Position numbers and translations under genes: made by a program
Part shown: in pieces, positions 1-64,000 of the stretch
Position numbering within the stretch: the first letter of the stretch is position 1
Layout: each line of letters opens with the position of its first letter
Notes under the pieces: generated by a model
Seen by the model: only the letters and a program-made list of their open reading frames with translations
What the model was told of the DNA's origin: nothing
The model's database searches: none
NCBI GenBank assembly: GCA_035627955.1
Contig: DASPKU010000001.1
Span: forward strand, 248,001-312,000
Length of the DNA stretch: 64,000 bases
Origin: Phycisphaerales bacterium
Lineage (GTDB): Bacteria; Planctomycetota; Phycisphaerae; Phycisphaerales; UBA1924
Reading direction: 5' to 3'

Positions 1-11
1 TAGCTGCGTCT

Positions 12-178
12 GGGTACCCCGCCGCTCCGCGGCGGTCTCACTGCGGCGTGGGCCAGCTCGGAGCGACGGATCGAACGTTGGCACGAGTGGATCTTGCTCG
101 GCGAGCGTCGCACGTTTCTTTGACGTTCGACTTGACCGTGACCAACGGAAAGAGCCGCCGCGGAGCGGCGGGGTACCC
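12..178. repeat. Inverted pair of palindromic repeats with GGTACCC tail
   Basis: Two 24-bp copies face each other at 12-35 and 155-178. Each has a 7-bp perfect stem (CCGCCGC/GCGGCGG) with a 3-nt loop, followed or preceded by GGTACCC. The second copy is the exact reverse complement of the first. The same paired arrangement recurs at 45756-45848. I see no gene in 1-182. Confidence 0.8.
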
Positions 179-182
179 GCTG

Positions 183-680
183 CTACGTCACCATCCACAG
201 CCACGCCAGAGTCACGACGAACATCAGCACGTGCACGCCCCAGATACCCGCGGCGAAGGCGGCCTGCATGCGCGTGGTCCATGCCATGATGCGGTGGCGG
301 CGGCGGTACATGAGGACGACCGACGCGACGCTGAGCCAGCCGAAGGCGGTGGCGGCGTACCCGGGCGGGGGCATGCGGTCGCCGGGCGGGAGCTGGTGCC
401 AGTGTGTGATGATGATGGGGACCATCATGAACACGGCCGCGACGCCGCTGAAGCAGCCCGGGGCCATCGCGACGATCAGCCACGCGAAGTGGGGGCGTGC
501 GGAGGCAATCTTCAGGACCAGCTCGTCACCGCACTCCGGGCAGGTCGCAGTCTGAATATCGCGCAGGTCGTAGCCGCAGCGTGGGCATGGGACGGAGCGG
601 TTGTGGAGGTAGGCGATGACTTCAGCATGTGGGTCGGGCGCTTGGAAAGTTGCGTGGCTGTCAGCGGGGTGAGGGATCAT
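183..680 (-). CDS. Zinc-ribbon membrane protein (N-terminal CxxCGYDLR)
   Basis: A 165-residue protein of unknown function. Residues 32-50 form a four-cysteine zinc ribbon (C32, C35, C47, C50; CPRCGYDLR then CPECG). Three hydrophobic segments follow, near residues 68-90, 108-124 and 138-163, so the ribbon probably sits on one face of the membrane. The start is the ATG at 680; a longer frame upstream is arginine-rich and overlaps the neighbouring gene. The next gene upstream on the same strand is a second member of this type, so the two may be a duplicated pair. The role is unknown. Confidence 0.75.
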   Translation of the reverse strand: MIPHPADSHATFQAPDPHAEVIAYLHNRSVPCPRCGYDLRDIQTATCPECGDELVLKIASARPHFAWLIVAMAPGCFSGVAAVFMMVPIIITHWHQLPPGDRMPPPGYAATAFGWLSVASVVLMYRRRHRIMAWTTRMQAAFAAGIWGVHVLMFVVTLAWLWMVT

Positions 681-751
681 GGCGTGATACTCAGAACGCA
701 CGACAACGCCGCACGGTTCGAACCGGGTACGACGACGATTGCATCGGCAAG

Positions 752-1186
752 TCACCGCCCGCTGATCGCCATCAACACAGCCCCGCCCAGCATGAGCGAC
801 AGAACCGTCCACAGCCAGGCAAGGAGTGCGGTGACGGGCATGAGGGCGATGATCGTGCCGACCATCGTCGGGACATTCAGCCGCTCCCAGCGGACCAGCG
901 TGACCACCATGCCCGTGAGGCAGGTCCAGCTGCCCAGGAGGACGAATGGCGCTATGAAGTCACCGTCGCGACCGACCCGCAGGAATGCCGCTACCACGTA
1001 AGTGGCCGGGGCGGCAAGCAGCGGCATCAGCCATGCGCGCAGCCGCGGGCCGCCGTTGAGCAGGCGGTGCAGTTCCCCACGGGACCAGCGGCGGCCACAC
1101 TCCGGGCAGGTGACCTCGGCCTCGTGCACAAGGCCGCGGAAGTCGTAGCGGCAGGCGGGACACTCGGCCTGGTTGCGGTCGGGCAT
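752..1186 (-). CDS. Zinc-ribbon membrane protein, paralogue of the previous gene
   Basis: A 144-residue protein starting with a four-cysteine ribbon (C9, C12, C27, C30; CPACRYDFRG then CPECGRRW). Hydrophobic stretches follow near residues 53-70, 78-95 and 108-140. The GY of the related proteins is RY here. It lies directly upstream of the other ribbon protein on the same strand, 71 bp away. The family is recognisable only by the ribbon. No catalytic motif is visible. Confidence 0.75.
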   Translation of the reverse strand: MPDRNQAECPACRYDFRGLVHEAEVTCPECGRRWSRGELHRLLNGGPRLRAWLMPLLAAPATYVVAAFLRVGRDGDFIAPFVLLGSWTCLTGMVVTLVRWERLNVPTMVGTIIALMPVTALLAWLWTVLSLMLGGAVLMAISGR

Positions 1187-1236
1187 GAGTTCGCTCTCTC
1201 GCGCGGCGATCGATGGCTGTCGTTCTCTCTATCGCC

Positions 1237-2235
1237 TTAGGCGCCGTGCGGCTCCAGGTTGGGCAGCTTCGGCTTTTCGGGCTTGACATAGCGGTCGAGC
1301 CAGTCGCGGATCGCGTTGTCGTAGGTTTCCTTGTGGTCCCCAAAGAGGCCGTGATCGCCGCCCTCGAGCATGAGGAGGCGGTAGGGGCGCTTGGCCTCCT
1401 GGAGCTTCACGGCTATGTCGAGGGCGTCTCGGGGGTCGACACGCCAGTCGGAGGTGCCGTGCACGATCAGGACAGGGACATCCGTCGGGAGTTTGTCGGC
1501 CCAAAGCACAGCGGAGCGGGCGTGGATCGCGTCATCGCGCTGCGTCTTCCAGTTAGGGATGCACTCGTTGAAAACATTCTCCTCCATCTCAGGCCGGAGC
1601 TTGGCGCACCGTGCCATGTCTGACAGTCCGGCGCCCACGATGGCGGCACGTACGCGCTTCGTCCTGGTGAGCGCCAGGTAGGTCATCATGCCGCCGCGCG
1701 AGTGGCCCCACATGCCAATCCGCGACGTATCGGCGAATGGAAGGGCGTCAAGGACCCCGAGCCCGTTGATGATGTCGTTAACGTCCGCACCGCCGAACTC
1801 GTCCTGTCCTTCGCTTCCCGTGCTGCCCCTCAGGTTGGAGGTGAAGAAGACGTAGCCCCACTCCGCGGCTTTCCCACCGAGCATCTGGGCCCATCGATCG
1901 TCGGTCTCCCCGAAGGACCGGTTGCCCCCGCGATTGAACACCAGGCACGGCAGCTTGGACTTATTGCCAAGGGCGTCGGCGGGATATGCGATGTAGCCGA
2001 CGATCCGGAGGCCGTCGGAGCGGTAGACGATCCGCTCGACGGTCGCCTTGCTGCCGGGCTCGGCGGGGAGAGTGGTGCGTTCCAGGATGAGATCGGTAGG
2101 TGTGGGTAGTGGGGGAGCCTCGGTCGAAGGGGCCGAGGATCTGTGTTCCGGCGTCGGCTGTGCCGGTTGGGTGGCGAGCGCTTGGAAGAAGAGCGCGAGG
2201 AACGCGAAAAGGACCGGCGCGGCGATCGTGTGCAT
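1237..2235 (-). CDS. Secreted alpha/beta hydrolase, S9 peptidase or dienelactone hydrolase type
   Basis: A 332-residue serine hydrolase. Residues 1-22 are a signal peptide and residues 23-50 a proline-rich linker. The alpha/beta hydrolase fold follows, with the nucleophile elbow GHSRGG (Ser about 179), an acid in HGTSDWRVDP (Asp about 263) and a histidine in GGDHGLFG (about 295). That order fits prolyl-oligopeptidase-like esterases or peptidases acting outside the cytoplasm. The substrate cannot be told. The ATG at 2235 is chosen because it opens the signal peptide and follows a -10-like box by 7 nt. Upstream in-frame codons lack both. Confidence 0.85.
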   Translation of the reverse strand: MHTIAAPVLFAFLALFFQALATQPAQPTPEHRSSAPSTEAPPLPTPTDLILERTTLPAEPGSKATVERIVYRSDGLRIVGYIAYPADALGNKSKLPCLVFNRGGNRSFGETDDRWAQMLGGKAAEWGYVFFTSNLRGSTGSEGQDEFGGADVNDIINGLGVLDALPFADTSRIGMWGHSRGGMMTYLALTRTKRVRAAIVGAGLSDMARCAKLRPEMEENVFNECIPNWKTQRDDAIHARSAVLWADKLPTDVPVLIVHGTSDWRVDPRDALDIAVKLQEAKRPYRLLMLEGGDHGLFGDHKETYDNAIRDWLDRYVKPEKPKLPNLEPHGA

Positions 2236-2242
2236 GAGGGGC

Positions 2243-2248
2243 ACCCTA
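2243..2248 (-). promoter_or_regulatory. Putative -10 box TAGGGT for the hydrolase gene
   Basis: Read on the minus strand, TAGGGT ends 7 nt before the ATG at 2235. No Shine-Dalgarno sequence fits between them. Confidence 0.45.
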
Positions 2249-2283
2249 CCACCTGGATCCAGTTCCGGCAACGCTCTGACGTT

Positions 2284-2289
2284 TATACC
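2284..2289 (+). promoter_or_regulatory. Putative -10 box TATACC for the DinB-like gene
   Basis: TATACC ends 7 nt before the ATG at 2297 in the short divergent region (2236-2296) shared with the hydrolase gene. Confidence 0.45.
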
Positions 2290-2296
2290 CTCGTGC

Positions 2297-2803
2297 ATGC
2301 CGACGGCACTCGACACCACGCTCCACAGCTTTCGCTACTCGCTTGCATTCCTACGCGAGCAGGTTTCCGATGTGCCCGAGTCGCGACTTTGCGAGCAGCC
2401 GGGTGGGTTCGTGAACCACCCAGTGTGGACCATCGGGCACCTGACGCACACCTGCGAGATGATCGGTGAGGTGATCGGTATCGAGGCGTGGCTGCCGGCG
2501 ACCCATGCGAAGCTCTTCGGCGCAGGAAGCGCGCCTGTTGCGGATCGCGGGACGTACCCGTGCGTCGCGGAGTTGTTTGTCGAACTCAGGACTGCCGAGG
2601 AGCGGGTGATCAGCGGTGTGCGACGGCTCACTGACGCACAGCTTGAGCAACCCTTCCCAGACCCCGCATACGCCGACGTATTCCCTTCCGTGGGGCACGC
2701 GCTGACGCAGGTGCTGGCGGGCCACACCGCCTACCACGTGGGCCAGGTGGGTGCGTGGCGACGCGCGACCGGGCTGCCGGCCATGCGGCGGAGCTACGAG
2801 TAA
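2297..2803 (+). CDS. DinB-like four-helix metal-binding protein
   Basis: A 168-residue protein matching the DinB/YfiT-like four-helix-bundle superfamily. Members bind a divalent metal through three histidines and often act as thiol-dependent transferases. The likely ligands are His48 (in TIGHLTH), His143 and His147 (in AGHTAYHVGQ). The last segment, HVGQVGAWRR, is typical of the fold's fourth helix. The start at 2297 removes about 80 unlikely residues of upstream frame that overlap the divergent hydrolase gene. The substrate is unknown. It ends 18 bp before aroDE. Confidence 0.75.
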   Translation: MPTALDTTLHSFRYSLAFLREQVSDVPESRLCEQPGGFVNHPVWTIGHLTHTCEMIGEVIGIEAWLPATHAKLFGAGSAPVADRGTYPCVAELFVELRTAEERVISGVRRLTDAQLEQPFPDPAYADVFPSVGHALTQVLAGHTAYHVGQVGAWRRATGLPAMRRSYE

Positions 2804-2808
2804 GTCCG

Positions 2809-2814
2809 TACGCT
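2809..2814 (+). promoter_or_regulatory. Putative -10 box TACGCT for aroDE
   Basis: TACGCT ends 7 nt before the ATG at 2822. It supports that start over the in-frame GTG at 2816. Confidence 0.4.
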
Positions 2815-2821
2815 GGTGACG

Positions 2822-4552
2822 ATGAGTCCGTTAAGCCATTCCAGTGCCCCGACCTTGGTGTGCGTGTCCATTCCGGTGCGGGAGGTGGAGCAGGCCGCGG
2901 GCGATGCACGCGCGGCGAAGGCGGGCGGGGCGGACATTGTCGAGTTCCGCGTGGATGAGTTCTTCCACGGCGACGACGCGACCAATGCGGCGGAGAACCA
3001 GTCCTGGCAGCTGGCGCGGCTTGTGTCCGAGTGTCCGCTGCCGTGCATCGTCACGTGCCGGCACGTGAGCGAGGGCGGGCACTACGACGGCCCTGAGGAC
3101 GCCCGCATCGCGCTGCTGGAGCACCTGACGCGGAGCGGCGGAAAGGGTTACCACCCGCCGCGGTATGTCGATCTGGAGCTGGCGAGCTACGAGCGGTCGG
3201 CGAACCTGCGGCAGAAGGTGGGGCTGGCGATCGGCGTGCCCGGGGGTGTTGGGGAGGCGCCCCAAGAGCGGTCGGGCGATCCGGGCACGTCGCTGATTCT
3301 TTCGGTGCACGACACCAAAGGGCGGCCGCAGGACCTCACCCGCCGGCTTGCACGCCTCTACGAGGCGGGCGCGGCTAGCGTGGTAAAGGTGGCGTACCGG
3401 GCCCGCTCGCTGCGGGATTCGCTGGAGCTGCTAGACATCGCGGCACAGGGTGCGGCGGGGCACAAGCCGACCATCGCGCTGGGGATGGGCGAGTATGGGC
3501 TGCTCTCGCGCGTGCTGGCGGGCAAGTTCGGGGCGTTCCTCACCTTCGCGGCGCTGCGGCGCGAGGACGCCACGGCGCCGGGTCAGCCCACGCTGGATGA
3601 ACTGCTGAACCTTCACCGCTTCCGCTCGATCGGTGCACAGACGGCCGTGTACGGCGTCGTGGGCTCGCCCGTGGGGCATTCGATGTCGCCGCTGGTGCAC
3701 AACGCGGGCTTCGGGGCGGTGGGCCATGACGGCGTGTACCTGCCGCTGCCGGTCGCCGCGGGGAGCACGCCGGAGGAGACTGACCTGAGCCTCAAGGCGA
3801 CGCTGCTGGAGTTGCTCCACCACGAGCGGCTCAACGTCCGCGGACTGTCGGTGACCATCCCGTTCAAGGAGAGCATCGTGCGGCTGGGGCGAGCGGAAGG
3901 CTGGCCGCTGGACCCGATGGTGCAGGCGATCGGGGCGGCGAACACGCTGGTGGTGAGAAGGAGCACCGGTCAGGAGACCGGTGCCGCCTTGTACAACACC
4001 GACGCGCTCGCGGCCAGGGAGTGCATCGAGGCAGTGGTGGGGGCGCTCGCGGGCAAGCACATTGCGGTTCTTGGAGCAGGTGGCGTCGCACGCGCGGTGG
4101 CGTTCGCATGCGCCGCGGCCGGAGCCGAGACAAGTGTGTTCGCGCGGGATGTGGGGAAAGCCGCTGAGTTGTCGCAAGCCGTGGCAAGAACAATCGAGAG
4201 CGGGCTGAAAGCCCGCCCCCCCGGTGCGTTGCTCGACGCGCAGACCACCGACGCCGACGTGATTGTCAACTGCACCCCGGTCGGGATGACTGGCGGCCCT
4301 GCGCCGGGTCAGTCGCCTATTCCTGATCTCTCGCGCCTCAAGAACACGGCGGTGGTGTTCGACACGGTGTACAACCCGGTCGAAACCCCGCTGCTCAGGG
4401 CCGCACGGGCGCGGGGGCTTGCAACCATCGACGGCGTGAGCCTGTTCACCCGTCAGGCGGAGGCGCAGTTCCGCTTGTGGACAGGGAAGGTGCCGCCCGC
4501 CAATCTGTTCGACGGGCTCGTGCGCGAGAGGCTGCGGACGCAGGAGGCGTAG
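2822..4552 (+). CDS. aroDE: Bifunctional 3-dehydroquinate dehydratase / shikimate dehydrogenase (AroDE fusion)
   Basis: A 576-residue fusion catalysing steps 3 and 4 of the shikimate pathway. The N-terminal half (about 9-240) is a type I dehydroquinase, with the catalytic histidine in SVHDTKG and the Schiff-base lysine in VVKVAYRA. The C-terminal half (about 270-576) is shikimate dehydrogenase, with GSPVGHSMSPLVHN for shikimate binding, the catalytic lysine in VTIPFKES and the NADP loop GAGGVARA. Such fusions are known in plants and some bacteria. Two palindromic repeats lie in frame inside the dehydrogenase half (3963-3984 and 4200-4224) and encode non-conserved loops. The next gene starts 2 nt after the stop, so the two are probably co-transcribed. 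Confidence 0.95.
   Translation: MSPLSHSSAPTLVCVSIPVREVEQAAGDARAAKAGGADIVEFRVDEFFHGDDATNAAENQSWQLARLVSECPLPCIVTCRHVSEGGHYDGPEDARIALLEHLTRSGGKGYHPPRYVDLELASYERSANLRQKVGLAIGVPGGVGEAPQERSGDPGTSLILSVHDTKGRPQDLTRRLARLYEAGAASVVKVAYRARSLRDSLELLDIAAQGAAGHKPTIALGMGEYGLLSRVLAGKFGAFLTFAALRREDATAPGQPTLDELLNLHRFRSIGAQTAVYGVVGSPVGHSMSPLVHNAGFGAVGHDGVYLPLPVAAGSTPEETDLSLKATLLELLHHERLNVRGLSVTIPFKESIVRLGRAEGWPLDPMVQAIGAANTLVVRRSTGQETGAALYNTDALAARECIEAVVGALAGKHIAVLGAGGVARAVAFACAAAGAETSVFARDVGKAAELSQAVARTIESGLKARPPGALLDAQTTDADVIVNCTPVGMTGGPAPGQSPIPDLSRLKNTAVVFDTVYNPVETPLLRAARARGLATIDGVSLFTRQAEAQFRLWTGKVPPANLFDGLVRERLRTQEA
3963..3984 (+). repeat. Palindromic repeat inside aroDE
   Basis: Arms GCACCGGT and ACCGGTGC (8 bp, perfect) enclose the loop CAGGAG. 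The reading frame passes through it as STGQETGA, between the conserved AANTLVV and YNTDA segments of shikimate dehydrogenase. Confidence 0.7.
4200..4224 (+). repeat. Palindromic repeat GCGGGCT-gaa-AGCCCGC inside aroDE
   Basis: A 7-bp perfect stem with GAA loop followed by a C-rich CCCCGG tail. It encodes SGLKARPPG. A near-identical copy with the same tail lies at 44358-44382 inside another gene, which shows it is a dispersed element and not native aroDE sequence. Confidence 0.75.
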
Positions 4553-4554
4553 CG

Positions 4555-5007
4555 ATGGAAAGCGAAGAGCCGCGACCGGGGAACCAGAACGCGGCGCCGG
4601 CCACTACGTCGTCCACGCCCGCACCTGCCCTTGCCCGGCGTGGCATCCACCGCCTCCATGCCCTCTACCCCAACCACTACTGCTGGTTCCTGCTGCTCTC
4701 GTCGATGGACGTCATGCTCACCGACGCGATCCTCAACGTGCTCAAAGGTCGCGAGCTGAACACGGTGGGCGACTTCTTCATCTCCCGCTTCGGGCTGTGG
4801 GGTGCGATCGGCCTCAAGTTCACCACGGTCGTGATCACCATCGCGATCATCGAGTTCGTCGGCCGCCGCCGCCCTGATCTTGGACGCAAACTCGCCGTGG
4901 TGCCCATCATCATCACCTGCATCCCCGTGGCGTGGGGGCTATTCCTGCTCGCGGTGGGCCTCTCTGCCGGACACGACGACCCAAGCCACGTCCCCGAGGC
5001 GCCCTGA
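4555..5007 (+). CDS. Small membrane protein, DUF5658-like
   Basis: A 150-residue protein. A polar, alanine/threonine-rich N-terminus (1-30) precedes three hydrophobic helices, near 42-62, 82-103 and 112-138. The segment LSSMDVMLTDAILNVLKGRELNTVGDFF resembles DUF5658 membrane proteins, which have no known function; this is a recollection of the family pattern. The ATG at 4555 lies 2 nt after the aroDE stop, suggesting translational coupling, although nothing ties the protein to shikimate synthesis. Confidence 0.7.
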   Translation: MESEEPRPGNQNAAPATTSSTPAPALARRGIHRLHALYPNHYCWFLLLSSMDVMLTDAILNVLKGRELNTVGDFFISRFGLWGAIGLKFTTVVITIAIIEFVGRRRPDLGRKLAVVPIIITCIPVAWGLFLLAVGLSAGHDDPSHVPEAP

Positions 5008-5044
5008 TCGCCCCGCGGACCAGCCCGCGACACCCGCGATGAAC

Positions 5045-5050
5045 TACCAT
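5045..5050 (+). promoter_or_regulatory. Putative -10 box TACCAT for lpxA
   Basis: TACCAT ends 8 nt before the ATG at 5059. An in-frame TTG at 5050 would overlap the box, so 5059 is preferred. Confidence 0.45.
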
Positions 5051-5058
5051 TGGCCCCT

Positions 5059-5943
5059 ATGGCCAACGCTCCTGTCGTGCATCCCTCGGCCGTGCTGTCG
5101 GGCGAGATTGAGCTCTCCCCGGGCGTGGTCATCGGTCCGCACTGCGTGCTCACCGGCCGCATCAAACTCGGCGAGAACGTGCGGCTCATTTCGCACGTGT
5201 CGATGCAGGGGCCGGTCGAGGTCGGCGCCGGCACGCGGATCCACCCCTTCACCTCCATCGGCTTCACGCCCCAGGACGTCAAGTGGAAGGACGACCACGT
5301 GACGGCAGGCGTCCGCATCGGGCGTGATACGCAGATCCGCGAGAACGTCACGCTGCACGCGGCCAGCAAGCCCGACGTGCCCACGAGCGTCGGTGACCGC
5401 TGCTTCCTCATGGTCGGCTGCCACCTCGGTCACGACGCCAAGTGCGGCAACGACGTGGTGCTGGTCAACAACGTGCTGCTGGCGGGGCACTCGGAGGTCG
5501 GCGACAAGGCCACCCTCGGCGGCGCGGCCGCGGTGCACCAGTTCACCCGTGTCGGCCGCATGGCGTTCATCTCGGGCATGACCGCCGTGGCGATGGATGT
5601 GCCGCCGTTCTGCCTCTCGGCGGAGCGCAACCGCGTGCACGGGATCAACCTCGTGGGCCTACGCCGCAACGGCGTCGCCCGCGATCAGGTCACGCTGGTT
5701 CGCAAGGCGTTCCGTAAGGCCTTCCGGCCCACGCTGCCGCGTAAGGAGATGATCCAGGTCCTCGAGGAGATCGGGCGCGAGAGCCCGCTCGTGATGGAAA
5801 TGGCCGAGTTCGTCAAGGCGGCCAGGCGGCCGGTCTCTAACGGGATGGCCCGCCCGCCGCGGAGCCTGGTCACGTGGATGCACTTCGCCCGCCGGGGTGA
5901 GCACCTGCCGGGGTTCGAGGAAGGGGCCGAGGAAGTGGGCTGA
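5059..5943 (+). CDS. lpxA: Acyl-ACP--UDP-N-acetylglucosamine O-acyltransferase (LpxA)
   Basis: First enzyme of lipid A synthesis, adding a 3-hydroxyacyl chain to UDP-GlcNAc in the cytoplasm. Residues 8-190 show left-handed beta-helix hexapeptide repeats (for example VVIGPHCVLTGRIKLGENV). The LpxA signature MVGCHLGHDAKCGNDVVLVNN contains the expected catalytic histidine. FTSIGFTPQDVKWKDD matches the substrate region. At 294 residues it is about 30 longer than E. coli LpxA, the extra length being at the C-terminus (FVKAARRP to the end). With lpxB at 31 kb it implies an LPS-bearing outer membrane. Confidence 0.93.
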   Translation: MANAPVVHPSAVLSGEIELSPGVVIGPHCVLTGRIKLGENVRLISHVSMQGPVEVGAGTRIHPFTSIGFTPQDVKWKDDHVTAGVRIGRDTQIRENVTLHAASKPDVPTSVGDRCFLMVGCHLGHDAKCGNDVVLVNNVLLAGHSEVGDKATLGGAAAVHQFTRVGRMAFISGMTAVAMDVPPFCLSAERNRVHGINLVGLRRNGVARDQVTLVRKAFRKAFRPTLPRKEMIQVLEEIGRESPLVMEMAEFVKAARRPVSNGMARPPRSLVTWMHFARRGEHLPGFEEGAEEVG

Positions 5944-5952
5944 GTGCCGGAG

Positions 5953-5958
5953 TACGGT
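5953..5958 (+). promoter_or_regulatory. Putative -10 box TACGGT for the MBL hydrolase
   Basis: TACGGT ends 6 nt before the ATG at 5965. It favours that start over the GTG at 5944 directly behind lpxA. Confidence 0.35.
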
Positions 5959-5964
5959 GAACGC

Positions 5965-6906
5965 ATGGAGGCGCAGGGCCCGACCATCCCGCTGACGGTG
6001 CCCCTGTGCGACGAGGCCCGCCTGTGCGTGCTGAGCTCCAGCAGCAAGGGGAACTCTTCGGCGCTGGTAGTGGGGGGAGCGGGGGGGCAGCAGTCGCTGG
6101 TGCTGATCGATGCGGGGCTTTCGCCGCGGCGCACGAGGGACCTGCTGCTGGAGCGGGGCATCGACCTGCCGATCTCGGCAATCGTGCTCACGCACCTTGA
6201 CCACGACCACTTCCACCAGGGCTGGCTGAGCGAGCGGGCCGGGCTGCCCGAGGGGGCGTGGCTGTACCTGCACAAGCGGCACCGCAACCGGGCCCAGCGG
6301 GCGGGGCTGCTGTACTCGCCGACGCGGGTGTTCGAGGATGACGCCTTCGAGGTTGCTCCCGGCGTGCACGTCTCCCCGGTGCTGATGTCGCACGACTCCC
6401 TCGGTGCCGCGGCGTTCCGCTTTGACTTCGCCCACAGCGGCCGCTCGCTGGGCTACGCGACGGACCTGGGCCGGGCCACGCAGCGGCTGATCGATCACCT
6501 CGCGGGGGTCGATGTGCTGGCTATCGAGAGCAACTACTGCCCCAACATGCAGGCCTACTCGGGCCGCCCCGAGTTCCTCCGCCGCCGCATCACCCACGGG
6601 AGCGGCCACCTCAGCAACGAGCAGGCCGCGGAGGCCGTGCGGGCGATCGCGCCGCGCGAGCACGTCGTGCTGCTGCACCTGTCGCTGGACTGCAACCGCC
6701 CGGAGCTGGCCGCGATGCACTACCACGGCTGCCCCTGCAAGGTGACGATTGCGAGCTGGGAGAAGCCAACCGACTGGATCCAGCTGACCTGGCCCGAGGC
6801 CCCGCGCCGCGAGCGGGTGGCGCCGCGGATGACAGGCCCCGTGGTGGTGGCCCGGCGGCCGGGGATGGCCTCTCCAACACTCTTTGATGGGCTGGGCGCG
6901 GGCTGA
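5965..6906 (+). CDS. MBL-fold metallo-hydrolase, YycJ-like
   Basis: A 313-residue metallo-beta-lactamase-fold protein. The metal motif is THLDHDHFH, a variant of HxHxDH. Further ligands are expected in VLMSHDSLGA and YATDLGR, and the terminal histidine in VVLLHLSLDCNRPELA. SSSSKGNSSALVV near the start and AIESNY in the middle match the YycJ/exonuclease-like branch, which includes proteins implicated in DNA repair. The precise substrate cannot be told. It follows lpxA closely but probably has its own start site. Confidence 0.8.
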   Translation: MEAQGPTIPLTVPLCDEARLCVLSSSSKGNSSALVVGGAGGQQSLVLIDAGLSPRRTRDLLLERGIDLPISAIVLTHLDHDHFHQGWLSERAGLPEGAWLYLHKRHRNRAQRAGLLYSPTRVFEDDAFEVAPGVHVSPVLMSHDSLGAAAFRFDFAHSGRSLGYATDLGRATQRLIDHLAGVDVLAIESNYCPNMQAYSGRPEFLRRRITHGSGHLSNEQAAEAVRAIAPREHVVLLHLSLDCNRPELAAMHYHGCPCKVTIASWEKPTDWIQLTWPEAPRRERVAPRMTGPVVVARRPGMASPTLFDGLGAG

Positions 6907-7000
6907 TCTTCGATTCTCGCGCGGCGGCCCCATCCAGAATGGGCGACACATCGAACTGGGAGGGTTCCGATTGCTGGCACAGTCGGCGCTTTGGGAGACC

Positions 7001-7006
7001 TAAACT
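7001..7006 (+). promoter_or_regulatory. Putative -10 box TAAACT for rsfS
   Basis: TAAACT ends 8 nt before the ATG at 7015 and only 2 nt before another in-frame ATG at 7009. The spacing therefore points to 7015. Confidence 0.45.
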
Positions 7007-7014
7007 CGATGCTC

Positions 7015-7440
7015 ATGCCCAGCCCGACCCAGCCCGTACAGGCCCAAGCCACCTCGCCCGAGACGCTCCAGTTCGCCATCGAGGCCGCGCGCCTGGTGCG
7101 CGACGACAAGTGCGAGGAGGTCGTGCTGCTGGATGTGCGCGAGCTGTCGCAGGTGACCGACTACATCATCATCGGCAGCGGCACCTCCGACCGGCAGATG
7201 CACTCGGTGCTGCGGCACGTGGAGGAGCTCGGCAAGGGGCGCGGCATGCCCAGCTTCCGCAGCAACGCCGACGACCGTAGCACGTGGCTGCTCATCGACT
7301 TCGTTGATGTGGTCGTGCACCTCTTCGAGCCCAATACCCGTGCCCACTACGACCTCGAGATGCTCTGGGGTGATGCGCCCCGGGTGCAGTGGGAGCGGCC
7401 GGACCAGATGCAGCGGGACCGGGCGGGGCTGAATCAATAA
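7015..7440 (+). CDS. rsfS: Ribosomal silencing factor RsfS
   Basis: A 141-residue RsfS/Iojap protein. It binds uL14 on the large subunit and blocks subunit joining when nutrients are short. Family hallmarks are visible: EEVVLLDVRELSQVTDYIIIGSG, then SDRQMHSVLRHVEE, and WLLIDFVDVVVHLFEPNTRAHYDLEMLWGDAP. The start could also be 7009 or 6991. The ATG at 7015 is preferred on promoter spacing. A small hypothetical gene follows after 11 bp. Confidence 0.93.
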   Translation: MPSPTQPVQAQATSPETLQFAIEAARLVRDDKCEEVVLLDVRELSQVTDYIIIGSGTSDRQMHSVLRHVEELGKGRGMPSFRSNADDRSTWLLIDFVDVVVHLFEPNTRAHYDLEMLWGDAPRVQWERPDQMQRDRAGLNQ

Positions 7441-7451
7441 CATCAATCGTC

Positions 7452-7838
7452 ATGGCTGGCGAGGGACGGAAGAAGCTCAGGCCACTGTGCGACACGGTGG
7501 AGCTCGCGATCACGTCGAGCCCGGCGGGGAGCCTGCGTGATTTCATCCGCCCAACGGCGCACCCTGATGCCGAGCGGCTGGCCGAGTACCTGAGCCGGGC
7601 GCCTTGGCTCGAAGTCATTCCGGGCGTCACACGCGATGCTCTCGTTGCAGAGTCGCCTGCCAGTTTGGAGATGCACACGCTGACCGATGGGGTGTGGGCC
7701 TGGCGCATCGACTTGGCGCACTACGTCCGTACGCACCGGGTCTGGCCTCCCGATGAGTTCATCGAGCATGCGCGGGCTGCTGGCTGGCGACCGCCGGCTG
7801 AGGAAGAGATTGACTTCAGCACCTTTCGCTTAGAGTGA
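7452..7838 (+). CDS. Hypothetical protein
   Basis: A 128-residue soluble protein that I do not recognise. It has no signal peptide, membrane segment or obvious catalytic motif. The middle contains HTLTDGVWAWRIDLAHYV and the C-terminus is acidic (PAEEEIDFSTFRLE). The ATG at 7452 is 11 bp after rsfS, so it probably belongs to that transcript. It converges on prfB across a palindromic repeat. Confidence 0.6.
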   Translation: MAGEGRKKLRPLCDTVELAITSSPAGSLRDFIRPTAHPDAERLAEYLSRAPWLEVIPGVTRDALVAESPASLEMHTLTDGVWAWRIDLAHYVRTHRVWPPDEFIEHARAAGWRPPAEEEIDFSTFRLE

Positions 7839-7858
7839 AGCGCGTCCGGGTAGGGAAA

Positions 7859-7885
7859 GGCACGACCCGACGGATCGTGCCACCC
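7859..7885. repeat. Palindromic repeat, GGCACGA/TCGTGCC
   Basis: A 7-bp perfect stem (GGCACGA...TCGTGCC) with a 9-nt loop, followed by ACCC, in the gap between convergent genes. It shares CACGAC...CGTGCCACCC with 51787-51815 and the GGCACG core with the 29-bp hairpin family. Confidence 0.55.
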
Positions 7886-7893
7886 AACCCAAA

Positions 7894-9028
7894 TCACGGC
7901 CTCGCAGCCGCCTTCGCCTTCTCTTCCTTCTCCGCACGCCGGCGCTTCAGTTCCGCGTCGATGAAGTCAGCGATCTCGCCCCGCAGCACGGCCTCGTAGT
8001 CGCTGGACTCGTGGTTCGTGCGGTGGTCCTTCACGCGGTTGTCGTAGAACACGTACGAGCGGATCTGCGTGCCCCAGCCGCGGTCGATGGCTCCGCCCGT
8101 GGCGGCGGCCAGTTCCTTCTCGCGACGCTCGTCTTCCATGGCCTGCAGCTTGGACATCAGCACGGCCATCGCCTGGGCCTTGTTCTGCGGCTGGTCACGG
8201 AATGAGTTCGCCACCACCTGGATGCCTGTGGGGAAGTGCGTGATGCGGATGGCGCTGGCCACCTTATTGACGTTCTGCCCGCCGGGGCCCGACGCCCGCA
8301 CGAACGGCACGATCTCCAGATCCTTCTCGGGGATCTTGAGCTCGACCTCTTCGATCTCGGGCGCGACATCGACGGTGGCGAAGGACGTCTGCCGCTTGCC
8401 CTGGGCGTTGAAGGGTGAGACGCGGGCGAGGCGGTGCGTGCCGCGCTCGCAGTTGAGGTAGCCGAACGCGTACGGCCCCTTCACGTGCAGCGTGACCGAG
8501 TCGATGCCGACTTCCGAGCCGAAGCCGCGCTCGACCTCCTCGATCTGCCAGCCCATCTTCTCGCAGTAGTAGATGTACATGCGGAAGAGCATGTCGGCCC
8601 AGTCGTTGGCCTCGGTGCCGCCCTGGCCAGCGGAGATCGTGAGGAACGCGTTGGACGCGTCGTGCTTGCCGCTCAAAAGCGACTGCAGCTCGACCTTTTC
8701 CATTCGCGGCCCGAGCCGGAAGAGCGTCTCGTCGGCCTCGGCGATGAGGTCCTTGTCGCCCGTCTCCTTGCCCATCTCGTAGGCGAGCTTGGCGTCCTCG
8801 AAGTCCTTCATGACCCCGGTGAGCGGATCAAGCTGGGCCTTGAGCCCCTTGACCTGGGAGACGATCTTGCGGGCGCGGTCCTGCTGGTTCCAGAAGGCCT
8901 CGCCGGCCATCTCGGCCTCGAGCTCCCTCAGGTTCTTGAGCTTCTTGTCGTAGTTAAAGAGAGTCGCGGATGGTTACGATCCGCGCCTCGAGGTCGTTGA
9001 TGATGGGGCCGTGGGCGTCAAAGTGCAT
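7894..9028 (-). CDS. prfB: Peptide chain release factor 2, expressed by +1 frameshifting
   Basis: RF2 releases peptides at UGA and UAA. A 24-codon zero frame (9028 to 8954) reads MHFDAHGPIINDLEARIV and ends ...DSL then TAA. The +1 frame continues as NYDKKLKNLRELEAEMAGEAFWN, matching RF2 immediately downstream of the known frameshift point. Total product about 377 residues. The RF2 anticodon-like SPF (RVSPFNAQGK) and the catalytic GGQ (ASGPGGQNVNK) are present. The shift site is CTT TAA C, not the usual CTT TGA C, and no AGGGGG-like stimulator precedes it. A -10-like box lies 7 nt before the ATG. Confidence 0.9.
8953..8959 (-). promoter_or_regulatory. prfB recoding site CTT TAA C
   Basis: On the minus strand the slip codon CTT (8959-8957) is followed by TAA and then C, continuing CTACGAC as in the E. 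coli site. Skipping the T at 8956 restores the RF2 frame. The bases upstream (CCGCGACTCT) contain no Shine-Dalgarno-like element. Confidence 0.85.
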
Positions 9029-9035
9029 GGGGCGG

Positions 9036-9041
9036 ATGGTA
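9036..9041 (-). promoter_or_regulatory. Putative -10 box TACCAT for prfB
   Basis: On the minus strand TACCAT ends 7 nt before the ATG at 9028. Confidence 0.45.
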
Positions 9042-9117
9042 GCCGGTGGCCCACCCGAGCACCGGGCCCCGCGCCTCTGACCGCCCCTCGAAGGCGCGGG
9101 CAGCCGTTTCAGGCGGG

Positions 9118-9123
9118 TACAAT
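9118..9123 (+). promoter_or_regulatory. Putative -10 box TACAAT upstream of the kinase gene
   Basis: TACAAT lies about 60 nt before the kinase ATG, in the divergent region shared with prfB. A leadered transcript would result. No clear -35 box is visible. Confidence 0.35.
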
Positions 9124-9184
9124 CCGGTTCGCCCCTTGCTGGACCCCCGCCACCCCGGCGGCCGATGGACTGTTTAACCACCCG

Positions 9185-10597
9185 ATGCCCGATTCATCCC
9201 GCCAGAGCGACCCCGGCAAGACCTCACCCTTAGGGAAGGCCCCGGCCACCGGCCCGGCCGCGGCACAGGCCGCCTCGGCCAAGATGGGCTCCACCGGCCC
9301 CGCCGTGCCCACCGCCGAGGAGATCCTCCAGGAGGTCGCCAAGAGCGGGACCAACGTCGACACCATCGTCGGCCGCCTGGTGATCGACCAGGGCTTCGCC
9401 ACCCCCGAGGAGCTGTCGCACTGCCTGGCGCAGGCTAAGGCCCTCGCGGAGGAGAAGAGCCAGCGCTCCCTCGCCGAGCTGCTCGTCGAGAACGAGTACG
9501 TCACCCGCCGGCAGATGGCCCGCATCCGCGAGCTTGCTGAAGGCGAGCGCAGCGGGCAGAAGATCCCCGGGTACAAGGTGATGTCCAAGCTCGGCGCGGG
9601 CGCCATGGCCACGGTCTTCAAGGCCAAACAGCTCTCGCTCGACCGCATGGTGGCCATCAAGCTGCTGCCCAAGAAGTACAGCAGCAACCCGCAGTTCATC
9701 GAGCGCTTCTACGCCGAGGGCCGGGCCGCGGCGCAGCTCAACCACCCCAACATCGTGCAGGCCTACGACGTGGGCAAGGCGGGCGAGTACCACTACTTCG
9801 TCATGGAGTACGTGGAGGGCTCCACGGTCTACGACGAGATCGTCAAGCACAAGCGCTTCCAGGAAGGTGAGGCCATCGACCTCATCATGCAGGTCGCCGA
9901 GGCCCTGCAGCACGCCCACGAGCGCGGCCTTATTCACCGCGACGTCAAGCCCAAGAACATCATGCTGGCGAGGACGCAGGGCGGCTCTGGCCCGGGCTCC
10001 AGCATCGCCAAGCTTGCCGACATGGGCCTGGCCCGCGCCATCTCCGACAAGGAAGCCGCGGAGGCCGAGCAGGGCAAGGCCTTTGGCACGCCCTACTACA
10101 TCAGCCCCGAGCAGATCCGCGGGGAGATCAACATCACCCCCGCGGCCGACATCTACTCGCTGGGCGCCACGCTCTACCACATGGTGACGGGGGCGGTGCC
10201 CTTCGACGGCAAGAACCCCTCGGCGGTGATGCACAAGCACCTCAAGGCCGAGCTGGTGCCCCCCGACCACGTCAACGCCAAGCTCTCCGCCGGCCTCTCC
10301 GAGGTCGTCGAGATGATGATGGCCAAGGACCCGCGCAAGCGATACCAGTCCGCCCGCGACCTCATCACCGACCTCAAGGCCGTCAAGCAGAAGCAGCCCC
10401 CGCCCTTGGCCCACAAGGACATCGGCGGCGTGGACCTCACGCAGCTCGCCGCCGCCGAGGCCGCGGCCGCCGTGACCGAGATCCCCGTCTCCGCCAACCA
10501 GCCACCGCTGGTGCGCCCGTGGCTGTTCGGGCTGCTGATCGCCCTGCTGGTGATTAGCGTCGGATTCAATGTGTTCCTGCTCGCGCGGGGCGGCTGA
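9185..10597 (+). CDS. Membrane-anchored Ser/Thr protein kinase
   Basis: A 470-residue Hanks-type kinase. Residues 38-110 form an N-terminal domain (IVGRLVIDQGFATPEELSHCL) resembling the MshEN/type II secretion ATPase N-domain. The kinase domain (about 132-395) has a glycine loop GAGAMATVF, lysine in VAIKLL, catalytic loop HRDVKPKN and FGTPYYISPEQ. The metal-binding DFG is DMG here. An alanine-rich linker leads to one C-terminal membrane helix (about 443-465), so the kinase faces the cytoplasm and has no sensor domain outside. The start at 9185 excludes a compositionally unlike upstream frame. Targets are unknown. Confidence 0.9.
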   Translation: MPDSSRQSDPGKTSPLGKAPATGPAAAQAASAKMGSTGPAVPTAEEILQEVAKSGTNVDTIVGRLVIDQGFATPEELSHCLAQAKALAEEKSQRSLAELLVENEYVTRRQMARIRELAEGERSGQKIPGYKVMSKLGAGAMATVFKAKQLSLDRMVAIKLLPKKYSSNPQFIERFYAEGRAAAQLNHPNIVQAYDVGKAGEYHYFVMEYVEGSTVYDEIVKHKRFQEGEAIDLIMQVAEALQHAHERGLIHRDVKPKNIMLARTQGGSGPGSSIAKLADMGLARAISDKEAAEAEQGKAFGTPYYISPEQIRGEINITPAADIYSLGATLYHMVTGAVPFDGKNPSAVMHKHLKAELVPPDHVNAKLSAGLSEVVEMMMAKDPRKRYQSARDLITDLKAVKQKQPPPLAHKDIGGVDLTQLAAAEAAAAVTEIPVSANQPPLVRPWLFGLLIALLVISVGFNVFLLARGG

Positions 10598-10606
10598 GGG
10601 GCGTCC

Positions 10607-11023
10607 ATGAGTACGGCCGCGGTCAACCGGGCTGTTGCTCGTGCGGAGCGGGTGCTCCCCGGATCGCCGGCGCTCCCAGGCAAACGCGACCCAAGGTGGC
10701 AGGCGATCATCCGGATCGGAGCGTTCGTAGAGACGCACCCCGAGGAGGTCTGGCAATTCGTGCAGCGGTGGGGGAAGCACGCGCAACTGGACATCCGCGC
10801 TGCAGTGGCGACGTGCCTGCTCGAGCACCTGCTCCAGGCTCACTTTGAACGGATCTTCCCCCGTGTCCGAAGCGCCGCGTTTGAGAGCGCTCGGTTCGCC
10901 CGCACGTTCCAGATGTGCTGGCAGTTCGGTCAGGCGGAAGAGCCAGCCAACCACGCCCGCATCAAGCGGCTGCAGAGCCAGCTTCGACGCACTCCCAAGC
11001 CACCGCCTCGTCGGGCCAGTTAG
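10607..11023 (+). CDS. Hypothetical protein
   Basis: A 138-residue basic, helical protein with no signal or membrane segment. Motifs such as RWQAIIRIGAFVETHPEEVWQFVQRWG and DIRAAVATCLLEHLL suggest alpha-helical repeats of HEAT type, but this is only an impression. It begins 9 bp after the kinase stop and probably shares its transcript. No function can be assigned. Confidence 0.6.
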   Translation: MSTAAVNRAVARAERVLPGSPALPGKRDPRWQAIIRIGAFVETHPEEVWQFVQRWGKHAQLDIRAAVATCLLEHLLQAHFERIFPRVRSAAFESARFARTFQMCWQFGQAEEPANHARIKRLQSQLRRTPKPPPRRAS

Positions 11024-11421
11024 GAGGCCGATGACCGGGCGTGTGAACCTGTGGGCGGGGGCGGGGGGTGTGCGGGGTGAACGTCCGCGAAGGCCGCGAG
11101 CGGGGGGAATCCAGCGGATTCGGCCCCTTGGAGCTTGCCCCGGGGCGGGACTAGAGTTAGGCTGTGTTTCGGTAGTTCTTGTTGAGACTGGAGTCTGATG
11201 GCAGCACGCGTTTGTATCTCAGCACCAGAAGGGCGGGCCCTGTGCCTCCGGGCGCAGTCATGACCGCGCCCGCCCCCAGCCATCCCCAGCCTCTCCCCCC
11301 AGCAGCTTCACACAGCGTTCCACCCGCCGCGCCCGCCCCCAAGGCGAGCCCGGCGTGCGGCGCCCGCCAGCGTGGCGTGCCCGCGAGTTCTTGAGCGAGC
11401 GGAAGGAGTCAGAGTTTCTCT
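11024..11421 (+). other. Gene-free region upstream of infC
   Basis: 398 bp with no convincing gene. It holds possible -10 boxes TAGAGT/TAGGCT at 11152-11163, which would give infC a leader of about 250 nt. It also has a GC-rich hairpin with 8-bp arms GGGCGGGC (11231-11238) and GCCCGCCC (11268-11275). A long leader would be compatible with the autoregulation known for infC in other bacteria, but this is inference. Confidence 0.4.
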
Positions 11422-12123
<702 letters not shown>

Positions 12124-12155
12124 TCTCCGAGTAGTGACGAACCAGTGTGCACGGG

Positions 12156-12183
12156 AGGGGCGTCCGCGAGGGCGCCCCTTTTT
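12156..12183 (+). terminator. Rho-independent terminator after infC
   Basis: A perfect GC-rich hairpin (AGGGGCGTCC, tetraloop GCGA, GGGCGCCCCT with one G-U pair) is followed by a run of T. It lies 32 bp after the infC stop. Confidence 0.85.
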
Positions 12184-12341
12184 GTTGAGCCCCTGAGGAT
12201 GCGCAACCACCGCTAACGCAACGGATTAGAAACAAATGAGAAGATTCTTGCCCGAAAATTGACAAGCGGGCTTGTTTGTCGGCCGGGCGATCAGTACCTT
12301 CTCGCGGGTGCAGGTGAAACACCCTGCGGGGAGAGAAGACA

Positions 12342-12968
12342 ATGAAGAACGGTATCTGCGTGGGGGCGATCGCCCCTGCACTGGTGGGGCTGTCCGCACT
12401 TGCGTCGCAATCACTGGCCGGCGTCGGCCTTGAGCTGCGTCCCTCGCTGCAAACCGCGAACGTCGGCGACACCGTGACCTTCGGCATCTACGCCGTAGCG
12501 GACGCGGGCGTGCCGCAGGCTCTGTCGGCGGTGCAGGTGGTGCTCGCCTGGGAGCCCGCGTACCTGCAGATGCTGAGCAACTCCAATGCCGGGGCGGTCT
12601 CGCTGCTCTCGTCGGCGTTCACCTCGCCCGACCCTTACGGCCTCAACGAGTCACTCCTCCCGCAGGACGGCAACGCCCTGTACCTCGCGTACGCGGGGCT
12701 CGGCACTCCCGTGCAGGCGACGCCTGCGGGCGTTCTGCTCACGACATTCCGCTTCCAGACGCTCTCGCCGGTGTCGTTCACGCCCGTCAGCCTGCTGACC
12801 TCCGGCGGCTCGCCCGTGGGGTTCTCTACGGTGTTCGACGGCACTGTGCCGAACCTGGACGTAACCGGGGCCCTCTCCGGCGGCGGTGTGCAGATCGTGC
12901 CCGCCCCTGGTGCTCTCGGCCTTGCCGCGATTGGCCTGCTGGCCGGGGCCCGTCGTCGTCGTCGCTGA
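12342..12968 (+). CDS. Secreted cohesin-like protein with PEP-CTERM-type anchor
   Basis: A 208-residue exported protein. It has a signal peptide (1-27, ...SALASQSLAG) and a beta-rich body. The body's pattern (LELRPSLQTANVGDTVTFGIYA, then VQVVLAWEPAYLQML) resembles cohesin-type domains. The C-terminus, VPAPGALGLAAIGLLAGARRRRR, is a proline-alanine motif, one hydrophobic helix and an arginine cluster, the architecture of PEP-CTERM sorting signals. It probably ends up at the cell surface. GGGGAGAGAAG just upstream may be the ribosome-binding site. No exosortase is seen in this window. Confidence 0.8.
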   Translation: MKNGICVGAIAPALVGLSALASQSLAGVGLELRPSLQTANVGDTVTFGIYAVADAGVPQALSAVQVVLAWEPAYLQMLSNSNAGAVSLLSSAFTSPDPYGLNESLLPQDGNALYLAYAGLGTPVQATPAGVLLTTFRFQTLSPVSFTPVSLLTSGGSPVGFSTVFDGTVPNLDVTGALSGGGVQIVPAPGALGLAAIGLLAGARRRRR

Positions 12969-13241
12969 AGTCAGCTGATCAACCGACGCTTCAGCCGCCA
13001 TTGGCCGCACTTGAGGCGCCGGACCTTCGGAATCTACACCGACACACCCTGATGTAAGCCAGCCAGCCTTGGCGGGTTGTGTGTTCCAGTCGCCCTTGGG
13101 GGGTGGCATGCTTGTCGCATGCCGCTGATAAACAACGGGCGGGTTGCTGTCTGCTTGGCTATTTCGCCGGGCAGACCGAGTTGTGGCTCAGGATGGGTTA
13201 GGCCCACCTGCGGCCTTCATTGTCAGTAGGGAGAGGAATCG
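12969..13241 (+). other. Structured leader of the large secreted protein gene
   Basis: 273 bp without a gene. It contains a 7-bp perfect hairpin GGCATGC/GCATGCC (13105-13123). A longer 11-bp hairpin follows, GTCTGCTTGGC with loop TATTTC and GCCGGGCAGAC (13149-13176, two G-U pairs). AGGGAGAGGA near 13229-13238 is a good ribosome-binding site for the gene at 13242. No known riboswitch class was recognised. Confidence 0.4.
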
Positions 13242-15983
13242 ATGAAGACCAGAATGTTCGGGGTAGGAGCGGCCATGGGGCTCGCGGCGCTGGCGCACGC
13301 GGCCGGGCTCGTCGAGACGTTCAACGCAAACCCGGTGCTGAGCAGCACGTCCGGCCCGGGGGTGTGGTACACCGACCGGTACAACCCTGCTGGGTTCACC
13401 AGCGCGGTATTCGACGGCGACCGTCGCTTGAAGCACTCAATCAGCGCTGCCGACTGCGAGCCTTGCCGTCCCGGCGGGTTCAACTCGGCGTTCTACAGCA
13501 CTCAGGGCCGCAACTTCCAGCTGCCCGCGGGCACCACGTCGCACACCATTCAGCTGTACGTCCCTTCCGACTGGGCCACCAGCGGCAAGCGGATGGCGGG
13601 CTTCTGGGGCGTGGCGTACGACGCGGGCAACGCCGTGTCCAGCTACCCGATCCTTGAGTTCACCCAGAGCCCCGACGGCTCCGGCCAGCCCCGGTTCCGG
13701 GGTTGGGACAACGCCACGGGTTTGTGGGTCGACATGGGCCTCCCCACGGGCTTCACCTACGACCGCTGGTACACGCTGTCGGTCAAGCTCGTGGGGGGCA
13801 ACTGGGTCTACCAAGTCGGTGACCTGAGCCTGACGACGACTGCGGGGACCTCAACCCGCATCGGCTCGACCCTGCTCCAGGGCCACAACACCGTGGGCGG
13901 CGTCAGCTACGACATCTACTGGGACAACCTGTTCACCAATACGACCGCCGGGATCACCCTCTCGGCCCCCAGCTGCTCGACCAATAACGTGGTCACCGTC
14001 AATGTGGACCTGTCGGGGGCGAGCGAGAATGTCGTGGGCGGCCAGTTCTTCCTCGACTACGACCAGACCCGTCTGCAGCTGGTCAGCGCCGTGCCGGGGA
14101 ATGCCCCCTTCACTCTGGAAGTGTTCGAGTCGCACAACATGGCGAACGGAACGCTGGATTACGCCGTGGGCGTGCCCTTCGGCAACCTCGGCACCTCCGC
14201 CGACACCACGATGGCGACGCTGACGTTCAACTGGATCGCCGGCGCCGACTCGTGCAGCACCGGGGCGAACCTGGTCGAGTTCCGCACGCACAACCCCATC
14301 ACGCGCCTGACCAACGCGGTGAGCGAGCCGATCAGCCCCACGCTGACCCCGATGGCGTCGATCACGGTCGATACCACGGACCCGGTCATCACCTGCCCCC
14401 CGAGTGTCACGCTGAATGCTGACGCCGGCCAGTGCACCGCATCGCTCCCGTCGATCCTGCGGGCGAGCGGCTGGCGCATCTTCGGCGATACCACCATCTC
14501 CCAGGTCCCCTCCACCAGCAACTTCATCGCCAACATCAGCTCGATCGTCGGCAACCCCAGCGGATTCAGCGGCATCATCCACACGCTGCAGTCGCCCACG
14601 ACGTTCGCATCGCTCAGCTACCTGGGCATGGATTACCGCGTCACCCAGGGCTGCTGGGGCGCGGGCTCGCCCCGCTTCCAGCTGGCGATCGACACCGACC
14701 TGAACGGGACGAGCAACGGCAACGTGTTCGTCTACGTGGCGACGCCCCCCAACTTCAACGACTGCCCGCCGATCGGCGTGTGGCAGAACACCGGCAACCT
14801 GCTCGCCGCGACCGACCTGCGGTTCGACCTCACCCAGTTCGGCGGCAACTTCTACAGCACCTATGCCCAGGCCGTGAGCCTGCTGGGCAGCGGCAACGTG
14901 CTGAGCGCCAACCTGGTGATGGACTCCAGCTTCGTCAACAACATGGCGATGGACGTCGACAACATCAACGTCGGCGGCGCGGTGCAGTCCTTCAATGACG
15001 CGACCGCGACCGACAACTGCGGCTCGCCCACCGTCGTCGGCGTCCGCAGCGACAGCCAGCCGCTGAGCGCTCCGTACCCGACGGGCACCACGACGATCAC
15101 GTGGACGGCAACCGATGGCTGCGGCAACGACACGCCGTGCGTGCAGACCATCACCGTCAACCCCTTCAACACCGTCACCGCGACTGTGCGGCTCGAGTCG
15201 GTGGTGAACTCGCCCTCCTTCACCCGCTGCATCACGTTCGGCACCGACACCTGCAGCAACTTCTACGACGTGCCGATTACCTTCACCAACGGCGTGGGCT
15301 CCGCCAGCTTTGACGTCCCCTGCGGCGTCTCCTCCTGCTTCACCGCCCGCGACAAGAAGCACACCCTGCGCGGCACCAAGCTGGCCACGATCTCCGGACC
15401 CAACTACGTGCTCAGCTTCACCGGCGCCGACCAGCTCATCGGCGGCAACATCAACGATGACTCCGTCATCGACATCCTGGACTTCGGCGGCTTCATCGGC
15501 CAGTTCTCCCAGAACGTCGGGGCCAGCACCCTGTGCGGCGCCAGCGGCCTGCACGCTGACTTCAGCGGCAACGGCATCGTCGACCCCGCCGACTTCACCT
15601 ACGTGCAGATCCACTTCCTGAACTTCGCCGAGGCCGACTGCTGCGGCAACGTCCGCCCCCAGGGCGTGCAGGAGATCTCGGTCGACGAGCTCAACAGCAC
15701 GGGGCGCGAAGAGATCGCCATGGGCGACGTCAATCGCGACGGCTGGCTCAACGGTCAGGACGTTGAGGTGTGGGTCGCTCACGGCGGCTTCCCCACCTGC
15801 ACCCAGGACTTCAACGGCGATGGCGATGCCGGCACCGATGCCGACATCGAGGCCTTCTTCGCCTGCCTGGGCGGCACCTGCTGCCACACCTGCGGCAGTT
15901 CTGACTTCAACGGCGATGGTGACATCGGCACCGACCAGGACATCGAGAGCTTCTTCCGCGTCCTGGGCGGCGGCGCCTGCTGA
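13242..15983 (+). CDS. Large secreted multidomain protein with cohesin-like, HYR and dockerin-type regions
   Basis: A 913-residue exported protein with a signal peptide (1-20). Residues 22-225 form a lectin/LamG-like beta domain. Residues 230-370 are cohesin-like (NNVVTVNVDLSGASENVVGGQFFLDYD). An HYR domain starts at about 385 (DPVITCPPSVTLNADAGQC) and resumes at about 583 (FNDATATDNCGSPTVVGVRSD). The roughly 180 residues between look like an inserted beta domain. Dockerin-type calcium loops follow (GGNINDDSVIDILDF; ADFSGNGIVDPADF; GDVNRDGWLNGQDV). Two DFNGDGDxGTDxDIExFF modules close the protein, which ends in Cys. It is probably a surface or matrix protein; no catalytic domain is seen. Confidence 0.85.
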   Translation: MKTRMFGVGAAMGLAALAHAAGLVETFNANPVLSSTSGPGVWYTDRYNPAGFTSAVFDGDRRLKHSISAADCEPCRPGGFNSAFYSTQGRNFQLPAGTTSHTIQLYVPSDWATSGKRMAGFWGVAYDAGNAVSSYPILEFTQSPDGSGQPRFRGWDNATGLWVDMGLPTGFTYDRWYTLSVKLVGGNWVYQVGDLSLTTTAGTSTRIGSTLLQGHNTVGGVSYDIYWDNLFTNTTAGITLSAPSCSTNNVVTVNVDLSGASENVVGGQFFLDYDQTRLQLVSAVPGNAPFTLEVFESHNMANGTLDYAVGVPFGNLGTSADTTMATLTFNWIAGADSCSTGANLVEFRTHNPITRLTNAVSEPISPTLTPMASITVDTTDPVITCPPSVTLNADAGQCTASLPSILRASGWRIFGDTTISQVPSTSNFIANISSIVGNPSGFSGIIHTLQSPTTFASLSYLGMDYRVTQGCWGAGSPRFQLAIDTDLNGTSNGNVFVYVATPPNFNDCPPIGVWQNTGNLLAATDLRFDLTQFGGNFYSTYAQAVSLLGSGNVLSANLVMDSSFVNNMAMDVDNINVGGAVQSFNDATATDNCGSPTVVGVRSDSQPLSAPYPTGTTTITWTATDGCGNDTPCVQTITVNPFNTVTATVRLESVVNSPSFTRCITFGTDTCSNFYDVPITFTNGVGSASFDVPCGVSSCFTARDKKHTLRGTKLATISGPNYVLSFTGADQLIGGNINDDSVIDILDFGGFIGQFSQNVGASTLCGASGLHADFSGNGIVDPADFTYVQIHFLNFAEADCCGNVRPQGVQEISVDELNSTGREEIAMGDVNRDGWLNGQDVEVWVAHGGFPTCTQDFNGDGDAGTDADIEAFFACLGGTCCHTCGSSDFNGDGDIGTDQDIESFFRVLGGGAC

Positions 15984-16045
15984 GATCCTGACCCCTACGC
16001 CCCTCCTCCTGTTCTCGGCCTGCGACAGGCCCTGAACCCTGAACA

Positions 16046-16082
16046 CCCCGCACGGCGCCACGAGCGCCGTGCGGGGTTTTTC
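16046..16082 (+). terminator. Rho-independent terminator
   Basis: Perfect 13-bp arms (CCCCGCACGGCGC / GCGCCGTGCGGGG) around the loop CACGA, followed by TTTTTCG. Confidence 0.92.
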
Positions 16083-16230
16083 GTCTTTATGAGCATCGAT
16101 GTACTCCGTGAACACGCCCCGGTCCGGACCCGTACGTCTGCTCCCGGGCGAGACGGCCGCGTCTGCGCAGTGTGATGGGGGGCGGTTCAGGCGCTAGGTG
16201 CGTGCGGGCCGTTTCTCCGCGGGGTCCCCC

Positions 16231-16932
16231 ATGATTCACTGCAGGGTCAGGCTGGCGCGGATTGGGGCCTGCCTGATCGCCGGCGCGGTGGTCACGTGGG
16301 GGGTGGCGTGGTGTTGCGCCATGCCGCGCAGGCAGAGCCGCACGGCGGTTGCCGCCGCGGCCAGCGACGCGTGCATTATGGAGGTGGGGGGGCGCTTCGT
16401 GCGGGTGATGACACTGCGCGAGGGCGTGGGGGCGACGACGTACACGCTCATGCACTCGGCTGGTTTCTCGGAGGACTACGCCACAGCCCGCGCGCATGGC
16501 GAGCAATCGCGCGCGGCAGAGTGGCTCAAGGGGGCAGGCGCGCTGGTCCCGATCCCCCGGGCTCTCAGAGGGCTGGTGGACTTCGGGCCAGAGCGCTGGG
16601 ACTACAACGTCCAGACAGCCGGGTGGCCGGTCGAGTGCCTGCGGCAGGGCCGGGTCTCGGTACGCACGCCGAGTGGGCCGCAGACGATCGACGTTTACAC
16701 AATGGAGATCACGTGGAGAGGCCGCACCTACCGCCTGCCCCGTGAGCCGCTGCTGCCCGGCTTCGCCCTGAACACCGCGTTCTACGCGATTGCCGCATTG
16801 GGGGTCGTCGAAGCACTCGCGTTTGCGCGGCGGCGGACGCGTGCGCATCGCGGGCGCTGCGAGGCCTGCGGCTATGACCGTGGCGGCATCGCCGCCGCTG
16901 CCGCGTGCCCGGAATGCGGGGCCGCGCAATGA
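16231..16932 (+). CDS. Zinc-ribbon membrane protein (C-terminal CxxCGYD)
   Basis: A 233-residue protein with an N-terminal membrane helix (about 10-30), a mostly extracytoplasmic middle (30-180) and a second helix (about 182-198). A cytoplasmic four-cysteine ribbon at the very end reads CEACGYDRGG ... CPECG. The ribbon matches those of the genes at 183, 752 and 21617, although it is C-terminal here. The middle domain (GATTYTLMHSAGFSEDY) was not recognised. The ATG at 16231 is preferred to a GTG at 16198. A 36-codon gene overlaps its stop. Confidence 0.75.
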   Translation: MIHCRVRLARIGACLIAGAVVTWGVAWCCAMPRRQSRTAVAAAASDACIMEVGGRFVRVMTLREGVGATTYTLMHSAGFSEDYATARAHGEQSRAAEWLKGAGALVPIPRALRGLVDFGPERWDYNVQTAGWPVECLRQGRVSVRTPSGPQTIDVYTMEITWRGRTYRLPREPLLPGFALNTAFYAIAALGVVEALAFARRRTRAHRGRCEACGYDRGGIAAAAACPECGAAQ

Positions 16933-17039
16933 GGCGCTCGGTCGAGGTCGGGCTGGTGCTGCTGGGTTGGGCGGTGGTGGTTGCGCTCGCAGCGCTGGTC
17001 GCGTGGTTCTTCTTCAACCTCCAGCGCTGGAGCGTTTGA
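16929..17039 (+). CDS. 36-residue single-helix membrane microprotein
   Basis: A short frame starting at the ATGA overlap with the previous gene's stop. The product is MRRSVEVGLVLLGW followed by an alanine/valine-rich stretch and FFFNLQRWSV. It has one predicted membrane helix (about 7-30) with positive charge at the start. The 4-nt overlap and the clean hydrophobic profile suggest a translated, coupled gene. It could be a partner of the zinc-ribbon protein. Its small size leaves chance as an alternative. Confidence 0.5.
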   Translation: MRRSVEVGLVLLGWAVVVALAALVAWFFFNLQRWSV

Positions 17040-17064
17040 ACACCTCTCCAGCAAACCTGATCGC

Positions 17065-17105
17065 CACTCCGCCCACTCCGCTCACTCCGCGGAACTCCGC
17101 GGTAG
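17065..17105. repeat. ACTCCGC-type short repeat cluster
   Basis: Four imperfect units (ACTCCGCCC, ACTCCGCTC, ACTCCGCGGA, ACTCCGCGG) end in TAGGCC. The same end, ACTCCGCGGTAG, occurs at 38264-38306 and inverted at 53301-53343. Confidence 0.65.
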
Positions 17106-17117
17106 GCCTTCTGTCTT

Positions 17118-17897
17118 TTACGCCGCGCCCGCCGTGACACGCTTGAGGGCCTGGTTGGCCGCGTAGCCCACTGCCAGCAGGGCGGCCACGCCCGCAGCAA
17201 TGCCGGCAATCGCGAGCCAGCGTGGGGTGGCGTTGGCGATGTCCTGCTTGCTGGTGAGCGTCTCGATGTGCGAGCCGATCCACACCGCCGCGATGGTGCG
17301 CGGCGCCATGCCCAGCAGCGTGCCGAGCCACAGCGGGGCCCGCGGCACCTGCACCGACGCCAGCAGCAGGTTTGTGAGGGCGAAGGGCGAGTTTGGCGGC
17401 ACGCGCACGAGGGCTACCAGGCCCGTGGTGCGCCAGAAGTCCGTCGAATGCACCTGCTCGCGCACGAGGGCGTCACGCACGCCCTTCCACTTGGGCTTCT
17501 CGGCGAGCAGCTTCATCACGCGGTCGCCGGTGGCGCGCCGGGCGATCTCGGTGCCCAGCCCGGCGCCCAAGGTGAAGGCCACGAGGGCCGCGGGCGTGCC
17601 GATGAGCATTCCGAAGGCGAAGCCGCCGAGCACGGCCTGGGCGTAGGTGGGCAGCACCGCCAGCCCGGCGAGCACGGCGAACGCGGCGGTGTACAGGAGC
17701 ACGCCAGGAGTGCCCTGATCGCGCAGCCAAGTGCTCACCAGCCCCATGTTGGCAAAGAGCAGGATGCCGCTGATGGGCGGCAGCGTGGTAGCGACGAGGG
17801 CCATGGGCCCGGCGGGGCCCAGGCGCGTCAGGAGGCGCGCGGGGGTGCGTGGTGGAGGCGCAGCCGGTGGGGGCGGGTTGGTGTCGGTCTCGGGCAA
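17118..17897 (-). CDS. VTT-domain (TVP38/TMEM64, DedA-related) membrane protein
   Basis: A polytopic membrane protein of about 259 residues. A proline-rich N-terminus precedes several hydrophobic helices. The VTT signature region is QAVLGGFAFGMLIGTPAALVAFTLGAGLGTEIARR, followed by LVALVRVPPNSPFALTNLLLASVQV. This family includes lipid scramblase-like transporters; the substrate here is unknown. The start is uncertain. A TTG at 17897 follows a -10-like box by 7 nt. The upstream ATG at 17954 would draw its first 19 residues from a repeat cluster. Confidence 0.8.
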   Translation of the reverse strand: MPETDTNPPPPAAPPPRTPARLLTRLGPAGPMALVATTLPPISGILLFANMGLVSTWLRDQGTPGVLLYTAAFAVLAGLAVLPTYAQAVLGGFAFGMLIGTPAALVAFTLGAGLGTEIARRATGDRVMKLLAEKPKWKGVRDALVREQVHSTDFWRTTGLVALVRVPPNSPFALTNLLLASVQVPRAPLWLGTLLGMAPRTIAAVWIGSHIETLTSKQDIANATPRWLAIAGIAAGVAALLAVGYAANQALKRVTAGAA

Positions 17898-17904
17898 GGC
17901 GTGA

Positions 17905-17910
17905 ACACTA
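17905..17910 (-). promoter_or_regulatory. Putative -10 box TAGTGT for the VTT gene
   Basis: On the minus strand TAGTGT ends 7 nt before the TTG at 17897. Confidence 0.35.
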
Positions 17911-17920
17911 GGAATGTGCC

Positions 17921-18110
17921 CTCGCGGAGAACGCGGGGGCGCTGAAGAAGGCATTGAACGCGGAGGGTGCGGAGGGAAGACCCGGAGTACGCGGAGGGGC
18001 ATTTGGACGCGAAGTGGAAGGCACGAAGGCGCGGACTGGCCGGGTCGCTTCACAAGTGCGACTTCCACCCGACTCCTTTTCGCGCCTTCGCTCCCCCTTC
18101 GCGTCCTGCG
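17921..18110. repeat. CGCGGAG / GCGAAG short repeat cluster
   Basis: Degenerate units such as CTCGCGGAGAACGCGG, GCGGAGGGTGCGGAGG and GTACGCGGAGG fill 17921-17999. A loose inverted arrangement of CGCGAAGTGGAAGG... and ...CCCTTCGCGTCC follows to 18110. No gene is supported between 17955 and 18236. Confidence 0.55.
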
Positions 18111-18236
18111 CAACTTAGCGGAATGCGGTGCAACCATTCGGCGAGCGCCGGCTACACCGTTTGCACCCGCGCACGCTTGCGTCCGGGCAGGTAGGGCAGG
18201 GCGGCGCGTCCTGCCACGCGCGACTCCGAATACCCG

Positions 18237-18242
18237 TAGGCT
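18237..18242 (+). promoter_or_regulatory. Putative -10 box TAGGCT for the gene at 18249
   Basis: TAGGCT ends 6 nt before the ATG at 18249. Confidence 0.4.
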
Positions 18243-18248
18243 GAGTTG

Positions 18249-18992
18249 ATGAGCTGCAAACCCAGAAGACCAGCTTGGACATGGATCGTCGCCCTTGGGT
18301 TGATGGCGTCCGCGGCGATTCTTGCGGTCCGTTCGGCACCGCGTTCCATCGAGGGCTCGCTCGCCCAACTTCGGCGGGTGTACGACCAGTACCCGGGTGT
18401 CGGGAGGGCGGAGTGGTACCGGCGCAGGGACGCTGTCGCCGGGCAGTTGGCCTCGAATGAAGTACTGAGAGGCGACGCGCTGGAGTTCCTCGTGAGGAGC
18501 CCTGAGCGCTCCGACTTCGCGGGCACCCTCCAGTGTGCACTGTTTGAGCAGCTTCTCGTGGCAGGGGATCGGCGGAAGTTAGTGCGAATGCTTGCGAATG
18601 TGCCGGTGGAGGTGGATGACCCCGACGGGTACTTCGTTGAGTACTCGCTTGTGAACCCTTACTTGGATCGACCGCTCGAGAACTTCACCATTCTGTTCGA
18701 GGCCTGGGAAGCGGCGACCCGCCCCGAGGTGAAGCGGACCATCGCGTCGTCGTTCCTTCGCGCGTTCTCTGCCGACATCCACCCGGCTTGGTGTGACGAG
18801 GAGGTGGTTGCACACGCCAGCCGCGTGTTCGATCGGGACCGCAAGGCATGGAAAGTAAATCGAGAGTGGCGAAAGGCCTACAACCCGGGGCTGTTCCATA
18901 GCTTCGACGGGCGGGGCGAGACTGCGCCCCCATTATTCATTCCAATGGATGGACCGGACGAGGTGCGTGAGGTACGGCGCTCGGCTCCATAA
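18249..18992 (+). CDS. Hypothetical membrane-anchored or secreted protein
   Basis: A 247-residue protein with an N-terminal hydrophobic helix (about 9-28) serving as signal or anchor. A charged, helical body follows. Segments such as SLAQLRRVYDQYPGVGRAEWYRRRDAV and WKVNREWRKAYNPGLFHSF are distinctive but unknown to me. No catalytic motif is evident. It stands alone, followed by a 29-bp hairpin repeat. Confidence 0.6.
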   Translation: MSCKPRRPAWTWIVALGLMASAAILAVRSAPRSIEGSLAQLRRVYDQYPGVGRAEWYRRRDAVAGQLASNEVLRGDALEFLVRSPERSDFAGTLQCALFEQLLVAGDRRKLVRMLANVPVEVDDPDGYFVEYSLVNPYLDRPLENFTILFEAWEAATRPEVKRTIASSFLRAFSADIHPAWCDEEVVAHASRVFDRDRKAWKVNREWRKAYNPGLFHSFDGRGETAPPLFIPMDGPDEVREVRRSAP

Positions 18993-19000
18993 AGCAAAGC

Positions 19001-19029
19001 CACCGAGATGGGGACATCTCGGTGGCACG
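19001..19029 (+). repeat. 29-bp hairpin repeat, copy 1
   Basis: Arms CACCGAGATG and CATCTCGGTG (10 bp, perfect), loop GGGA, tail GCACG. Confidence 0.9.
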
Positions 19030-19166
19030 GTGGACGTTGGGTACGAGCCCGGAACGCAGTGACGGGTCCTTGAGTGAACCCTGCGCCGGTGAAGACTCGG
19101 CCCACTCACTTCGTTCGGGGCTCGTATCGAACGGTGCTCGCGGGGACCGGCGCGTTCGCGTTCAAC

Positions 19167-20519
19167 TCAGCTCGGCCTTACCGGCGCACGCCCCACGGAG
19201 TAGTAGGTGAAGCCGGTCTCGGCCATCTGGGAGCGGCGGTAGAGGTTGCGGCCGTCGAAGATGGTCTTGCCCTTCATGATGCTGGCGAGGCGGGCGAAGT
19301 CGGGGGACTTGAACTCGTCCCAGTCAGTGGAGATCACGATGGCGTCGGCGCCCTTGGCGCACTCGTACATCTCGTCGCAGATCGTGACGGTGTTGGCGGG
19401 GCCCATCTCGGCGCGGACGTTGTCGGCGGCGACGGGGTCGTAGCCGCGGACCGCGGCGCCGTAGCCCATGGCCTTGCGCATCAACGTGAGGGCGGGGGCC
19501 TCGCGGATGTCGTCGGTGCGGGGTTTGAAAGCCAGGCCCCAGAAGGCGATGGTCTTGCCGGTGAGGCCGCCGGAGGACTTGAAGTGGGCCTGGATCTTGT
19601 CGAAGAAGCGGTCGCGCTGCTTCTGGTTGACCTCGTGGACGGACTTGCTGAGCTTGGCCTCGATGCCCGCCTTGTCGCCCATCATGATGCAGGCGAGCGT
19701 GTCCTTGGGGAAGCAGCTGCCGCCGTAGCCCAGGCCGGGGTAGAGGAACTGGTTGCCGATGCGCTTGTCAGAGCACATGCCCTCGCGGACCTTGCCGATG
19801 TCGGCGCCGTAGGCCTCGCAGAGGTTGGCCATCTCGTTGATGAAGCTGATCTTGGTCGCGAGGAAGTTGTTGCTCGCGTACTTGACCATCTCGGCCGAGA
19901 GGATGTCCATCAGGAAGATGGGGTGGCCCTGGCGGACGAAGGGGTCGTAGAGCTGGCGGAACATCTCGCCGGTGCGGTCGTCCTCAACGCCGACAACGAC
20001 GCGGTCGGGCTTATTGAAGTCGTTGATGGCGTCGCCTTCCTTGAGGAACTCGGGGTTGTCGGCGACGGAGAAGGGGGTGTCGGGGCCGACGATGTCGCGG
20101 ATGCGGGTCTTGACCGAGAGCGTGGTGCCGACGGGGACGGTCGACTTGACCACGATGACCTTTGGCTTCTGCTTGGGGCCCAGGGTCTTGAGGGTCGCGG
20201 CGATGTCGTCGGCGGCGGAGTTGATGTACTTGAGGTCGGTGTGGCCGCGCTCGTCGGAGGGGGTGCCGACGCAGATGAAGATCATCTCGGCGTCGCGGTA
20301 GGCCTCGGCCTTGTCGAGGGTGTACTTGAGGCGGCCGGCCTCGTAGTTGCGCTCCATGAGCTCGGTGAGGCCGGGCTCGTAGATGGGGCAGATGCCCTGG
20401 CGGAGCTTCTCGATCTTCTTGGCGTCGACGTCGAGGCAGGTGACGTCATTGCCGGTGTTGGCGAAGCAGACGCCGGTGACGAGACCCACATAACCGGTAC
20501 CAACCATCGTCAGACGCAT
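19167..20519 (-). CDS. ugd: UDP-glucose 6-dehydrogenase
   Basis: A 450-residue enzyme oxidising UDP-glucose to UDP-glucuronate for surface polysaccharides. The N-terminal NAD fold starts at residue 1 (MRLTMVGTGYVGLVTG). ICPIYEPGLTELM, STVPVGTT and NPEFLKEGDAINDF follow in the family order. The catalytic cysteine lies in GYGGSCFPKDT and the C-terminal UDP-binding domain includes FWGLAFKPRTDDIREAP. It is monocistronic on the minus strand. Confidence 0.96.
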   Translation of the reverse strand: MRLTMVGTGYVGLVTGVCFANTGNDVTCLDVDAKKIEKLRQGICPIYEPGLTELMERNYEAGRLKYTLDKAEAYRDAEMIFICVGTPSDERGHTDLKYINSAADDIAATLKTLGPKQKPKVIVVKSTVPVGTTLSVKTRIRDIVGPDTPFSVADNPEFLKEGDAINDFNKPDRVVVGVEDDRTGEMFRQLYDPFVRQGHPIFLMDILSAEMVKYASNNFLATKISFINEMANLCEAYGADIGKVREGMCSDKRIGNQFLYPGLGYGGSCFPKDTLACIMMGDKAGIEAKLSKSVHEVNQKQRDRFFDKIQAHFKSSGGLTGKTIAFWGLAFKPRTDDIREAPALTLMRKAMGYGAAVRGYDPVAADNVRAEMGPANTVTICDEMYECAKGADAIVISTDWDEFKSPDFARLASIMKGKTIFDGRNLYRRSQMAETGFTYYSVGRAPVRPS

Positions 20520-20635
20520 CGGGGACTCCGTGGGGGGCGTTTGGGGGACTGGGCCAGGGGGCGAAGAGGCTCGGAGGGGGTAGGTGGGGTACGAGGGCGG
20601 TCCCCGGGCCGTTCACGCGTGGTCCGGGGAAAGAG

Positions 20636-20641
20636 AGTATA
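20636..20641 (-). promoter_or_regulatory. Putative -10 box TATACT for ugd
   Basis: On the minus strand TATACT lies about 117 nt before the ugd ATG, which would give a leader of roughly 110 nt. It is the best -10 match in the divergent region 20520-20735. No clear -35 box is seen. Confidence 0.4.
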
Positions 20642-20735
20642 AGGCCACGTTTTTCGGTCGCTGTCAGCCGTGGAGTGAGAAGATCGGCTGGTTTGTGGCG
20701 CGGTTTGAGGAACCTGAACGGAGGAAAGGTCCCCT

Positions 20736-21605
20736 ATGGACGGGAAGCGGACGCAGAGGTCGGGGAAGGCGGGTCGCAAGGGCGGGGCGAAGGCGGCGGC
20801 GGTGACGAGCGCGACTGCCGATCGGCACAGGCTTTACGAGGCGGCGGTGCAGTCCCCCGAAGCGGAGGTGGGGTTTGTATCGACGCAGTTCCGAAAACTG
20901 CGCGGGCGGGCGGCGCGGGTCCTGCGCGAGGACTTCTGCGGCACGGCCCTGACGAGCTGCGAATGGGTGAAAACGCATTCAGAGAACCGGGCGGTGGGGC
21001 TGGACCTGCACCGGCCGACCTTGGCATGGGCGAAGAAGAACAACGTGGGCGCGTTGACGGAGGAGCAGCGGGGGCGCGTCACGCTGCTGGAGTGCGATGT
21101 GCGGTCGCCGGTCGCCGAGGCGAGGGGCGTGGACATCGTCAACGCGATGAACTTCAGCTACTGGATCTTCAAAACGCGGGAGGGGCTGCGGGCCTACTTC
21201 GAGAGCGTGCGCGAGTCGCTCGCGGAGGACGGGGTGTTCTTCCTGGACCACTACGGCGGGTACGAGAGCGCGAAGGTGCAGGAGGATCGGCGGCGGTACA
21301 AGGTCTTCGGCGGGTTCACGTACGTGTGGGACCAGGCGTCGTTCAACCCCATCACGGCCGACTACACGTGCCACATCCACTTTGAGTTCAAGCGCGGGCC
21401 GGCGATGCGGAGGGCGTTCACGTACGAGTGGCGGTTGTGGACCCTGGTGGAGGTGCAGGAGCTGCTGCGCGAGGCGGGGTTTAAGCGCGTGACGGTGTAC
21501 TGGGAGGGGACGGACGCGAAGGGGAAGGGGAACGGGGTGTTCCGGGCGAGGAAGGTGGGGGAGGCGGACGCGGCGTATATCTGTTACTTGAGCGCGGAGA
21601 AGTAG
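20736..21605 (+). CDS. Class I SAM-dependent methyltransferase
   Basis: A 289-residue protein with a lysine/alanine-rich N-terminus (1-28) and a Rossmann methyltransferase domain. Motif I is unusual (REDFCGTALTSCEWV); the acidic motif II is AVGLDLHRPTLAWAKK. NAMNFSYWIFKTREGLRAYFESVRESL and FFLDHYGGYES resemble motifs IV-VI. The end (VTVYWEGTDAKGKGNGVFRARK) is conserved in similar bacterial proteins as I recall them. The substrate is unknown. GGAGG precedes the ATG by a suitable distance. Confidence 0.8.
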   Translation: MDGKRTQRSGKAGRKGGAKAAAVTSATADRHRLYEAAVQSPEAEVGFVSTQFRKLRGRAARVLREDFCGTALTSCEWVKTHSENRAVGLDLHRPTLAWAKKNNVGALTEEQRGRVTLLECDVRSPVAEARGVDIVNAMNFSYWIFKTREGLRAYFESVRESLAEDGVFFLDHYGGYESAKVQEDRRRYKVFGGFTYVWDQASFNPITADYTCHIHFEFKRGPAMRRAFTYEWRLWTLVEVQELLREAGFKRVTVYWEGTDAKGKGNGVFRARKVGEADAAYICYLSAEK

Positions 21606-21616
21606 GGAAGGCTGAT

Positions 21617-22099
21617 GTGGATACGAGGAGTCCACGCGTTGTTTTGAAGCGGCTTGGTTGCATCATCCTGATCGCCTCTTTCGCCCTCAGCATTGCAGCC
21701 CTTGTGGGCACCTGGAATCGGTACGTCTGTTGGGTGTCGGCCTCTGGTCACACCGGCATGACCTGCGAGCATGGCATGCTGTGCGTGGTGACCCACAGGT
21801 ACCCGTTCCCTGAGCGTGGGTTTCACACGGGCGAGGCGGAGCCGGGCCCGCTCTCCTGGTGGCCGGGGATCGCCGATAGGTACGACCATCATGGCGACAA
21901 CATCAAGGGTCGAATCTACTCGATCCCTTTGTGGAATCTAGTGGCGGCTTTCGGGGTGCCCTGTGCTTTGATGACACGACGCCTCTGCACGCGGAAGCCG
22001 CGAGAGGCTTGTCATAAGTGTGGGTATTCTCGTCAGGGACTCGAGACCGGGTCCGTGTGCCCAGAGTGCGGCAGCCAAGACACGATCACGATGGCGTGA
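21617..22099 (+). CDS. Zinc-ribbon membrane protein (C-terminal CHKCGYS)
   Basis: A 160-residue protein from a GTG start. It has an N-terminal helix (about 12-34), an exported middle domain, a second helix (about 107-122) and a C-terminal ribbon, CHKCGYSRQGLETGSVCPECG. The layout is the same as the protein at 16231. The last five residues (TITMA) and the stop codon come from a copy of the 29-bp hairpin repeat, so the native C-terminus may have been altered by the insertion. Confidence 0.7.
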   Translation: MDTRSPRVVLKRLGCIILIASFALSIAALVGTWNRYVCWVSASGHTGMTCEHGMLCVVTHRYPFPERGFHTGEAEPGPLSWWPGIADRYDHHGDNIKGRIYSIPLWNLVAAFGVPCALMTRRLCTRKPREACHKCGYSRQGLETGSVCPECGSQDTITMA

Positions 22100-22109
22100 T
22101 CGTGGCACC
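22081..22109 (+). repeat. 29-bp hairpin repeat, copy 2 (alternative arm sequence)
   Basis: Arms CACGATCACG and CGTGATCGTG (perfect), loop ATGG, tail GCACC. The stop codon of the preceding gene (22097-22099) lies in the 3' arm. Confidence 0.85.
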
Positions 22110-22141
22110 GATGTGGGGTGTTGGACGCGAGGTAGAGACGC

Positions 22142-23005
22142 ATGGCGTTCTTCGACTGGTTGCGGCGGCGGTTGGGGGGCGGCGATGAAAGGGTGCCGGG
22201 GCGGCGGGTTCGCAGCGCGCCGCGCACGTTGGAGGAGGTCGCGGCGCTGGTGGAGCGGGAGGGGTTGAAGGAGCGGTGGGTGGACATCCAGCGGCTGGTG
22301 CGGCCGTGCGTGTACCTGGAGTTGGAGGCGTGTGACCCAGTGACCGTCACCGCGGAGCACTCGTTCCTGGGTGGAGGGTTTGCATCCCTGCGGCGGGGCG
22401 AGGAATGGCCTGCGGTGGACGGGAGGCCGCTGGACCCGCTGGCACGGATCCGGCTGTCGGAGGCGGCGGCGCACGACCGTGACGGGATGCTGCCGCGTTC
22501 GGGAGCCCTGACGTTCTGGTACAGCATCGAGGAGCAGCCGTGGGGCGGATCGGCGGAGGACGCGAGGTATGTACGTGTCACGTTCACACCGCAGGATGCT
22601 CCGTTGGAACGGCGTGAACTGCCGGGGGCTGCGGCGGGCAAGGAGGGGAAGCGGCCTCCGCTGCGATAGGTGACCTTCGTGCCGGGGTTCACGCTGCCGG
22701 ACGCGGAGGAACTGCCCAGCGGCGTGACGTTCGGCGAGGGCGATGAGTACTTTGAGCTGCTGCACGCGGTGCGGCCTGAGGGCGGGCATCAGATGCTGGG
22801 GCATGCGGACCTGATCCAGGGCTCGATGCTCGACGACCAGACGCCGGCGGCAGGGGACGAGTGGGTGCTGCTGCTCCAGCTTGGATCCGATAATGGGCTG
22901 GACTGGATGTGGGGTGACGCCGGGCACCTGTACTTCTGGATCAGCCGGCGGGACCTGGAGCGTGGAGAGTTCTCGAGGATGTGGCAGCGGCTGCAGTGCT
23001 TCTGA
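22142..23005 (+). pseudogene. DUF1963-like (YwqG) gene interrupted by an in-frame TAG
   Basis: Two frames, 22142-22669 and 22670-23005, are contiguous in the same reading frame and separated only by a TAG at 22667-22669. Together they read as one protein of about 287 residues. The first part carries GMLPRSGALTFWYSIEEQPWG. The second carries TLPDAEELPSG, HQMLGHADLIQGSM and WGDAGHLYFWISRRDLERGEFSRMWQRLQCF, all characteristic of DUF1963 in that order. The family function is unknown. The simplest reading is a single nonsense mutation. Restart at the adjacent GTG (22670) as a split protein is possible. Confidence 0.75.
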
Positions 23006-23015
23006 CAGGGTGGGG

Positions 23016-23044
23016 CACGATCACGAAGACGTGATCGTGGCACG
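23016..23044 (+). repeat. 29-bp hairpin repeat, copy 3 (alternative arm sequence)
   Basis: Arms CACGATCACG and CGTGATCGTG (perfect), loop AAGA, tail GCACG. The dxs stop codon (23021-23023, minus strand) lies in the 5' arm. Confidence 0.9.
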
Positions 23045-24931
23045 GGAGCGGATCGCGCGGACGATCGACGGGGTGTCGAGGCCGGCTTCGGTCAGCTGCT
23101 GGACGCGGGAGTTCTGGTGGATCCAGGCGTCGGGGAGGCCGAGGCGAGTGATCGCGGTGGTGTCGAGGTTCATCTCGGCCGCGGCTTCGAGGACGGCGGC
23201 GCCGAAGCCGCCTGGCAGCGTGTGGTCCTCGATGGTGATGATGGGCGTACGGGCCTCGAGCAGGTTGCGGATGAGGGCCTTGTCGACGGGCTTGGCGAAG
23301 CGGGCGTCGTAGACGGCGACCTTGGTGTCGGACTTGACGGCGTCGGCCGCGTCGAGGGCGTTGATGGCGAGGGTGCCGAAGGCGAGGATCGCGACGTCGG
23401 GGTCGGTGGCTTCGGGCGTGAGGTTGTGGGCCTCGCCGAGCTCGAAGGGCGGGCAGCGGCGCTCGGCGAGTTTGAGGCTCACGTTGTCGCGCGGGTAGCG
23501 GAGGGCGGAGAGGCCCTTCTCGTACGTCCGCATGAACTCGAGCGCGGCCTTTAGCGTGGGCTCGTCGATGGCGGCCATGATGACCGCGCCGGGGAGGGTG
23601 CGGAGCAGGGAGATGTCGCAGAAGCCGTGGTGCACGGCGCCGTCGCCGCCGACCAGGCCCGCGCGGTCGAGGCAGAGGCGGACGGGGAGGTTCTGCAACG
23701 CGGCCTCCTGGAAGGCCTGGTCGAAGCAGCGCTGGAAGAAGGTCGAGTAGACGGCGAGGAAGGGCTTGTAGCCGGTCTTGGCCAGGCCCGCCATCATGTC
23801 GAGAGCGTGAGACTCGCAGATGCCCACGTCCCACGCGCGGTCGGGGAAGCGGGGCAGGACCTTGCTGAGGCCCGTGCCGTCGGGCATCGCGGCCGTGGCG
23901 GTGACGACCTTGGGGTCGCGCTCCATGAGGTCGAGCATGGCGTCGCCGAACGCGGCGGTGAAGCTGCGGCCTTCGGACTTGAGCGTGCCGTCGGTCTTGG
24001 TGAAGGTCGGCGGCGAGTGGAACTTAGTGGAGTCCTTCTCTGCGTACTCGTAGCCCTTGCCCTTGATGGTCTTGACGTGCAGGAGCATGGGGCGGTCGAG
24101 GTCGCGGGCCTCGCGGAGGAACTTGATCAGTGTGGGCAGGTCGTGGCCGTCGATGGGGCCGGCGGTGACGAGGCCGAAGTGCTCGAACCACGCGGCGCCC
24201 TCGGCGACGACGGCCTTGGTCATCTCGCCCGCGGCGTGGTAGGCCGCGCGGAGGGCGCCGCCGCCGGGGGTGGACTTGAGGACCTCGCCCGCAGACTTCT
24301 TGAAGTCGGTGTAGAGGTGGGAGAGGCGGAGGCGGTCAAAGTAGTGGGCGAGGGCGCCCTGGGGCTTGCTGATGGACATCCCGTTGTCGTTGAGGACGAC
24401 GAGGAACTGGCGCTTGAGCGTGCCGGCGCCGTTGAGGCCTTCCATGGCGACGCCGTTGGCGATGGAGGCGTCGCCGATGAGCGTGACAACGCGCCGGCCG
24501 GTGGGGTTGGTCTTGGGGTCGAAGGCTTCTTTGTTCAGGGTGTCGCCGCGGGCCATGCCGACGGCGGTGGGGATGCCAGTGCCGGCGTGGCCGACGGAGA
24601 AGAGGTCGTAGCGGGACTCTTTGGGGTCAGGGAAGCCGGCCATGCCCTCGCGCGTCCTCAGCTTGGACAGCAGCGGCAGGCGGCCGGTGAGCAGCTTGTG
24701 CGGGTAGCACTGGTGGCCGACGTCAAAGAGGAGCCGGTCGTAGGAGAAGTCAAAGACGTAGTGGAGGGCGATGGTGAGCTCGACGACGCCGAGGTTGGGG
24801 GCGAGGTGGCCGCCGGAGAGGGAGACCTGCGAGCAGATGGCGTCGCGGATCTCCTGGGCGAGCTGCTGGAGCTGGGGGATGGACAGGCCGCGGAGGTCGT
24901 GGGGTGAGGCGATGGTGGGGAGGATGGGCAT
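23021..24931 (-). CDS. dxs: 1-deoxy-D-xylulose-5-phosphate synthase
   Basis: A 636-residue thiamine-diphosphate enzyme making DXP from pyruvate and glyceraldehyde 3-phosphate, the entry to the MEP isoprenoid pathway. LSGGHLAPNLGVVELTIALHYVF, GDASIANGVAMEGLNGAG (cofactor motif), DRAGLVGGDGAVHHGFCDISLLR and IEDHTLPGGFGAAV are in place. The ATG at 24931 is chosen; the frame extends upstream with unlike sequence. The final residues (ATITSS) come from a hairpin repeat. The isoprenoid theme continues with the polyprenyl synthase about 0.9 kb upstream on the same strand, separated by parDE. Confidence 0.95.
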   Translation of the reverse strand: MPILPTIASPHDLRGLSIPQLQQLAQEIRDAICSQVSLSGGHLAPNLGVVELTIALHYVFDFSYDRLLFDVGHQCYPHKLLTGRLPLLSKLRTREGMAGFPDPKESRYDLFSVGHAGTGIPTAVGMARGDTLNKEAFDPKTNPTGRRVVTLIGDASIANGVAMEGLNGAGTLKRQFLVVLNDNGMSISKPQGALAHYFDRLRLSHLYTDFKKSAGEVLKSTPGGGALRAAYHAAGEMTKAVVAEGAAWFEHFGLVTAGPIDGHDLPTLIKFLREARDLDRPMLLHVKTIKGKGYEYAEKDSTKFHSPPTFTKTDGTLKSEGRSFTAAFGDAMLDLMERDPKVVTATAAMPDGTGLSKVLPRFPDRAWDVGICESHALDMMAGLAKTGYKPFLAVYSTFFQRCFDQAFQEAALQNLPVRLCLDRAGLVGGDGAVHHGFCDISLLRTLPGAVIMAAIDEPTLKAALEFMRTYEKGLSALRYPRDNVSLKLAERRCPPFELGEAHNLTPEATDPDVAILAFGTLAINALDAADAVKSDTKVAVYDARFAKPVDKALIRNLLEARTPIITIEDHTLPGGFGAAVLEAAAEMNLDTTAITRLGLPDAWIHQNSRVQQLTEAGLDTPSIVRAIRSRATITSS

Positions 24932-25035
24932 TGGTGGGTGCGGCCAGCCGGTGGTTTCAAAGTTTCTTGAAAGAAGTGTATGGTTCGGCCGGGGGTGGGG
25001 GCAAGGAGAGGATCGGGCGGAGGGGCGGCGGGGGA

Positions 25036-25332
25036 TCAATCGAAGAGGTCGGGCAGATTGCGGGCCGTGTGCAGGATGTGGTCGATGCGGATGGGGCTGC
25101 TCTCGCAGTCGTAGACGACGTAGAACGGTACTGCGAGCCACCATCGGATGTTCGGTGGCGTGAGGCGTGGTTTCTGAACACCGGCGCGCGGCGCCTCGCC
25201 GATTAGGTGGAAGGCGCGGTGCAGCTTCTCCAGCATGGCATCGGCGCGGTCGGGGCCGTCATGCTCGGTGATGTAGTCGATGATATTTTCGAGCTCGACC
25301 GCCGCGCCCTCGGTGACGTGCCACTTGTTCAC
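25036..25332 (-). CDS. parE: ParE/RelE-family toxin
   Basis: A 98-residue protein of the RelE/ParE toxin superfamily. ENIIDYITEHDGPDRADAMLEKLHRAFHLIGEAPRAGVQKPRL and FYVVYDCESSPIRIDHILHTARNL fit the ParE pattern, ending in the usual HxARN. ParE toxins poison gyrase and RelE toxins cleave mRNA; the absence of clear RelE catalytic residues favours ParE. The GTG start overlaps the antitoxin stop by 4 nt (GTGA). Confidence 0.88.
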   Translation of the reverse strand: MNKWHVTEGAAVELENIIDYITEHDGPDRADAMLEKLHRAFHLIGEAPRAGVQKPRLTPPNIRWWLAVPFYVVYDCESSPIRIDHILHTARNLPDLFD

Positions 25333-25667
25333 GCGGACTTCCTTTTCCGCTTTGATTGCACCCTCTGCCGCAGGCGGGCCATGAGCTCTTCGCCATCGTG
25401 GAGGCGGCCGGCCGCGGCATCATCATCCGCACGCTTGAGGATCTCGTCAAAGTGAGCACGCAGCTTGTCCCAGACGTGGTCGGGGACTCTTGCCCGCTCT
25501 TCATCGGTGAGACCTCCCGAAAGCTCCTTCTCGATCAGCCGCTTCCACTCTTCGCGCTCGAGGAGGCGAAGGCCTTCGCGGACGACCTCGCTTGCGGTCT
25601 GGTAGCGGCCGGAGGCGACCTGGTCGCGGACGAACTGCTCCTGGGCGGGGGGGAGGGAGACGTTCAT
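25329..25667 (-). CDS. parD: ParD-family antitoxin
   Basis: A 112-residue ribbon-helix-helix antitoxin. The N-terminus MNVSLPPAQEQFVRDQVASGRYQTASEVVREGLRLLEREEW is the standard ParD DNA-binding fold. The C-terminus (about 60-112) should wrap the toxin. It is about 25 residues longer than many ParD proteins, ending in a basic KRKRKSA tail. An ATG at 25685 is an alternative start. Antitoxin then toxin with a 4-nt overlap is the typical autoregulated order. Confidence 0.88.
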   Translation of the reverse strand: MNVSLPPAQEQFVRDQVASGRYQTASEVVREGLRLLEREEWKRLIEKELSGGLTDEERARVPDHVWDKLRAHFDEILKRADDDAAAGRLHDGEELMARLRQRVQSKRKRKSA

Positions 25668-25760
25668 GGTTTCGCGCTGTGGCATGCGAGGATTGTGGGG
25701 TGGGGGAGGGGGTGTGTCAAGATGTGACACAGGGGGTAGGGCGCGAAGGGGAGACCAGCT

Positions 25761-25804
25761 CGGCCCCGCGGCGGGGCCGACCGCTCCCTCACGGTCGCGG
25801 TTCC
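25761..25804. repeat. Dispersed repeat: GGCCCC hairpin plus ACCGCTCCCTCACGGTCGCGG
   Basis: A GC-rich hairpin (CGGCCCC/GGGGCCG) joins an imperfect palindrome of the ACCGCTCCCT...CGCGGT type that I recall as common in planctomycete genomes. It directly abuts the polyprenyl synthase stop codon. Confidence 0.55.
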
Positions 25805-26703
25805 TATTTCGTGCGGGTGGCGAGGTAGTGGGCGAGGTCGCGGAGGGGTTGGGCGGGGGGGCCGAGGGGGGCGATGGCGGCGAGGGCGGCGACCTTGAGG
25901 CGGGCGACCTCGGCCTTGCTGTGCTCGATGCCGAAGACGGCTGGGTAGGTGAGCTTGCCGGCGGCGGCGTCCTTGCCGGTGCGCTTGCCTGCGGACTCGG
26001 CGGGCTGTTCGACGTCGATGAGGTCATCGACGATCTGGAAGAGGAGTCCGATGTCGTGGGTGTACTCGGCGAGTCCTTTGATGCCGGCCGGGTTCGATTG
26101 CCTGTTGTGGCTTTGCAGCCATTGATCGGCTGCGGACACGCTGAGCTCGGCCGCGGCGAGCAGCAGTGCTCCAGTCTTCTGTTCGTGGATCAATGCGACC
26201 TGCTCGCGGGGTGACCTCTCTGCCTGGCTCTCAGCGAGGGTGTCAAGAACTTGCCCGTTGATCATCTTCAGCACCGCGCGGCTGAGTAGCCGTGAGCTGA
26301 GCGAACATCGCGCGAGTACATCGAAGGAAAGCGCGAGCAGTGCATCGCCCGCGAGGATGGCCATGGCTTCGCCCGCGTGCTTGTGGAGGGTGGGCTTGCC
26401 GCGGCGGAGGTCGTCGTTGTCGAGGGGAGGGAGGTCGTCGTGGACCAGGGAGAAGGCGTGGACGAACTCGACGGCGGCGCCGGCGGGGAGGGAGGCTTCG
26501 CCGGGGGCGCCGAGAGCTTCGCAGCAGTACCAGGCGAGGAGGGGGCGGAGGCGCTTGCCGCCGTTGAGCACGGCGTACTTCATGGCCTCGCGGAGCGACG
26601 GAGCGAGATCAAGCTTGGGGTCGTCGAGGACCCCGGTCAGGTAGGCGTCGATGCGCTGGACCGGGGCGAAGAGGCGGGTGAGGTCGACGGGGTGGTCGCT
26701 CAT
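25804..26703 (-). CDS. ispA: Polyprenyl diphosphate synthase (farnesyl/geranylgeranyl type)
   Basis: A 299-residue trans-prenyltransferase joining isopentenyl diphosphate to allylic diphosphates. The first aspartate-rich motif is VHDDLPPLDNDDLRRGKPT (DDxxxxD form) and the second is FQIVDDLIDV. Substrate-binding GGKRLRPLL and KTGALLLAA are also present. The motif form suits the bacterial FPP/GGPP branch; chain length cannot be read off with certainty. It lies downstream of ptsN with a hairpin repeat between them. Confidence 0.92.
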   Translation of the reverse strand: MSDHPVDLTRLFAPVQRIDAYLTGVLDDPKLDLAPSLREAMKYAVLNGGKRLRPLLAWYCCEALGAPGEASLPAGAAVEFVHAFSLVHDDLPPLDNDDLRRGKPTLHKHAGEAMAILAGDALLALSFDVLARCSLSSRLLSRAVLKMINGQVLDTLAESQAERSPREQVALIHEQKTGALLLAAAELSVSAADQWLQSHNRQSNPAGIKGLAEYTHDIGLLFQIVDDLIDVEQPAESAGKRTGKDAAAGKLTYPAVFGIEHSKAEVARLKVAALAAIAPLGPPAQPLRDLAHYLATRTK

Positions 26704-26723
26704 CGAGGGTCACCGCGGGGGAG

Positions 26724-26752
26724 CACCGAGATGAGGACATCTCGGTGGCACG
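26724..26752 (+). repeat. 29-bp hairpin repeat, copy 4
   Basis: Arms CACCGAGATG and CATCTCGGTG (perfect), loop AGGA, tail GCACG. It ends exactly at the base before the ptsN stop codon. Confidence 0.9.
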
Positions 26753-27214
26753 TCAGGCCGGTTTTTCCTGAGACTTGAGAAGGTCGTAGATCTGCTGGCT
26801 GCTCTCGGCGGCGTAGATCTTTTCGCGGAACTCGTCCATGGTCATGAGGCGGGAGATGCGGGCGAGGGCCTGGATGTGGTCGCTGGTGCGGTCGGGCGGG
26901 GAGGCGAGGAGGACGATGAGCTTGACGGGGTTGCCGTCGATGGCCTCGAAGTCCATGGGCTTGGCAGGTTTGCCGATGGCCATGGCGAGGCCCTGCATGC
27001 CGGAGGACTTGCCATGGGGGATGGCAAGGCCGTGGCCGATGCCGGTGGTGCGGGTCTGCTCGCGGGTCCAGACGGCTTCCTTGAGGCCTTTGGCGTCGGC
27101 GACTTTCCCCGCGGCGGCGAGGACGTCAACGAGCTCGTCGATCACACCCTTTTTGTCGGAGGCCGCGAGAGGGGCCTTGATGGAGGCGGGTGTGAGGATG
27201 TCCAGGAGATTCAT
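26753..27214 (-). CDS. ptsN: PTS EIIA-type regulatory protein (PtsN-like)
   Basis: A 153-residue EIIA of the fructose/nitrogen class, which accepts phosphate from a PTS phosphocarrier. The phosphorylated histidine lies in IGHGLAIPHGKSSGM (about 67). LVDVLAAAGKVADAKGLKEAVWTREQ and LIVLLASPPDRTSDHIQALARISRL are family features. No permease is nearby, which suits a regulatory role. CGGAG precedes the start by about 10 nt, and a TACACT box lies farther upstream. Confidence 0.9.
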   Translation of the reverse strand: MNLLDILTPASIKAPLAASDKKGVIDELVDVLAAAGKVADAKGLKEAVWTREQTRTTGIGHGLAIPHGKSSGMQGLAMAIGKPAKPMDFEAIDGNPVKLIVLLASPPDRTSDHIQALARISRLMTMDEFREKIYAAESSQQIYDLLKSQEKPA

Positions 27215-27245
27215 GAAACGTCGCGCTCCGGGGAGGTGGGAGGGG

Positions 27246-27251
27246 AGTGTA
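27246..27251 (-). promoter_or_regulatory. Putative -10 box TACACT for ptsN
   Basis: On the minus strand it lies 31 nt before the ATG, giving a short leader that contains a ribosome-binding site. Confidence 0.4.
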
Positions 27252-27409
27252 CGCCGGGATGGGCGATTGGGTGACGCGAAAGGAGCGGGGCTGTCGGTTG
27301 ATGGATCAACAGAGGCGAACAGCGGGAACCACGGCGCGAAGGTCTGCGATCCAACGAGCGATTCGTTCGGGTGCCACTGCGCCGAACGCTCTGCATGACA
27401 TCGTGAGTC

Positions 27410-28870
27410 TCACGAACCCACCCCCCGGCCCCCTCCCTCTGGGAGGGGGAGCAGGAGGGCGGAGAAGGCGCCGTCGCGGTAGGTGGTGGGCGGGTCGCCG
27501 GGGAGGCCCTGCGGCATGGTGCGGTGGGTGCGGGAGGTGGAGAGGTTGAGCGACGCGGCCCAGGCGAGCTGCTGTTCGTTCTCTTCGGGCTCGATGCTGC
27601 AGGTGGAGTAGAGGATGTGGCCGCGGGGTGCCAGGAGCGGGAGGGCGTCGGTGATGATCTGCCGTTGTGTCTTGATGAGTCGGTCGAGCTGCGGCTGGTC
27701 GCAGCGGTAGCGGGCCTCGACGCGCCGGGGGAGGACGCCGGAGTTGGAGCAGGGGACGTCGAGGAGGATGAGGTCGGCCTTGGCGCGGTAGGTTGAGAGC
27801 TCGTCGGGGTTGATGACGGTGACGGTGGGCTCGAGGCGGGCGATGTCGCGGAGGGTGCGGAGGCGGCGGGGGTCGATGTCGGTGGCGATGATGCGGGCGG
27901 AGGGGAAGGTGCGGGCGAGCTGGCGGGTCTTGGTGCCCTGGCCGGCGCACGCGTCGATGACGAGCTTGGGTTCAAGGTCGGCGACGCTGGCGACGGCGAG
28001 GGTGGAGGAGGCGTCCTGGACCCAGATGTCGGGGCGGTCGTTGAGGAGGGTGACAAGGTCCTCGCGGCTGCCGGTGTAGACGGCCACGCCCTCCTGCTCG
28101 TGGTGCTGCGTGTGGGGAACGGGAGAGGTCGCGGAGCGCGTGTTGAGCAGCGTTGGAGGGATGACGAGGCCGTGCAGCGCGAGGCGGGTGGCCTCGGCTT
28201 CGCCGAAGGCGGCGGACCAGCGGCGGAGGAGGGCGGTGGGGTGGCTGGTGGCGATGGCCGTGCGATCGAGGTCGGGCTGCGGGAGGACAGGCTGGCGGAG
28301 TTTGACGGCGTCGCCGTCGGGGAGCGGGAGCTGGTCGCGTTCGCGGGTGTAGGGGACGCGGGGCTTGTCGTCGGGCAGCCCTTTTTCCTGTGCGTACACC
28401 AGTTCGGCGATGCGGCGGAGCACGGCATTGACCATGCCGCCGGCCTCGGGTTTGACGAACTGTTTGGTCCACGTGACGGCTTCGTTGAGGGCGGCGTGGG
28501 GCGGGACCTTGTCGAGCAGGAGCAGCTGCGCGGCCCCGGCGAGCAGCACGGCGCGGACGCGGGCGTCGAGCGTGCCGAAGGGGCGGGACGAGAAGCCATC
28601 GATGAGGTAGCCAAGGGTGATCCAGCGGCGGAGGACGGTGTCGTAGATGGCGTGGGCGAAGTTCGCGTCGCGCGGGGGAAGGCCGGAGGTATCGAGGGGC
28701 GCGAGGTCGAGGTCGGGGTAGCGCTCGGCCTGGTGGGCGAGGGCGCGGTGGACGGCGTCGCGGGCGCGGTCGGTGGGCGCGGGGGGTGGCGTCGGCGCGG
28801 GCCGGGTCGAGCGTGGGGCGGGCGAGGGGGTTGCCGCGGGGCGGCGTTTGCGGGACGATTCGTGTGGCAC
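27410..28870 (-). CDS. rsmB: 16S rRNA (cytosine-967-C5) methyltransferase, RsmB/NOL1-NOP2-SUN family
   Basis: A 486-residue enzyme. Residues 35-170 form the NusB-like RNA-binding domain (DRARDAVHRALAHQAERY ... GGMVNAVLRRIAEL). The methyltransferase domain follows, with VIDACAGQGTKTRQLA (SAM motif I), the first cysteine in LLDVPCSNSGVLPRR and the catalytic one in LYSTCSIEPEENEQQ. The product would modify C967-equivalent 16S rRNA. The start is GTG at 28870 after a -10-like box. The last residues (PLPEGGGRGVGS) are encoded by a palindromic repeat. Confidence 0.9.
   Translation of the reverse strand: MPHESSRKRRPAATPSPAPRSTRPAPTPPPAPTDRARDAVHRALAHQAERYPDLDLAPLDTSGLPPRDANFAHAIYDTVLRRWITLGYLIDGFSSRPFGTLDARVRAVLLAGAAQLLLLDKVPPHAALNEAVTWTKQFVKPEAGGMVNAVLRRIAELVYAQEKGLPDDKPRVPYTRERDQLPLPDGDAVKLRQPVLPQPDLDRTAIATSHPTALLRRWSAAFGEAEATRLALHGLVIPPTLLNTRSATSPVPHTQHHEQEGVAVYTGSREDLVTLLNDRPDIWVQDASSTLAVASVADLEPKLVIDACAGQGTKTRQLARTFPSARIIATDIDPRRLRTLRDIARLEPTVTVINPDELSTYRAKADLILLDVPCSNSGVLPRRVEARYRCDQPQLDRLIKTQRQIITDALPLLAPRGHILYSTCSIEPEENEQQLAWAASLNLSTSRTHRTMPQGLPGDPPTTYRDGAFSALLLPLPEGGGRGVGS
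27429..27449. repeat. Hairpin repeat CCCCCTCCC/GGGAGGGGG inside the rsmB 3' end
   Basis: Perfect 9-bp arms around a TCT loop, within the last 15 codons of rsmB. A related but not identical hairpin lies at 34575-34599. Confidence 0.65.
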
Positions 28871-28875
28871 GGGCG

Positions 28876-28881
28876 AGTCTA
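28876..28881 (-). promoter_or_regulatory. Putative -10 box TAGACT for rsmB
   Basis: On the minus strand it ends 5 nt before the GTG at 28870, in the 31-bp divergent gap with the histidine kinase gene. Confidence 0.4.
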
Positions 28882-28901
28882 GTGGCCCCGGCGGAGCCCT
28901 G

Positions 28902-30503
28902 ATGAAAGCACGGAAGGACAAGCAGAAGGCGGCGGAGGTGGCGGAGCCGGCGACACCGCCGCCCAAGCCGCCGTTCTTTGACCCGCGGCGGGTGAAGCTC
29001 GTGCGGGGGGAGTCGCGCGGGTTCCTGGCGGGGATGCGGATCAGGAAGAAGCTGATCTTCCTGCACACGGGGTTCTCGCTGGCGCTGGCGTTAGTGCTGG
29101 TACTGGCGATCCGGCCAGCGATCACAGAAGTGGTGGAGCGGGCGGAGAGCGACCGGGCGAAGCTGCTGCTGGAGGCCGTGGCGCCCGGGCTGGAGGCGGG
29201 GGTTGGGCTGGACGCGCTGGGGCTGGGGCGGCCGGGCGAGGTGACGGTGCGGTCGGGGTCGGCGGGGGAGCTGGGGTTGTCGGCGGACACGGTGAGCCGT
29301 GCGACGACGAACCCAGGGCGGGTCGTGGAGGCGATTTTGCCTGCGGTTGGGCGCGGGGCGGTGGTGTACTCGCCGGCGCGGGGGAGTCATGGCGAGCGGT
29401 ACCACCTGCTGAGCGTGCAGATCCCCGATGTGCGGCACGCGGTGCGGCGGCTCTATGGGCTGGTGGTGATCGCGCTGCTGGGGGTGTATGCGCTGGTGGC
29501 ATTGGCGCTGGAGATGTTGGTACTGCCGGAGAACGTGTACCGGCCGATTCGCATGATGCTGGCCGCGGACCGGGCGGTGCAGGAGGGTCGGAAGGGGGAA
29601 GAGATCATCCCGGAGGGGGCGATCCCGGCGGATGAGCTGGGCGAGATCATGCGGTCGCGGAACGAGAGCGTGCTGAAGCTGCGGCAGCAGGAGGCGATGC
29701 TGGGCGATGCGCTGGGGCGGCTGGAGCAGGTGGCGAATGACCTCAAGCGGAAGAACCACCTGCTGGAGACGGCGCGCCGGAACCTGGCGGATGCGGACCG
29801 GCTGGCGAGCCTGGGCATGATGTCGGCGGGCATCGCGCACGAGCTGAACACGCCGCTGACGGTGCTGAAGGGGCTGGTGGAGAAGCTGAACGCGAGCCCG
29901 GAGAGCGTGGATGAGGCGCAGCGGGCGCTGATGCTGCGGGTGGTGCAGCGGCTGGAGCGATTGGGAGAGAGCCTGCTGGACTTCGCGCGGGCGCGGCACC
30001 CGTCGGTCAAGATGGTGCCGCTGCAAGGGTTGGTGCAGGAGGCGATGCTGCTGGTGGGGCTGGACCGCGATGCCGAGGGCGTCGAGGTGGTGAGCCGCGT
30101 GCCGGAGGACGTGTTGCTGGAGTGTGATCCGGATCGGATGATGCAGGTGCTGGTGAACCTGATTCGCAATGGAGTGGATGCGGTGCGCGGCGGGTCGGGG
30201 GTTGGACGGGTGGAAGTCGCGGCCGAGCGGTCAACGAAGGATGGGCGGGAGTGGGTGTCGCTGGTGGTGCGGGATGAGGGGCCGGGTATTGATCCGAGCG
30301 TGCTGCCGCACCTGTTCGAGCCGTTCGTGAGCACGCGGCTGGATGCGCGGGGGACGGGGCTGGGGCTCGCGGTGTCGGAGGGGATTGTGCGGGAGCACGG
30401 GGGTGTGATATTGGCGAGGAATCGGGTGGACGGGGCGATGGGCGCGGAGTTCGAGGTGCTGATGCCACTGGCGCGGGAGGCGGGCGTCGCGGCGGTGGGG
30501 TAG
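28902..30503 (+). CDS. Membrane sensor histidine kinase
   Basis: A 533-residue kinase. Two membrane helices (about 50-70 and 186-208) flank an extracytoplasmic sensor segment of some 115 residues. A HAMP-like linker and coiled coil (about 230-300) follow. The H-box is SAGIAHELNTPLTVLKGL (His about 321). The ATPase domain has the N box NLIRNGVDAV, G1 DEGPGID, F box and G2 GTGLGLAVSEGIV. GGAG sits 5 nt before the ATG, which defines the start. A response regulator begins 12 bp downstream. The signal is unknown. Confidence 0.92.
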   Translation: MKARKDKQKAAEVAEPATPPPKPPFFDPRRVKLVRGESRGFLAGMRIRKKLIFLHTGFSLALALVLVLAIRPAITEVVERAESDRAKLLLEAVAPGLEAGVGLDALGLGRPGEVTVRSGSAGELGLSADTVSRATTNPGRVVEAILPAVGRGAVVYSPARGSHGERYHLLSVQIPDVRHAVRRLYGLVVIALLGVYALVALALEMLVLPENVYRPIRMMLAADRAVQEGRKGEEIIPEGAIPADELGEIMRSRNESVLKLRQQEAMLGDALGRLEQVANDLKRKNHLLETARRNLADADRLASLGMMSAGIAHELNTPLTVLKGLVEKLNASPESVDEAQRALMLRVVQRLERLGESLLDFARARHPSVKMVPLQGLVQEAMLLVGLDRDAEGVEVVSRVPEDVLLECDPDRMMQVLVNLIRNGVDAVRGGSGVGRVEVAAERSTKDGREWVSLVVRDEGPGIDPSVLPHLFEPFVSTRLDARGTGLGLAVSEGIVREHGGVILARNRVDGAMGAEFEVLMPLAREAGVAAVG

Positions 30504-30506
30504 GCT
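30501..30506 (+). promoter_or_regulatory. Possible -10 box TAGGCT before the response regulator
   Basis: TAGGCT overlaps the kinase stop codon and ends 9 nt before the next ATG. It could give the regulator a second, leaderless transcript. Confidence 0.25.
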
Positions 30507-30515
30507 GGGGGCTGC

Positions 30516-31169
30516 ATGGAACCGGAAGCACCGACAACCCCGCAGGCGACGACGGACCCGCTCAAGCTGCCGTCGCTGTCGATCGTGGCCCTGGATGACG
30601 ACGAGGACTTCCGGCAGTACATCCGCTCGGTGCTGGAGACCGACGGGCACGCGGTGCGGACGTGCGCGACGCCGGATGAGTTCTTCCAGGCGTGCGAGCA
30701 GCACCTGCCGGACCTGGTGCTGCTGGACATCAAGATGGGGCGCTACAGCGGCGAGGTGGTGCTGGCGGAGGTGCGGAAGCGCTGGTCGCGGCTGTGCGTG
30801 ATCGTGGTGACGGGGTACCCGTCGCTGGACTCGATGCGGCAGACCTTCAAGCAGGACGTGTTCGATTACCTGGCGAAGCCGTTCTCGGTGGCGGAGCTGC
30901 GGCGGAGTTTGGCGCAGGCGGTGATCACGCTGGGACTAGGCCAGAGGCCGCAGGACCGGCTGCGGGCGGAGCTGGGGCGGCAGATCCGGCTGGCGCGCAC
31001 CGAGCGCGGATGGACGCTGAAGGACCTCAGCGAGTCGAGCGGGGTGAGCGTGAGCCAGCTGAGCTCGATTGAGCGTGGGGCGCACCTGCCGAGCATGGAG
31101 TCGATGGTGGCGATCGCGATGGCGCTGGATCAGAAGCCGTCGGTGTGGTTTGAGGCGGCGGGGTTGTAG
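30516..31169 (+). CDS. Response regulator with C-terminal XRE-type helix-turn-helix
   Basis: A 217-residue protein. The receiver domain (about 18-140) has the acidic pair DDDED, the phospho-acceptor aspartate in LVLLDIKMG, the conserved threonine in VVTGYPS and the lysine in YLAKPF. After a linker, residues 150-215 are a Cro/C1-type HTH (LGRQIRLARTERGWTLKDLSESSGVSVSQLSSIERG). Most response regulators carry OmpR, NarL or NtrC output domains; a receiver with an XRE output is less usual. It is the evident partner of the kinase just upstream. Confidence 0.9.
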   Translation: MEPEAPTTPQATTDPLKLPSLSIVALDDDEDFRQYIRSVLETDGHAVRTCATPDEFFQACEQHLPDLVLLDIKMGRYSGEVVLAEVRKRWSRLCVIVVTGYPSLDSMRQTFKQDVFDYLAKPFSVAELRRSLAQAVITLGLGQRPQDRLRAELGRQIRLARTERGWTLKDLSESSGVSVSQLSSIERGAHLPSMESMVAIAMALDQKPSVWFEAAGL

Positions 31170-31184
31170 TGCGGAAGAAAAGAG

Positions 31185-31263
31185 TCTCTCGCGGAGATCG
31201 CGAAGGCGCGGAGGATGACAATGAACTGGCGTTTCTCCGCGCCTCCGCGTTCTCCGCGAGAGA
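31185..31263. repeat. Inverted repeat built from CGCGGAG units
   Basis: Perfect 13-bp arms TCTCTCGCGGAGA (31185-31197) and TCTCCGCGAGAGA (31251-31263). Between them lie partly complementary GCGAAGGCGCGGAGG and CTCCGCGCCTCCGCG. It separates the response regulator from lpxB. Confidence 0.8.
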
Positions 31264-31294
31264 TTCCGGTCTTTCAGGCGGTGTGAAGCGGACG

Positions 31295-31323
31295 CACCGA
31301 GATGAGGACATCTCGGTGGCACG
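31295..31323 (+). repeat. 29-bp hairpin repeat, copy 5
   Basis: Arms CACCGAGATG and CATCTCGGTG (perfect), loop AGGA, tail GCACG. The lpxB -10-like box begins 2 nt after the tail. Confidence 0.9.
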
Positions 31324-31324
31324 C

Positions 31325-31330
31325 TACAGT
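31325..31330 (+). promoter_or_regulatory. Putative -10 box TACAGT for lpxB
   Basis: TACAGT ends 6 nt before the GTG at 31337. Its spacing behind a hairpin repeat resembles that of panB (41029-41034). Confidence 0.4.
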
Positions 31331-31336
31331 GGGCGC

Positions 31337-32539
31337 GTGACGCAGGCGCCGGTGCATATTCAGTCGCGGGAGCGGAGGCCGACGCCCAAGGGCGGGGCGC
31401 TGCTGTTCACCGCGTTTGAGCCCAGCGGCGATGATCACGCGTCGGCGGTGATCGCGGAGCTGAAGCGGCGGCACCCGGAGCTGCCGATTTTCGCGTGGGG
31501 CGGGCCGAAGATGGAGCGGGCGGGGGCGGTGATCGTCGAGCGGACGGGCGATGACGCCGTGATGGGGATGCCGGGGATCAAGAAGATCATCGAGCACCAC
31601 CGCATTAACGAGCGGATCGAGGAGTGGATCAAGCGGAACCGGCCCGCTGCCCACGTCCCGGTGGATTCGCCCGCGGCCAACACGCCGATCGCGGAGATCG
31701 CGAAGCACAACGGCTGCCGCGTGGTGCACCTGGTGGCGCCGCAGATCTGGGCATGGGGGCGGTGGCGGATCCACAAGCTGCGGCGGATCACGGACCTGGT
31801 GCTGTGCATGCTGCCCTTCGAGGAGGTGTTCTTCACGCGCCGGCGGGTGCCGGCCAAGTTCATCGGGCACTTCCTGTTCGACAAGAAGCTGGACTTTGAG
31901 GCTCTGGACCGGCGGGGGGCGATCTTCGGGGATGGGTCGCCGCGGGTGGCGATGATGCCGGGATCGAGGCCCGATGAGCTGGCGCGGAACTTTCCGATCC
32001 TGCTGGACGCGTACGCGGCTATCAAGAAGAAGCACCCGGGGGCGGTGGGCGTCGTTGCGGCGACGAGCGATCGCGTGGCCGGTGAGCTCAAGAGAATGGC
32101 GGAGGGGAGCCCGGCGGGGTGGCCGGAGTCGCTCCGGGTGTTCGTGCAGGACACCGATGCGGTGGTGCGGTGGTGCGACCTGGCGCTGGTCAAGAGCGGC
32201 ACGGTGACCATGCAGGTGGCCAAGCAGGTCAAACCGATGGTGGTGTTCTACAAGAAGAGCAACCCCTTGTTCTTTCTGATGGCGCGGACGGTGCTGTCGA
32301 CGAAGCTGTTCTCGCTGCCGAACGTGCTGGCGCGGAAGCGGATCGTGCCGGAGTTCATCCCGCACTTCGGCGGGGCGGCGGCGATCGTGCGGGCGGCGGA
32401 GGAACTGCTGAGCGATCCGGAGGTGGCGGAGAAGCAGCGGCGGGAGATGCGCGAGGTGCTGGCGACGTTCAGCAACAAGAACGCGGCGGGTGAGGCGGCG
32501 GATGCGATCGAGGAAGTGGTGGGGATCGAGAAGAGCTAA
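31337..32539 (+). CDS. lpxB: Lipid-A-disaccharide synthase (LpxB)
   Basis: A 400-residue GT19 glycosyltransferase joining UDP-2,3-diacylglucosamine and lipid X. Family features: LLFTAFEPSGDDHASAVIAELK, AGAVIVERTGDDAVMGMPGI, HLVAPQIWAWGRWRIHKLRR, MPGSRPDELARNFPILL, and SGTVTMQVAKQVKPMVVFYK. The GTG at 31337 is chosen because the in-frame sequence upstream (31169-31336) consists of repeats. It follows the two-component genes but probably has its own promoter. Confidence 0.92.
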   Translation: MTQAPVHIQSRERRPTPKGGALLFTAFEPSGDDHASAVIAELKRRHPELPIFAWGGPKMERAGAVIVERTGDDAVMGMPGIKKIIEHHRINERIEEWIKRNRPAAHVPVDSPAANTPIAEIAKHNGCRVVHLVAPQIWAWGRWRIHKLRRITDLVLCMLPFEEVFFTRRRVPAKFIGHFLFDKKLDFEALDRRGAIFGDGSPRVAMMPGSRPDELARNFPILLDAYAAIKKKHPGAVGVVAATSDRVAGELKRMAEGSPAGWPESLRVFVQDTDAVVRWCDLALVKSGTVTMQVAKQVKPMVVFYKKSNPLFFLMARTVLSTKLFSLPNVLARKRIVPEFIPHFGGAAAIVRAAEELLSDPEVAEKQRREMREVLATFSNKNAAGEAADAIEEVVGIEKS

Positions 32540-32582
32540 ACCGGACAGCGGAAGCCGGAAACCGGAAGGCGGAGGGGACTGA

Positions 32583-33278
32583 TCAGCGTGGCAGGAGCGC
32601 AACGGTGCAGGTGCTGTTGCCGATGCGGTCGGGGATGGGGAAGGTCTCGGTGATAGGGCTGCGGAACTTGTGGCCTTTGTCGAGCGCGCGGTGCAGCGCG
32701 ATCGTGAGGTCGTGGCTGCCGGTCTGGGACGTGTCGGTGTAGAGGATCAGCAGCAGGGCGGACCAGCGCAGGGCCTCGTCGGCGTTGATTTTTGCGAGGT
32801 CGGTGTAGAGGCTGCCGGTGAGCTCGCTGCCGTAGGCACGGTTAGGTCCGGGCACGCCCTGCGTGTAGCAGTACTGGCCGACGACCTTGACCTCAAGCCA
32901 CAGGGCTTCCTCGGAGCGGAGGGTGTCGAGGGCGACGGTGGGCTGGGTTGCGAAGGACTCGAAGAGCGTGCCCGCGGCCTTGTCCTGCTGGAGCAGTTCG
33001 GCGACGGGGTCGAGGAGCACCTGGCCGCTGCGGGGCAGGAGCACGAGGTCGCAGCGCTGGCGCTCGGCGAACTTTGGGCGTTTGGCGGCGATGCCGGGGT
33101 AGGGGTGCTCGCGGATGACGCCGAGGCCCGCGGCGAGGAAGGCCGCGGCGAGGATGGGGTGGGTGCGGACCTCGGTGAGGTGGTCGAGGCCGTGGACTGC
33201 CTGCTCGATGACGGTGGCGCGGCTGTACTCCTCCAGGCCCTGGCGCGCGGTGCGGAGGATGTCGTGGAGGTCCCACAT
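32583..33278 (-). CDS. Hypothetical cytoplasmic protein
   Basis: A 231-residue protein with no signal or membrane segment. WDLHDILRTARQGLEEYSRATVIEQAVHGLDHLTEVRTHPILAAAF opens it. A segment CDLVLLP ... LWLEVKVVGQYC has a D...ExK spacing reminiscent of PD-(D/E)xK folds, but this is weak. The gene upstream (33294-33845, membrane protein) lies 15 bp away on the same strand, suggesting an operon. The function is unknown. Confidence 0.6.
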   Translation of the reverse strand: MWDLHDILRTARQGLEEYSRATVIEQAVHGLDHLTEVRTHPILAAAFLAAGLGVIREHPYPGIAAKRPKFAERQRCDLVLLPRSGQVLLDPVAELLQQDKAAGTLFESFATQPTVALDTLRSEEALWLEVKVVGQYCYTQGVPGPNRAYGSELTGSLYTDLAKINADEALRWSALLLILYTDTSQTGSHDLTIALHRALDKGHKFRSPITETFPIPDRIGNSTCTVALLPR

Positions 33279-33293
33279 GCTGCTGGGTCGGGA

Positions 33294-33845
33294 TCAGGTG
33301 ATGGTGGTAGCATCGAGCTCGCGGGCGAGCTTGCCGATCTGTGCGAGTGCGTCGGCGTGGGCGTCAGCGCGGGACTTCTTCCATTGCTTGGGCAGGAGCC
33401 AGAGCAGCGGGAGGATCAACAGGGGCAGGTACCAGGCCCAGGTCTTCCACTCCTCTACCGGGTACCACGACGGGAACCAGCTCACGAGCATGGAGTGCGT
33501 CAGCCAAGTGCCGGGCCAGATCGAGAACACGATCACGGCGGCATAGATCCACAGCACCTTGTGCAGCACGACGGTGCGGAACGTGAGGCGGGTGGATGCG
33601 CCGGGTGAAGCGGTGGCGAGGAGCTTGTGCTCGAAGGGGGCGGCGAAGGCCTCTACGGAGAAGAGAGCGGGCGGCTTTTCGGGCTGGAACCCGGCCATGC
33701 GGCCGCGGCGGGCGGCGGTGTCGAGGCGGCGGAGGATCTCGTCGGGGGTGTAGGGGGTTTCGAGCGTGGGCAGGGGGCCGCTCGCCGCGGCTGTTGGCGC
33801 GGTTGGGGGCTCGGCGGGCTGAGATTCGAGCGGCGGGGCCTGCAT
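33294..33845 (-). CDS. Hypothetical membrane protein
   Basis: A 183-residue protein with a proline/alanine-rich N-terminus (1-35). A short helical region follows (YTPDEILRRLDTAARRGRMAGFQPEKP). Two membrane helices lie near 95-112 and 132-148. A charged C-terminal helix rich in Ala, Asp and Lys ends it. The ATG at 33845 follows a -10-like box by 7 nt; a TTG at 33875 is the alternative. No function is recognised. Confidence 0.6.
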   Translation of the reverse strand: MQAPPLESQPAEPPTAPTAAASGPLPTLETPYTPDEILRRLDTAARRGRMAGFQPEKPPALFSVEAFAAPFEHKLLATASPGASTRLTFRTVVLHKVLWIYAAVIVFSIWPGTWLTHSMLVSWFPSWYPVEEWKTWAWYLPLLILPLLWLLPKQWKKSRADAHADALAQIGKLARELDATTIT

Positions 33846-33852
33846 GGGGTTG

Positions 33853-33858
33853 AGGGTA
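33853..33858 (-). promoter_or_regulatory. Putative -10 box TACCCT
   Basis: On the minus strand it ends 7 nt before the ATG at 33845. Confidence 0.4.
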
Positions 33859-33894
33859 GGGGCGGGGTTGGTCAACTGTGAGGGCCGTCAAGAC

Positions 33895-33923
33895 CACGGA
33901 GATGAAGACGTCTCGGTGGCACG
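33895..33923 (+). repeat. 29-bp hairpin repeat, copy 6 (slightly degenerate)
   Basis: Arms CACGGAGATG and CGTCTCGGTG (one mismatch, one G-U), loop AAGA, tail GCACG. Confidence 0.8.
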
Positions 33924-34008
33924 GGGGCTCCCGGCAGTACGGGTGGCATAAACGGACCAGGGGGCGGTGGGCAGGCTGTGCTTTGCTGGTTTGGGGGGCG
34001 GCGCGGGG

Positions 34009-34014
34009 TAGGGT
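34009..34014 (+). promoter_or_regulatory. Putative -10 box TAGGGT for the gene at 34021
   Basis: TAGGGT ends 6 nt before the GTG at 34021. Confidence 0.4.
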
Positions 34015-34020
34015 GGGAGC

Positions 34021-34479
34021 GTGAACTTCCAACCTCAGAACGGCGTGGTGCGGGTGTCGCGGCTCCGTCTGGCGGAGAGCGAGGTGCTGACGCGCGGGGC
34101 GGACCCGGTGCGGGTGGCGTGGCGCGAAGTGGCGCGGGAGAACCATGCGTCGCGGGTCATGGGCCCGCAGGATGCGCGGTGGGAGCTGGCGCTGGAGGTT
34201 GAGGAGTCGATCGAGGGGGGAAGGGCCGCGATCATCCGGCCCGAGGTGCGGCGGCGGCTGGTGACGCGGGCGACCGAGCGCGGGCTGCGGCCTTTTGACG
34301 CGAACCTGGTGATCGCGGTGGTGCAGGAGGGGGCACGGCGCGGCGAGCGGGCGAGCGTGGGGCGGCTGGCGGTGGTCGGGCCGGCGCGGGAGAGGGCGCG
34401 GCCCGTGTCGCTGATGGTGGGAGCGGTGGCGCTGGGATTGGCCGCGGCGTTGGCGTTGGTGGCGTGGGTAGTGGGGTAA
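34021..34479 (+). CDS. Hypothetical tail-anchored protein
   Basis: A 152-residue protein, cytoplasmic for most of its length, with one C-terminal membrane helix (about 130-151) followed by no charged tail. The body is rich in Arg, Glu and Val (RATERGLRPFDANLVIAVVQEGARRGE). The layout suggests a tail anchor with the bulk in the cytoplasm. The start is GTG. No homology is recognised. It converges on the ABC-F gene across a hairpin. Confidence 0.6.
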   Translation: MNFQPQNGVVRVSRLRLAESEVLTRGADPVRVAWREVARENHASRVMGPQDARWELALEVEESIEGGRAAIIRPEVRRRLVTRATERGLRPFDANLVIAVVQEGARRGERASVGRLAVVGPARERARPVSLMVGAVALGLAAALALVAWVVG

Positions 34480-34574
34480 AAGGAAGAGTGAAAAGGGAAA
34501 AGGGAAAATGGGGGCGGTGTCACGCCGCAGTAGATGTGCGCGGCGTCGCTCGCGGTTGATGGTCTCACTGCCAA

Positions 34575-34599
34575 CCCCTCCCTAGCCACGGGGGAGGGG
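34575..34599. repeat. Hairpin between convergent genes
   Basis: Arms CCCCTCCC and GGGAGGGG with a 9-nt loop. It has no T-run, so a terminator role is doubtful. Confidence 0.4.
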
Positions 34600-34605
34600 A
34601 CCGGA

Positions 34606-36627
34606 TCAGGTTTCTTCCGCGCGGCGGGCCCATTCGAACTCGAGGGGTTCAAGCTCGCTGTTCACGCGGGTGCGTTCATCGCTGAGCTGGGATGACTTGC
34701 GGGCGTCGCGCCAGACGTCGGGGTCGCCGAGGTCCTGGTCGATCTGCTTCAGCCGCTGCTGGAGCTTCTCGATCTTCTGCTCGAGCTGCTCGGTCTTGAG
34801 GCGGGCGAGAGCGTTGGTGCTGGGGTTCGCGGCCTTGTGCTGCTGTTGGCGCTGCTTCTCTTTCTGGGCCTGTGCCTCGGCCTGCGCCTTCTTCTGGCGC
34901 TCGGCGTTCTCGCGGCGTTCTTTTTCTTCCGACTCCTGGCGGGCGAGCCGCTTCTTGCGCTCGAGCTCCTTCTCGTGCCAGTCGGTGTAGCCGCCGGTGA
35001 AGATCTCGGTGTTGCCCTTGCCGTCGAGCACGATGAGGTGGTCGCAGGTGGCATCGATGAGGGCGCGGTCGTGCGAGATCAGGATCAGAGTGCCGTTGTA
35101 GCCCTCGTCGTTGTCCTCATCGGGCATGGCGAGGGCGTCTTCCAGCCGCTCGGCCGAAGAGATGTCGAGGTGGTTGGTGGGCTCGTCCAGGATGAGCAGG
35201 TTCTTGGCGGAGGCGAGCAGGCCGGCGAGCACGGCGCGGCTGCGCTCGCCGCCGCTGAGCATGCCCATGTCCTTCTCTTGGTCTTCGCCCGAGAAGAGGA
35301 ATGCGCCGGCGAGGTTGCGGGCGGCCTGCTCGCTCATCGCGGCCTGGGGGGCCTCCTTGAGGATCACGCCCTGGAGGTAGCGGTAGACCTGCACGTCGCT
35401 GGGCACGTGCTCGTGGGTCTGCTTGTAGTGGCCGACCTTGACGTTGCTGCCGATGCGGACGACGCCGGAATCGACGGGCGTCTCGCCGAGGAGGCAGCGG
35501 ATCAGCGTCGACTTGCCGGCACCGTTGGGGCCGATGATGCCCCAGCGCTCGCCGCGGTTGATAGTGACGTCGAGGTCCTTGAAGAGGACCTTGGTCTTGC
35601 CTTCTTCGTTGGTGTAGGCCTTGGAGACGCCGCGGGCGGAGGCGACCATGTCGCCGGAGCGCTCGGCCTTAGGGAGGTTAAGCCTTAGCTCGGCCATCTC
35701 CATGGGGCGCTCGAGGAGGTTGTCGCGCTTCTCGCGGTCGAGGCGCTTCTCGCGCCCCATGGCCTGGCGGGCGCGCTGGCCGGCCTTGAAGCGGCGGATG
35801 TACTCCTCTTCCTTCTTGATCTTGGACTGCTGGGCCTCGTAGGCGCGGTGCATGACCAGGCGCCGCTCGGCGCGGAGCTGGCGGAAGGCCATGTAGTTGC
35901 CGGGGTAGTCGATGAGGCGGCACTGCTCGGCCTCGATAATGCGGGTGACGACCGCGTCGAGCAGGTAGCGGTCGTGGGAGACCATGACCACGGCGCCCTT
36001 GAACTCGCGCGTGAGGTAGTCCTCGAGCCACAGGCGGCCCTCGATGTCAAGGTGGTTGGTGGGCTCGTCGAGGAGCATGACGTCGGGGGACTCGAGCAGC
36101 AGGCGCGCCAGGGCCAGCCGCCCCTTCTGCCCGCCGGAGAGGCTGCCGACCTTGATGTTGAACTGAGCGTCGGTGAAGCCGACGCCGTGGAGGACCTCTT
36201 CGATCTTGTGCTCGATCGTGTACCCGCCCGCGGCCTCCATGGCGGTCTCGAGCTCGATCTGCTTCTGGAGCATGCGGTCGAGCTCGTCGCCCTTGGCGGT
36301 GGCCATGGCCTCGAAGAGGTGATTGAGCTCAAGGTGGATGCGGTGGAGCTCCTCGAAGGCGCCCTCGGCGGCCTCACGGAGGGTTTCGGTGGGGTCGAGG
36401 TTGTGGTCCTGGTGGAGGTAGCCCACGCGGCTGCCGCGCTGGAGGACCACCTGGCCCATGTCGGGCTTGAGCTGGCCCGTGAGGATTTTCATCAGAGTGG
36501 TCTTGCCCGCGCCGTTGCGGCCGACGATGCCGATGCGGTCGGTGGGCTCGATGGAGAGCGAAACGCCCTGGAGGATCGGGCGGTCGCCGTAGTTGTGGGA
36601 AATATTGGTGGCGGTCAGGATGGGCAC
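34606..36627 (-). CDS. ABC-F family ATPase (Uup/EttA-like ribosome-associated protein)
   Basis: A 673-residue protein with two ATP-binding cassettes and no membrane segment. Cassette 1 has GRNGAGKTT, LSGGQKGR and LLDEPTNHLD. Cassette 2 has GPNGAGKST, LSGGERSR and LILDEPTNHLD. The linker between them (RLVMHRAYEAQQSKIKKEEEYIRRFKAGQRARQAMGREKRL) is the arm that reaches the ribosomal P-site tRNA in this family. A glutamine/lysine-rich linker and C-terminal coiled coil (about 565-673) recall Uup. The start is GTG at 36627. Confidence 0.92.
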   Translation of the reverse strand: MPILTATNISHNYGDRPILQGVSLSIEPTDRIGIVGRNGAGKTTLMKILTGQLKPDMGQVVLQRGSRVGYLHQDHNLDPTETLREAAEGAFEELHRIHLELNHLFEAMATAKGDELDRMLQKQIELETAMEAAGGYTIEHKIEEVLHGVGFTDAQFNIKVGSLSGGQKGRLALARLLLESPDVMLLDEPTNHLDIEGRLWLEDYLTREFKGAVVMVSHDRYLLDAVVTRIIEAEQCRLIDYPGNYMAFRQLRAERRLVMHRAYEAQQSKIKKEEEYIRRFKAGQRARQAMGREKRLDREKRDNLLERPMEMAELRLNLPKAERSGDMVASARGVSKAYTNEEGKTKVLFKDLDVTINRGERWGIIGPNGAGKSTLIRCLLGETPVDSGVVRIGSNVKVGHYKQTHEHVPSDVQVYRYLQGVILKEAPQAAMSEQAARNLAGAFLFSGEDQEKDMGMLSGGERSRAVLAGLLASAKNLLILDEPTNHLDISSAERLEDALAMPDEDNDEGYNGTLILISHDRALIDATCDHLIVLDGKGNTEIFTGGYTDWHEKELERKKRLARQESEEKERRENAERQKKAQAEAQAQKEKQRQQQHKAANPSTNALARLKTEQLEQKIEKLQQRLKQIDQDLGDPDVWRDARKSSQLSDERTRVNSELEPLEFEWARRAEET

Positions 36628-36634
36628 GGGGCCA

Positions 36635-36640
36635 AGTGTA
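36635..36640 (-). promoter_or_regulatory. Putative -10 box TACACT for the ABC-F gene
   Basis: On the minus strand it ends 7 nt before the GTG at 36627. Confidence 0.45.
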
Positions 36641-36685
36641 GATGGGCGGTGAGTGGATGGAACCGGGGTCGGGCGGGGACGTCCA

Positions 36686-36691
36686 TAGAAT
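36686..36691 (+). promoter_or_regulatory. Putative -10 box TAGAAT for the gene at 36746
   Basis: It lies 54 nt before the GTG start. A GGAG at 36735-36738 within the implied leader is well placed as ribosome-binding site. Confidence 0.4.
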
Positions 36692-36745
36692 GGGGGAGTC
36701 GCGCCGTGGCTATTGAGGGCTTGGCGCGTCCACCGGAGTAAGCCT

Positions 36746-38230
36746 GTGAAGAAGACCCAGCGTTGGTCGGGCGTGGCGTTGATCGCGGCGGTCGGTTTGG
36801 CGGTGGGGCTGGCCTGCGGGCCGGCGATGGGGCAGCAGGAGCCGCCCAAGCGACCGGTACGGACCGCGCCCAAGCAGAAGCCAGTGACCGCGCCGCCCAA
36901 GCCGCAGCCGCAGGCACAGCCGACCCCCGGCGCTCAGCCGCAGGCGCGGCCGCCGAAGAAGGACGAGCCGCCGAAGATCGGCGAATACGTCAGGCAGGAG
37001 CAGCCGAGGGACCTGACGCTTTCGGTGATGGTGCGGGTGAACCTCAATAGCCCGAACAACAAGACGACGTACAAGGACCCCTTCAGCGGGCGTGAGGTGC
37101 ACATGCCTGCTCCTACGCCGATGAAGTTCAACACGCTGGGTTTCATCTGGCCCATCGTGCCATCCACGGCGTCGAGCGACCTGTTCTACAACGAGATCGC
37201 GGGCGAGCTGCGAGTGAACGACAAAGTGGTGGATACCGCGCCCGAAGTCCTGGAGGGGTACCCGGGGCCGGTGAAGCTGACGCGGTGGGATGCGGGCGCG
37301 CCCACAACCGAGGCCGAGGCGAAGCAGGTGCAGCTGGACGTGCAGATCGGCATGCGCTGCTACAACACCGTGTTTGATGAGGCGGCGGCGATGCAGGTGC
37401 GCTGGCCCAAGAACTACCCGGCGGACATCGCGGCCAACCTCCAGCCGCAGCTGTATGTGGAGCTGGGCTTGGACGCGGCCGGGCAGGTGCGGCCGTACGA
37501 CGACAAGGACCTGTCGGAGACGCTGGCGGCGTGGATGGAGGAGGAGGGCGTCAAGGACATCAAGCAGCTGCCCCCGGCGCGGGTGGCGAAGGTGATCGCG
37601 GCCAAGGTGTGGCCGCTGATCCAGATCACCGGCGAAGGCCTGACCATGATGCGGACGGGCGAGCTCTCGGGCATGGAGATCAAGCCGCCAGCGCTGACGC
37701 TGATGGAGAAGCGCGGCAGCGAGCAGGACCTGACGGCGCTGATGGCCGCGCTCTACCGCAAGGCGGGGCTGCCCACGCGGACGGTGATCGGGTTCGACGT
37801 GACGAGCAAGGACGCCAAGTTCCTCCAGAAGAGCGGGCGGAGCAACCGGCTGCGGACGTGGGTGGAGTTCGCCCTGTACGACGAGGCGAAGAACACGATC
37901 AACTGGGTGCCGGTGGACATGGCGCGGATGCGCAAGACCACTAACCGGCCGCCGTCGATGGACCGCCCGTGGCAGTTCTTCGGGACGCACGACGAGCTCA
38001 GCGCGGTCACGCCGTTCGCGCTGCACTTCCACCCGCCGACGGACGTGGTGGCCTACGGGAGCCCGGGGTTCTGGGGGTGGTTCGTGACGCCGTCGCCGGC
38101 AAAGAGCGCGGACCAGGCGCTGAAGTTCGTGGCGACGCTGAGCAGCCAGCGCGGGGGGCAGGAGAAGGGAGACCCCAAGAACCGCGAGGAGAACAAGCCG
38201 AAGCCGGCGCCGAAGCGGACCGGTTACTAG
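36746..38230 (+). CDS. Secreted transglutaminase-like protein lacking catalytic residues
   Basis: A 494-residue exported protein: signal peptide (1-30) and a proline/glutamine/lysine-rich stretch (32-75). Two beta-rich regions follow. A transglutaminase-like core is near 330-400: SEQDLTALMAALYRKAGLPTRTVIGFD, then RLRTWVEFALYDEAKNTINWVPVDMAR. In active enzymes these positions hold GxCxxxA and HAWxE. Here the cysteine is replaced within GSEQDLTAL and the histidine by threonine, so it probably binds without catalysing. The C-terminus is again lysine/proline-rich. The start is GTG with GGAG upstream. Confidence 0.75.
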   Translation: MKKTQRWSGVALIAAVGLAVGLACGPAMGQQEPPKRPVRTAPKQKPVTAPPKPQPQAQPTPGAQPQARPPKKDEPPKIGEYVRQEQPRDLTLSVMVRVNLNSPNNKTTYKDPFSGREVHMPAPTPMKFNTLGFIWPIVPSTASSDLFYNEIAGELRVNDKVVDTAPEVLEGYPGPVKLTRWDAGAPTTEAEAKQVQLDVQIGMRCYNTVFDEAAAMQVRWPKNYPADIAANLQPQLYVELGLDAAGQVRPYDDKDLSETLAAWMEEEGVKDIKQLPPARVAKVIAAKVWPLIQITGEGLTMMRTGELSGMEIKPPALTLMEKRGSEQDLTALMAALYRKAGLPTRTVIGFDVTSKDAKFLQKSGRSNRLRTWVEFALYDEAKNTINWVPVDMARMRKTTNRPPSMDRPWQFFGTHDELSAVTPFALHFHPPTDVVAYGSPGFWGWFVTPSPAKSADQALKFVATLSSQRGGQEKGDPKNREENKPKPAPKRTGY

Positions 38231-38263
38231 GTCATCTACGGCTTCGAGGTCCTCGATTGGTTT

Positions 38264-38306
38264 GCTCCGCGCAACTCCGCATGCTCCGCGAACTCCGCGG
38301 TAGTGC
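38264..38306. repeat. ACTCCGC-type short repeat cluster
   Basis: GCTCCGCGCAACTCCGC, then ATGCTCCGCG, AACTCCGCGG and TAGTGCC. The end is the reverse complement of the start of the cluster at 53301-53343. Confidence 0.65.
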
Positions 38307-38318
38307 CTTATTTTGCTG

Positions 38319-38888
38319 TCACTCGCGCGGATTGATAGCTGCGTCAGGGTTGGCTGGGCTGAGGTGGGGGACGAAGTGGGCGTACACGGCGCCGGTGATC
38401 GCGCCGAAGATGAGGAAGAGGCCCATGAGCGTCGCGGCGGTGAGCCAGCCGTAGTTGCCGCCAAGGAAGCCGGGGTTGCCGGTGAGCTCGCCGTTGAGCG
38501 GGTGCATCTCGCCGAGCGCTGCGAGCATGCCGCCGCCGACGATGGCGTGAGGGATGGCGATGGCGACGCCCCGGGCCCAGGTGGCCCAGCCCCAGGCGTG
38601 GAAGATGACGGCGTAGATGAGGCCGACGAGAGCGCCGAACATCACGTGCACGGCGAGGCCAAGCGCGAGCGCAGCGCCACCGGTGTCGCGTGTGAAGAGC
38701 GAGCCGAGGAACTCGGCGATGCTGAAGTTGGTGATCCCCATGAGGCGGGCGAGCCAGAGCAGGCCGCTGAAGACGAGGGCCGCGAGGGCGCCGGCGGTGA
38801 GCGCGCCGGGCAGGCTGTAGGCGCGGAGGGAGTGGGGGATTGGGGTGGCGACGTCGGGGATGTCGCGGGGGTGGTGGGCGAGGGCCAT
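38319..38888 (-). CDS. Hypothetical polytopic membrane protein
   Basis: A 189-residue protein with four or five membrane helices, near 28-50, 70-95, 105-122 and 147-172. A conserved-looking stretch is HAWGWATWARGVAIAIPHAIVGGGMLAALGEMHPLNGE. I do not recognise a transporter motif. GGAGG lies 6 nt before the ATG, supporting the start. The C-terminal tail is proline- and asparagine-rich. Confidence 0.65.
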   Translation of the reverse strand: MALAHHPRDIPDVATPIPHSLRAYSLPGALTAGALAALVFSGLLWLARLMGITNFSIAEFLGSLFTRDTGGAALALGLAVHVMFGALVGLIYAVIFHAWGWATWARGVAIAIPHAIVGGGMLAALGEMHPLNGELTGNPGFLGGNYGWLTAATLMGLFLIFGAITGAVYAHFVPHLSPANPDAAINPRE

Positions 38889-38975
38889 GGTGACCTCCGT
38901 GTCGGGCGATTCGCGCGCGAGCGGCGCGCCGTGCCTGATTGACGGTTCGCGCGGTCGCTTTGAGGCAGCGTGAAG

Positions 38976-40112
38976 TCAGGGTGATGCGGGCGCGGCCTTG
39001 CCGGTGAGCCGGTAGAAGGGCCGGAACGACAGGCCGGGGACGAGGGCGAACGGCCAGAGGGCGCGGACCAGGTGCGGGCGCATCAGCGTCCACGCGGTGA
39101 GCTGGCAGGCGGGAAGGCGGAGGCGGAGCTGCGCCGTGTAGCTGCGGTGGAGTTGGTGCTGGGTGGTGTGAAGGCTGTTGAGCTGGTCCCGCGTTGTGAG
39201 CGTGGCGAGGCGGGCAAGGGTGGCGGTGTGGTGCGCGAGCTCGGCGCCGGACCAGAGGGCGAGGCCGATGCCCTCGCCGCCGACGGGGTCGACCGCGCCG
39301 GCGGCGTTGCCCAGGCGGAAGGAGCGGGGGTGACCGGGCATGATGGGGCGCGAGCGTGGAACGCCGCAGGACTTCCAGGGCGTGGTGCGCCACTCGGGCC
39401 GGAAGGCGGGCCAGAGGTGCTGGACGATCGCGTCGGTCGACGGGTGCGTGCGAGAGAGCTCGCGCCGGGCGACCAGGGCGCAGGTGGCGAGGCCGTGCTC
39501 GACGCCGATGGTGCCGATGTAGGCGCCCGAGCAGGAGCGCATGGTGATGGTGTCGGGATCCTCAGCGTGCGTGCCCGGCGGGATGCGGAGGTGGCACTTA
39601 TGGGCGAGCAGGGCGGGGGCGTTGGGGACGGGGCCAGCGGGGTCGTGACGGCCCGAGCCGTCGGCGTGGATGACGATGTCGCAGGTGATGGTGCGGGCGT
39701 CGGTGAGTTCGATGGTGACGCAATCGTCGGCGAAGGTGACGCGCCGGGCGGTGGCGGGCTGGAGCACCTGTGCGCCCGCCTCGGTCGCTTTGCGGAGGAG
39801 CAGCGTGTCAAGGGCGGCGCGGCTGAGGGACCACGCGGGCGTGGGCTGCGTCCAGGTGCTGCGGTGGTCGCCGGCCTCGAGGACCATGCGGGTGATGCGG
39901 CGGGCGCCGGCGGCGGCGAGTTCGTGCGGGGGGATGAGGGACTCGAGGATGGAAGTGGCCGCGGGGCTGATGTACTCGCCGCAGACCTTCACGCGCGGGA
40001 AGGGACGGGACTCGAGGAGGGTGACACGGAGGCCGGCGCGGGCGAGGTGGGCAGCGGCGGTGGAGCCCGCGGGGCCGGCGCCGAGGACGGCGATGTGCGG
40101 GGCGGGGGGCAT
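38976..40112 (-). CDS. FAD-dependent oxidoreductase, geranylgeranyl-reductase/monooxygenase type
   Basis: A 378-residue flavoprotein. The N-terminal FAD motif is IAVLGAGPAGSTAAAHLARAG, followed by VCGEYISPAA, which resembles the KxCGG region of geranylgeranyl reductases. DIVIHADGSGRHD and RLGNAAGAVDPVGGEGIGLAL are the later FAD-binding motifs. A methyltransferase gene lies just upstream on the same strand. Such flavoprotein-methyltransferase pairs occur in polyketide or quinone pathways, but no synthase is present here, so the substrate is open. Confidence 0.85.
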   Translation of the reverse strand: MPPAPHIAVLGAGPAGSTAAAHLARAGLRVTLLESRPFPRVKVCGEYISPAATSILESLIPPHELAAAGARRITRMVLEAGDHRSTWTQPTPAWSLSRAALDTLLLRKATEAGAQVLQPATARRVTFADDCVTIELTDARTITCDIVIHADGSGRHDPAGPVPNAPALLAHKCHLRIPPGTHAEDPDTITMRSCSGAYIGTIGVEHGLATCALVARRELSRTHPSTDAIVQHLWPAFRPEWRTTPWKSCGVPRSRPIMPGHPRSFRLGNAAGAVDPVGGEGIGLALWSGAELAHHTATLARLATLTTRDQLNSLHTTQHQLHRSYTAQLRLRLPACQLTAWTLMRPHLVRALWPFALVPGLSFRPFYRLTGKAAPASP

Positions 40113-40128
40113 GGGTACCAAACACGCA

Positions 40129-40172
40129 GACAGGGGTACCAAACACTGAGACACGGAGGGGCACGGAGGGTC
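40129..40172. repeat. CCAAACAC...CACGGAGG short repeat
   Basis: GTACCAAACACTGAGACACGGAGG then GGCACGGAGGGTCC. It matches 53245-53280 and, inverted, 53451-53472. Confidence 0.65.
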
Positions 40173-40233
40173 CGGGACAAGAAGGCGCGTGGAAGGGAGC
40201 CATCAAGGGTCGCCACGGCGACGCACCGAGGCA

Positions 40234-40944
40234 TCAACGCTGGACGGGCTTCTCGCCGGCGATGGTGAAGCGGTGGGTGAGGGCGCGCCAGGTGTAGGTG
40301 GTGTAGGTGATGCCGGCGCGTTGTGCGAGTGACTCTGCTTCTTCGCGTGTGAAGCCCGCGGCAACAGAGACGCGGGCGTCGTGCTTGACGATGTGGGGCA
40401 TGCCGAGGGTGAGCAGGCGGATCACGCGGGCGGAGGCGGTGGAGCGGACGAGGTCGTTCCAGATGAGGCCGCGACGGGCGATGGTGTTCATCTGTCGCAG
40501 GACGGTGATGATGTCCTCGTCGCTGAGGTGGTGGAGGAAGAGGCCGGCGTGAACGTAGTCGAAGGACGTGGGCTCGAAGGTGCGGTCGAGCGTGAGAGCG
40601 TCGGCGTGCCGGAGGTCGATTGCGGGGTGGTTCTGCGTGTGCTCACGCGCAAAGGCGAGCGTCTCGTGGTGCTTGTCGACGCCGGTGATGCGGAGGTCGT
40701 ACCCGCGGCGCTCGGCCCAGCGGCGGGCGGCGAGGGGCAGGTCGGCGGAGCCGGTGGCGACGTCGAGCAGGGTGATGGGGCGGTCCTTGGGCCAGCGGCA
40801 CGACCAGGCCTTGAGGTGGCGGAGGAGCGAGGACTCGCCGCCGAGGACGCGGTTGACGGCGCGGATGTAGCGGAGGGAGAGGGCGAGCTGGTCGCGCGGG
40901 ACGTTGGGGTCGTCCATGAGCTCGGGGGTGAGCGTGCGGTGCAT
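40234..40944 (-). CDS. Class I SAM-dependent methyltransferase
   Basis: A 236-residue methyltransferase. Motif I is TLLDVATGSADLPLAARRW, motif II ITGVDKHHETLAFA, and motif IV FDYVHAGLFLHHLSDEDI. Then come RRGLIWNDLVRS and a C-terminal segment HDARVSVAAGFTREEAESLAQRAG. The sequence resembles the small methyltransferases found beside flavoproteins in aromatic-polyketide-like clusters. It is followed on the same strand by the FAD oxidoreductase at 38976-40112. The start ATG at 40944 follows a -10-like box. Confidence 0.82.
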   Translation of the reverse strand: MHRTLTPELMDDPNVPRDQLALSLRYIRAVNRVLGGESSLLRHLKAWSCRWPKDRPITLLDVATGSADLPLAARRWAERRGYDLRITGVDKHHETLAFAREHTQNHPAIDLRHADALTLDRTFEPTSFDYVHAGLFLHHLSDEDIITVLRQMNTIARRGLIWNDLVRSTASARVIRLLTLGMPHIVKHDARVSVAAGFTREEAESLAQRAGITYTTYTWRALTHRFTIAGEKPVQR

Positions 40945-40951
40945 CGGGTGG

Positions 40952-40957
40952 ATCGTA
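40952..40957 (-). promoter_or_regulatory. Putative -10 box TACGAT for the methyltransferase
   Basis: On the minus strand it ends 7 nt before the ATG at 40944. Confidence 0.4.
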
Positions 40958-40997
40958 CTTGCCGGTGTGCGGGATTGGTGCGGGATCAGGCGGAAAC

Positions 40998-41026
40998 CAG
41001 CGATATGAGGACATCCCGACGGCACG
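40998..41026 (+). repeat. 29-bp hairpin repeat, copy 7 (decayed)
   Basis: CAGCGATATG, loop AGGA, CATCCCGACG, tail GCACG. Length, loop and tail are kept; about half of the arm pairs are lost. Confidence 0.7.
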
Positions 41027-41028
41027 GC

Positions 41029-41034
41029 TACGCT
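41029..41034 (+). promoter_or_regulatory. Putative -10 box TACGCT for panB
   Basis: TACGCT begins 3 nt after the hairpin tail and ends 5 nt before the GTG at 41040. Confidence 0.35.
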
Positions 41035-41039
41035 TGGGT

Positions 41040-41993
41040 GTGAAACAGCCCTCATCCGGCGAGGCGGTGACGATTCGGACCATCCGCAAGATGGCGCGGG
41101 ACGGGCGGCCGTTCGCGTGCCTCACGTGTTACGACGCGACGACGGCGCGGTTTCTGGCCCGGGCCGGGGTGCACATCCTGCTGGTGGGCGACACGGCCGC
41201 GGAAGTCATCCTGGGGTACAGCCGGACGATCGATATGCCGCTGGAGGTGGCGATTGCCCTCACGGCGGCGGTGAAGCGGGGGGCGCCGGACCGGATGGTC
41301 ATGGCGGACATGCCGTTCATGAGCTACCAGGCCGACGAGGGGGACGCGATCCGCAACGCGGGGCGGTTCCTGACGGAGGGGCTCGCGGACATCGTCAAGA
41401 TCGAGGCGGACGCCAGCCATGCGCCGCTGCTGGAGCGGATGGCGCGCGCGGGCGTGCCGATCTGCGGGCATGTTGGGAGCCGGCCGCAGCTCGCGGGGCT
41501 TTCGGGGGGGTATACCGGGGCGGGGAGGACGCCGCGGGAGGCGGAGCAGATCGTGGCGGATGCGGTGGCGCTCGAGCGAGCGGGGTGCGTGATGCTGCTG
41601 ATGGAGGCGGTGCCTGAGGACGTGGCACGCCGGGTGATCGAGGCGACGACGGTGCCGGTTATCGGTATCGGTGCGGGGGATGGGTGCCACGGGCAGGTGC
41701 TGGTGCTCCAGGACCTGCTGGGGATGACGGATTCGCCGCCGCGGTTTGCGGAGGCTGTGGCAGACTTGGGGCGGCAGATCGAAGCGGCGGGTGCGGAGTG
41801 GGTGCGGCGGGTGTCGGAGCGGCGGGTGACGCCCAAGGGCACTGGAACGCCCGGGAATCCGGCTGGTCCGCGGTCCAGCATCCGCGGGGCGGGCGGGGGC
41901 GAAAAGACCACGGAGCCTCATAGCGGCGGGGGCTCAGTGGAACCGGGTGCCTCAGAAGCGGGCCGGGTCACGCCGATACAAAGGAAGCAGTAG
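41040..41993 (+). CDS. panB: 3-methyl-2-oxobutanoate hydroxymethyltransferase
   Basis: A 317-residue enzyme making ketopantoate for coenzyme A. Barrel motifs: FACLTCYDATTARFLARAGV, LLVGDTAAEVILGYSRTIDMPL, RMVMADMPFMSYQ and KIEADASHAP. Then GHVGSRPQ and VIGIGAGDGCHGQVLVLQDLLGM. The core ends near residue 265. A Gly/Ser/Pro/Arg-rich tail of about 50 residues (TPKGTGTPGNPAGPRS to the end) is atypical for PanB and may be repeat-derived. The start is GTG. panC is not adjacent. Confidence 0.94.
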   Translation: MKQPSSGEAVTIRTIRKMARDGRPFACLTCYDATTARFLARAGVHILLVGDTAAEVILGYSRTIDMPLEVAIALTAAVKRGAPDRMVMADMPFMSYQADEGDAIRNAGRFLTEGLADIVKIEADASHAPLLERMARAGVPICGHVGSRPQLAGLSGGYTGAGRTPREAEQIVADAVALERAGCVMLLMEAVPEDVARRVIEATTVPVIGIGAGDGCHGQVLVLQDLLGMTDSPPRFAEAVADLGRQIEAAGAEWVRRVSERRVTPKGTGTPGNPAGPRSSIRGAGGGEKTTEPHSGGGSVEPGASEAGRVTPIQRKQ

Positions 41994-42026
41994 CCGCCGC
42001 GGCGGGCGGTTTGGAGGTTCACCAGC

Positions 42027-43442
42027 ATGCGGCGATTCATGAGCTTCGGACCGGCCTTCGTGGTGCTGGTGACCTCGGCCGTGACGCTGGTGGTGGTGCC
42101 CGGGGCCATCCGCAACATCGGCGCGGCGGACACGCAGCGGACCGTGCGGCTGGCCCAGCAGGCGCTGGATCAGGATGACGTGCTGGAGCGGCTGAACCGC
42201 GCGACGCGGAACATCGCGGCGGCGGTGGAGCCCAGCGTGGTGCACCTGGACGTGACCGCCGGTCGCGGGCGGAGCGTGGTGCGGCGGGCGACGGGCTCGG
42301 GCTGGGTGTACGACAACCTCGGACATATCGTGACGAACGCTCACGTGGTGGGCTCGAGCGACACGGTGACGGTGCAGTTCTATGACGGACATGTGGCCAA
42401 GGGGCGTGTCGTCGGCACGGACACAATGAGCGACATCGCTGTGATCCGCGTTGAGGATGCGGAGAACCTGGTGCCGGCGCGGCGCGCGACGGGGCAGCGG
42501 GTGGAGCGCGGCGACCGCGTGTACGCCTTCGGTTCGCCGTTTGGGTTCAAGTTCTCGATGTCCGAGGGCATTGTGTCGGGGCTTGGTCGCTCGGCGCGGA
42601 CGCTCATGGGGCAGTACGGGATCTCGAACTTCATCCAGACGGACGCGGCCGTGAATCCGGGCAACTCGGGCGGGCCGCTGGTGGACATCCGTGGGCAGGT
42701 CGTCGGCATGAACGTTGCGATCGCGACGGCCAGTGAGAACGGCGGCGGGTCGGCGGAGAGCAGCGGGCAGTCGGCGGGCATCAGCTTCGCGATCCCGCTC
42801 ACGACGCTGGAGACGCGGGTGGAGCAACTGATCGCGGGCACGCCGATCGTGCCGGGGTACCTTGGGATCACGTACGCCGACCGGCCGCGGGTTGATGGGC
42901 AGGACCGGCGCGGGATTCCGGTGGAGAGTGTGGCTGAGGATGGCCCTGCGGCCAAGGCCGGCATGCAGGCGGGCGACGTCATCATCTCGTTCAACGGCCA
43001 GTCCACGGCCGAATGGGGTGTGCTGCGCTCGCTGATCACGACCAGCCGGCCGGGCGAGAAGGTGACCATCATCGTGCTGAGGGACGGGAAGGAAGTGTCG
43101 CTCGACGCGGTGCTGGGCGAGATGCCCGCGGCCGCGCGGCTGACGCAGTTGCGCCCGGCGCTGCTGGAGACCTTCGGCGTTGCTTTCACTGATCTTGACG
43201 AGGGCCCGACGGTGGCGTTCCTGATCGACGAGAGCCCGGCGAGCCGCGCGGGGCTGGCGCGCGGTCAGGTGGTGACCACCGTGGCGGGCGAGAAGGTCGA
43301 GGACGCAGACACGGTGGTGACGGCGCTGGAGAAGGCCGGGCTGTTCGCCGGCAAAAGCGTGAAGATCACCGTCATGGAGACGGGTGAGGACGGCACGTCG
43401 AGCACGCGGGAACTGACGCTACGGCTGAGCGGCGGGCGGTGA
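42027..43442 (+). CDS. HtrA/DegP-like serine protease with two PDZ domains
   Basis: A 471-residue periplasmic or membrane-tethered protease. An N-terminal hydrophobic helix (about 7-27) acts as signal or anchor. The trypsin-like domain has His in IVTNAHVVG, Asp in TMSDIAVIRV and Ser in NPGNSGGPLV. PDZ1 (about 280-365, YLGITYADRP ... GPAAKAGMQAGDVIISFNGQ) and a more divergent PDZ2 (about 375-470) follow. It probably performs envelope protein quality control. GGAGG precedes the ATG. Its 3' end overlaps the convergent gene by 24 bp. Confidence 0.92.
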   Translation: MRRFMSFGPAFVVLVTSAVTLVVVPGAIRNIGAADTQRTVRLAQQALDQDDVLERLNRATRNIAAAVEPSVVHLDVTAGRGRSVVRRATGSGWVYDNLGHIVTNAHVVGSSDTVTVQFYDGHVAKGRVVGTDTMSDIAVIRVEDAENLVPARRATGQRVERGDRVYAFGSPFGFKFSMSEGIVSGLGRSARTLMGQYGISNFIQTDAAVNPGNSGGPLVDIRGQVVGMNVAIATASENGGGSAESSGQSAGISFAIPLTTLETRVEQLIAGTPIVPGYLGITYADRPRVDGQDRRGIPVESVAEDGPAAKAGMQAGDVIISFNGQSTAEWGVLRSLITTSRPGEKVTIIVLRDGKEVSLDAVLGEMPAAARLTQLRPALLETFGVAFTDLDEGPTVAFLIDESPASRAGLARGQVVTTVAGEKVEDADTVVTALEKAGLFAGKSVKITVMETGEDGTSSTRELTLRLSGGR

Positions 43443-44405
43443 GGCCGTGGCCGCGGCGGGCTTGGGGTTGCCCGCGGGCCTGATGCGGACGGTGACTTTG
43501 GTGTTGTACGGCGGGAGCGTGGACGCGTTGGCGATCAAGCGCGGTTCTTCCACGCCGCTGTCGGGGTTGTACATACGGGGCCAGGCGAGGGTCTCGCCGC
43601 CAAAGGTGTGCAGGCCTATGAGCGTGCCGTCGGCGTCGGCGCGGTAGGTGCCTTGGGCCTGGCGGTCGATCATCTGCGAGCCCGCGAACAGCCAGGCGGC
43701 GCCGGGCTCGAGGTCGGCGAGCGTCTTCTGGGTGTTGACGTCGAGGACCCAGGCCGCGGGGTTGACGGTGGTGCGCCTGCCGTTGTGCTCGTAGGTCGCG
43801 GTGATTTTCACGGCCGGGCCGCTGGGCGGAATCGTCTCGAGCTTCTCGCCCTCCCAGTTCCAGCGGCCGGGAGCGCCGGGCTCGAGGCCGATCAGCAGCA
43901 GGGCCGCGTGCACGTGCGAGGGCTTGGCGCTCGTGAGCAGCAGCGCCTCGTGCTCCTTGGTGTCCGGCGGACAGGCGATGACCTCGAGGTACACGCGGGG
44001 CTTCTGCGGGTCGTGGGCGTTGATGGGGACGGTGGCGTCGAACTCGACTACCTTGGCGGAGGCGTCGACGCGGACGTGGGGGAAGACCTCGCGGAGGGAC
44101 TGTTGGGTGGGAGATGCCTGCGCTAGGTTTGTGGGCGCAGGTGGTGTTGGCGGTGTGGGCGGCTGCGGGGGGGTGGGGGGCGTTGGCGGAGTTGGGGGCG
44201 CTGGAGGTGTGGGTTGCGCCGGCGGTGTTGGCGGGGTCTGGTGCTGCGGCGAGGCGACGTCGTGACGGCGGTGGGGCACGGCCTCGTGGGCGCGCTGGAT
44301 GTCGCGGTTGGCGCAGGCGGGGAGGAGTGATCCCGCGGCGAGCAGGAGGAGTGAGGTGCGGGCTGAAAGCCCGCCTCCCCGGTTCGGTGTCGGGCAAGCG
44401 GTCAT
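43419..44405 (-). CDS. YdjY-like lipoprotein with proline-threonine repeat linker
   Basis: A 328-residue exported protein. The signal peptide ends in a lipobox-like LLPAC (Cys about 30). Residues 55-92 are a low-complexity (T/P)PP repeat. The rest resembles the YdjY domain seen in planctomycetes ([26 protein letters not shown] ... [39 protein letters not shown]), of unknown function. The first codons include a dispersed palindrome (44358-44382, encoding [10 protein letters not shown]). The ATG overlaps the murD stop (ATGA). The 3' end overlaps the protease gene. Confidence 0.8.
44358..44382. repeat. Palindromic repeat GCGGGCT-gaa-AGCCCGC inside the lipoprotein signal region
   Basis: Same stem, loop and C-rich CCCCGG tail as the copy at 4200-4224 in aroDE, here read on the opposite coding strand. 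Confidence 0.75.
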
Positions 44406-45730
44406 ACGCGGGCTCCCATGGCGAGCTCGGCGAAGCGCTGGCCGCGTTGCTCGTAGTTCTCGAACTGGTCCCAGGAGGCGCAGCCGGGGCTGAGCAGGAC
44501 GATTTCTCCGGGACGGGCACGGGCGTGGATGTGCTGCATGGCGACCTCCAGTGTGCCACAGGGGGTGGCGCGTGCGGCCGAAGCGGCCGCGATGGCGGGG
44601 CCGGTCACGCCGATGGTGTACAGCCCGGCGAGCTCGCGTGCCAGCTGGCCGATTGGGGAGAGGTCCGACTTCTTGTCGTAGCCGCCGGCGATCAGGTGGA
44701 TGCGCTGCCGATGGTCGCCGAAGGCGTTCACCGCGAGCAGGCACGATTCGGGCGTGGTGCTCTTGCTGTCGTTGTAATAGCGGACGCCGTCAACCTCGCC
44801 CACGAGCTGAAGGCGGTGAGGCAGGCCCTGAAATGTGCGCACGGCCTCGATCGCCTGCTCGCGGGTGATTGTGAGGTCGAGCGTGGTGGCGGCCGCGATC
44901 GCCATCGTGGCATTGAGCTGGTTGTGGGGGCCGGGGATCGCGAGTGAGTGGGTGAGGGGGTGAGTGGGTGAGGGGGTGATCCGATTGACTCCGGTCGGCA
45001 GGGGCCAGGTGGCGACGCTCTCGCCGAGGATGGCGGTGTCGCCGGGCTGCATCTTGGAGACGAGTCGGCGCTTGCTGTTGGCGTAGTGCTCGAAGCTGCC
45101 GTGCCAGTCGATGTGGTTGGGGCTGACGTTGGTGACGACGCCCACGTGCGGTGAGAACCTGCAGTCGGGGCTGGCCTCGCCGAGCCAGTAGAGCATGGCA
45201 TTGCTGAGTTCGAGGACCACGAAGGTATCTGGGGTGATGCGCGCGAGGTCAGATAGCAACGAGCCACCAATGTTGCCGCCCAGGACGGTGTCGCGCCCGG
45301 TGGTGGCGAGGATGTGATGGATCATCGCGGTGGTCGTGCTCTTGCCGGCGGAGCCGGTAATACCGACGACCTTCGCGCGGTTGGGAAGACGCTCGACCAG
45401 CAGGCGGATCTCGGTGGTGATCGGGATGCCCGCGGCCTGCGCCGCCCGCAGGAAGCGGTTGTCCCAGGGCTTGGGCACCGCCGGGTTGGCGATGACGAGG
45501 TCGCACGTGGTGAAGTCGCTGACGTTGTGCTCGCCGAGGCGCAGCTCGACCTGGCCAGCGTCGATGAGGTCCTGGATACCGGCGATGGAGGCCGCGAGCT
45601 TGTCGCCGGGCTCGATGTCGGTCAGAAGGACCTGAGCGCCCTGCGAGCAGAGCCAGCGGGTGACGCCCGCGCCGCCGCCGAAGCGGCCCAGGCCCATGAC
45701 GGTGATCTTCCTTGAATCGAACTCTCCCAT
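44402..45730 (-). CDS. murD: UDP-N-acetylmuramoyl-L-alanine--D-glutamate ligase
   Basis: A 442-residue peptidoglycan precursor ligase. N-terminal [17 protein letters not shown] binds the UDP substrate. The ATP loop is [19 protein letters not shown], then [10 protein letters not shown] and [24 protein letters not shown]. The C-domain has [12 protein letters not shown] and [27 protein letters not shown] just before the ATG at 45730 decides the start. A run of 8-bp repeats lies in frame at 44943-44979 (encoding [13 protein letters not shown]). A MurD gene suggests a peptidoglycan wall. Confidence 0.94.
44943..44979. repeat. 8-bp tandem repeats inside murD
   Basis: Read on the coding strand, TCACCCCC and TCACCCAC alternate about four times, ending TCACTCG. 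Since 8 is not a multiple of 3, whole copies change the frame except in threes. Confidence 0.75.
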
Positions 45731-45755
45731 CTGGACTCCCTTCCCATCCATTCTT

Positions 45756-45848
45756 GGGTACCCCGCCGCTCCGCGGCGGTTCGGCGGGGCGCGAGTGATG
45801 CTGCTTTCTGTGTGAAACGAAGAGCCGCCGCGGAGCGGCGGGGTACCC
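45756..45848. repeat. Inverted pair of palindromic repeats with GGTACCC tail
   Basis: Copies at 45756-45779 and 45825-45848 are identical to those at 12-35 and 155-178 and stand in the same mutual orientation. The second is again preceded by AAGAG. They fill the gap between murD and priA. Confidence 0.85.
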
Positions 45849-45859
45849 TGGAACGACAA

Positions 45860-48238
45860 TCACATCAAGGCTACTGGATCGACATCCACCGCGGTGTTGG
45901 CATCACTCTTCAGCAAGCCTTTGGCGCGGGCGGCGGCGAGGACCTGCTGGACGATCCCCGCCCGCGGGGCGAACACGTCAAGGGCGTAGCGGTACTGGTT
46001 GGCGATCCGCGAGACCGGGCAGGGGCCGGGACCACGCACCAGGGCCGAGTCGCCTGCGATTGAGCGCAGCACCTCGACCAGCTCGGCCGCGCGGTCGCGG
46101 GCCTTCTTGTCGTCCTCGTCGCGGCAGACGATGCGGGCCATGCGGGCCGCGGGAGGGAGACGTGAGCGCTGGCGGGTGGCGAGCTCCTCGCGCGCGAAGG
46201 TCACGTAGTCGTGCGCGGCCGCGAGGAGGATGGGCGGGGCGTCAGGGTTCATGGTCTGGATGATGACGCGCCCGGGCTTGTCGCCCCGGCCCGCGCGCCC
46301 CGCGACCTGGCTGACGAGCTGGAACGTGCGCTCGCTCGCGCGGAAGTCGGGGATGTTGAGCGAGGTGTCGGCATCGAGCACGCCGACGAGGCGGACGTTG
46401 GGGTAGTCCAGGCCCTTGGCGATCATCTGCGTGCCGATCAGCACGCGGGCCTCGCCCTTCGCGAACCTCGAGAGCGCGTCGTAGTAGTCGCGGGCGGAGC
46501 GCATGGAGTCGGAATCCAGCCGCAGCAGCGTCTCCCCGAGCTTGAGGCCCATGCTGGTGAACTTGCGGATGAGCTCATCCTCGGCACGCTGCGTGCCGCC
46601 GCCGAAGACGTTGAGCTTGGTGCCGCACTGGGGGCAGAGGCGGGGCACGAGCTGCTCGGCCAGGCAGTGGTGGCAGCGGACGAGCTCGCCCGCGGGCACG
46701 CCGGAGTGGCGGTGCAGCACGAGGTTGGCGTCGCAGTCGCTGCACGCGAGCGAGAAGCCGCAGGCGGCCTTGGGGCAGTTAATGTAGTGGGCGAAGCCGC
46801 GCCGGTTGAGCAGGAGGATGGCCTGGGCGCCGTCGGCGAGGGTGTGCTCGAGGGCCTGCTCGAGGGTGGGGCCGAGGAGGTGCAGGCGGCCGTCGTCACC
46901 CAGCGGCAGCTGGGCCCGGAGGCGTCGTTCTTCGCGCAGGTCGACGATCTCGACGTCGGGCAGGCGGGCGTTGCCGACGCGCTCGGTGAGTTCCCACAGC
47001 GACCACTTGGGGCTGCCGCTGGTGGCGTTGGCGTAGCTCTCAAGGGCAGGCGTGGCGGAGCCCAGCAGCACCGGGCACGGTTCGAGCTGCGCCCGCTTGA
47101 TGGCGACGTCGCGGGCGTTGTAGCGTGGCAGGCGGTCCTGCTTGTAGCTGCTGTCGTGCTCCTCATCGACGACGATGAGCCCCAAGTTGGGCACGGGAGC
47201 GAACACCGCGGAGCGGGCGCCGACGACGACCTGGGCCTGGCCGGCGGCGGCGCGGGACCACTCACGGTTGCGCTGGGCGGCGGTGAGGCCCGAGTGCAGC
47301 ACGGCGACGCGGGGCTTGCCGAAGCGGGCGGTGAAGCGGTCGGCGGTCTGGGGGGTGAGGGCGATCTCGGGGACGAGCACGATGGCGGATTGGCCGCGCT
47401 CCAGGACCTTGGCGATGAGGCGGAGGTACACCTCGGTCTTGCCAGAGCCGGTGACGCCGTGGAGGAGGTGGGCGTGGAACGCGCTGAGGGTGGGGGCGAT
47501 GGCGTCGATGATCGCCTGCTGGGCGCGTGTGGGCGTGATGGCGGTGGTGGAGACGCCCAGGTCGCCCGAGAGGTTCTCGCGGGCGTGGACCTCTTCGGTG
47601 ATGGAGGCGTGCAGGGCGCCGGCTGCGATCAAGGCCCGCAGCCGCTGCGGGGTCTTGAGGTTGAGCTTGGCGGCGAGGCTCGCGAGCGGCAGCGGGAACA
47701 CGTCCGCGGGGAGGGCTCTCACCTGCTCCAGCAGCTTGCGCTGCGGCGGCTTGAGGTGCTCGAAGGCTCCGGGCAGGAGCGACACCTGTTCGACCTCGCG
47801 CCGGCCGATGCCCTGCTTCACGGCCGCGGGGATCATCGACGCTATGACCATCCCCAGCGGGCAGACGTAGTAGGTCGCCATCCACTCGGCGAGCTCGACC
47901 ATGCGGGGCGGGAGCGCCGCCCCGGAACGGCGGGCCACGGGCTTGACCTTGGAGGGCGCGAGGCCGTCGAGCAGCTCGGGGCCGCCGACGGCGACGACGA
48001 TGCCAGATGTCAGCTTTCCCACACCGGTGCCGCGCCCGAGCGGGACCTCGACGCGCTCGCCGATGGTGGGGGGCGTCGATGCGAGGGGGCCGTCGAGCCG
48101 GTAGGTGAGGCCTTCCGCGGTTTTCTCGGCGTTCCAGTCGATCTCGATGCCGCGCTCCACGGCCACGCGGACGTACACGGAGCCGGCCGCTGCGGCGGAT
48201 TCCTGTACGGCAAAGAGACTTTCGCTGCCCGTGGCCAC
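45860..48238 (-). CDS. priA: Primosomal replication-restart helicase PriA
   Basis: A 792-residue 3'-5' helicase restarting stalled forks. An N-terminal 3'-DNA-binding domain and winged helix occupy about 1-215. Helicase lobe 1 has GVTGSGKTEVYLRL and VVDEEHDSSYKQDRLPRYNARD. Eight zinc-binding cysteines lie between CPKAACGFSLACSDC and CHHCLAEQLVPRLCPQCG. Lobe 2 has GTQMIAKGLDYPNV and VAGRAGRG. The length is slightly above E. coli PriA (732). The start is GTG at 48238. It is divergent from carA. Confidence 0.95.
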   Translation of the reverse strand: MATGSESLFAVQESAAAAGSVYVRVAVERGIEIDWNAEKTAEGLTYRLDGPLASTPPTIGERVEVPLGRGTGVGKLTSGIVVAVGGPELLDGLAPSKVKPVARRSGAALPPRMVELAEWMATYYVCPLGMVIASMIPAAVKQGIGRREVEQVSLLPGAFEHLKPPQRKLLEQVRALPADVFPLPLASLAAKLNLKTPQRLRALIAAGALHASITEEVHARENLSGDLGVSTTAITPTRAQQAIIDAIAPTLSAFHAHLLHGVTGSGKTEVYLRLIAKVLERGQSAIVLVPEIALTPQTADRFTARFGKPRVAVLHSGLTAAQRNREWSRAAAGQAQVVVGARSAVFAPVPNLGLIVVDEEHDSSYKQDRLPRYNARDVAIKRAQLEPCPVLLGSATPALESYANATSGSPKWSLWELTERVGNARLPDVEIVDLREERRLRAQLPLGDDGRLHLLGPTLEQALEHTLADGAQAILLLNRRGFAHYINCPKAACGFSLACSDCDANLVLHRHSGVPAGELVRCHHCLAEQLVPRLCPQCGTKLNVFGGGTQRAEDELIRKFTSMGLKLGETLLRLDSDSMRSARDYYDALSRFAKGEARVLIGTQMIAKGLDYPNVRLVGVLDADTSLNIPDFRASERTFQLVSQVAGRAGRGDKPGRVIIQTMNPDAPPILLAAAHDYVTFAREELATRQRSRLPPAARMARIVCRDEDDKKARDRAAELVEVLRSIAGDSALVRGPGPCPVSRIANQYRYALDVFAPRAGIVQQVLAAARAKGLLKSDANTAVDVDPVALM

Positions 48239-48260
48239 GCAAATCCCCGGTAGAGCGCGC

Positions 48261-48266
48261 TACACT
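48261..48266 (+). promoter_or_regulatory. Putative -10 box TACACT for carA
   Basis: TACACT ends 8 nt before the ATG at 48275, in the 36-bp gap with priA. Confidence 0.5.
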
Positions 48267-48274
48267 CTGGCTCG

Positions 48275-49495
48275 ATGCCCAACCACGACATCGACGCCGC
48301 TCACTCCTCCCACAACGTATCCAACCTTCCCCCGGGCCGGCTCGCCCTTGCCGACGGGTCGGTGTTCCACGGCCAGGCGTTCGGGGCGACCGGGCGGTCG
48401 CTGGCGGTTGCCGCGGAGGTGGTGTTCAACACCGCGATGTGCGGGTACCAGGAGTCGCTGACCGACCCCTCGTACACGGGGCAGATCCTCGTCCAGACGT
48501 TCCCCCTGATCGGGAACACAGGCGTGAACGATGAAGATGTCGAGTCGCGGAAGGTGCAGGTGTCGGGGTTCATCATCCGCGAACTGGCGCGCCGGCACAG
48601 CAACTTCCGGGCGACCGGCACGCTGAGCGAGTACCTGGCCAAGAACAACGTGCTGGGGCTGACGGGGATCGACACGCGGGCGCTGACCAAGAAACTGCGG
48701 ACGGGCGGGTCGATGGCGGGCGTGCTGACGGACCGCACGGACCTGAGCGACGCGCAGCTGGTGGAGATGGCGCGGAACGCGCCGTCGATGGCGGGGCAGA
48801 ACCTGGTGCCGCGGGTGGGGTGCAACAGCGGCAGCACGTGGAGCGAGACGCTGGGCGAGTGGGCGCCGCCGCATCACGATCCCTCGCGGAAGCTGCGGGT
48901 GCTGACGCTGGACTGCGGGGCGAAGGCGAACATTCTGCGGAACCTGGCGGAGCGCGGGTGCGAGGTGGTGGTGGTGCCGCATGACACCGGGGCGGAGGAG
49001 ATCATCCGCCGCTATGAGCAGGGGGACATCGACGGGCTGTTTATCTCCAATGGCCCCGGCGACCCCGCGGCCGTGGAGCAGACCATCGCGACGCTCAAGG
49101 GCGTGCTGGGCAAGCCCGGCGAGCCGATTCCTACTTTCGGCATCTGCCTGGGGCACCAGCTGCTCGCCCTCGCGGCGGGGGCAAAGACTTTCAAGCTCAA
49201 GTTCGGTCACCGTGGCGCGAACCAGCCCGTGCTGAACGCGACCAACGGGCGCGTGGAGATCACAAGCCAGAACCACGGGTTCGCGGTTGATCCCAAAAGC
49301 CTGGAGGCGGTGGGCGGCACGGCCACGCACATCCACCTGAACGACGGCACGCTCGCGGGCTTTGCGATGAAGGACAAGCCGGTGTTCGCCGTGCAGTACC
49401 ACCCCGAGGCGTCGCCTGGGCCGCACGACGCGAGCTACCTGTTCGATCAGTTCGTCGCGGCGATGGAGAAGCGCGCCCACGTGGGTGCGCGGTAG
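48275..49495 (+). CDS. carA: Carbamoyl-phosphate synthase small subunit
   Basis: A 406-residue glutamine amidotransferase subunit supplying ammonia to CarB for arginine and pyrimidine synthesis. The N-domain has LALADGSVFHGQAFG, FNTAMCGYQESLTDPSY and IDTRALTKKLR. The class I amidotransferase domain has ISNGPGDPA, nucleophile Cys in FGICLGHQLLALAAGAKTFKLKFGHRGANQPV, and the His/Glu pair in VQYHPEASPGPHD. carB is not adjacent. About 15 extra N-terminal residues precede the conserved start. Confidence 0.96.
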   Translation: MPNHDIDAAHSSHNVSNLPPGRLALADGSVFHGQAFGATGRSLAVAAEVVFNTAMCGYQESLTDPSYTGQILVQTFPLIGNTGVNDEDVESRKVQVSGFIIRELARRHSNFRATGTLSEYLAKNNVLGLTGIDTRALTKKLRTGGSMAGVLTDRTDLSDAQLVEMARNAPSMAGQNLVPRVGCNSGSTWSETLGEWAPPHHDPSRKLRVLTLDCGAKANILRNLAERGCEVVVVPHDTGAEEIIRRYEQGDIDGLFISNGPGDPAAVEQTIATLKGVLGKPGEPIPTFGICLGHQLLALAAGAKTFKLKFGHRGANQPVLNATNGRVEITSQNHGFAVDPKSLEAVGGTATHIHLNDGTLAGFAMKDKPVFAVQYHPEASPGPHDASYLFDQFVAAMEKRAHVGAR

Positions 49496-49791
49496 CCGCC
49501 AGTTTGCGCGCATATGCGCAGAACTATCCACAATCACTGACCTGCGTGAGGGAATCGCGTCCCCGCATCGAGGGGCGAGATGTGAGTTTTTGTTCACTTC
49601 ACCCGGGCTCCGGGGTTGTGAACCGCGAATCGCCCGGTAGGTTGGCCCGCCCGCGTCGGCAGCGACGCGGCGGACGCGCCGGGACGAAGGGTGCACGCCG
49701 AGGAACGGATTCGCCGCCTACGTAGGCGACGCGGCGTGGAGAGGCCCTTCCGGCTCATGCGGCGGGACGGAGTCCCCCGAAGGCAGGCACC
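49496..49791 (+). other. GC-rich intergenic region with palindromes
   Basis: 296 bp with no gene. It contains a perfect 14-bp palindrome CGCCTACGTAGGCG (49715-49728) flanked by complementary CGCCG/CGGCG, and a short GGGAC/GTCCC hairpin nearer the next start. I recognise no riboswitch. The structure suggests a leader for the secreted-protein gene at 49792. Confidence 0.35.
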
Positions 49792-51765
49792 ATGCACTAC
49801 GGACGACTGATGGGCGCCGCGGCGCTCGTGGCGGCGATGACCACGATCCCGGCGGCGGCGCAGGATGTAACCCCCATCCCCAACGTTGACAAGAGCACGA
49901 TCCCGCACATCTACGTGGACGCGTCGACCAAGCAGGTCCTGCCCTACGCACCACGGCTGGTGGTGCAGGACGTGTACGACTCGGACGCCAACGGCGAGTG
50001 CATCGGCACATTCGGGCACAACCACCTGATCGAGGACGTTCGGTTCAGCAACGGTCCGTGGAGCAGCTCGATCGACAAGCCGCTGATGGAGGTGCAGCTG
50101 CTGATCAGTAACAGCTTCGGGCAGATCAGCGACTACGACATCCTGGTGAAGGTGTGGCAGAACGCGAGCTTCACGAGCAACCCGATGGTGGCGGCGGGGG
50201 CGGTGCCGCTGACGACGCTGGGGCCGGTGGCGATCCGCAATGCTCCGGACCTGGCGTACCTGAACCTGATGAGCAACGGGCTTCCGCTGTGCTACATCAA
50301 CGGTGATCACGCGTACGTGGAGGTGTTCGTGCTCGCGCCGGGAAGCAACCAGCTCGCCAGCGTCACGGGCGGGCTGGTCGTGACGCACCAGAACGACATG
50401 CCGGTAGGCTCGACGACCGACCCCTGGGGGCGAGACCGCAACGCCGACGGCGTGATGCAGGGCGGGCCGCTGGATGCGCCGATGCCCAACGAGCACGTGC
50501 GGAGCATCTTCGGTGGGGCGCCCTGCACCGGCAACGCGGTGATCGCGGACCTGGTGCTGCGGGGGATCGCGCCCGCAACCGAGCCGCCGGCGACGGAGAT
50601 CACGCTGCAGGACAGCGGGCTGACCGTAACCGCCCCGCTCGGGCCGGGCGAGATCAAGTGGTACAAGTTCGAGGTGCCGGGCAACGTGACGGACGCGCGC
50701 CGGACGTTCCTGGACATCGACACCGAGGGCTCGCAGCTCGGGCCGGTGAACCAGCCGGTGCTGGCGCTGTTCGACGGCGTGGGGGTGCTGCTGGCCACCA
50801 ACCGCGACAGCGGCAGCGACCTGCAGGCGCAGCTCAGCTTCGGCGTCGGGAACCGGCCGGCTTTCGGCAACGGCCTCGCGTTCGACGGCATGAACGGGGA
50901 GCTGACCTTCGCCTTCGGCCCGTACTACCTGGGCGTGGGCTCGTTCCCCGCCGCGCGGGTAGGAAACGGCTGGCTGCTGACCGGCGCGAGCGAGAACTCG
51001 GGCACGGTGCGGGTGAACTTCCGCACCAACGCGACGTTCGCGGGGCCGCTGGCGCCGTCGGCGGAGCCCAACTTCATCGAGATCAACAACGGGCAGACGG
51101 TCCTCGCGCCCGGGCTGACCGTGCCGCCGGTGAACCCTGGAGTGCCCGGGGCGCTGTGGTACAAGTTCACCACGTGCGGGGCGGACGGCTCCACGCCGGA
51201 GAGCTACCTCGACATTGACTTCACCGGCAGCGACTCGCCGCAGACCGCGGACCAGGTCGCGTTCGTCTTCAACAGCAGCGGCAACGTGGTGGCCTCGTCG
51301 AACGACGAGGGGCCCTGGGCGCTCCCGCAGTTCTCCTTCGGGGCGACGTGGGCCCGGCCGTCCCGCACCGGCAACCCCGCCGACCCGGTGTTCGCAGGGC
51401 AGAACGGCAGCCTGCCCGCGGGCACCTACTACCTTGCCAGCGGCTTCGCGCCGATGACGTCGCTATCAAACGCGGCGACTGACGGCCGCTGGCACGTACG
51501 CCCCCGCAGCGGCGATGACCTGAACATCCGCGTCGACTTCCTCACGGGGGTTGTGCAGTGCGGCCCCACCTGCGGCACGTCGGACTTCAACGGCGATGGC
51601 GATTCCGGCACCGACCAGGACATCGAGGCGTTCTTCACGTGCATCGGCGGGACGTGCTGCCCCACCTGCTACGCCGGCGGCTCGGACTTCAACGGCGACG
51701 GCGACGCGGGGACCGACCAGGACATCGAGGCGTTCTTCCGGGTGCTGGGCGGGCATCCTTGCTGA
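49792..51765 (+). CDS. Secreted protein with paired C-terminal calcium-loop modules
   Basis: A 657-residue exported protein: signal peptide (1-23), then a beta-rich N-terminal domain (about 25-265). Two related domains follow that look like prepeptidase-type jelly rolls (EIKWYKFEVPGN...RTFLDIDTEGSQ at about 285; GALWYKFTTCG...ESYLDIDFTGSD at about 455). The C-terminus carries two modules, TSDFNGDGDSGTDQDIEAFF and SDFNGDGDAGTDQDIEAFFR, separated by a CIGGTCCPTC segment and ending VLGGHPC. The tail matches the secreted protein at 13242. No enzyme motif is seen. Confidence 0.82.
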   Translation: MHYGRLMGAAALVAAMTTIPAAAQDVTPIPNVDKSTIPHIYVDASTKQVLPYAPRLVVQDVYDSDANGECIGTFGHNHLIEDVRFSNGPWSSSIDKPLMEVQLLISNSFGQISDYDILVKVWQNASFTSNPMVAAGAVPLTTLGPVAIRNAPDLAYLNLMSNGLPLCYINGDHAYVEVFVLAPGSNQLASVTGGLVVTHQNDMPVGSTTDPWGRDRNADGVMQGGPLDAPMPNEHVRSIFGGAPCTGNAVIADLVLRGIAPATEPPATEITLQDSGLTVTAPLGPGEIKWYKFEVPGNVTDARRTFLDIDTEGSQLGPVNQPVLALFDGVGVLLATNRDSGSDLQAQLSFGVGNRPAFGNGLAFDGMNGELTFAFGPYYLGVGSFPAARVGNGWLLTGASENSGTVRVNFRTNATFAGPLAPSAEPNFIEINNGQTVLAPGLTVPPVNPGVPGALWYKFTTCGADGSTPESYLDIDFTGSDSPQTADQVAFVFNSSGNVVASSNDEGPWALPQFSFGATWARPSRTGNPADPVFAGQNGSLPAGTYYLASGFAPMTSLSNAATDGRWHVRPRSGDDLNIRVDFLTGVVQCGPTCGTSDFNGDGDSGTDQDIEAFFTCIGGTCCPTCYAGGSDFNGDGDAGTDQDIEAFFRVLGGHPC

Positions 51766-51786
51766 GCGGCTTCTGAAGCACAACTC

Positions 51787-51815
51787 CACGACGGTCCGAG
51801 CACGGTCGTGCCACC
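51787..51815. repeat. Imperfect palindrome CACGAC...GTCGTGCCACC
   Basis: Outer arms CACGAC/GTCGTG, followed by CCACCC as in the copy at 7859-7885. It precedes the terminator. Confidence 0.5.
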
Positions 51816-51831
51816 CGTCGGAAAAACAACA

Positions 51832-51874
51832 GAGCCCCGGGCCGTCTCGCGATCCCGGGGCTCCGTTGCTTTTT
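51832..51874 (+). terminator. Rho-independent terminator
   Basis: Perfect 10-bp arms GAGCCCCGGG and CCCGGGGCTC with CAAC/GTTG extending the base, then TTTTT. It lies between convergent genes and could serve the plus strand mainly. Confidence 0.88.
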
Positions 51875-51916
51875 GGGGCTCGTAGCGCGGGGACCACCCC
51901 CCGTTTCTTCGGTAGC

Positions 51917-52384
51917 TCACAGGCGTGTGAGCTTGGCGTCGCGCACGACCAGCGTGCGCCCGGGGATCGGGCCGCCGTCGTTGAACTCTCTGATCTCGTC
52001 GATGCGCCCGCTGAGCATGACGAACTGGTTGACCTTGATGTCGGTGTCCTCGGGCACCACGGCCACGATCCACGCCGACCCGCGCAGGGTGCTCGGCTGG
52101 CTCACCTCGATCCGCAGGGCCTTGCCGCCGTCGGAGGACTTAGTGATCTCCTTGATCGCCACCTGCCAGCCGGGCTCCTTGATCCACTGCCCGACGTACA
52201 TGTTGCCGCTCATGATCACGTCCAGCGGCGCCTTCTCCACGTCGACAAAGGTCGCCCCCGCGGGCGGGCCCGACGAAGCGGCCACCTTCGGGGCGCTCTG
52301 CTCCTGCTTCTTCTTCATCATGGTGATGCCCAGCATCACCGCGACCGCGACCAGGATCAGCGTGACAAGATGGATGGGCTTCAT
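51917..52384 (-). CDS. Hypothetical membrane-anchored protein
   Basis: A 155-residue protein with one N-terminal membrane helix (about 5-24) and a soluble exported domain. The domain pattern (SGNMYVGQWIKEPGWQVAIKEITKS ... DIKVNQFVMLSGRIDEIREFN) suggests a small beta-barrel, but no family is recognised. AAGGGGGAAG precedes the ATG as ribosome-binding site, which favours 52384 over a GTG farther upstream. Confidence 0.65.
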   Translation of the reverse strand: MKPIHLVTLILVAVAVMLGITMMKKKQEQSAPKVAASSGPPAGATFVDVEKAPLDVIMSGNMYVGQWIKEPGWQVAIKEITKSSDGGKALRIEVSQPSTLRGSAWIVAVVPEDTDIKVNQFVMLSGRIDEIREFNDGGPIPGRTLVVRDAKLTRL

Positions 52385-52412
52385 GCGTTGGCTTCCCCCT
52401 TGGACGGGGTGC

Positions 52413-52418
52413 AGCATA
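52413..52418 (-). promoter_or_regulatory. Putative -10 box TATGCT
   Basis: On the minus strand it lies 28 nt before the ATG at 52384, leaving room for the ribosome-binding site. Confidence 0.3.
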
Positions 52419-52451
52419 ACCACGGGTGGGGGGGTGTTTGCAAGCCCACCG

Positions 52452-53219
52452 TCAGTCCTTGAGGGTGAAGGGTGTAAAGTTTGTGTGGGTATCGAAGTGG
52501 TCGACGCCCTCCTTGCGCTTGAGGAAACCCACGATGGCGTAGGTCAGGGGGGTCAGCACCACCTCCACCATCACCTTGAAGAGCCAGTTGAAGATCACGA
52601 CCTGCACCAGCGTCTCGCTCTTCCAGATCCCGGCGAAGGCCACGGGGTAGAAGATCACGCTATCCAGCCCCTGGCCCACGATGGTGGACCCGATGGTCCG
52701 CGTCCACAGGAACCGGCCCCGGGTCAGCACCTTCATCTTTGCGAGCACATAGGAGTTGGCGAAGTCCCCAGCCCAGAAGGCGACGGCGGAGGCCGCGACG
52801 ATCCGCCACGTCCCCCCGAACAGCGTCTCCAGGGCCGGCTGCATGCGCTCGTTGAAGGGCTCGCGCGGGTCCACCGGCAGGTGGATGACGACCTGGGCCA
52901 TCAGGGTCGCAAACAGCATGGCCATGAACCCCGCCCAGATCACCCGCCGCGCCCGGGCATACCCGTACACCTCGGTCAGGATGTCCCCGAAGATGTAGGA
53001 GAAGGGGAAGAACAGGTTCCCCGCCCCGAACGCGAGCAGCGGGCCCCACAGCAGCGCCCCGTCCTTCCACTCGGGCACCACGTCGGCGTGCAGGTTGAAG
53101 AGGCAGGTCTTCCCCGGCCCGATCAGGTTTGAGCACAGCAGCACGGCGACGAAGCCGGCCATGACAAGATCGTAATAGCGGAAGCTCCTGCTTCCGGCGG
53201 GCGCGGGTTGGTCGCTCAT
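52452..53219 (-). CDS. Queuosine precursor transporter (YhhQ/VUT family)
   Basis: A 255-residue integral membrane protein of the YhhQ/VUT family, which imports the queuine precursors used for tRNA modification. Six membrane helices can be traced. Family hallmarks are FPFSYIFGDILTEVYGYARARRVIWAGF, FWAGDFANSYVLAKMKVLTRGRFLWTRTIGSTIVGQGLDSVIFYPVAF and FNWLFKVMVEVVLTPLTY. The ATG at 53219 follows a -10-like box by 6 nt. Confidence 0.9.
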   Translation of the reverse strand: MSDQPAPAGSRSFRYYDLVMAGFVAVLLCSNLIGPGKTCLFNLHADVVPEWKDGALLWGPLLAFGAGNLFFPFSYIFGDILTEVYGYARARRVIWAGFMAMLFATLMAQVVIHLPVDPREPFNERMQPALETLFGGTWRIVAASAVAFWAGDFANSYVLAKMKVLTRGRFLWTRTIGSTIVGQGLDSVIFYPVAFAGIWKSETLVQVVIFNWLFKVMVEVVLTPLTYAIVGFLKRKEGVDHFDTHTNFTPFTLKD

Positions 53220-53225
53220 GGCGGC

Positions 53226-53231
53226 AGTGTA
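53226..53231 (-). promoter_or_regulatory. Putative -10 box TACACT for the transporter
   Basis: On the minus strand it ends 6 nt before the ATG at 53219. Confidence 0.45.
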
Positions 53232-53244
53232 ATGAGGCGGGGTT

Positions 53245-53472
53245 CCAAACACGGAGGCACGGAGAGCACGGAGGGTTGGATTGGGAACGGGAAGGCCAAG
53301 GCACTACCGCGGAGTTTGCGGAGTGAGCGGAGTTGCGCGGACGGAAGGCATGGGTCAAGGCAGGAGACAATGCTCACCCCTCCCCCTGTTCCCGCCCCCG
53401 CGCACCTCCGCCCCCTCCGCGTTCCTCTTTCGGTAGCGCCTTTCTCCTTCCCCTCCGTGGCTCCGTGTTTGG
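53245..53472. repeat. Nested short repeats filling the divergent gap
   Basis: CCAAACACGGAGGCACGGAG (53245-53264) and its inverted relative CTCCGTGGCTCCGTGTTTGG (53453-53472) bracket the region. Inside are GGCACTACCGCGGAGTTT with GCGGAGTGAGCGGAGTTGCG (53299-53339) and an inverted CTCCGCCCCCTCCGCG (53405-53420). No gene is supported in 53220-53497. Confidence 0.7.
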
Positions 53473-53483
53473 TATTCCCGCCT

Positions 53484-53489
53484 TAGAAT
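53484..53489 (+). promoter_or_regulatory. Putative -10 box TAGAAT for the B12-MeaB fusion gene
   Basis: TAGAAT ends 8 nt before the ATG at 53498. Confidence 0.5.
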
Positions 53490-53497
53490 CCGCCCGA

Positions 53498-54706
53498 ATG
53501 ACCACCGCCCTCAACGTCCCCACTACCGAGTTCGAGAAGAAGGACCGCTGCGCCGACCTCCCGCACCGCCCTCGCGTGCTCCTGGGCAAGATGGGCCTGG
53601 ACGGCCACGACCGCGGCGTCAAGGTCATCGCCCGCGCCCTCCGCGACTCGGGCGTGCACGTCATCTACTCCGGCCTCTGGCAGACGCCGCGCTCGCTCGC
53701 CATCTCCGCCCGCGACGAGGATTGCGACGTCATCTGCGCCTCCATGATGTCCAACTCGCACCTGGTACTGGGCCCGCGCCTGGTGGACGAGCTCAAGAAA
53801 CTCGGCCGCCCCGACCTGCCCGTCTACATGGGCGGCATCCTCCCCCAGGAGGACCTCCCCAAGCTCATGGAGGCGGGCATCGGCAAGTGCTTCACCACCG
53901 GCGTGGGGCTGCTGGACATCGTCAACGCCGTGCACGGGGCGACGAAGGAGCGGATGCCGGATGTCGGAAGCCGGATGTCGGGCGGGAGTGGGGGCGGCAA
54001 CGCCGTCACCGCCCAGCTCGCCCGTGACATCTCGCTGGTGCACGACGGCAAGCCCCTCCGCGCCGGGGCCAGACGCCGCCGCCCCCGCCGTGTCATCGGC
54101 GTGACCGGCTCCCCCGGCGCCGGCAAGTCCACCCTGGTCGCGTCCATGGCCGCGGAGTTCGTGCGGCGTGCCCAGGCCGGGGGCGCGGGCGAGCCCGGCT
54201 ACTCCGGCCGCTGCGCCGTTATTGCCTTCGACCCCATGAGCCCCATCACCGGCGGCGCCCTGCTGGGCGACCGCCTGCGCGTGGACTTCAACACCCTGGA
54301 CGACAAGGTCTACTACCGCTCGCTGGCCATCAGCGGCGAGGACTACGCCAGCCTGCCCGCGGTGATCGAGCTCATCGGCGGGGCCTTCGATGGGGACGCC
54401 GACGGCGGGCCCATCGACACCCTCTTTGTGGAGACCGTCGGCGCTGGACAGAACGAGACGAAGATCCGCAAGTTCGTGGACACCACCGCGGTGGTGCTCA
54501 CGCCCGGCATGGGCGACGCCGTGCAGATGGACAAGGCCGGCATCCTCGAGATCGCCGACCTGTTCGTGTGCAACAAGGCCGACCACCCCGGCGAGAACGA
54601 GTTAGTAAGAGACCTCCGCGACGTCGCCGGCCGCCGCCCCATCCTCGAAACCGTCGCCACCCGCGGCCAGGGCATCACCGACCTGCTCGCCGCCCTCATC
54701 CGCTGA
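53498..54706 (+). CDS. Fusion of a B12-binding domain and a MeaB-type G-protein chaperone
   Basis: A 402-residue protein. Residues 20-150 are the cobalamin-binding domain of methylmalonyl-CoA mutases, with the base-off motif LDGHDRG and VYMGGILP. A linker (about 150-190) contains GGATGT-type short repeats (MPDVGSRMSGGSGGG). Residues 190-402 are the MeaB/ArgK GTPase: GSPGAGKST (Walker A), AFDPMSPITGGALLGDR, VETVGAGQNE, and NKAD for guanine. The order equals the N-terminal half of IcmF-type fused mutases, but the catalytic mutase domain is absent. It probably loads or protects cobalamin on a mutase encoded elsewhere. Confidence 0.88.
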   Translation: MTTALNVPTTEFEKKDRCADLPHRPRVLLGKMGLDGHDRGVKVIARALRDSGVHVIYSGLWQTPRSLAISARDEDCDVICASMMSNSHLVLGPRLVDELKKLGRPDLPVYMGGILPQEDLPKLMEAGIGKCFTTGVGLLDIVNAVHGATKERMPDVGSRMSGGSGGGNAVTAQLARDISLVHDGKPLRAGARRRRPRRVIGVTGSPGAGKSTLVASMAAEFVRRAQAGGAGEPGYSGRCAVIAFDPMSPITGGALLGDRLRVDFNTLDDKVYYRSLAISGEDYASLPAVIELIGGAFDGDADGGPIDTLFVETVGAGQNETKIRKFVDTTAVVLTPGMGDAVQMDKAGILEIADLFVCNKADHPGENELVRDLRDVAGRRPILETVATRGQGITDLLAALIR

Positions 54707-54811
54707 CACCCGAAAACGCTCCCCGCCACGCCCAATAACCGATTGACCGCGTCGGACACCCCCGCCGCCACCCCCGCCGGCACGCCGCAAGCGTGGACCC
54801 GGTCTTTGATT

Positions 54812-54937
54812 CGGCAGCGCCAAGCCTTGAACCGGCAGCGCCAAGCCCCGAACCTGCCGCGCCAGGCCTTGAACCTGCCGCGCCAAGGCTTGAACCTGCC
54901 GCGCCAAGGCTTGGATCGGCAGCGCCAAGACCTGAAC
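54812..54937 (+). repeat. 21-bp tandem repeat, six units
   Basis: Six consecutive 21-bp units vary around GCAGCGCCAAGCCTTGAAC. Because 21 is a multiple of 3, every frame stays open as a seven-residue repeat (for example PAAPSLE or RQRQALN). Confidence 0.9.
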
Positions 54938-55035
54938 CACCACCATCACGTCCTGGTTCCCCACGGCCCAAGGCCAAAGCCTGAACGCGAAGCCCGCGAA
55001 GGGGAGCGCAGCCGCGAAGATGGAGATCCGAAAGC

Positions 55036-55080
55036 ACCACCGCGGAGTCACGCGGAGTAGGCGGAGGTGCGCGGAGGGGG
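55036..55080 (+). repeat. CGCGGAG short repeat cluster
   Basis: ACCACCGCGGAGTCACGCGGAG, TAGGCGGAGG and TGCGCGGAGG. It is related to the clusters at 17065, 38264 and 53299. Confidence 0.6.
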
Positions 55081-55131
55081 CAGGATGGGACGAGGAGTGG
55101 GGGGATGTGCGGATGCGCCGGACTGCTCCGT

Positions 55132-55195
55132 CACTTCGTCACTCCGCCACTCCGTCTCTCCGTCACTTTGCCACTTCGCCACTCTGCCACTTCCC
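55132..55195 (+). repeat. 8-bp tandem repeat, eight units
   Basis: Eight consecutive octamers around CACTYCGY (CACTTCGT, CACTCCGC, CACTCCGT and so on). It ends 1 bp from the stop codon of the secreted-protein remnant on the other strand. Confidence 0.88.
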
Positions 55196-55196
55196 C

Positions 55197-55466
55197 TCAG
55201 CAGCTGCCCCCGCCCAGCACGCGGAAGAACGCCTCGATGTCCGCGTCCGTGCCGATGTCGCCGTCGCCGTTGAAGTCGGCGCTCCCACACGGGGCCTCCA
55301 CCAGCAGCGCCGTGGCCGGGCTCACCGTGTAGTCGCACGCGTTCGTCACCACCACCTCGTACACGCCCGTGTCCCCGCCCTGCACCGGATCGATCGTCAG
55401 CACCGGCCCGTTGCACCCGCTGATGCGCCCGCCGCACGCCAGGTTGATCCCGTTCCGCCGCCGCTG
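55197..55466 (-). pseudogene. 3' remnant of a secreted protein gene (Ig-like domain and calcium-loop tail)
   Basis: About 89 codons open from just after a TAG at 55467-55469. RNGINLACGGRISGCNGPVLTIDPVQGGDTGVYEVVVTNACDYTVSPATALLVE is the second half of an immunoglobulin-like domain. CGSADFNGDGDIGTDADIEAFFRVLGGGSC is the same C-terminal module as in the two intact secreted proteins. There is no start or signal peptide; the first half of the Ig domain is missing. The break lies at the edge of the defence operon, whose last gene ends at 55489 on the same strand. Confidence 0.8.
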
Positions 55467-55488
55467 CTACGCGCCGCTGTCGTCGGTA

Positions 55489-55767
55489 CTAGCAGACGGT
55501 GGGTCGTGGCAGCTTGTACCGGATGATGAGGTGTGCCGTATCCCTCTTGAGTTCGCCCGGCGAGACCTTCGTGTCCCCATGAGCAGCGTTCATGAGCTTC
55601 CGCATGACGCGGCAGCAGTTGGCCATACGGTGGCCTCGTCCCGGGTAGCCGCCGAGCTTTGTGTGCAGGTCGCAGCTTTCGACGTCGATTGAGGGCAGCC
55701 CGGCGGCTTCCGCAGCGGTGAAGAGGGCCCGCAACCCAGTCTCGAAGTCCTCCCCGCTCGGGATCAT
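55489..55767 (-). CDS. Small conserved protein with HRMxxCCxVM motif, last gene of the defence operon
   Basis: A 92-residue protein with the distinctive stretch LHTKLGGYPGRGHRMANCCRVMRKLMNAAHGDT and the end LIIRYKLPRP. I recall short proteins with GGYPxxxHRMxxCC in other genomes, often near restriction or HNH genes, but no function. The paired cysteines with histidine could bind a metal. The ATG overlaps the Res stop by 4 nt (ATGA), so it is translationally coupled to the restriction subunit. Confidence 0.7.
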   Translation of the reverse strand: MIPSGEDFETGLRALFTAAEAAGLPSIDVESCDLHTKLGGYPGRGHRMANCCRVMRKLMNAAHGDTKVSPGELKRDTAHLIIRYKLPRPTVC

Positions 55768-58700
55768 TGTGCACCCGCCGTGAGCGGCTCTTGGTGGTTC
55801 AGTACCTCATCGAGAGAGGTCGCACGAATGAACTTCGCAGAGTGGCCCGCCTCGCTGAGGGCCTTGAAGTGCTCCCGGCCGCAGGCGATCTTGCCCCCTT
55901 CCGTACCCCGGAGCACATCGTCGTACAGGGACGGCTTGGTTTCCACCACGAAGTACAGCCGCTCGCGGCCGTCCTCCTCGACGAGGACGGCCCAGTCCGG
56001 GTTGTAGTCGCCCAGGGGCGTGGGCACGCGGAACCAGCCGGGGAGCTTGGCGTACACCTTCACAGCCGTGTTGTTCTCGAGCTCGGTGGCGAACTTCTTC
56101 TCGATCGACTCTGAGTCGTACACCACCTGCTCGTACACGGCCTTGCGAGCGTCCATCATGCTCTTGAGGTACCCGGTCAGCTCCTCCTGCTCGAAGAGCT
56201 CCTGGGCGTAGACCTCGGTGTCGCCCAGCTTCTGGTACTTGATACCGTCCACGAGCACCATCCGCTTGCAGCGGTTGATAGCCTCGCCTGCGTGCTCGAT
56301 GAACTGCTGGGGGTTTTTGCGGAAGTCGTCCAGCCGCCCGCTCTCGATGAGAACGCGGCAGATGGTGCGGCGGGTCAGGCGGGTGCGGTCCTGGAGCTCG
56401 GTCAGGATGTCGGGCAGCTCGATGTCGCTCTCGTCCAGCGTGATCGTGGGCGAGCTCTCGGTCTCGGTGGTGTCCACGCCGCCGCGGCCGATGGCCACGT
56501 CGGCCTTGCGCCACTGGAGCCGCGCCCGCGGGATGGGCGGGGCGTCCCTGAGCGCCTGGATGCACTTTTTGATCAGCTCCTCGTTGTCGAACTCGACGCG
56601 GTAGGTGGTCTTGTGCTTGATGCGGTCCCACAGGGCCTTGAAGTCATCGCCCGCGTAGACCTGCTTGTTGAGCTTGACGGGGCGGCGCTCGTCGGCGTTC
56701 TTGATCTCCAGGCGGCCCGACAGCTTCCGCAGCACCTCCGCCACCTGGTCCTTCTGAGCCTCAAACTCGGGCGGCAGGTCGAGGGTCTTCTCCTTGAGGG
56801 CGGTCTTGAGGGCGTCCTGCACCTTGCCCTGGGCGTTGACGTAGCCCTTGGCCCGGAGGTGCTCCCACAGCACCTTGGACTGCTCGTACCCCAGCGGCTT
56901 GCGCGTGCCCTGCCCGTCCACGGTGGCGATGCCCGCGAACTGGTGCTGCTCCACGATACCGAAGCGGATGCCGGTGTCCTGCTCGATCTCCTTCTGCAGC
57001 TTCTCGGCGAACTCCTCGTACCGCTCGGTCGCGATCACCGTCAGAGTGTTCACGTCGAAGCCGCGGACGCGCTCGCCCTTCTGGTTCACGCAGATGCGAA
57101 GTCCGCGCCCGATGGTCTGCCGCCGCTCCCGCTCGGTCTGGATGTCCCGCAGCGTGCAGATCTGGAACACGTTGGGGTTGTCCCAGCCCTCGCGCAGGGC
57201 CGAGTGGGAGAAGATGAACTTGAGCGGCGTGTCCAGGCTCAGCAGCTTCTCCTTCTCCTTCATGATCAGGTTGTACGCGCGCTCCGCGGCCTCGCGTCCG
57301 CCCTCGTTGCTCTCTGTGGTCTCGGTCCAGCGTTTGTTCTTGTCGATCGAGAAGTACCCGTTGTGGACCTCGGCGGCCTGCTTGCTGAGGTCCACCTCGT
57401 TGAACAGCGTCTTGTAGTCGGGGTGCCGGGCGAGGCGGGCGTACTCCTCCTCGAACACCCTGGCGTACTCGCCCTTCTCTGGATTGCCGTCCTTGTCGTA
57501 CTTGCGGTACTTCTCCACCGAGTCGATGAAGAAGAGGCTGAGCACCTTGATCCCCAGCGGCCGCAGCCGCTTCTCCTTGTCCAGGTGCTCCTTGATGGTG
57601 CGGCGGATCATCTCACGCTGCACGCCCTCGGTGCTGACCCCGCCCCACACAGCACCCTTCTTGAGGAAGTGCTCGCCGTTGGGGACCTGGAGCTCGACGA
57701 ACTCCTTGCCCTTGGCGACCCGGATCTCGCCGACGCGGATGTCCGCGTAGACGGCGCGGCGGGTCTCCTGCTCCAGCTTCTCGCCGCCGTAGACCACCCG
57801 CTCCTCGCGGCTGACGCCGTGGAGCCCCTGCACGTCGATCTCCAGCTTGGCGAACACCTGACCGCGCTTGTTCCCCATGTCCACGACGCGGACGTAGGGG
57901 CGGTTGTGGGCGTCCTCGATCGTGCCCGCCGCCACCTCGATCTGCTTGACAAGCTTTTCGGTGTAGGCGTCGACGGCGTCGAGTCTGTACACCATGTTGT
58001 GCTTGTCTGCGTGCGTCGCGGAGTAGCGCAGCGTGCAAAGCGGGTTCATGGCATCGAGCGCCGCCTTACCCCGCCCCTCGAGGCCACCGTCAACCGATTG
58101 CGGCTCGTCAACGATGATGATGGGGCGTGTGGCCTTGATCAGGTCCAGCGGCCGGTAGTCGTCGGTTTTCTCGCTCGGCTTGTAGAGGTTGTTGACGTCC
58201 TTCTTGTTGATCGCACCCACCGTGACCACCATCACCTGCAGGTGGTCACTCGTCGCAAACGTGCGTACGTCGCCCAAATCAGTCGAGTCGTACTGGAAGT
58301 AGTCGATCGGGACGCCTGCATACAGCGACCTGAAATGTTCCTCGGTGATCTGGAGGTTCTTGTAGACGCCCTCCTTGATGGCCACGGAAGGGACGACGAT
58401 CACGAACTTGGTGAAGCCGTACCGCTTGTTCAGCTCGAAGATCGTGCGCAGGTAGACGTAGGTCTTGCCCGTGCCCGTTTCCATCTCGACAGTGAAGTCG
58501 CCAGATTCAAGGGTCCTTGAGGGCGCAAGTCCGTTTCGGAGCTGCACGTCGTTGAGGTTTTTCAGCAGCTCATCATCAAGGAGGGTGAGCTTGTTCCCGA
58601 TTCCAAGCTCAGACTCGGCGAACCCGAGCCGCCCCTGCGTATTCCTGCTATTGGTCGTGACTGTGAACTCGGAGCGACAGACCTCCTGGCCGCGGAAGAG

Positions 58701-59024
58701 GTCGCACACGGCCTCGATAGCGGAGAGTTGGTAGGGCAGGTCGGGCTCGAAGTGCAGCTTCATCGCGGGGGTTCCGTCGGTCTCGTTGTGGGTGGGCGCG
58801 GCTACCGGTGCTTGCTTGGTCGGGACCGCCGTTGCAGGCTTGGCCGCGGTGCGGCGGGATGAGAGCGGCTTCGTGGTTTTCTTCCGGTGGGCATGCTTCG
58901 CCGCCGTCTTCTCCTTGGCCTTCGCCCGGGCCTTGGACCGTGCCGGGCTGCGGACAGCCTTGGACCGCTTCGCGGCCCGTTTGCCCGCCTTCCTGCTGGA
59001 GACCTTGCCACGGCGCTTCTGCAT
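55764..59024 (-). CDS. Type III restriction enzyme, Res (helicase-nuclease) subunit
   Basis: A 1086-residue DEAD/DEAH-type translocase that would act with Mod on unmethylated DNA. Walker A is VEMETGTGKTYVYLRT (about 181-188) and motif II is DEPQS. Later helicase motifs include SHSALREGWDNPNVFQICTLRD and RRQTIGRGLRICVNQ. A C-terminal PD-(D/E)xK nuclease shows YNPDWAVLVEEDGRERLYFVVETK. The canonical N-terminus MKLHFEPDLPYQLSAIEAV starts at residue 88. It is preceded by an 87-residue Lys/Arg/Ala-rich tail resembling histone H1 tails. The ATG at 59024 overlaps the Mod stop (TGATG); an internal ATG at 58763 would remove the tail. Confidence 0.92.
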   Translation of the reverse strand: MQKRRGKVSSRKAGKRAAKRSKAVRSPARSKARAKAKEKTAAKHAHRKKTTKPLSSRRTAAKPATAVPTKQAPVAAPTHNETDGTPAMKLHFEPDLPYQLSAIEAVCDLFRGQEVCRSEFTVTTNSRNTQGRLGFAESELGIGNKLTLLDDELLKNLNDVQLRNGLAPSRTLESGDFTVEMETGTGKTYVYLRTIFELNKRYGFTKFVIVVPSVAIKEGVYKNLQITEEHFRSLYAGVPIDYFQYDSTDLGDVRTFATSDHLQVMVVTVGAINKKDVNNLYKPSEKTDDYRPLDLIKATRPIIIVDEPQSVDGGLEGRGKAALDAMNPLCTLRYSATHADKHNMVYRLDAVDAYTEKLVKQIEVAAGTIEDAHNRPYVRVVDMGNKRGQVFAKLEIDVQGLHGVSREERVVYGGEKLEQETRRAVYADIRVGEIRVAKGKEFVELQVPNGEHFLKKGAVWGGVSTEGVQREMIRRTIKEHLDKEKRLRPLGIKVLSLFFIDSVEKYRKYDKDGNPEKGEYARVFEEEYARLARHPDYKTLFNEVDLSKQAAEVHNGYFSIDKNKRWTETTESNEGGREAAERAYNLIMKEKEKLLSLDTPLKFIFSHSALREGWDNPNVFQICTLRDIQTERERRQTIGRGLRICVNQKGERVRGFDVNTLTVIATERYEEFAEKLQKEIEQDTGIRFGIVEQHQFAGIATVDGQGTRKPLGYEQSKVLWEHLRAKGYVNAQGKVQDALKTALKEKTLDLPPEFEAQKDQVAEVLRKLSGRLEIKNADERRPVKLNKQVYAGDDFKALWDRIKHKTTYRVEFDNEELIKKCIQALRDAPPIPRARLQWRKADVAIGRGGVDTTETESSPTITLDESDIELPDILTELQDRTRLTRRTICRVLIESGRLDDFRKNPQQFIEHAGEAINRCKRMVLVDGIKYQKLGDTEVYAQELFEQEELTGYLKSMMDARKAVYEQVVYDSESIEKKFATELENNTAVKVYAKLPGWFRVPTPLGDYNPDWAVLVEEDGRERLYFVVETKPSLYDDVLRGTEGGKIACGREHFKALSEAGHSAKFIRATSLDEVLNHQEPLTAGAQ

Positions 59025-60952
59025 CACAGGCTCCGGATGTTCTTGAGGCCGTGCTGCTCGAGGATGGCGGTGACGTTGGTCTTGAGCACGTCGTCGGCGA
59101 AGGCGCTGTCACGGAAGATCACCACCGACTCGCCCGCGGGGTTCAGTTCCTTGTGCCACTTGACGATGCCGGTGGCGAGGTCCTCGCCGTCGCTGGCCTT
59201 GATCTTCTCGGCCAGGCAGGCGATGAGCGTGCCCGCGCCCACCGAGTGCACCTCCTTCCCTGCGATCTTCTTGGTCTCGATGGGGGTGCAGAGGTCGAGG
59301 CCGCGTTTGAGGAGGAGCTCGTAGAGGAGGTCTTGGGCGCTGCGATCCGCTCGCATGTGCTCGACATATTGCTCGATCGAGTCGGATAGCCGCACCGGAT
59401 CAGGATCCCATCCAGTGACGTTGGAATGGTCCAACCGAAACACACGGAATCCGAGGTCGCCTTTGAATGCACGATTCTCGGTACGGAGCTTACGGCTGGC
59501 CCGCCTCAATCTCTCTTTCGTCAGTTCCGCGATGTTTGTAGGACGGTTGAGCTTCCGACAGAAGTCCGCCGCCGTCTTCTGATCGCGGTTGTCCGGGTCC
59601 AACGGCTCCGGGAGCTGCACGAGAATGAATCGCCTCGACAGCCCCTTTGCGGCATTTCTCGCCATGACAGCGTGACCAGTCGTCCCGGAGCCGGCAAAGA
59701 AATCTATCACAATGTCGTTTGGGCCTGCGCCTTGATCCAAGACGGCGGCAATCAACTCCACCGGCTTTGGGAAGCTGAAAACACGCGTTTCAAAGAGTGC
59801 GTCGATGTCGGCGGTGCCGTCGCGAGTGAAGAGCCCCTCACCGATGATCGACGAGACGCCTGTGAAATCAGAATCGAGCTCGCTCAGGAATGCCTTTCTG
59901 CGGGGGCGTCCTTCGCGCTCGGTGGGCCACAGAATGCGCCGTTCCGCGATTAGTTGGCTCATCGTGCTTCGCTCGTATCGCCACCCCATATCCGGACACC
60001 CGTAGTTGATTCGAGTTTCGGGGTCAACCAAATCGTAGTGGAGATTGGGTCGACGGTCGGCAGTTGCAATGCCAACCATGTTGGCGCTAGTCCACGGGCC
60101 TCGCTTGTCGTTGTCCGGGTTGGTGTATTGGGACAGATCCCGCTCGTCGCCCCGTACTCGATTCCCATAGCACAGCAGGTATTCGTGGTCGATCGAGGCA
60201 CCGTTTACGCTGCGGTTGTCTTTGTTCTGACGGCTCTTCCATAAGAAGCAGGCAAGGAAGTTCTCCTCCCCAAACACTTCGTTTGCAGCGAGTCGAAGAG
60301 TCGACAGTTCGTTGTCGTCGATGCTAATGAAAAGGGCTCCGTCCTCTCGCAGCATGTCCCTCGCAGCCCGCAGTCGCGGGTAGATCATGTTGAGCCAGTT
60401 CGTATGAAATCTGCCGGAGGTTTCGAGGTTTGAGGTGAGCCTACGTCCATCCGAAGCGCGGTCCCCGACAAGCATCTGGTAATTCATGACCCCATTCGAA
60501 AAATCGTCCGGGTACACCAAGTCGCTGCCATGGTTGTACGGCGGGTCGATATAGATCAGCTTCACCTTCCCCGCGTAGCTCTTCTTGAGCAGCTTCAAAA
60601 CCTCGAGGTTGTCGCCCTCGATCATGAGGTTCTTGGTGGTGTCCCAGTCCACGCTGTCCTCGGGGCAGGGGCGGAGGGTGCCGGTGCTGGGTTTCAAAGC
60701 GAGGGCGCGGGCCTGGCGCTTGCCGTGCCAGTTGAGGCCGAACTTCTCGTCGGCATCGGTGAGCGTGCGGTCACCCACGAGCTGCTTGAGGACATCGACG
60801 TTGATGGCCGCGCCGTCCTTGCCCTCGGTGACAATCTCGGGGAAGAGAGACTTGAGCTTGGCGATGTTCTCCGCGACCACGTCGGCGGACTGGACGAGGG
60901 GGTCGGAGGCTGTGATTTTCTGCATTGGACCGGTCTCGAGGGCTCGGCTCAT
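59024..60952 (-). CDS. Type III DNA adenine methyltransferase, Mod subunit
   Basis: A 642-residue N6-adenine methyltransferase of the beta order: DPPY motif first (KVKLIYIDPPYNHGSD, about 134), FxGxG motif later (VIDFFAGSGTTGHAVMARN, about 420). Type III Mod features include NLMIEGDNLEVLKLLKKSYAGK and the central target-recognition region (about 200-390). The N-terminal segment (LFPEIVTEGKDGAAINVDVLKQLVGD) is typical. The ATG at 60952 overlaps the DUF262 stop by 4 nt. Together with Res it forms a complete type III restriction-modification pair. The recognition sequence cannot be read from the protein. Confidence 0.94.
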   Translation of the reverse strand: MSRALETGPMQKITASDPLVQSADVVAENIAKLKSLFPEIVTEGKDGAAINVDVLKQLVGDRTLTDADEKFGLNWHGKRQARALALKPSTGTLRPCPEDSVDWDTTKNLMIEGDNLEVLKLLKKSYAGKVKLIYIDPPYNHGSDLVYPDDFSNGVMNYQMLVGDRASDGRRLTSNLETSGRFHTNWLNMIYPRLRAARDMLREDGALFISIDDNELSTLRLAANEVFGEENFLACFLWKSRQNKDNRSVNGASIDHEYLLCYGNRVRGDERDLSQYTNPDNDKRGPWTSANMVGIATADRRPNLHYDLVDPETRINYGCPDMGWRYERSTMSQLIAERRILWPTEREGRPRRKAFLSELDSDFTGVSSIIGEGLFTRDGTADIDALFETRVFSFPKPVELIAAVLDQGAGPNDIVIDFFAGSGTTGHAVMARNAAKGLSRRFILVQLPEPLDPDNRDQKTAADFCRKLNRPTNIAELTKERLRRASRKLRTENRAFKGDLGFRVFRLDHSNVTGWDPDPVRLSDSIEQYVEHMRADRSAQDLLYELLLKRGLDLCTPIETKKIAGKEVHSVGAGTLIACLAEKIKASDGEDLATGIVKWHKELNPAGESVVIFRDSAFADDVLKTNVTAILEQHGLKNIRSL

Positions 60953-62619
60953 GATGCCGCAACCAGGAGGTGCTTGAACTTCTCACGAATGAGGTCTTGA
61001 CGAGCATCGACGAAGTCGTCGAAGCGATCGAGCTTCCAAAGTGCCTTGTCGGTAGGGATCAGGTGCAAGTCCAGATACGAAGCGGGCTTCCCGGCAAACC
61101 ACGCTTCTGGCATGATGTTACTCTTGCCGCCGGCCCCGTTCTCCTCTTTGGTTAGAAGCATGCAGTTGGCGAGTTGATCCCGGACCGGCTTCTTGTACCT
61201 CATCAGGGTGCGTTTGCCGGTCTCAGGATTGATGTCCTTGATGTCCTGCAGAACGCTCTGAGGGAAGATGTGGTCAACTTGGGGGAGGTTGTTGTCGTAC
61301 GCGGGTGTGTGGTTGAAGTCACGGTACCAAAGATTGAATAGGAGGTGGATGGTGTCGCTGCCGTAGCCCATTTGGAATAGGCGAGAATCCGTAAGTTCGA
61401 GCGAACGACCGTTCGAGCGGATCACCCCGAACGCCTCATTCAGATCGAACCGTTTGGAATGGCGAAACTCGCGTACGAGTGCGTCGATTATGGTATCGGG
61501 TTGACCACTGAACGCACCCGCTAAGAGACAGCGCAGCAAGTAGCTGTCCACGCCAGTAGCCTTGCGCCATTCGGCGGGAAAGTGGAAACGAAGGTACACC
61601 AGAGGGATGAGCACCAGGTACGAGGGGAGTGCTTTGTCGCATTGGATGTACGTTTTGCTTCGAACGAAATCGGCAACCTCCTGAATCGCCTCTGCCAGTT
61701 CGTCCCACTTGCTCTCAATCTCCTCGCGCACGCCGCTCTTCCGGAACTTCTCGACCTCGTACTTTGCACCTTGGTTGAGAACGACAAGGCAGGTCTTCAG
61801 GACGAAGTCCCGGTTGAAGGCAAACCCGTGCGAATTCACGGAAGCGAGCAGATCCTCCATCTTGTTGTCCGCGGTTTCCCAAGTCGCGTTCAGCAGCGAG
61901 AACAGAAGGTCGGACTTCCCGAGCCGGGTTCCGCCGGAGTTTGCCCGGATAAAGACCTCGACGACATCGTCCTCGGAGTAGAGCTCCGGATTGTCGATAC
62001 TGTCGAGTTCTTGGTAGGTGACCGTCTCTTCGATCTTGAAGGTCTTGTCGATCAACTCGAGGTGGTCTTCCATCTTCTCGGTGTCTGCCTCACTCACGTC
62101 CTCACTGTTTTCGAACTCCGCGATCACCTCCCGCTTTCTCTTGTTGGTTTTTACGAGCTCTTTGAAGAGAACCCAAGGAAACTTCGCGGTCGACTTAGAG
62201 AGGAACGCGAACTTGTACTTGACGTCGTCAGGCGCGGCGACTTCGCCGCTGAGGATGTTGAAGTACAGCTCCTTCCCCTCATAGCTCCCCATCAGCCCGA
62301 TGAAGAGGCTCTGGAGTCGCTGTTGCCCGTCGAGTACCAAGCACTTCTTCTTGTTGTCCTCGGGCACGTAGAAGTGGGATAGTTTGAGCGTTTCGCGCCA
62401 GTTGTCGATGAACTTGCGTCGCCGAATGCCGCTCGTCGTCTTCCAAACCAGCAGCGTGCTGATTGGGTACTGGCGGAGAATCGAGTCGAACAACCGGCAG
62501 ATCTGGTCCTCACTCCAGACGAAGGGCCGCTGGATGTTGGGCAACCAGAAGCCTCCCTCGTTTTCGGGGTTGTTGAGGTAGTCGACAATCTTCCGGATCG
62601 TGAGTTTCTGGTTCTTCAA
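60949..62619 (-). CDS. DUF262 / HNH nuclease-like protein (GmrSD-type)
   Basis: A 556-residue protein. The DUF262 (ParB-like) domain occupies about 1-280 with the signature VLDGQQRLQSLFIGL and an N-terminal IVDYLNNPENEGGFWLPNIQRPFVW. A C-terminal HNH-like segment reads LPQVDHIFPQSVLQDI (about 450), followed by a conserved Asn in ANCMLLTKEENGAGGKS. Such proteins include GmrSD restriction of modified phage DNA and BrxU. The start is a TTG preceded by GGGAG at good spacing. The base composition is visibly less GC-rich than neighbouring genes. It sits between DUF4391 and Mod within the operon. Confidence 0.88.
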   Translation of the reverse strand: MKNQKLTIRKIVDYLNNPENEGGFWLPNIQRPFVWSEDQICRLFDSILRQYPISTLLVWKTTSGIRRRKFIDNWRETLKLSHFYVPEDNKKKCLVLDGQQRLQSLFIGLMGSYEGKELYFNILSGEVAAPDDVKYKFAFLSKSTAKFPWVLFKELVKTNKRKREVIAEFENSEDVSEADTEKMEDHLELIDKTFKIEETVTYQELDSIDNPELYSEDDVVEVFIRANSGGTRLGKSDLLFSLLNATWETADNKMEDLLASVNSHGFAFNRDFVLKTCLVVLNQGAKYEVEKFRKSGVREEIESKWDELAEAIQEVADFVRSKTYIQCDKALPSYLVLIPLVYLRFHFPAEWRKATGVDSYLLRCLLAGAFSGQPDTIIDALVREFRHSKRFDLNEAFGVIRSNGRSLELTDSRLFQMGYGSDTIHLLFNLWYRDFNHTPAYDNNLPQVDHIFPQSVLQDIKDINPETGKRTLMRYKKPVRDQLANCMLLTKEENGAGGKSNIMPEAWFAGKPASYLDLHLIPTDKALWKLDRFDDFVDARQDLIREKFKHLLVAAS

Positions 62620-62631
62620 AGGTACTCCCAG

Positions 62632-63399
62632 TCACAGTTTCGCTATGGCTTCACGGTGCTGCGACTGGAGCAACTGCAACTCAAGGTTGAGTTCCACCAA
62701 GCGCGAGGTCTGCCGCTCCTTGGTGGCCAGGGAGCGCAGGGAGGCCATTCTACTTTCCAGCACGGAAACCGCCAGCAGCGCGGCGCGTCTTTCCGCGGCT
62801 TCTTCCGGGGTCGCGGGGACGCGGAAGTTGGTGGTGAGGCGGGCGGCGTCCACCGCCGTGAAGGCGTCCATCCAGCCGCGGTAGAGGGCGTAGAGGTGGG
62901 GCCGGGGGCGCGCGGTGAGGGCGAGGGCGGGGAGAAGCTGTTGGCAGAGGGCCGTGGGGAGCTCGCCAAGGCGCACCTCGTGCACGTCGCCATCAAGGAC
63001 GGTCTTGCCGGATTCGCCTTGGGACCAGCGCTTGTCGACCAGGGAGAGGCGTGGGCCTGTCGGCATCCCCGAGGCGATGAGGAGCAGCGGGTATGGAATG
63101 GCACGGTGGACAAGCTCGGTGAGGCGCGCGGCCTTGGCGTCAGACGCCCCCGCGCGGAGGGTGAGCGTGAGCACGGCGACTTCGAGCACTTCGCGGGCGT
63201 CGTCGCGGTAGGCGGCAAGCCCGACGGTGGTGGGCTTGAGGGCGGCTGTCCAGTGGAGCTCGTCAACGAGGTCGTTGATGGACTTCTTGTCGGTGCCGGT
63301 CGCGGCCCCGTGCTCCACGAGCAGCTTCTTGGGGACGCGCTGCCCCACCAGGGCGCTGGAAGGGAGCCCGCAAGCCGCGATGACTTCGTCGGCCGTCAC
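62632..63399 (-). CDS. DUF4391-like protein of the defence operon
   Basis: A 255-residue protein. LPSSALVGQRVPKKLLVEHGAATGTDKKSINDLVDELHWTAALKPTTVGL, then LTELVHRAIPYPLLLIASG, match DUF4391 as I remember it. That family is found beside helicases and type III-like methyltransferases; its function is unknown. The C-terminal 60 residues form a likely coiled coil (AALLAVSVLESRMASLRSLATKERQTSRLVELNLELQLLQ). The GTG start overlaps the preceding stop by 4 nt, and DUF262 follows after 12 bp. Confidence 0.8.
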   Translation of the reverse strand: MTADEVIAACGLPSSALVGQRVPKKLLVEHGAATGTDKKSINDLVDELHWTAALKPTTVGLAAYRDDAREVLEVAVLTLTLRAGASDAKAARLTELVHRAIPYPLLLIASGMPTGPRLSLVDKRWSQGESGKTVLDGDVHEVRLGELPTALCQQLLPALALTARPRPHLYALYRGWMDAFTAVDAARLTTNFRVPATPEEAAERRAALLAVSVLESRMASLRSLATKERQTSRLVELNLELQLLQSQHREAIAKL

Positions 63400-64000
63400 G
63401 CGATGCCGCTCGCCGGAGGCAGGATGACCAGGTACGCGAGTACTTCGAAGTCGTTGACACCCGCGAACTCGCCCTTGCGGGTGGTGGTGCCTCCGGGGGT
63501 GAAGAGGCTGGCGGCGGAACGCTCGTCGCTGCGGCTTTGGATGGCGGCGGTGGCGGCCGCGAGCAGCTTCTGGGCGTGCTGCATGTCGCGGCCGAAGTGG
63601 GTGGCCTTGTCGAAGCGGGCGCAGGCGGAGGCGTCGGGGAGGTCCTTGCCGATACAGAGGCGCTTGAGGCGGTCGAGGATCTGCTTGGCCTGGGTGTAGC
63701 CCAACAGCACGGCGCCGTCGTCGCCCACGTGCACGAGATAGTTGGGCGCGAGCGGGTACCCCGGTTCGGGCAGGACCTTCGGGGGCACGCCCTCTTCTTC
63801 CACGGCCTGCAGGCAGAAGATGATCCCGGGCGGGATGTCGTCGTCGGCGGAGGTGGTGACAGCGAAAGCGCCGAGCGGCAGGTTCTCGAGTTCCCCGGGG
63901 TGGGCGCGGGCGTACTCGGCGAGGTCGATGCGGAAGTCGGTGAGGGTGAGGTCGGCGATGGAGACGCCGGTGGAGAGGTCTTCGAGGTCGATCACGGCCT
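63396..64000 (-). CDS. C-terminal part of a large helicase-like protein (runs off the window)
   Basis: At least 200 residues of a longer gene continue past the right edge. PPKVLPEPGYPLAPNYLVHVGDDGAVLLGYTQAKQILDRLKRLCIGKDLPD, then FDKATHFGRDMQHAQKLLAAATAAI, resemble the C-terminus of SNF2-type helicases that accompany DUF4391. That assignment rests on memory of the pattern and on context. No helicase motif is inside the window. The in-frame GTG at 63995 is not taken as the start because the frame stays open to the edge. It is the first visible gene of the defence operon. Confidence 0.65.
   Translation of the reverse strand, partial: AVIDLEDLSTGVSIADLTLTDFRIDLAEYARAHPGELENLPLGAFAVTTSADDDIPPGIIFCLQAVEEEGVPPKVLPEPGYPLAPNYLVHVGDDGAVLLGYTQAKQILDRLKRLCIGKDLPDASACARFDKATHFGRDMQHAQKLLAAATAAIQSRSDERSAASLFTPGGTTTRKGEFAGVNDFEVLAYLVILPPASGIA

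Follow-up and report, generated by a model that had tools for sequence, protein, structure and literature searches.

We found that prfB in the 64,000-nucleotide stretch of Phycisphaerales DNA analysed here (the window) has a +1 slip site that lacks an adjacent Shine-Dalgarno (SD) sequence, and that a conserved, covarying predicted hairpin lies at a fixed distance from the slip site in the place of the SD. The hairpin is widespread in the class Phycisphaerae. We consider it likely that the element is an RF2 autoregulatory +1 programmed frameshift in which the stimulator has been exchanged for an upstream hairpin. The hairpin would stimulate slippage by acting at the ribosomal E site, and the stop codon of the site, UAA, would let RF1 as well as RF2 damp it. 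The open-licence literature that was searched contains no description of a natural hairpin acting as the stimulator in prfB, as far as its listings show.

The prfB locus and its slip site

The gene lies on the minus strand of the window, where it reads ATG, MHFDAHGPIINDLEARIVTIRDSL, CTT, TAA and C, followed by TAC GAC (Table 1). It has the organization of an RF2 autoregulatory frameshift: an early zero-frame stop splits prfB, the slippery CUU_U precedes the stop, a C follows it, and RF2 is read in the +1 frame behind the slip site. The match to the RF2 model TIGR00020 (400.9 bits against a cut-off of 370, model positions 13-353) is the only one above the cut-off in the whole genome. An earlier note on this DNA had described a real RF2 frameshift site, CTT TAA C, and had argued that it is not random decay. 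Its letters and coordinates were right, and the argument was borne out.

Table 1. Features of the prfB leader and slip site, in positions of the window
Feature	Position	Strand	Remark
Start codon ATG of the zero-frame prfB leader	9026..9028	-	similar distance to slip site in relatives
Zero-frame leader ORF, 24 codons, ending in TAA	8954..9028	-	
GAGG abutting the 5' side of the stem: outer stem (GAG with CUC across a G.A mismatch) or displaced Shine-Dalgarno	8986..8989	-	
Predicted hairpin, 5' arm CGCGGAU	8979..8985	-	
Predicted hairpin, loop CGUAACC, 7 nt	8972..8978	-	
Predicted hairpin, 3' arm AUCCGCG, ending at -6 from CUU	8965..8971	-	
Spacer ACUCU, 5 nt, including E-site codon UCU	8960..8964	-	
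Slippery codon CUU, P site	8957..8959	-	
Stop UAA and next C	8953..8956	-	
RF2 body in the +1 frame, AAC TAC GAC ...	7894..8955	-	TIGR00020, 400.9 bits

RF2 could also be started internally, at the +1-frame ATG at 8910, which would make the frameshift dispensable. The mechanical ORF list begins at this ATG, and the same codon is ATG at 126 of 134 class sites. We give this explanation almost no credence. Methionine is present also in in-frame RF2 genes, and therefore the needs of the protein can explain the ATG; an internal start would cost RF2 its beginning and leave nothing to preserve CUUURAC and the hairpin.

Two neighbouring genes lie on the plus strand. The ORF at 9011-10597, divergent from prfB, has protein-kinase-like motifs (HRDVKPKNI) and a C-terminal hydrophobic stretch, and the start listed for it overlaps with the prfB leader of the opposite strand. 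The ORF at 11422-12123 presumably encodes translation initiation factor IF-3, so that two translation-factor genes would lie within about 4 kb.

Leaders compared

Leaders were read at 140 loci of the class (45 in the window's order and 95 elsewhere), of which 134 have a slip site, and at 128 loci outside the class, of which 99 have one. No CTT/TTT-stop site was found at the other 6 and 29 loci, respectively. All of the leaders come from Planctomycetota. In the rest of the class, 25 of the 119 genomes with a prfB match were left unread, chosen blind to their leaders and mostly from families f9, f11 and f15; outside the class, 13 of 141 such genomes were left unread. The 134 class sites gave an alignment of 115 rows, from which locus L025 and duplicates were omitted. 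Locus L017, which covers 44% of the columns and has a very long branch, was excluded from the tree counts of changes. In the 115 rows, which were picked by the CTT/TTT-stop criterion, CTTT is invariant and the following C is present in at least 90%. For the window itself, both the starts and the gene calls were made mechanically.

Loss of the Shine-Dalgarno sequence

No SD-like stretch is present at -16 to -4 of the window site, where the duplex energy with ACCUCCUUU is about +0.4 kcal/mol, and thus the site has no SD-like stimulator about 3 nt before the CUU. The 3' end of the 16S rRNA is intact and has the normal GGATCACCTCCTTTCT. None of the 41 sites of the window's order has an SD beside the slip site. 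In the rest of the class, 16 of 93 sites retain an SD and are without the canonical stem. Outside the class SDs are the rule, with 92 of 99 sites having one (among them locus L396, which is probably false) and 7 having none. A species-wide loss of SD use was considered and is not supported. The first starts of gene-like ORFs in the window number 47, and 20 of them have an SD energy of -5 or lower, compared with 9, 5 and 8 of 47 in three control stretches; this is some enrichment, at starts that are guessed.

A conserved hairpin in the place of the Shine-Dalgarno sequence

Between the start codon and the slip site, where E. coli carries AGGGGG, the leader of the window is predicted to fold into a 7-bp hairpin (8985-8965) that ends 5 nt before the CUU. 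The 30 nt upstream of CTT are nearly invariant among relatives. At least six of the seven stem pairs can form at all 41 sites of the order, and all seven at 39 of them; in the rest of the class, at least six can form at 77 of 93 sites. The commonest stem in the class is CCCGGAU/AUCCGGG, whose 3' arm yields the SD-like CGGGAC (median -4.0 kcal/mol), while CGCGGAU/AUCCGCG forms occur in the window's order, in family f9 and in some members of f11 and f18. The second stem pair is swapped from C-G to G-C, and both letters are third codon positions; the swap destroys the SD-like CGGGA and keeps the stem. On the RF2 tree of 107 rows, the swap accounts for at least 4 changes, counted on a quick tree with many weakly supported forks, with only rows of at least six pairs scored and a few T-A, T-G and T-T rows pooled with C-G.

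The pairing was compared with shuffled alignments in the 115 distinct class rows, which were not selected for the hairpin. In these rows 90.4% of cells pair, compared with 82.4% after shuffling, and none of 500 shuffles reaches the observed value. Cells changed on both sides number 54, compared with 20 in the shuffles, and sliding the partner by 1-3 columns lowers pairing to 17-49%. The swapped pair, -25/-7, is CG in 56 rows, GC in 35, GU in 5, UA in 3, UG in 2, AU in 1 and another combination in 13. Only two stem pairs have changes on both sides, which is no more than in the shuffles (1.9 on average; 423 of 500 reach two), and therefore the covariation rests on two pairs in which both partners are third codon positions. 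RNAalifold gave no consensus structure for all 115 rows, which counts against the hairpin; the pair counts above refer to a named structure. By fold z-score only the 38-nt piece of the window is strong (-3.87), the values being -1.10 for its 76-nt leader and -1.25 and -0.16 for loci L033 and L035. No Rfam covariance model matched positions 7800-9300 up to an E value of 1.

Contigs were also scanned with a pattern in which either side of the swapped pair could be C or G regardless of its partner, and in which two other pairs could be A/G against C/T. Among the 119 matches listed, the swapped pair is complementary in every one (64 G-C and 55 C-G), and A against C occurs in none at the other two variable pairs. 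GGQ is found in the +1 ORF of 110 of these 119; the other 9 end with the locus before that point. Titles of the matches listed name Planctomycetota, many of them Phycisphaerae or Phycisphaerales, with the exception of one Verrucomicrobia, one Actinomycetota and three entries called 'uncultured bacterium'. The scan loci overlap the class sample, and the two are therefore not independent. As a side observation, the Actinomycetota-titled locus (L306, 3,121 bases) and the Verrucomicrobia-titled one (L243) have a prfB leader of the Planctomycetota type, and the Actinomycetota title is probably wrong.

Natural controls are provided by four genomes of the order (G097, G103, G152 and G170, with loci L072, L073, L074 and L077 of family f6) that have RF2 in a single frame and no slip site. 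Their stems retain 5, 4, 5 and 4 of the seven pairs, respectively, and none is intact. These genomes bear on the question of whether the repeat has any role as RNA, because it might be a by-product of the conserved peptide ARI..IRDS written in GC-rich codons, with CUUURAC slipping unaided. When the order peptides were rewritten at random with synonymous codons of the window's usage, at least six pairs appeared in 53% of versions, and therefore part of the pairing comes free. All seven pairs, however, appeared in 11% of the versions and are found at 39 of the 41 order sites. Furthermore, the pair -25/-7 shows no mismatch among the 119 matches listed, and G097, in which RI..SIRDSL is retained in a single frame, has a C-C mismatch at the pair of the third positions of Arg and Ile (Arg3-Ile3). 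This makes an origin from peptide and codon usage very unlikely as the whole explanation.

Outside the class, a hairpin of -5 kcal/mol or lower is present at 5 of the 7 SD-less sites, compared with 12 of the 92 SD sites (Fisher p 0.0014, uncorrected for kinship). The five represent two lineages, namely four f51 genomes (GCUGCA...UGCAGC) and one f83 genome; their stems differ from the class hairpin, and all of them end at -6. No hairpin was found at the other two SD-less sites outside the class, L361 and L364. When all samples are pooled, a hairpin of -5 kcal/mol or lower is present at 61 of the 64 SD-less sites and ends at -6 in 60 of these 61. This association of SD loss with the hairpin is a raw one, and independent pairs on the RF2 tree are too few to confirm it.

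The constant distance also bears on whether the hairpin has some other role, for instance in attenuating transcription, in RNA decay or as the binding site of a regulator, so that its nearness to the slip site would be incidental. The GC-rich stem is followed by ACUCUCUUU, which looks slightly like a terminator, and it matches no Rfam family. In families f18, f20 and f23, however, the corresponding bases are ACUGG, AGUGG or ACUGU, and CUUU is not preceded by a run of U. Of the 64 SD-less sites, 60 have the 3' end of the hairpin at -6, unrelated hairpins included, and the four order genomes that have no slip site also have no intact stem. We regard such a role as highly improbable.

Two further observations concern sites of mixed appearance. 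In family f16 (L052, L057, L059, L125 and L126), stems such as GAGCGUC...GACGCUC were seen by eye a few nucleotides further upstream, with an SD-like A/CGGGAC after them; these are possible intermediates between the SD and hairpin types. Genome G148 has two prfB-like genes, L047 and L113, one with an SD-type site and the other with a hairpin-type site, which may be a true pair or contamination.

In summary, comparison of sequences demonstrates a conserved predicted hairpin in the place of the SD, covarying at two pairs, at a fixed distance from the slip site and with a spread across the class. The earlier note had stated that no purine-rich stimulator is present upstream. This is correct for an adjacent SD; that the site lacks a stimulator altogether is unsupported, because the conserved, covarying hairpin, a putative stimulator, occupies that place. 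The note had named relatives that all carry TGA with a stimulator as the case against it, and the order presents a different picture, with TAA at 30 of 41 sites and an SD at 0 of 41.

GAGG at the foot of the stem

At SD-less hairpin sites, GAGG is the most usual sequence abutting the stem on its 5' side. The 8 nt there are SD-like (-3 kcal/mol or lower) at 34 of 40 sites in the order and at 15 of 16 other SD-less hairpin sites in the class, compared with only 16 of 61 class sites that have a near SD. Three outer pairs, GAG:CUC across a G.A mismatch, can form at 34 of the 40 sites in the order, and in the rest of the class at 10 of the 16 SD-less sites, compared with 2 of 61 class sites that have an SD; the CUC partner belongs to the spacer and the E-site codon. 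Both patterns are clustered in few lineages. In the class, the sequences allow GAGG to be read either as an outer extension of the stem or as a displaced SD brought to 5 nt from the CUU.

If the second reading accounted for the whole element, GAGG (-30 to -27) would pair with the anti-SD, and the hairpin would be looped out, shortening the distance to 5 nt, with no action of its own. We judge this to be rather unlikely, although the enrichment of an SD-like foot at SD-less hairpin sites agrees with it. The same bases fit the outer stem GAG:CUC equally well, and the clustering in few lineages weakens the enrichment. GAGG is found at the stem foot also outside the class, in 5 of 5 f51 sites, where it uses an AGG arginine codon (in genes of the window itself, AGG makes up 5% of the codons for arginine, which is the usage of the window and not that of f51) and where its last G lies inside the stem in the longest pairings. 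The f83 site (L203), however, has no GAGG, and within the class GCGG stands in its place at L004, L105 and L112, which are 3 of the 56 sites with a hairpin and no SD. In addition, the effective spacing would be 5 nt, compared with the 3 nt given for +1 shifting in section 36 of PMC5009743. We also observed that, within f51, the SD-less sites L188, L351, L353 and L354 have GAGG at the hairpin foot, and their sister L352 has CAGGAG and was counted as an SD site.

UAA at the slip site

RF2 reads UAA as well as its specific stop UGA, so the window site carries a stop codon that RF2 can read. UGA itself is absent there, and it is not strictly required, because 1.4% of published sites carry UAA; the figure refers to frameshifted prfB in a survey of 8,164 genomes (Prince 2025, PMC12421855). 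The slip-site consensus YTT_TRA_C, given in a 2013 paper (PMC3711429), already covers UAA. Thus, UAA as the stop of the prfB slip site is already known, and what is new is its frequency in the window's order. TAA is the stop at 30 of 41 order sites read, and at 22 of 27 in the window's own family. Elsewhere in the class it is found at 4 of 93 sites, and beyond the class at 1 of 99. A base error at the TAA of the window is unlikely because relatives share the base, the window's site being one of the 30. On the RF2 tree, which is a quick tree, the stop codon of the slip site changed at least 10 times. TAA is the rarest stop among the 48 gene-like ORFs of the window (TGA 32, TAG 11 and TAA 5).

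We also looked for a link between UAA and SD loss, which is not claimed here. The raw numbers look strong, with UAA at 33 of the 64 SD-less sites and at 2 of the 169 others. Without the order, however, they become 3 of 23 against 2 of 169, and independent pairs on the RF2 tree do not support the link either (median p 0.5).

Because RF1 reads UAA, the feedback would sense RF1 in addition to RF2. This follows from codon reading, and we infer it on that basis. Evidence cited in Prince 2025 (PMC12421855) indicates that, in most taxa, RF2 may be the main reader of UAA.

Proposed mechanism

When release is slow, the ribosome would pause while CUU occupies its P site and UAA its A site. Just behind the ribosome, the mRNA would then fold into the 7-bp hairpin, whose 3' end at -6 would lie against the E site, roughly where the SD:anti-SD duplex lies in E. 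coli. This duplex may favour loss of the E-site tRNA and slippage of the peptidyl-tRNA from CUU to UUU, after which RF2 would be made in the +1 frame. RF1, alongside RF2, could damp the slip at UAA.

That the hairpin stimulates the slip is suggested by sequence comparison and by its position, because the predicted stem ends near the edge of the E site, and because related effects are described for a synthetic and a natural hairpin. Huang 2018 (PMC6321510) used the slip site CUUUGA in E. coli extract: a synthetic hairpin placed upstream reached about 60% of the +1 stimulation obtained with an SD, and only when RF2 was absent. Loss of the E-site tRNA is discussed there. According to section 36 of PMC5009743 (2016), the natural 5' stem-loop of T4 gene 60 may pull the mRNA. 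The window's hairpin abuts the E site upstream, like the synthetic one, with 7 bp and the 3' end at -6 in a predicted fold.

We tentatively put forward a wider proposal, which is possible and well short of probable. A natural class of prfB signals may exist in which an exit-site hairpin replaces the near SD, and it may have arisen more than once in Planctomycetota. GAGG in the SD-less forms would be either an SD bridged by the fold or a zip with the E-site codon, and the feedback loop with UAA would read the summed activity of RF1 and RF2.

In the textbook account of the RF2 frameshift, the SD is regarded as hyper-conserved. An exchange of the SD for a hairpin would separate what is essential from what can be changed: the slippery codon, a weak stop and a duplex at the edge of the E site must be kept. 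If the proposal is true, a test-tube result obtained with a synthetic hairpin becomes a natural one. The matched natural variants (SD only, SD and hairpin, or hairpin only, with UGA or UAA) would serve for studying +1 slippage caused by a duplex behind the ribosome. They are also a warning for annotation programs that look for AGGGGG.

Comparison with known systems

The window site resembles E. coli prfB (AGGGGG UAU CUU UGA C) in its CUU_U, its zero-frame stop, the C after the stop, RF2 in the +1 frame and a position near codon 25. Unlike E. coli prfB, it has no adjacent SD, a predicted hairpin ends at -6, and the stop is UAA and not UGA. The E-site codon of the window is UCU, and UAU or UCU is typical of prfB sites according to PMC13245932.

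The hairpin of Huang 2018 (PMC6321510) likewise abuts the E site upstream of the slip site, and it stimulates +1 slippage in a 70S system without RF2. It is a designed 12-bp stem with a UGCG loop in a reporter, whereas the predicted hairpin of the window is natural, lies in prfB and has 7 bp, or 10 if GAG:CUC pairs across the mismatch. The stem-loop of T4 gene 60 is also a natural hairpin, situated at the mRNA exit behind the ribosome, and a pull on the mRNA is proposed for it (PMC5009743, section cited). Unlike the window site, it serves the bypass of a coding gap and not a +1 slip, and no release factor feedback is involved.

The UAA-type sites of Prince 2025 (PMC12421855) share the premature stop CTTTAA with the window. 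They differ in that they are reported from 1.4% of genomes, as not broadly fixed in particular clades, in a survey that calls the SD hyper-conserved. In the window's order, most of the sites read have UAA as their stop, and none of the 41 has an SD.
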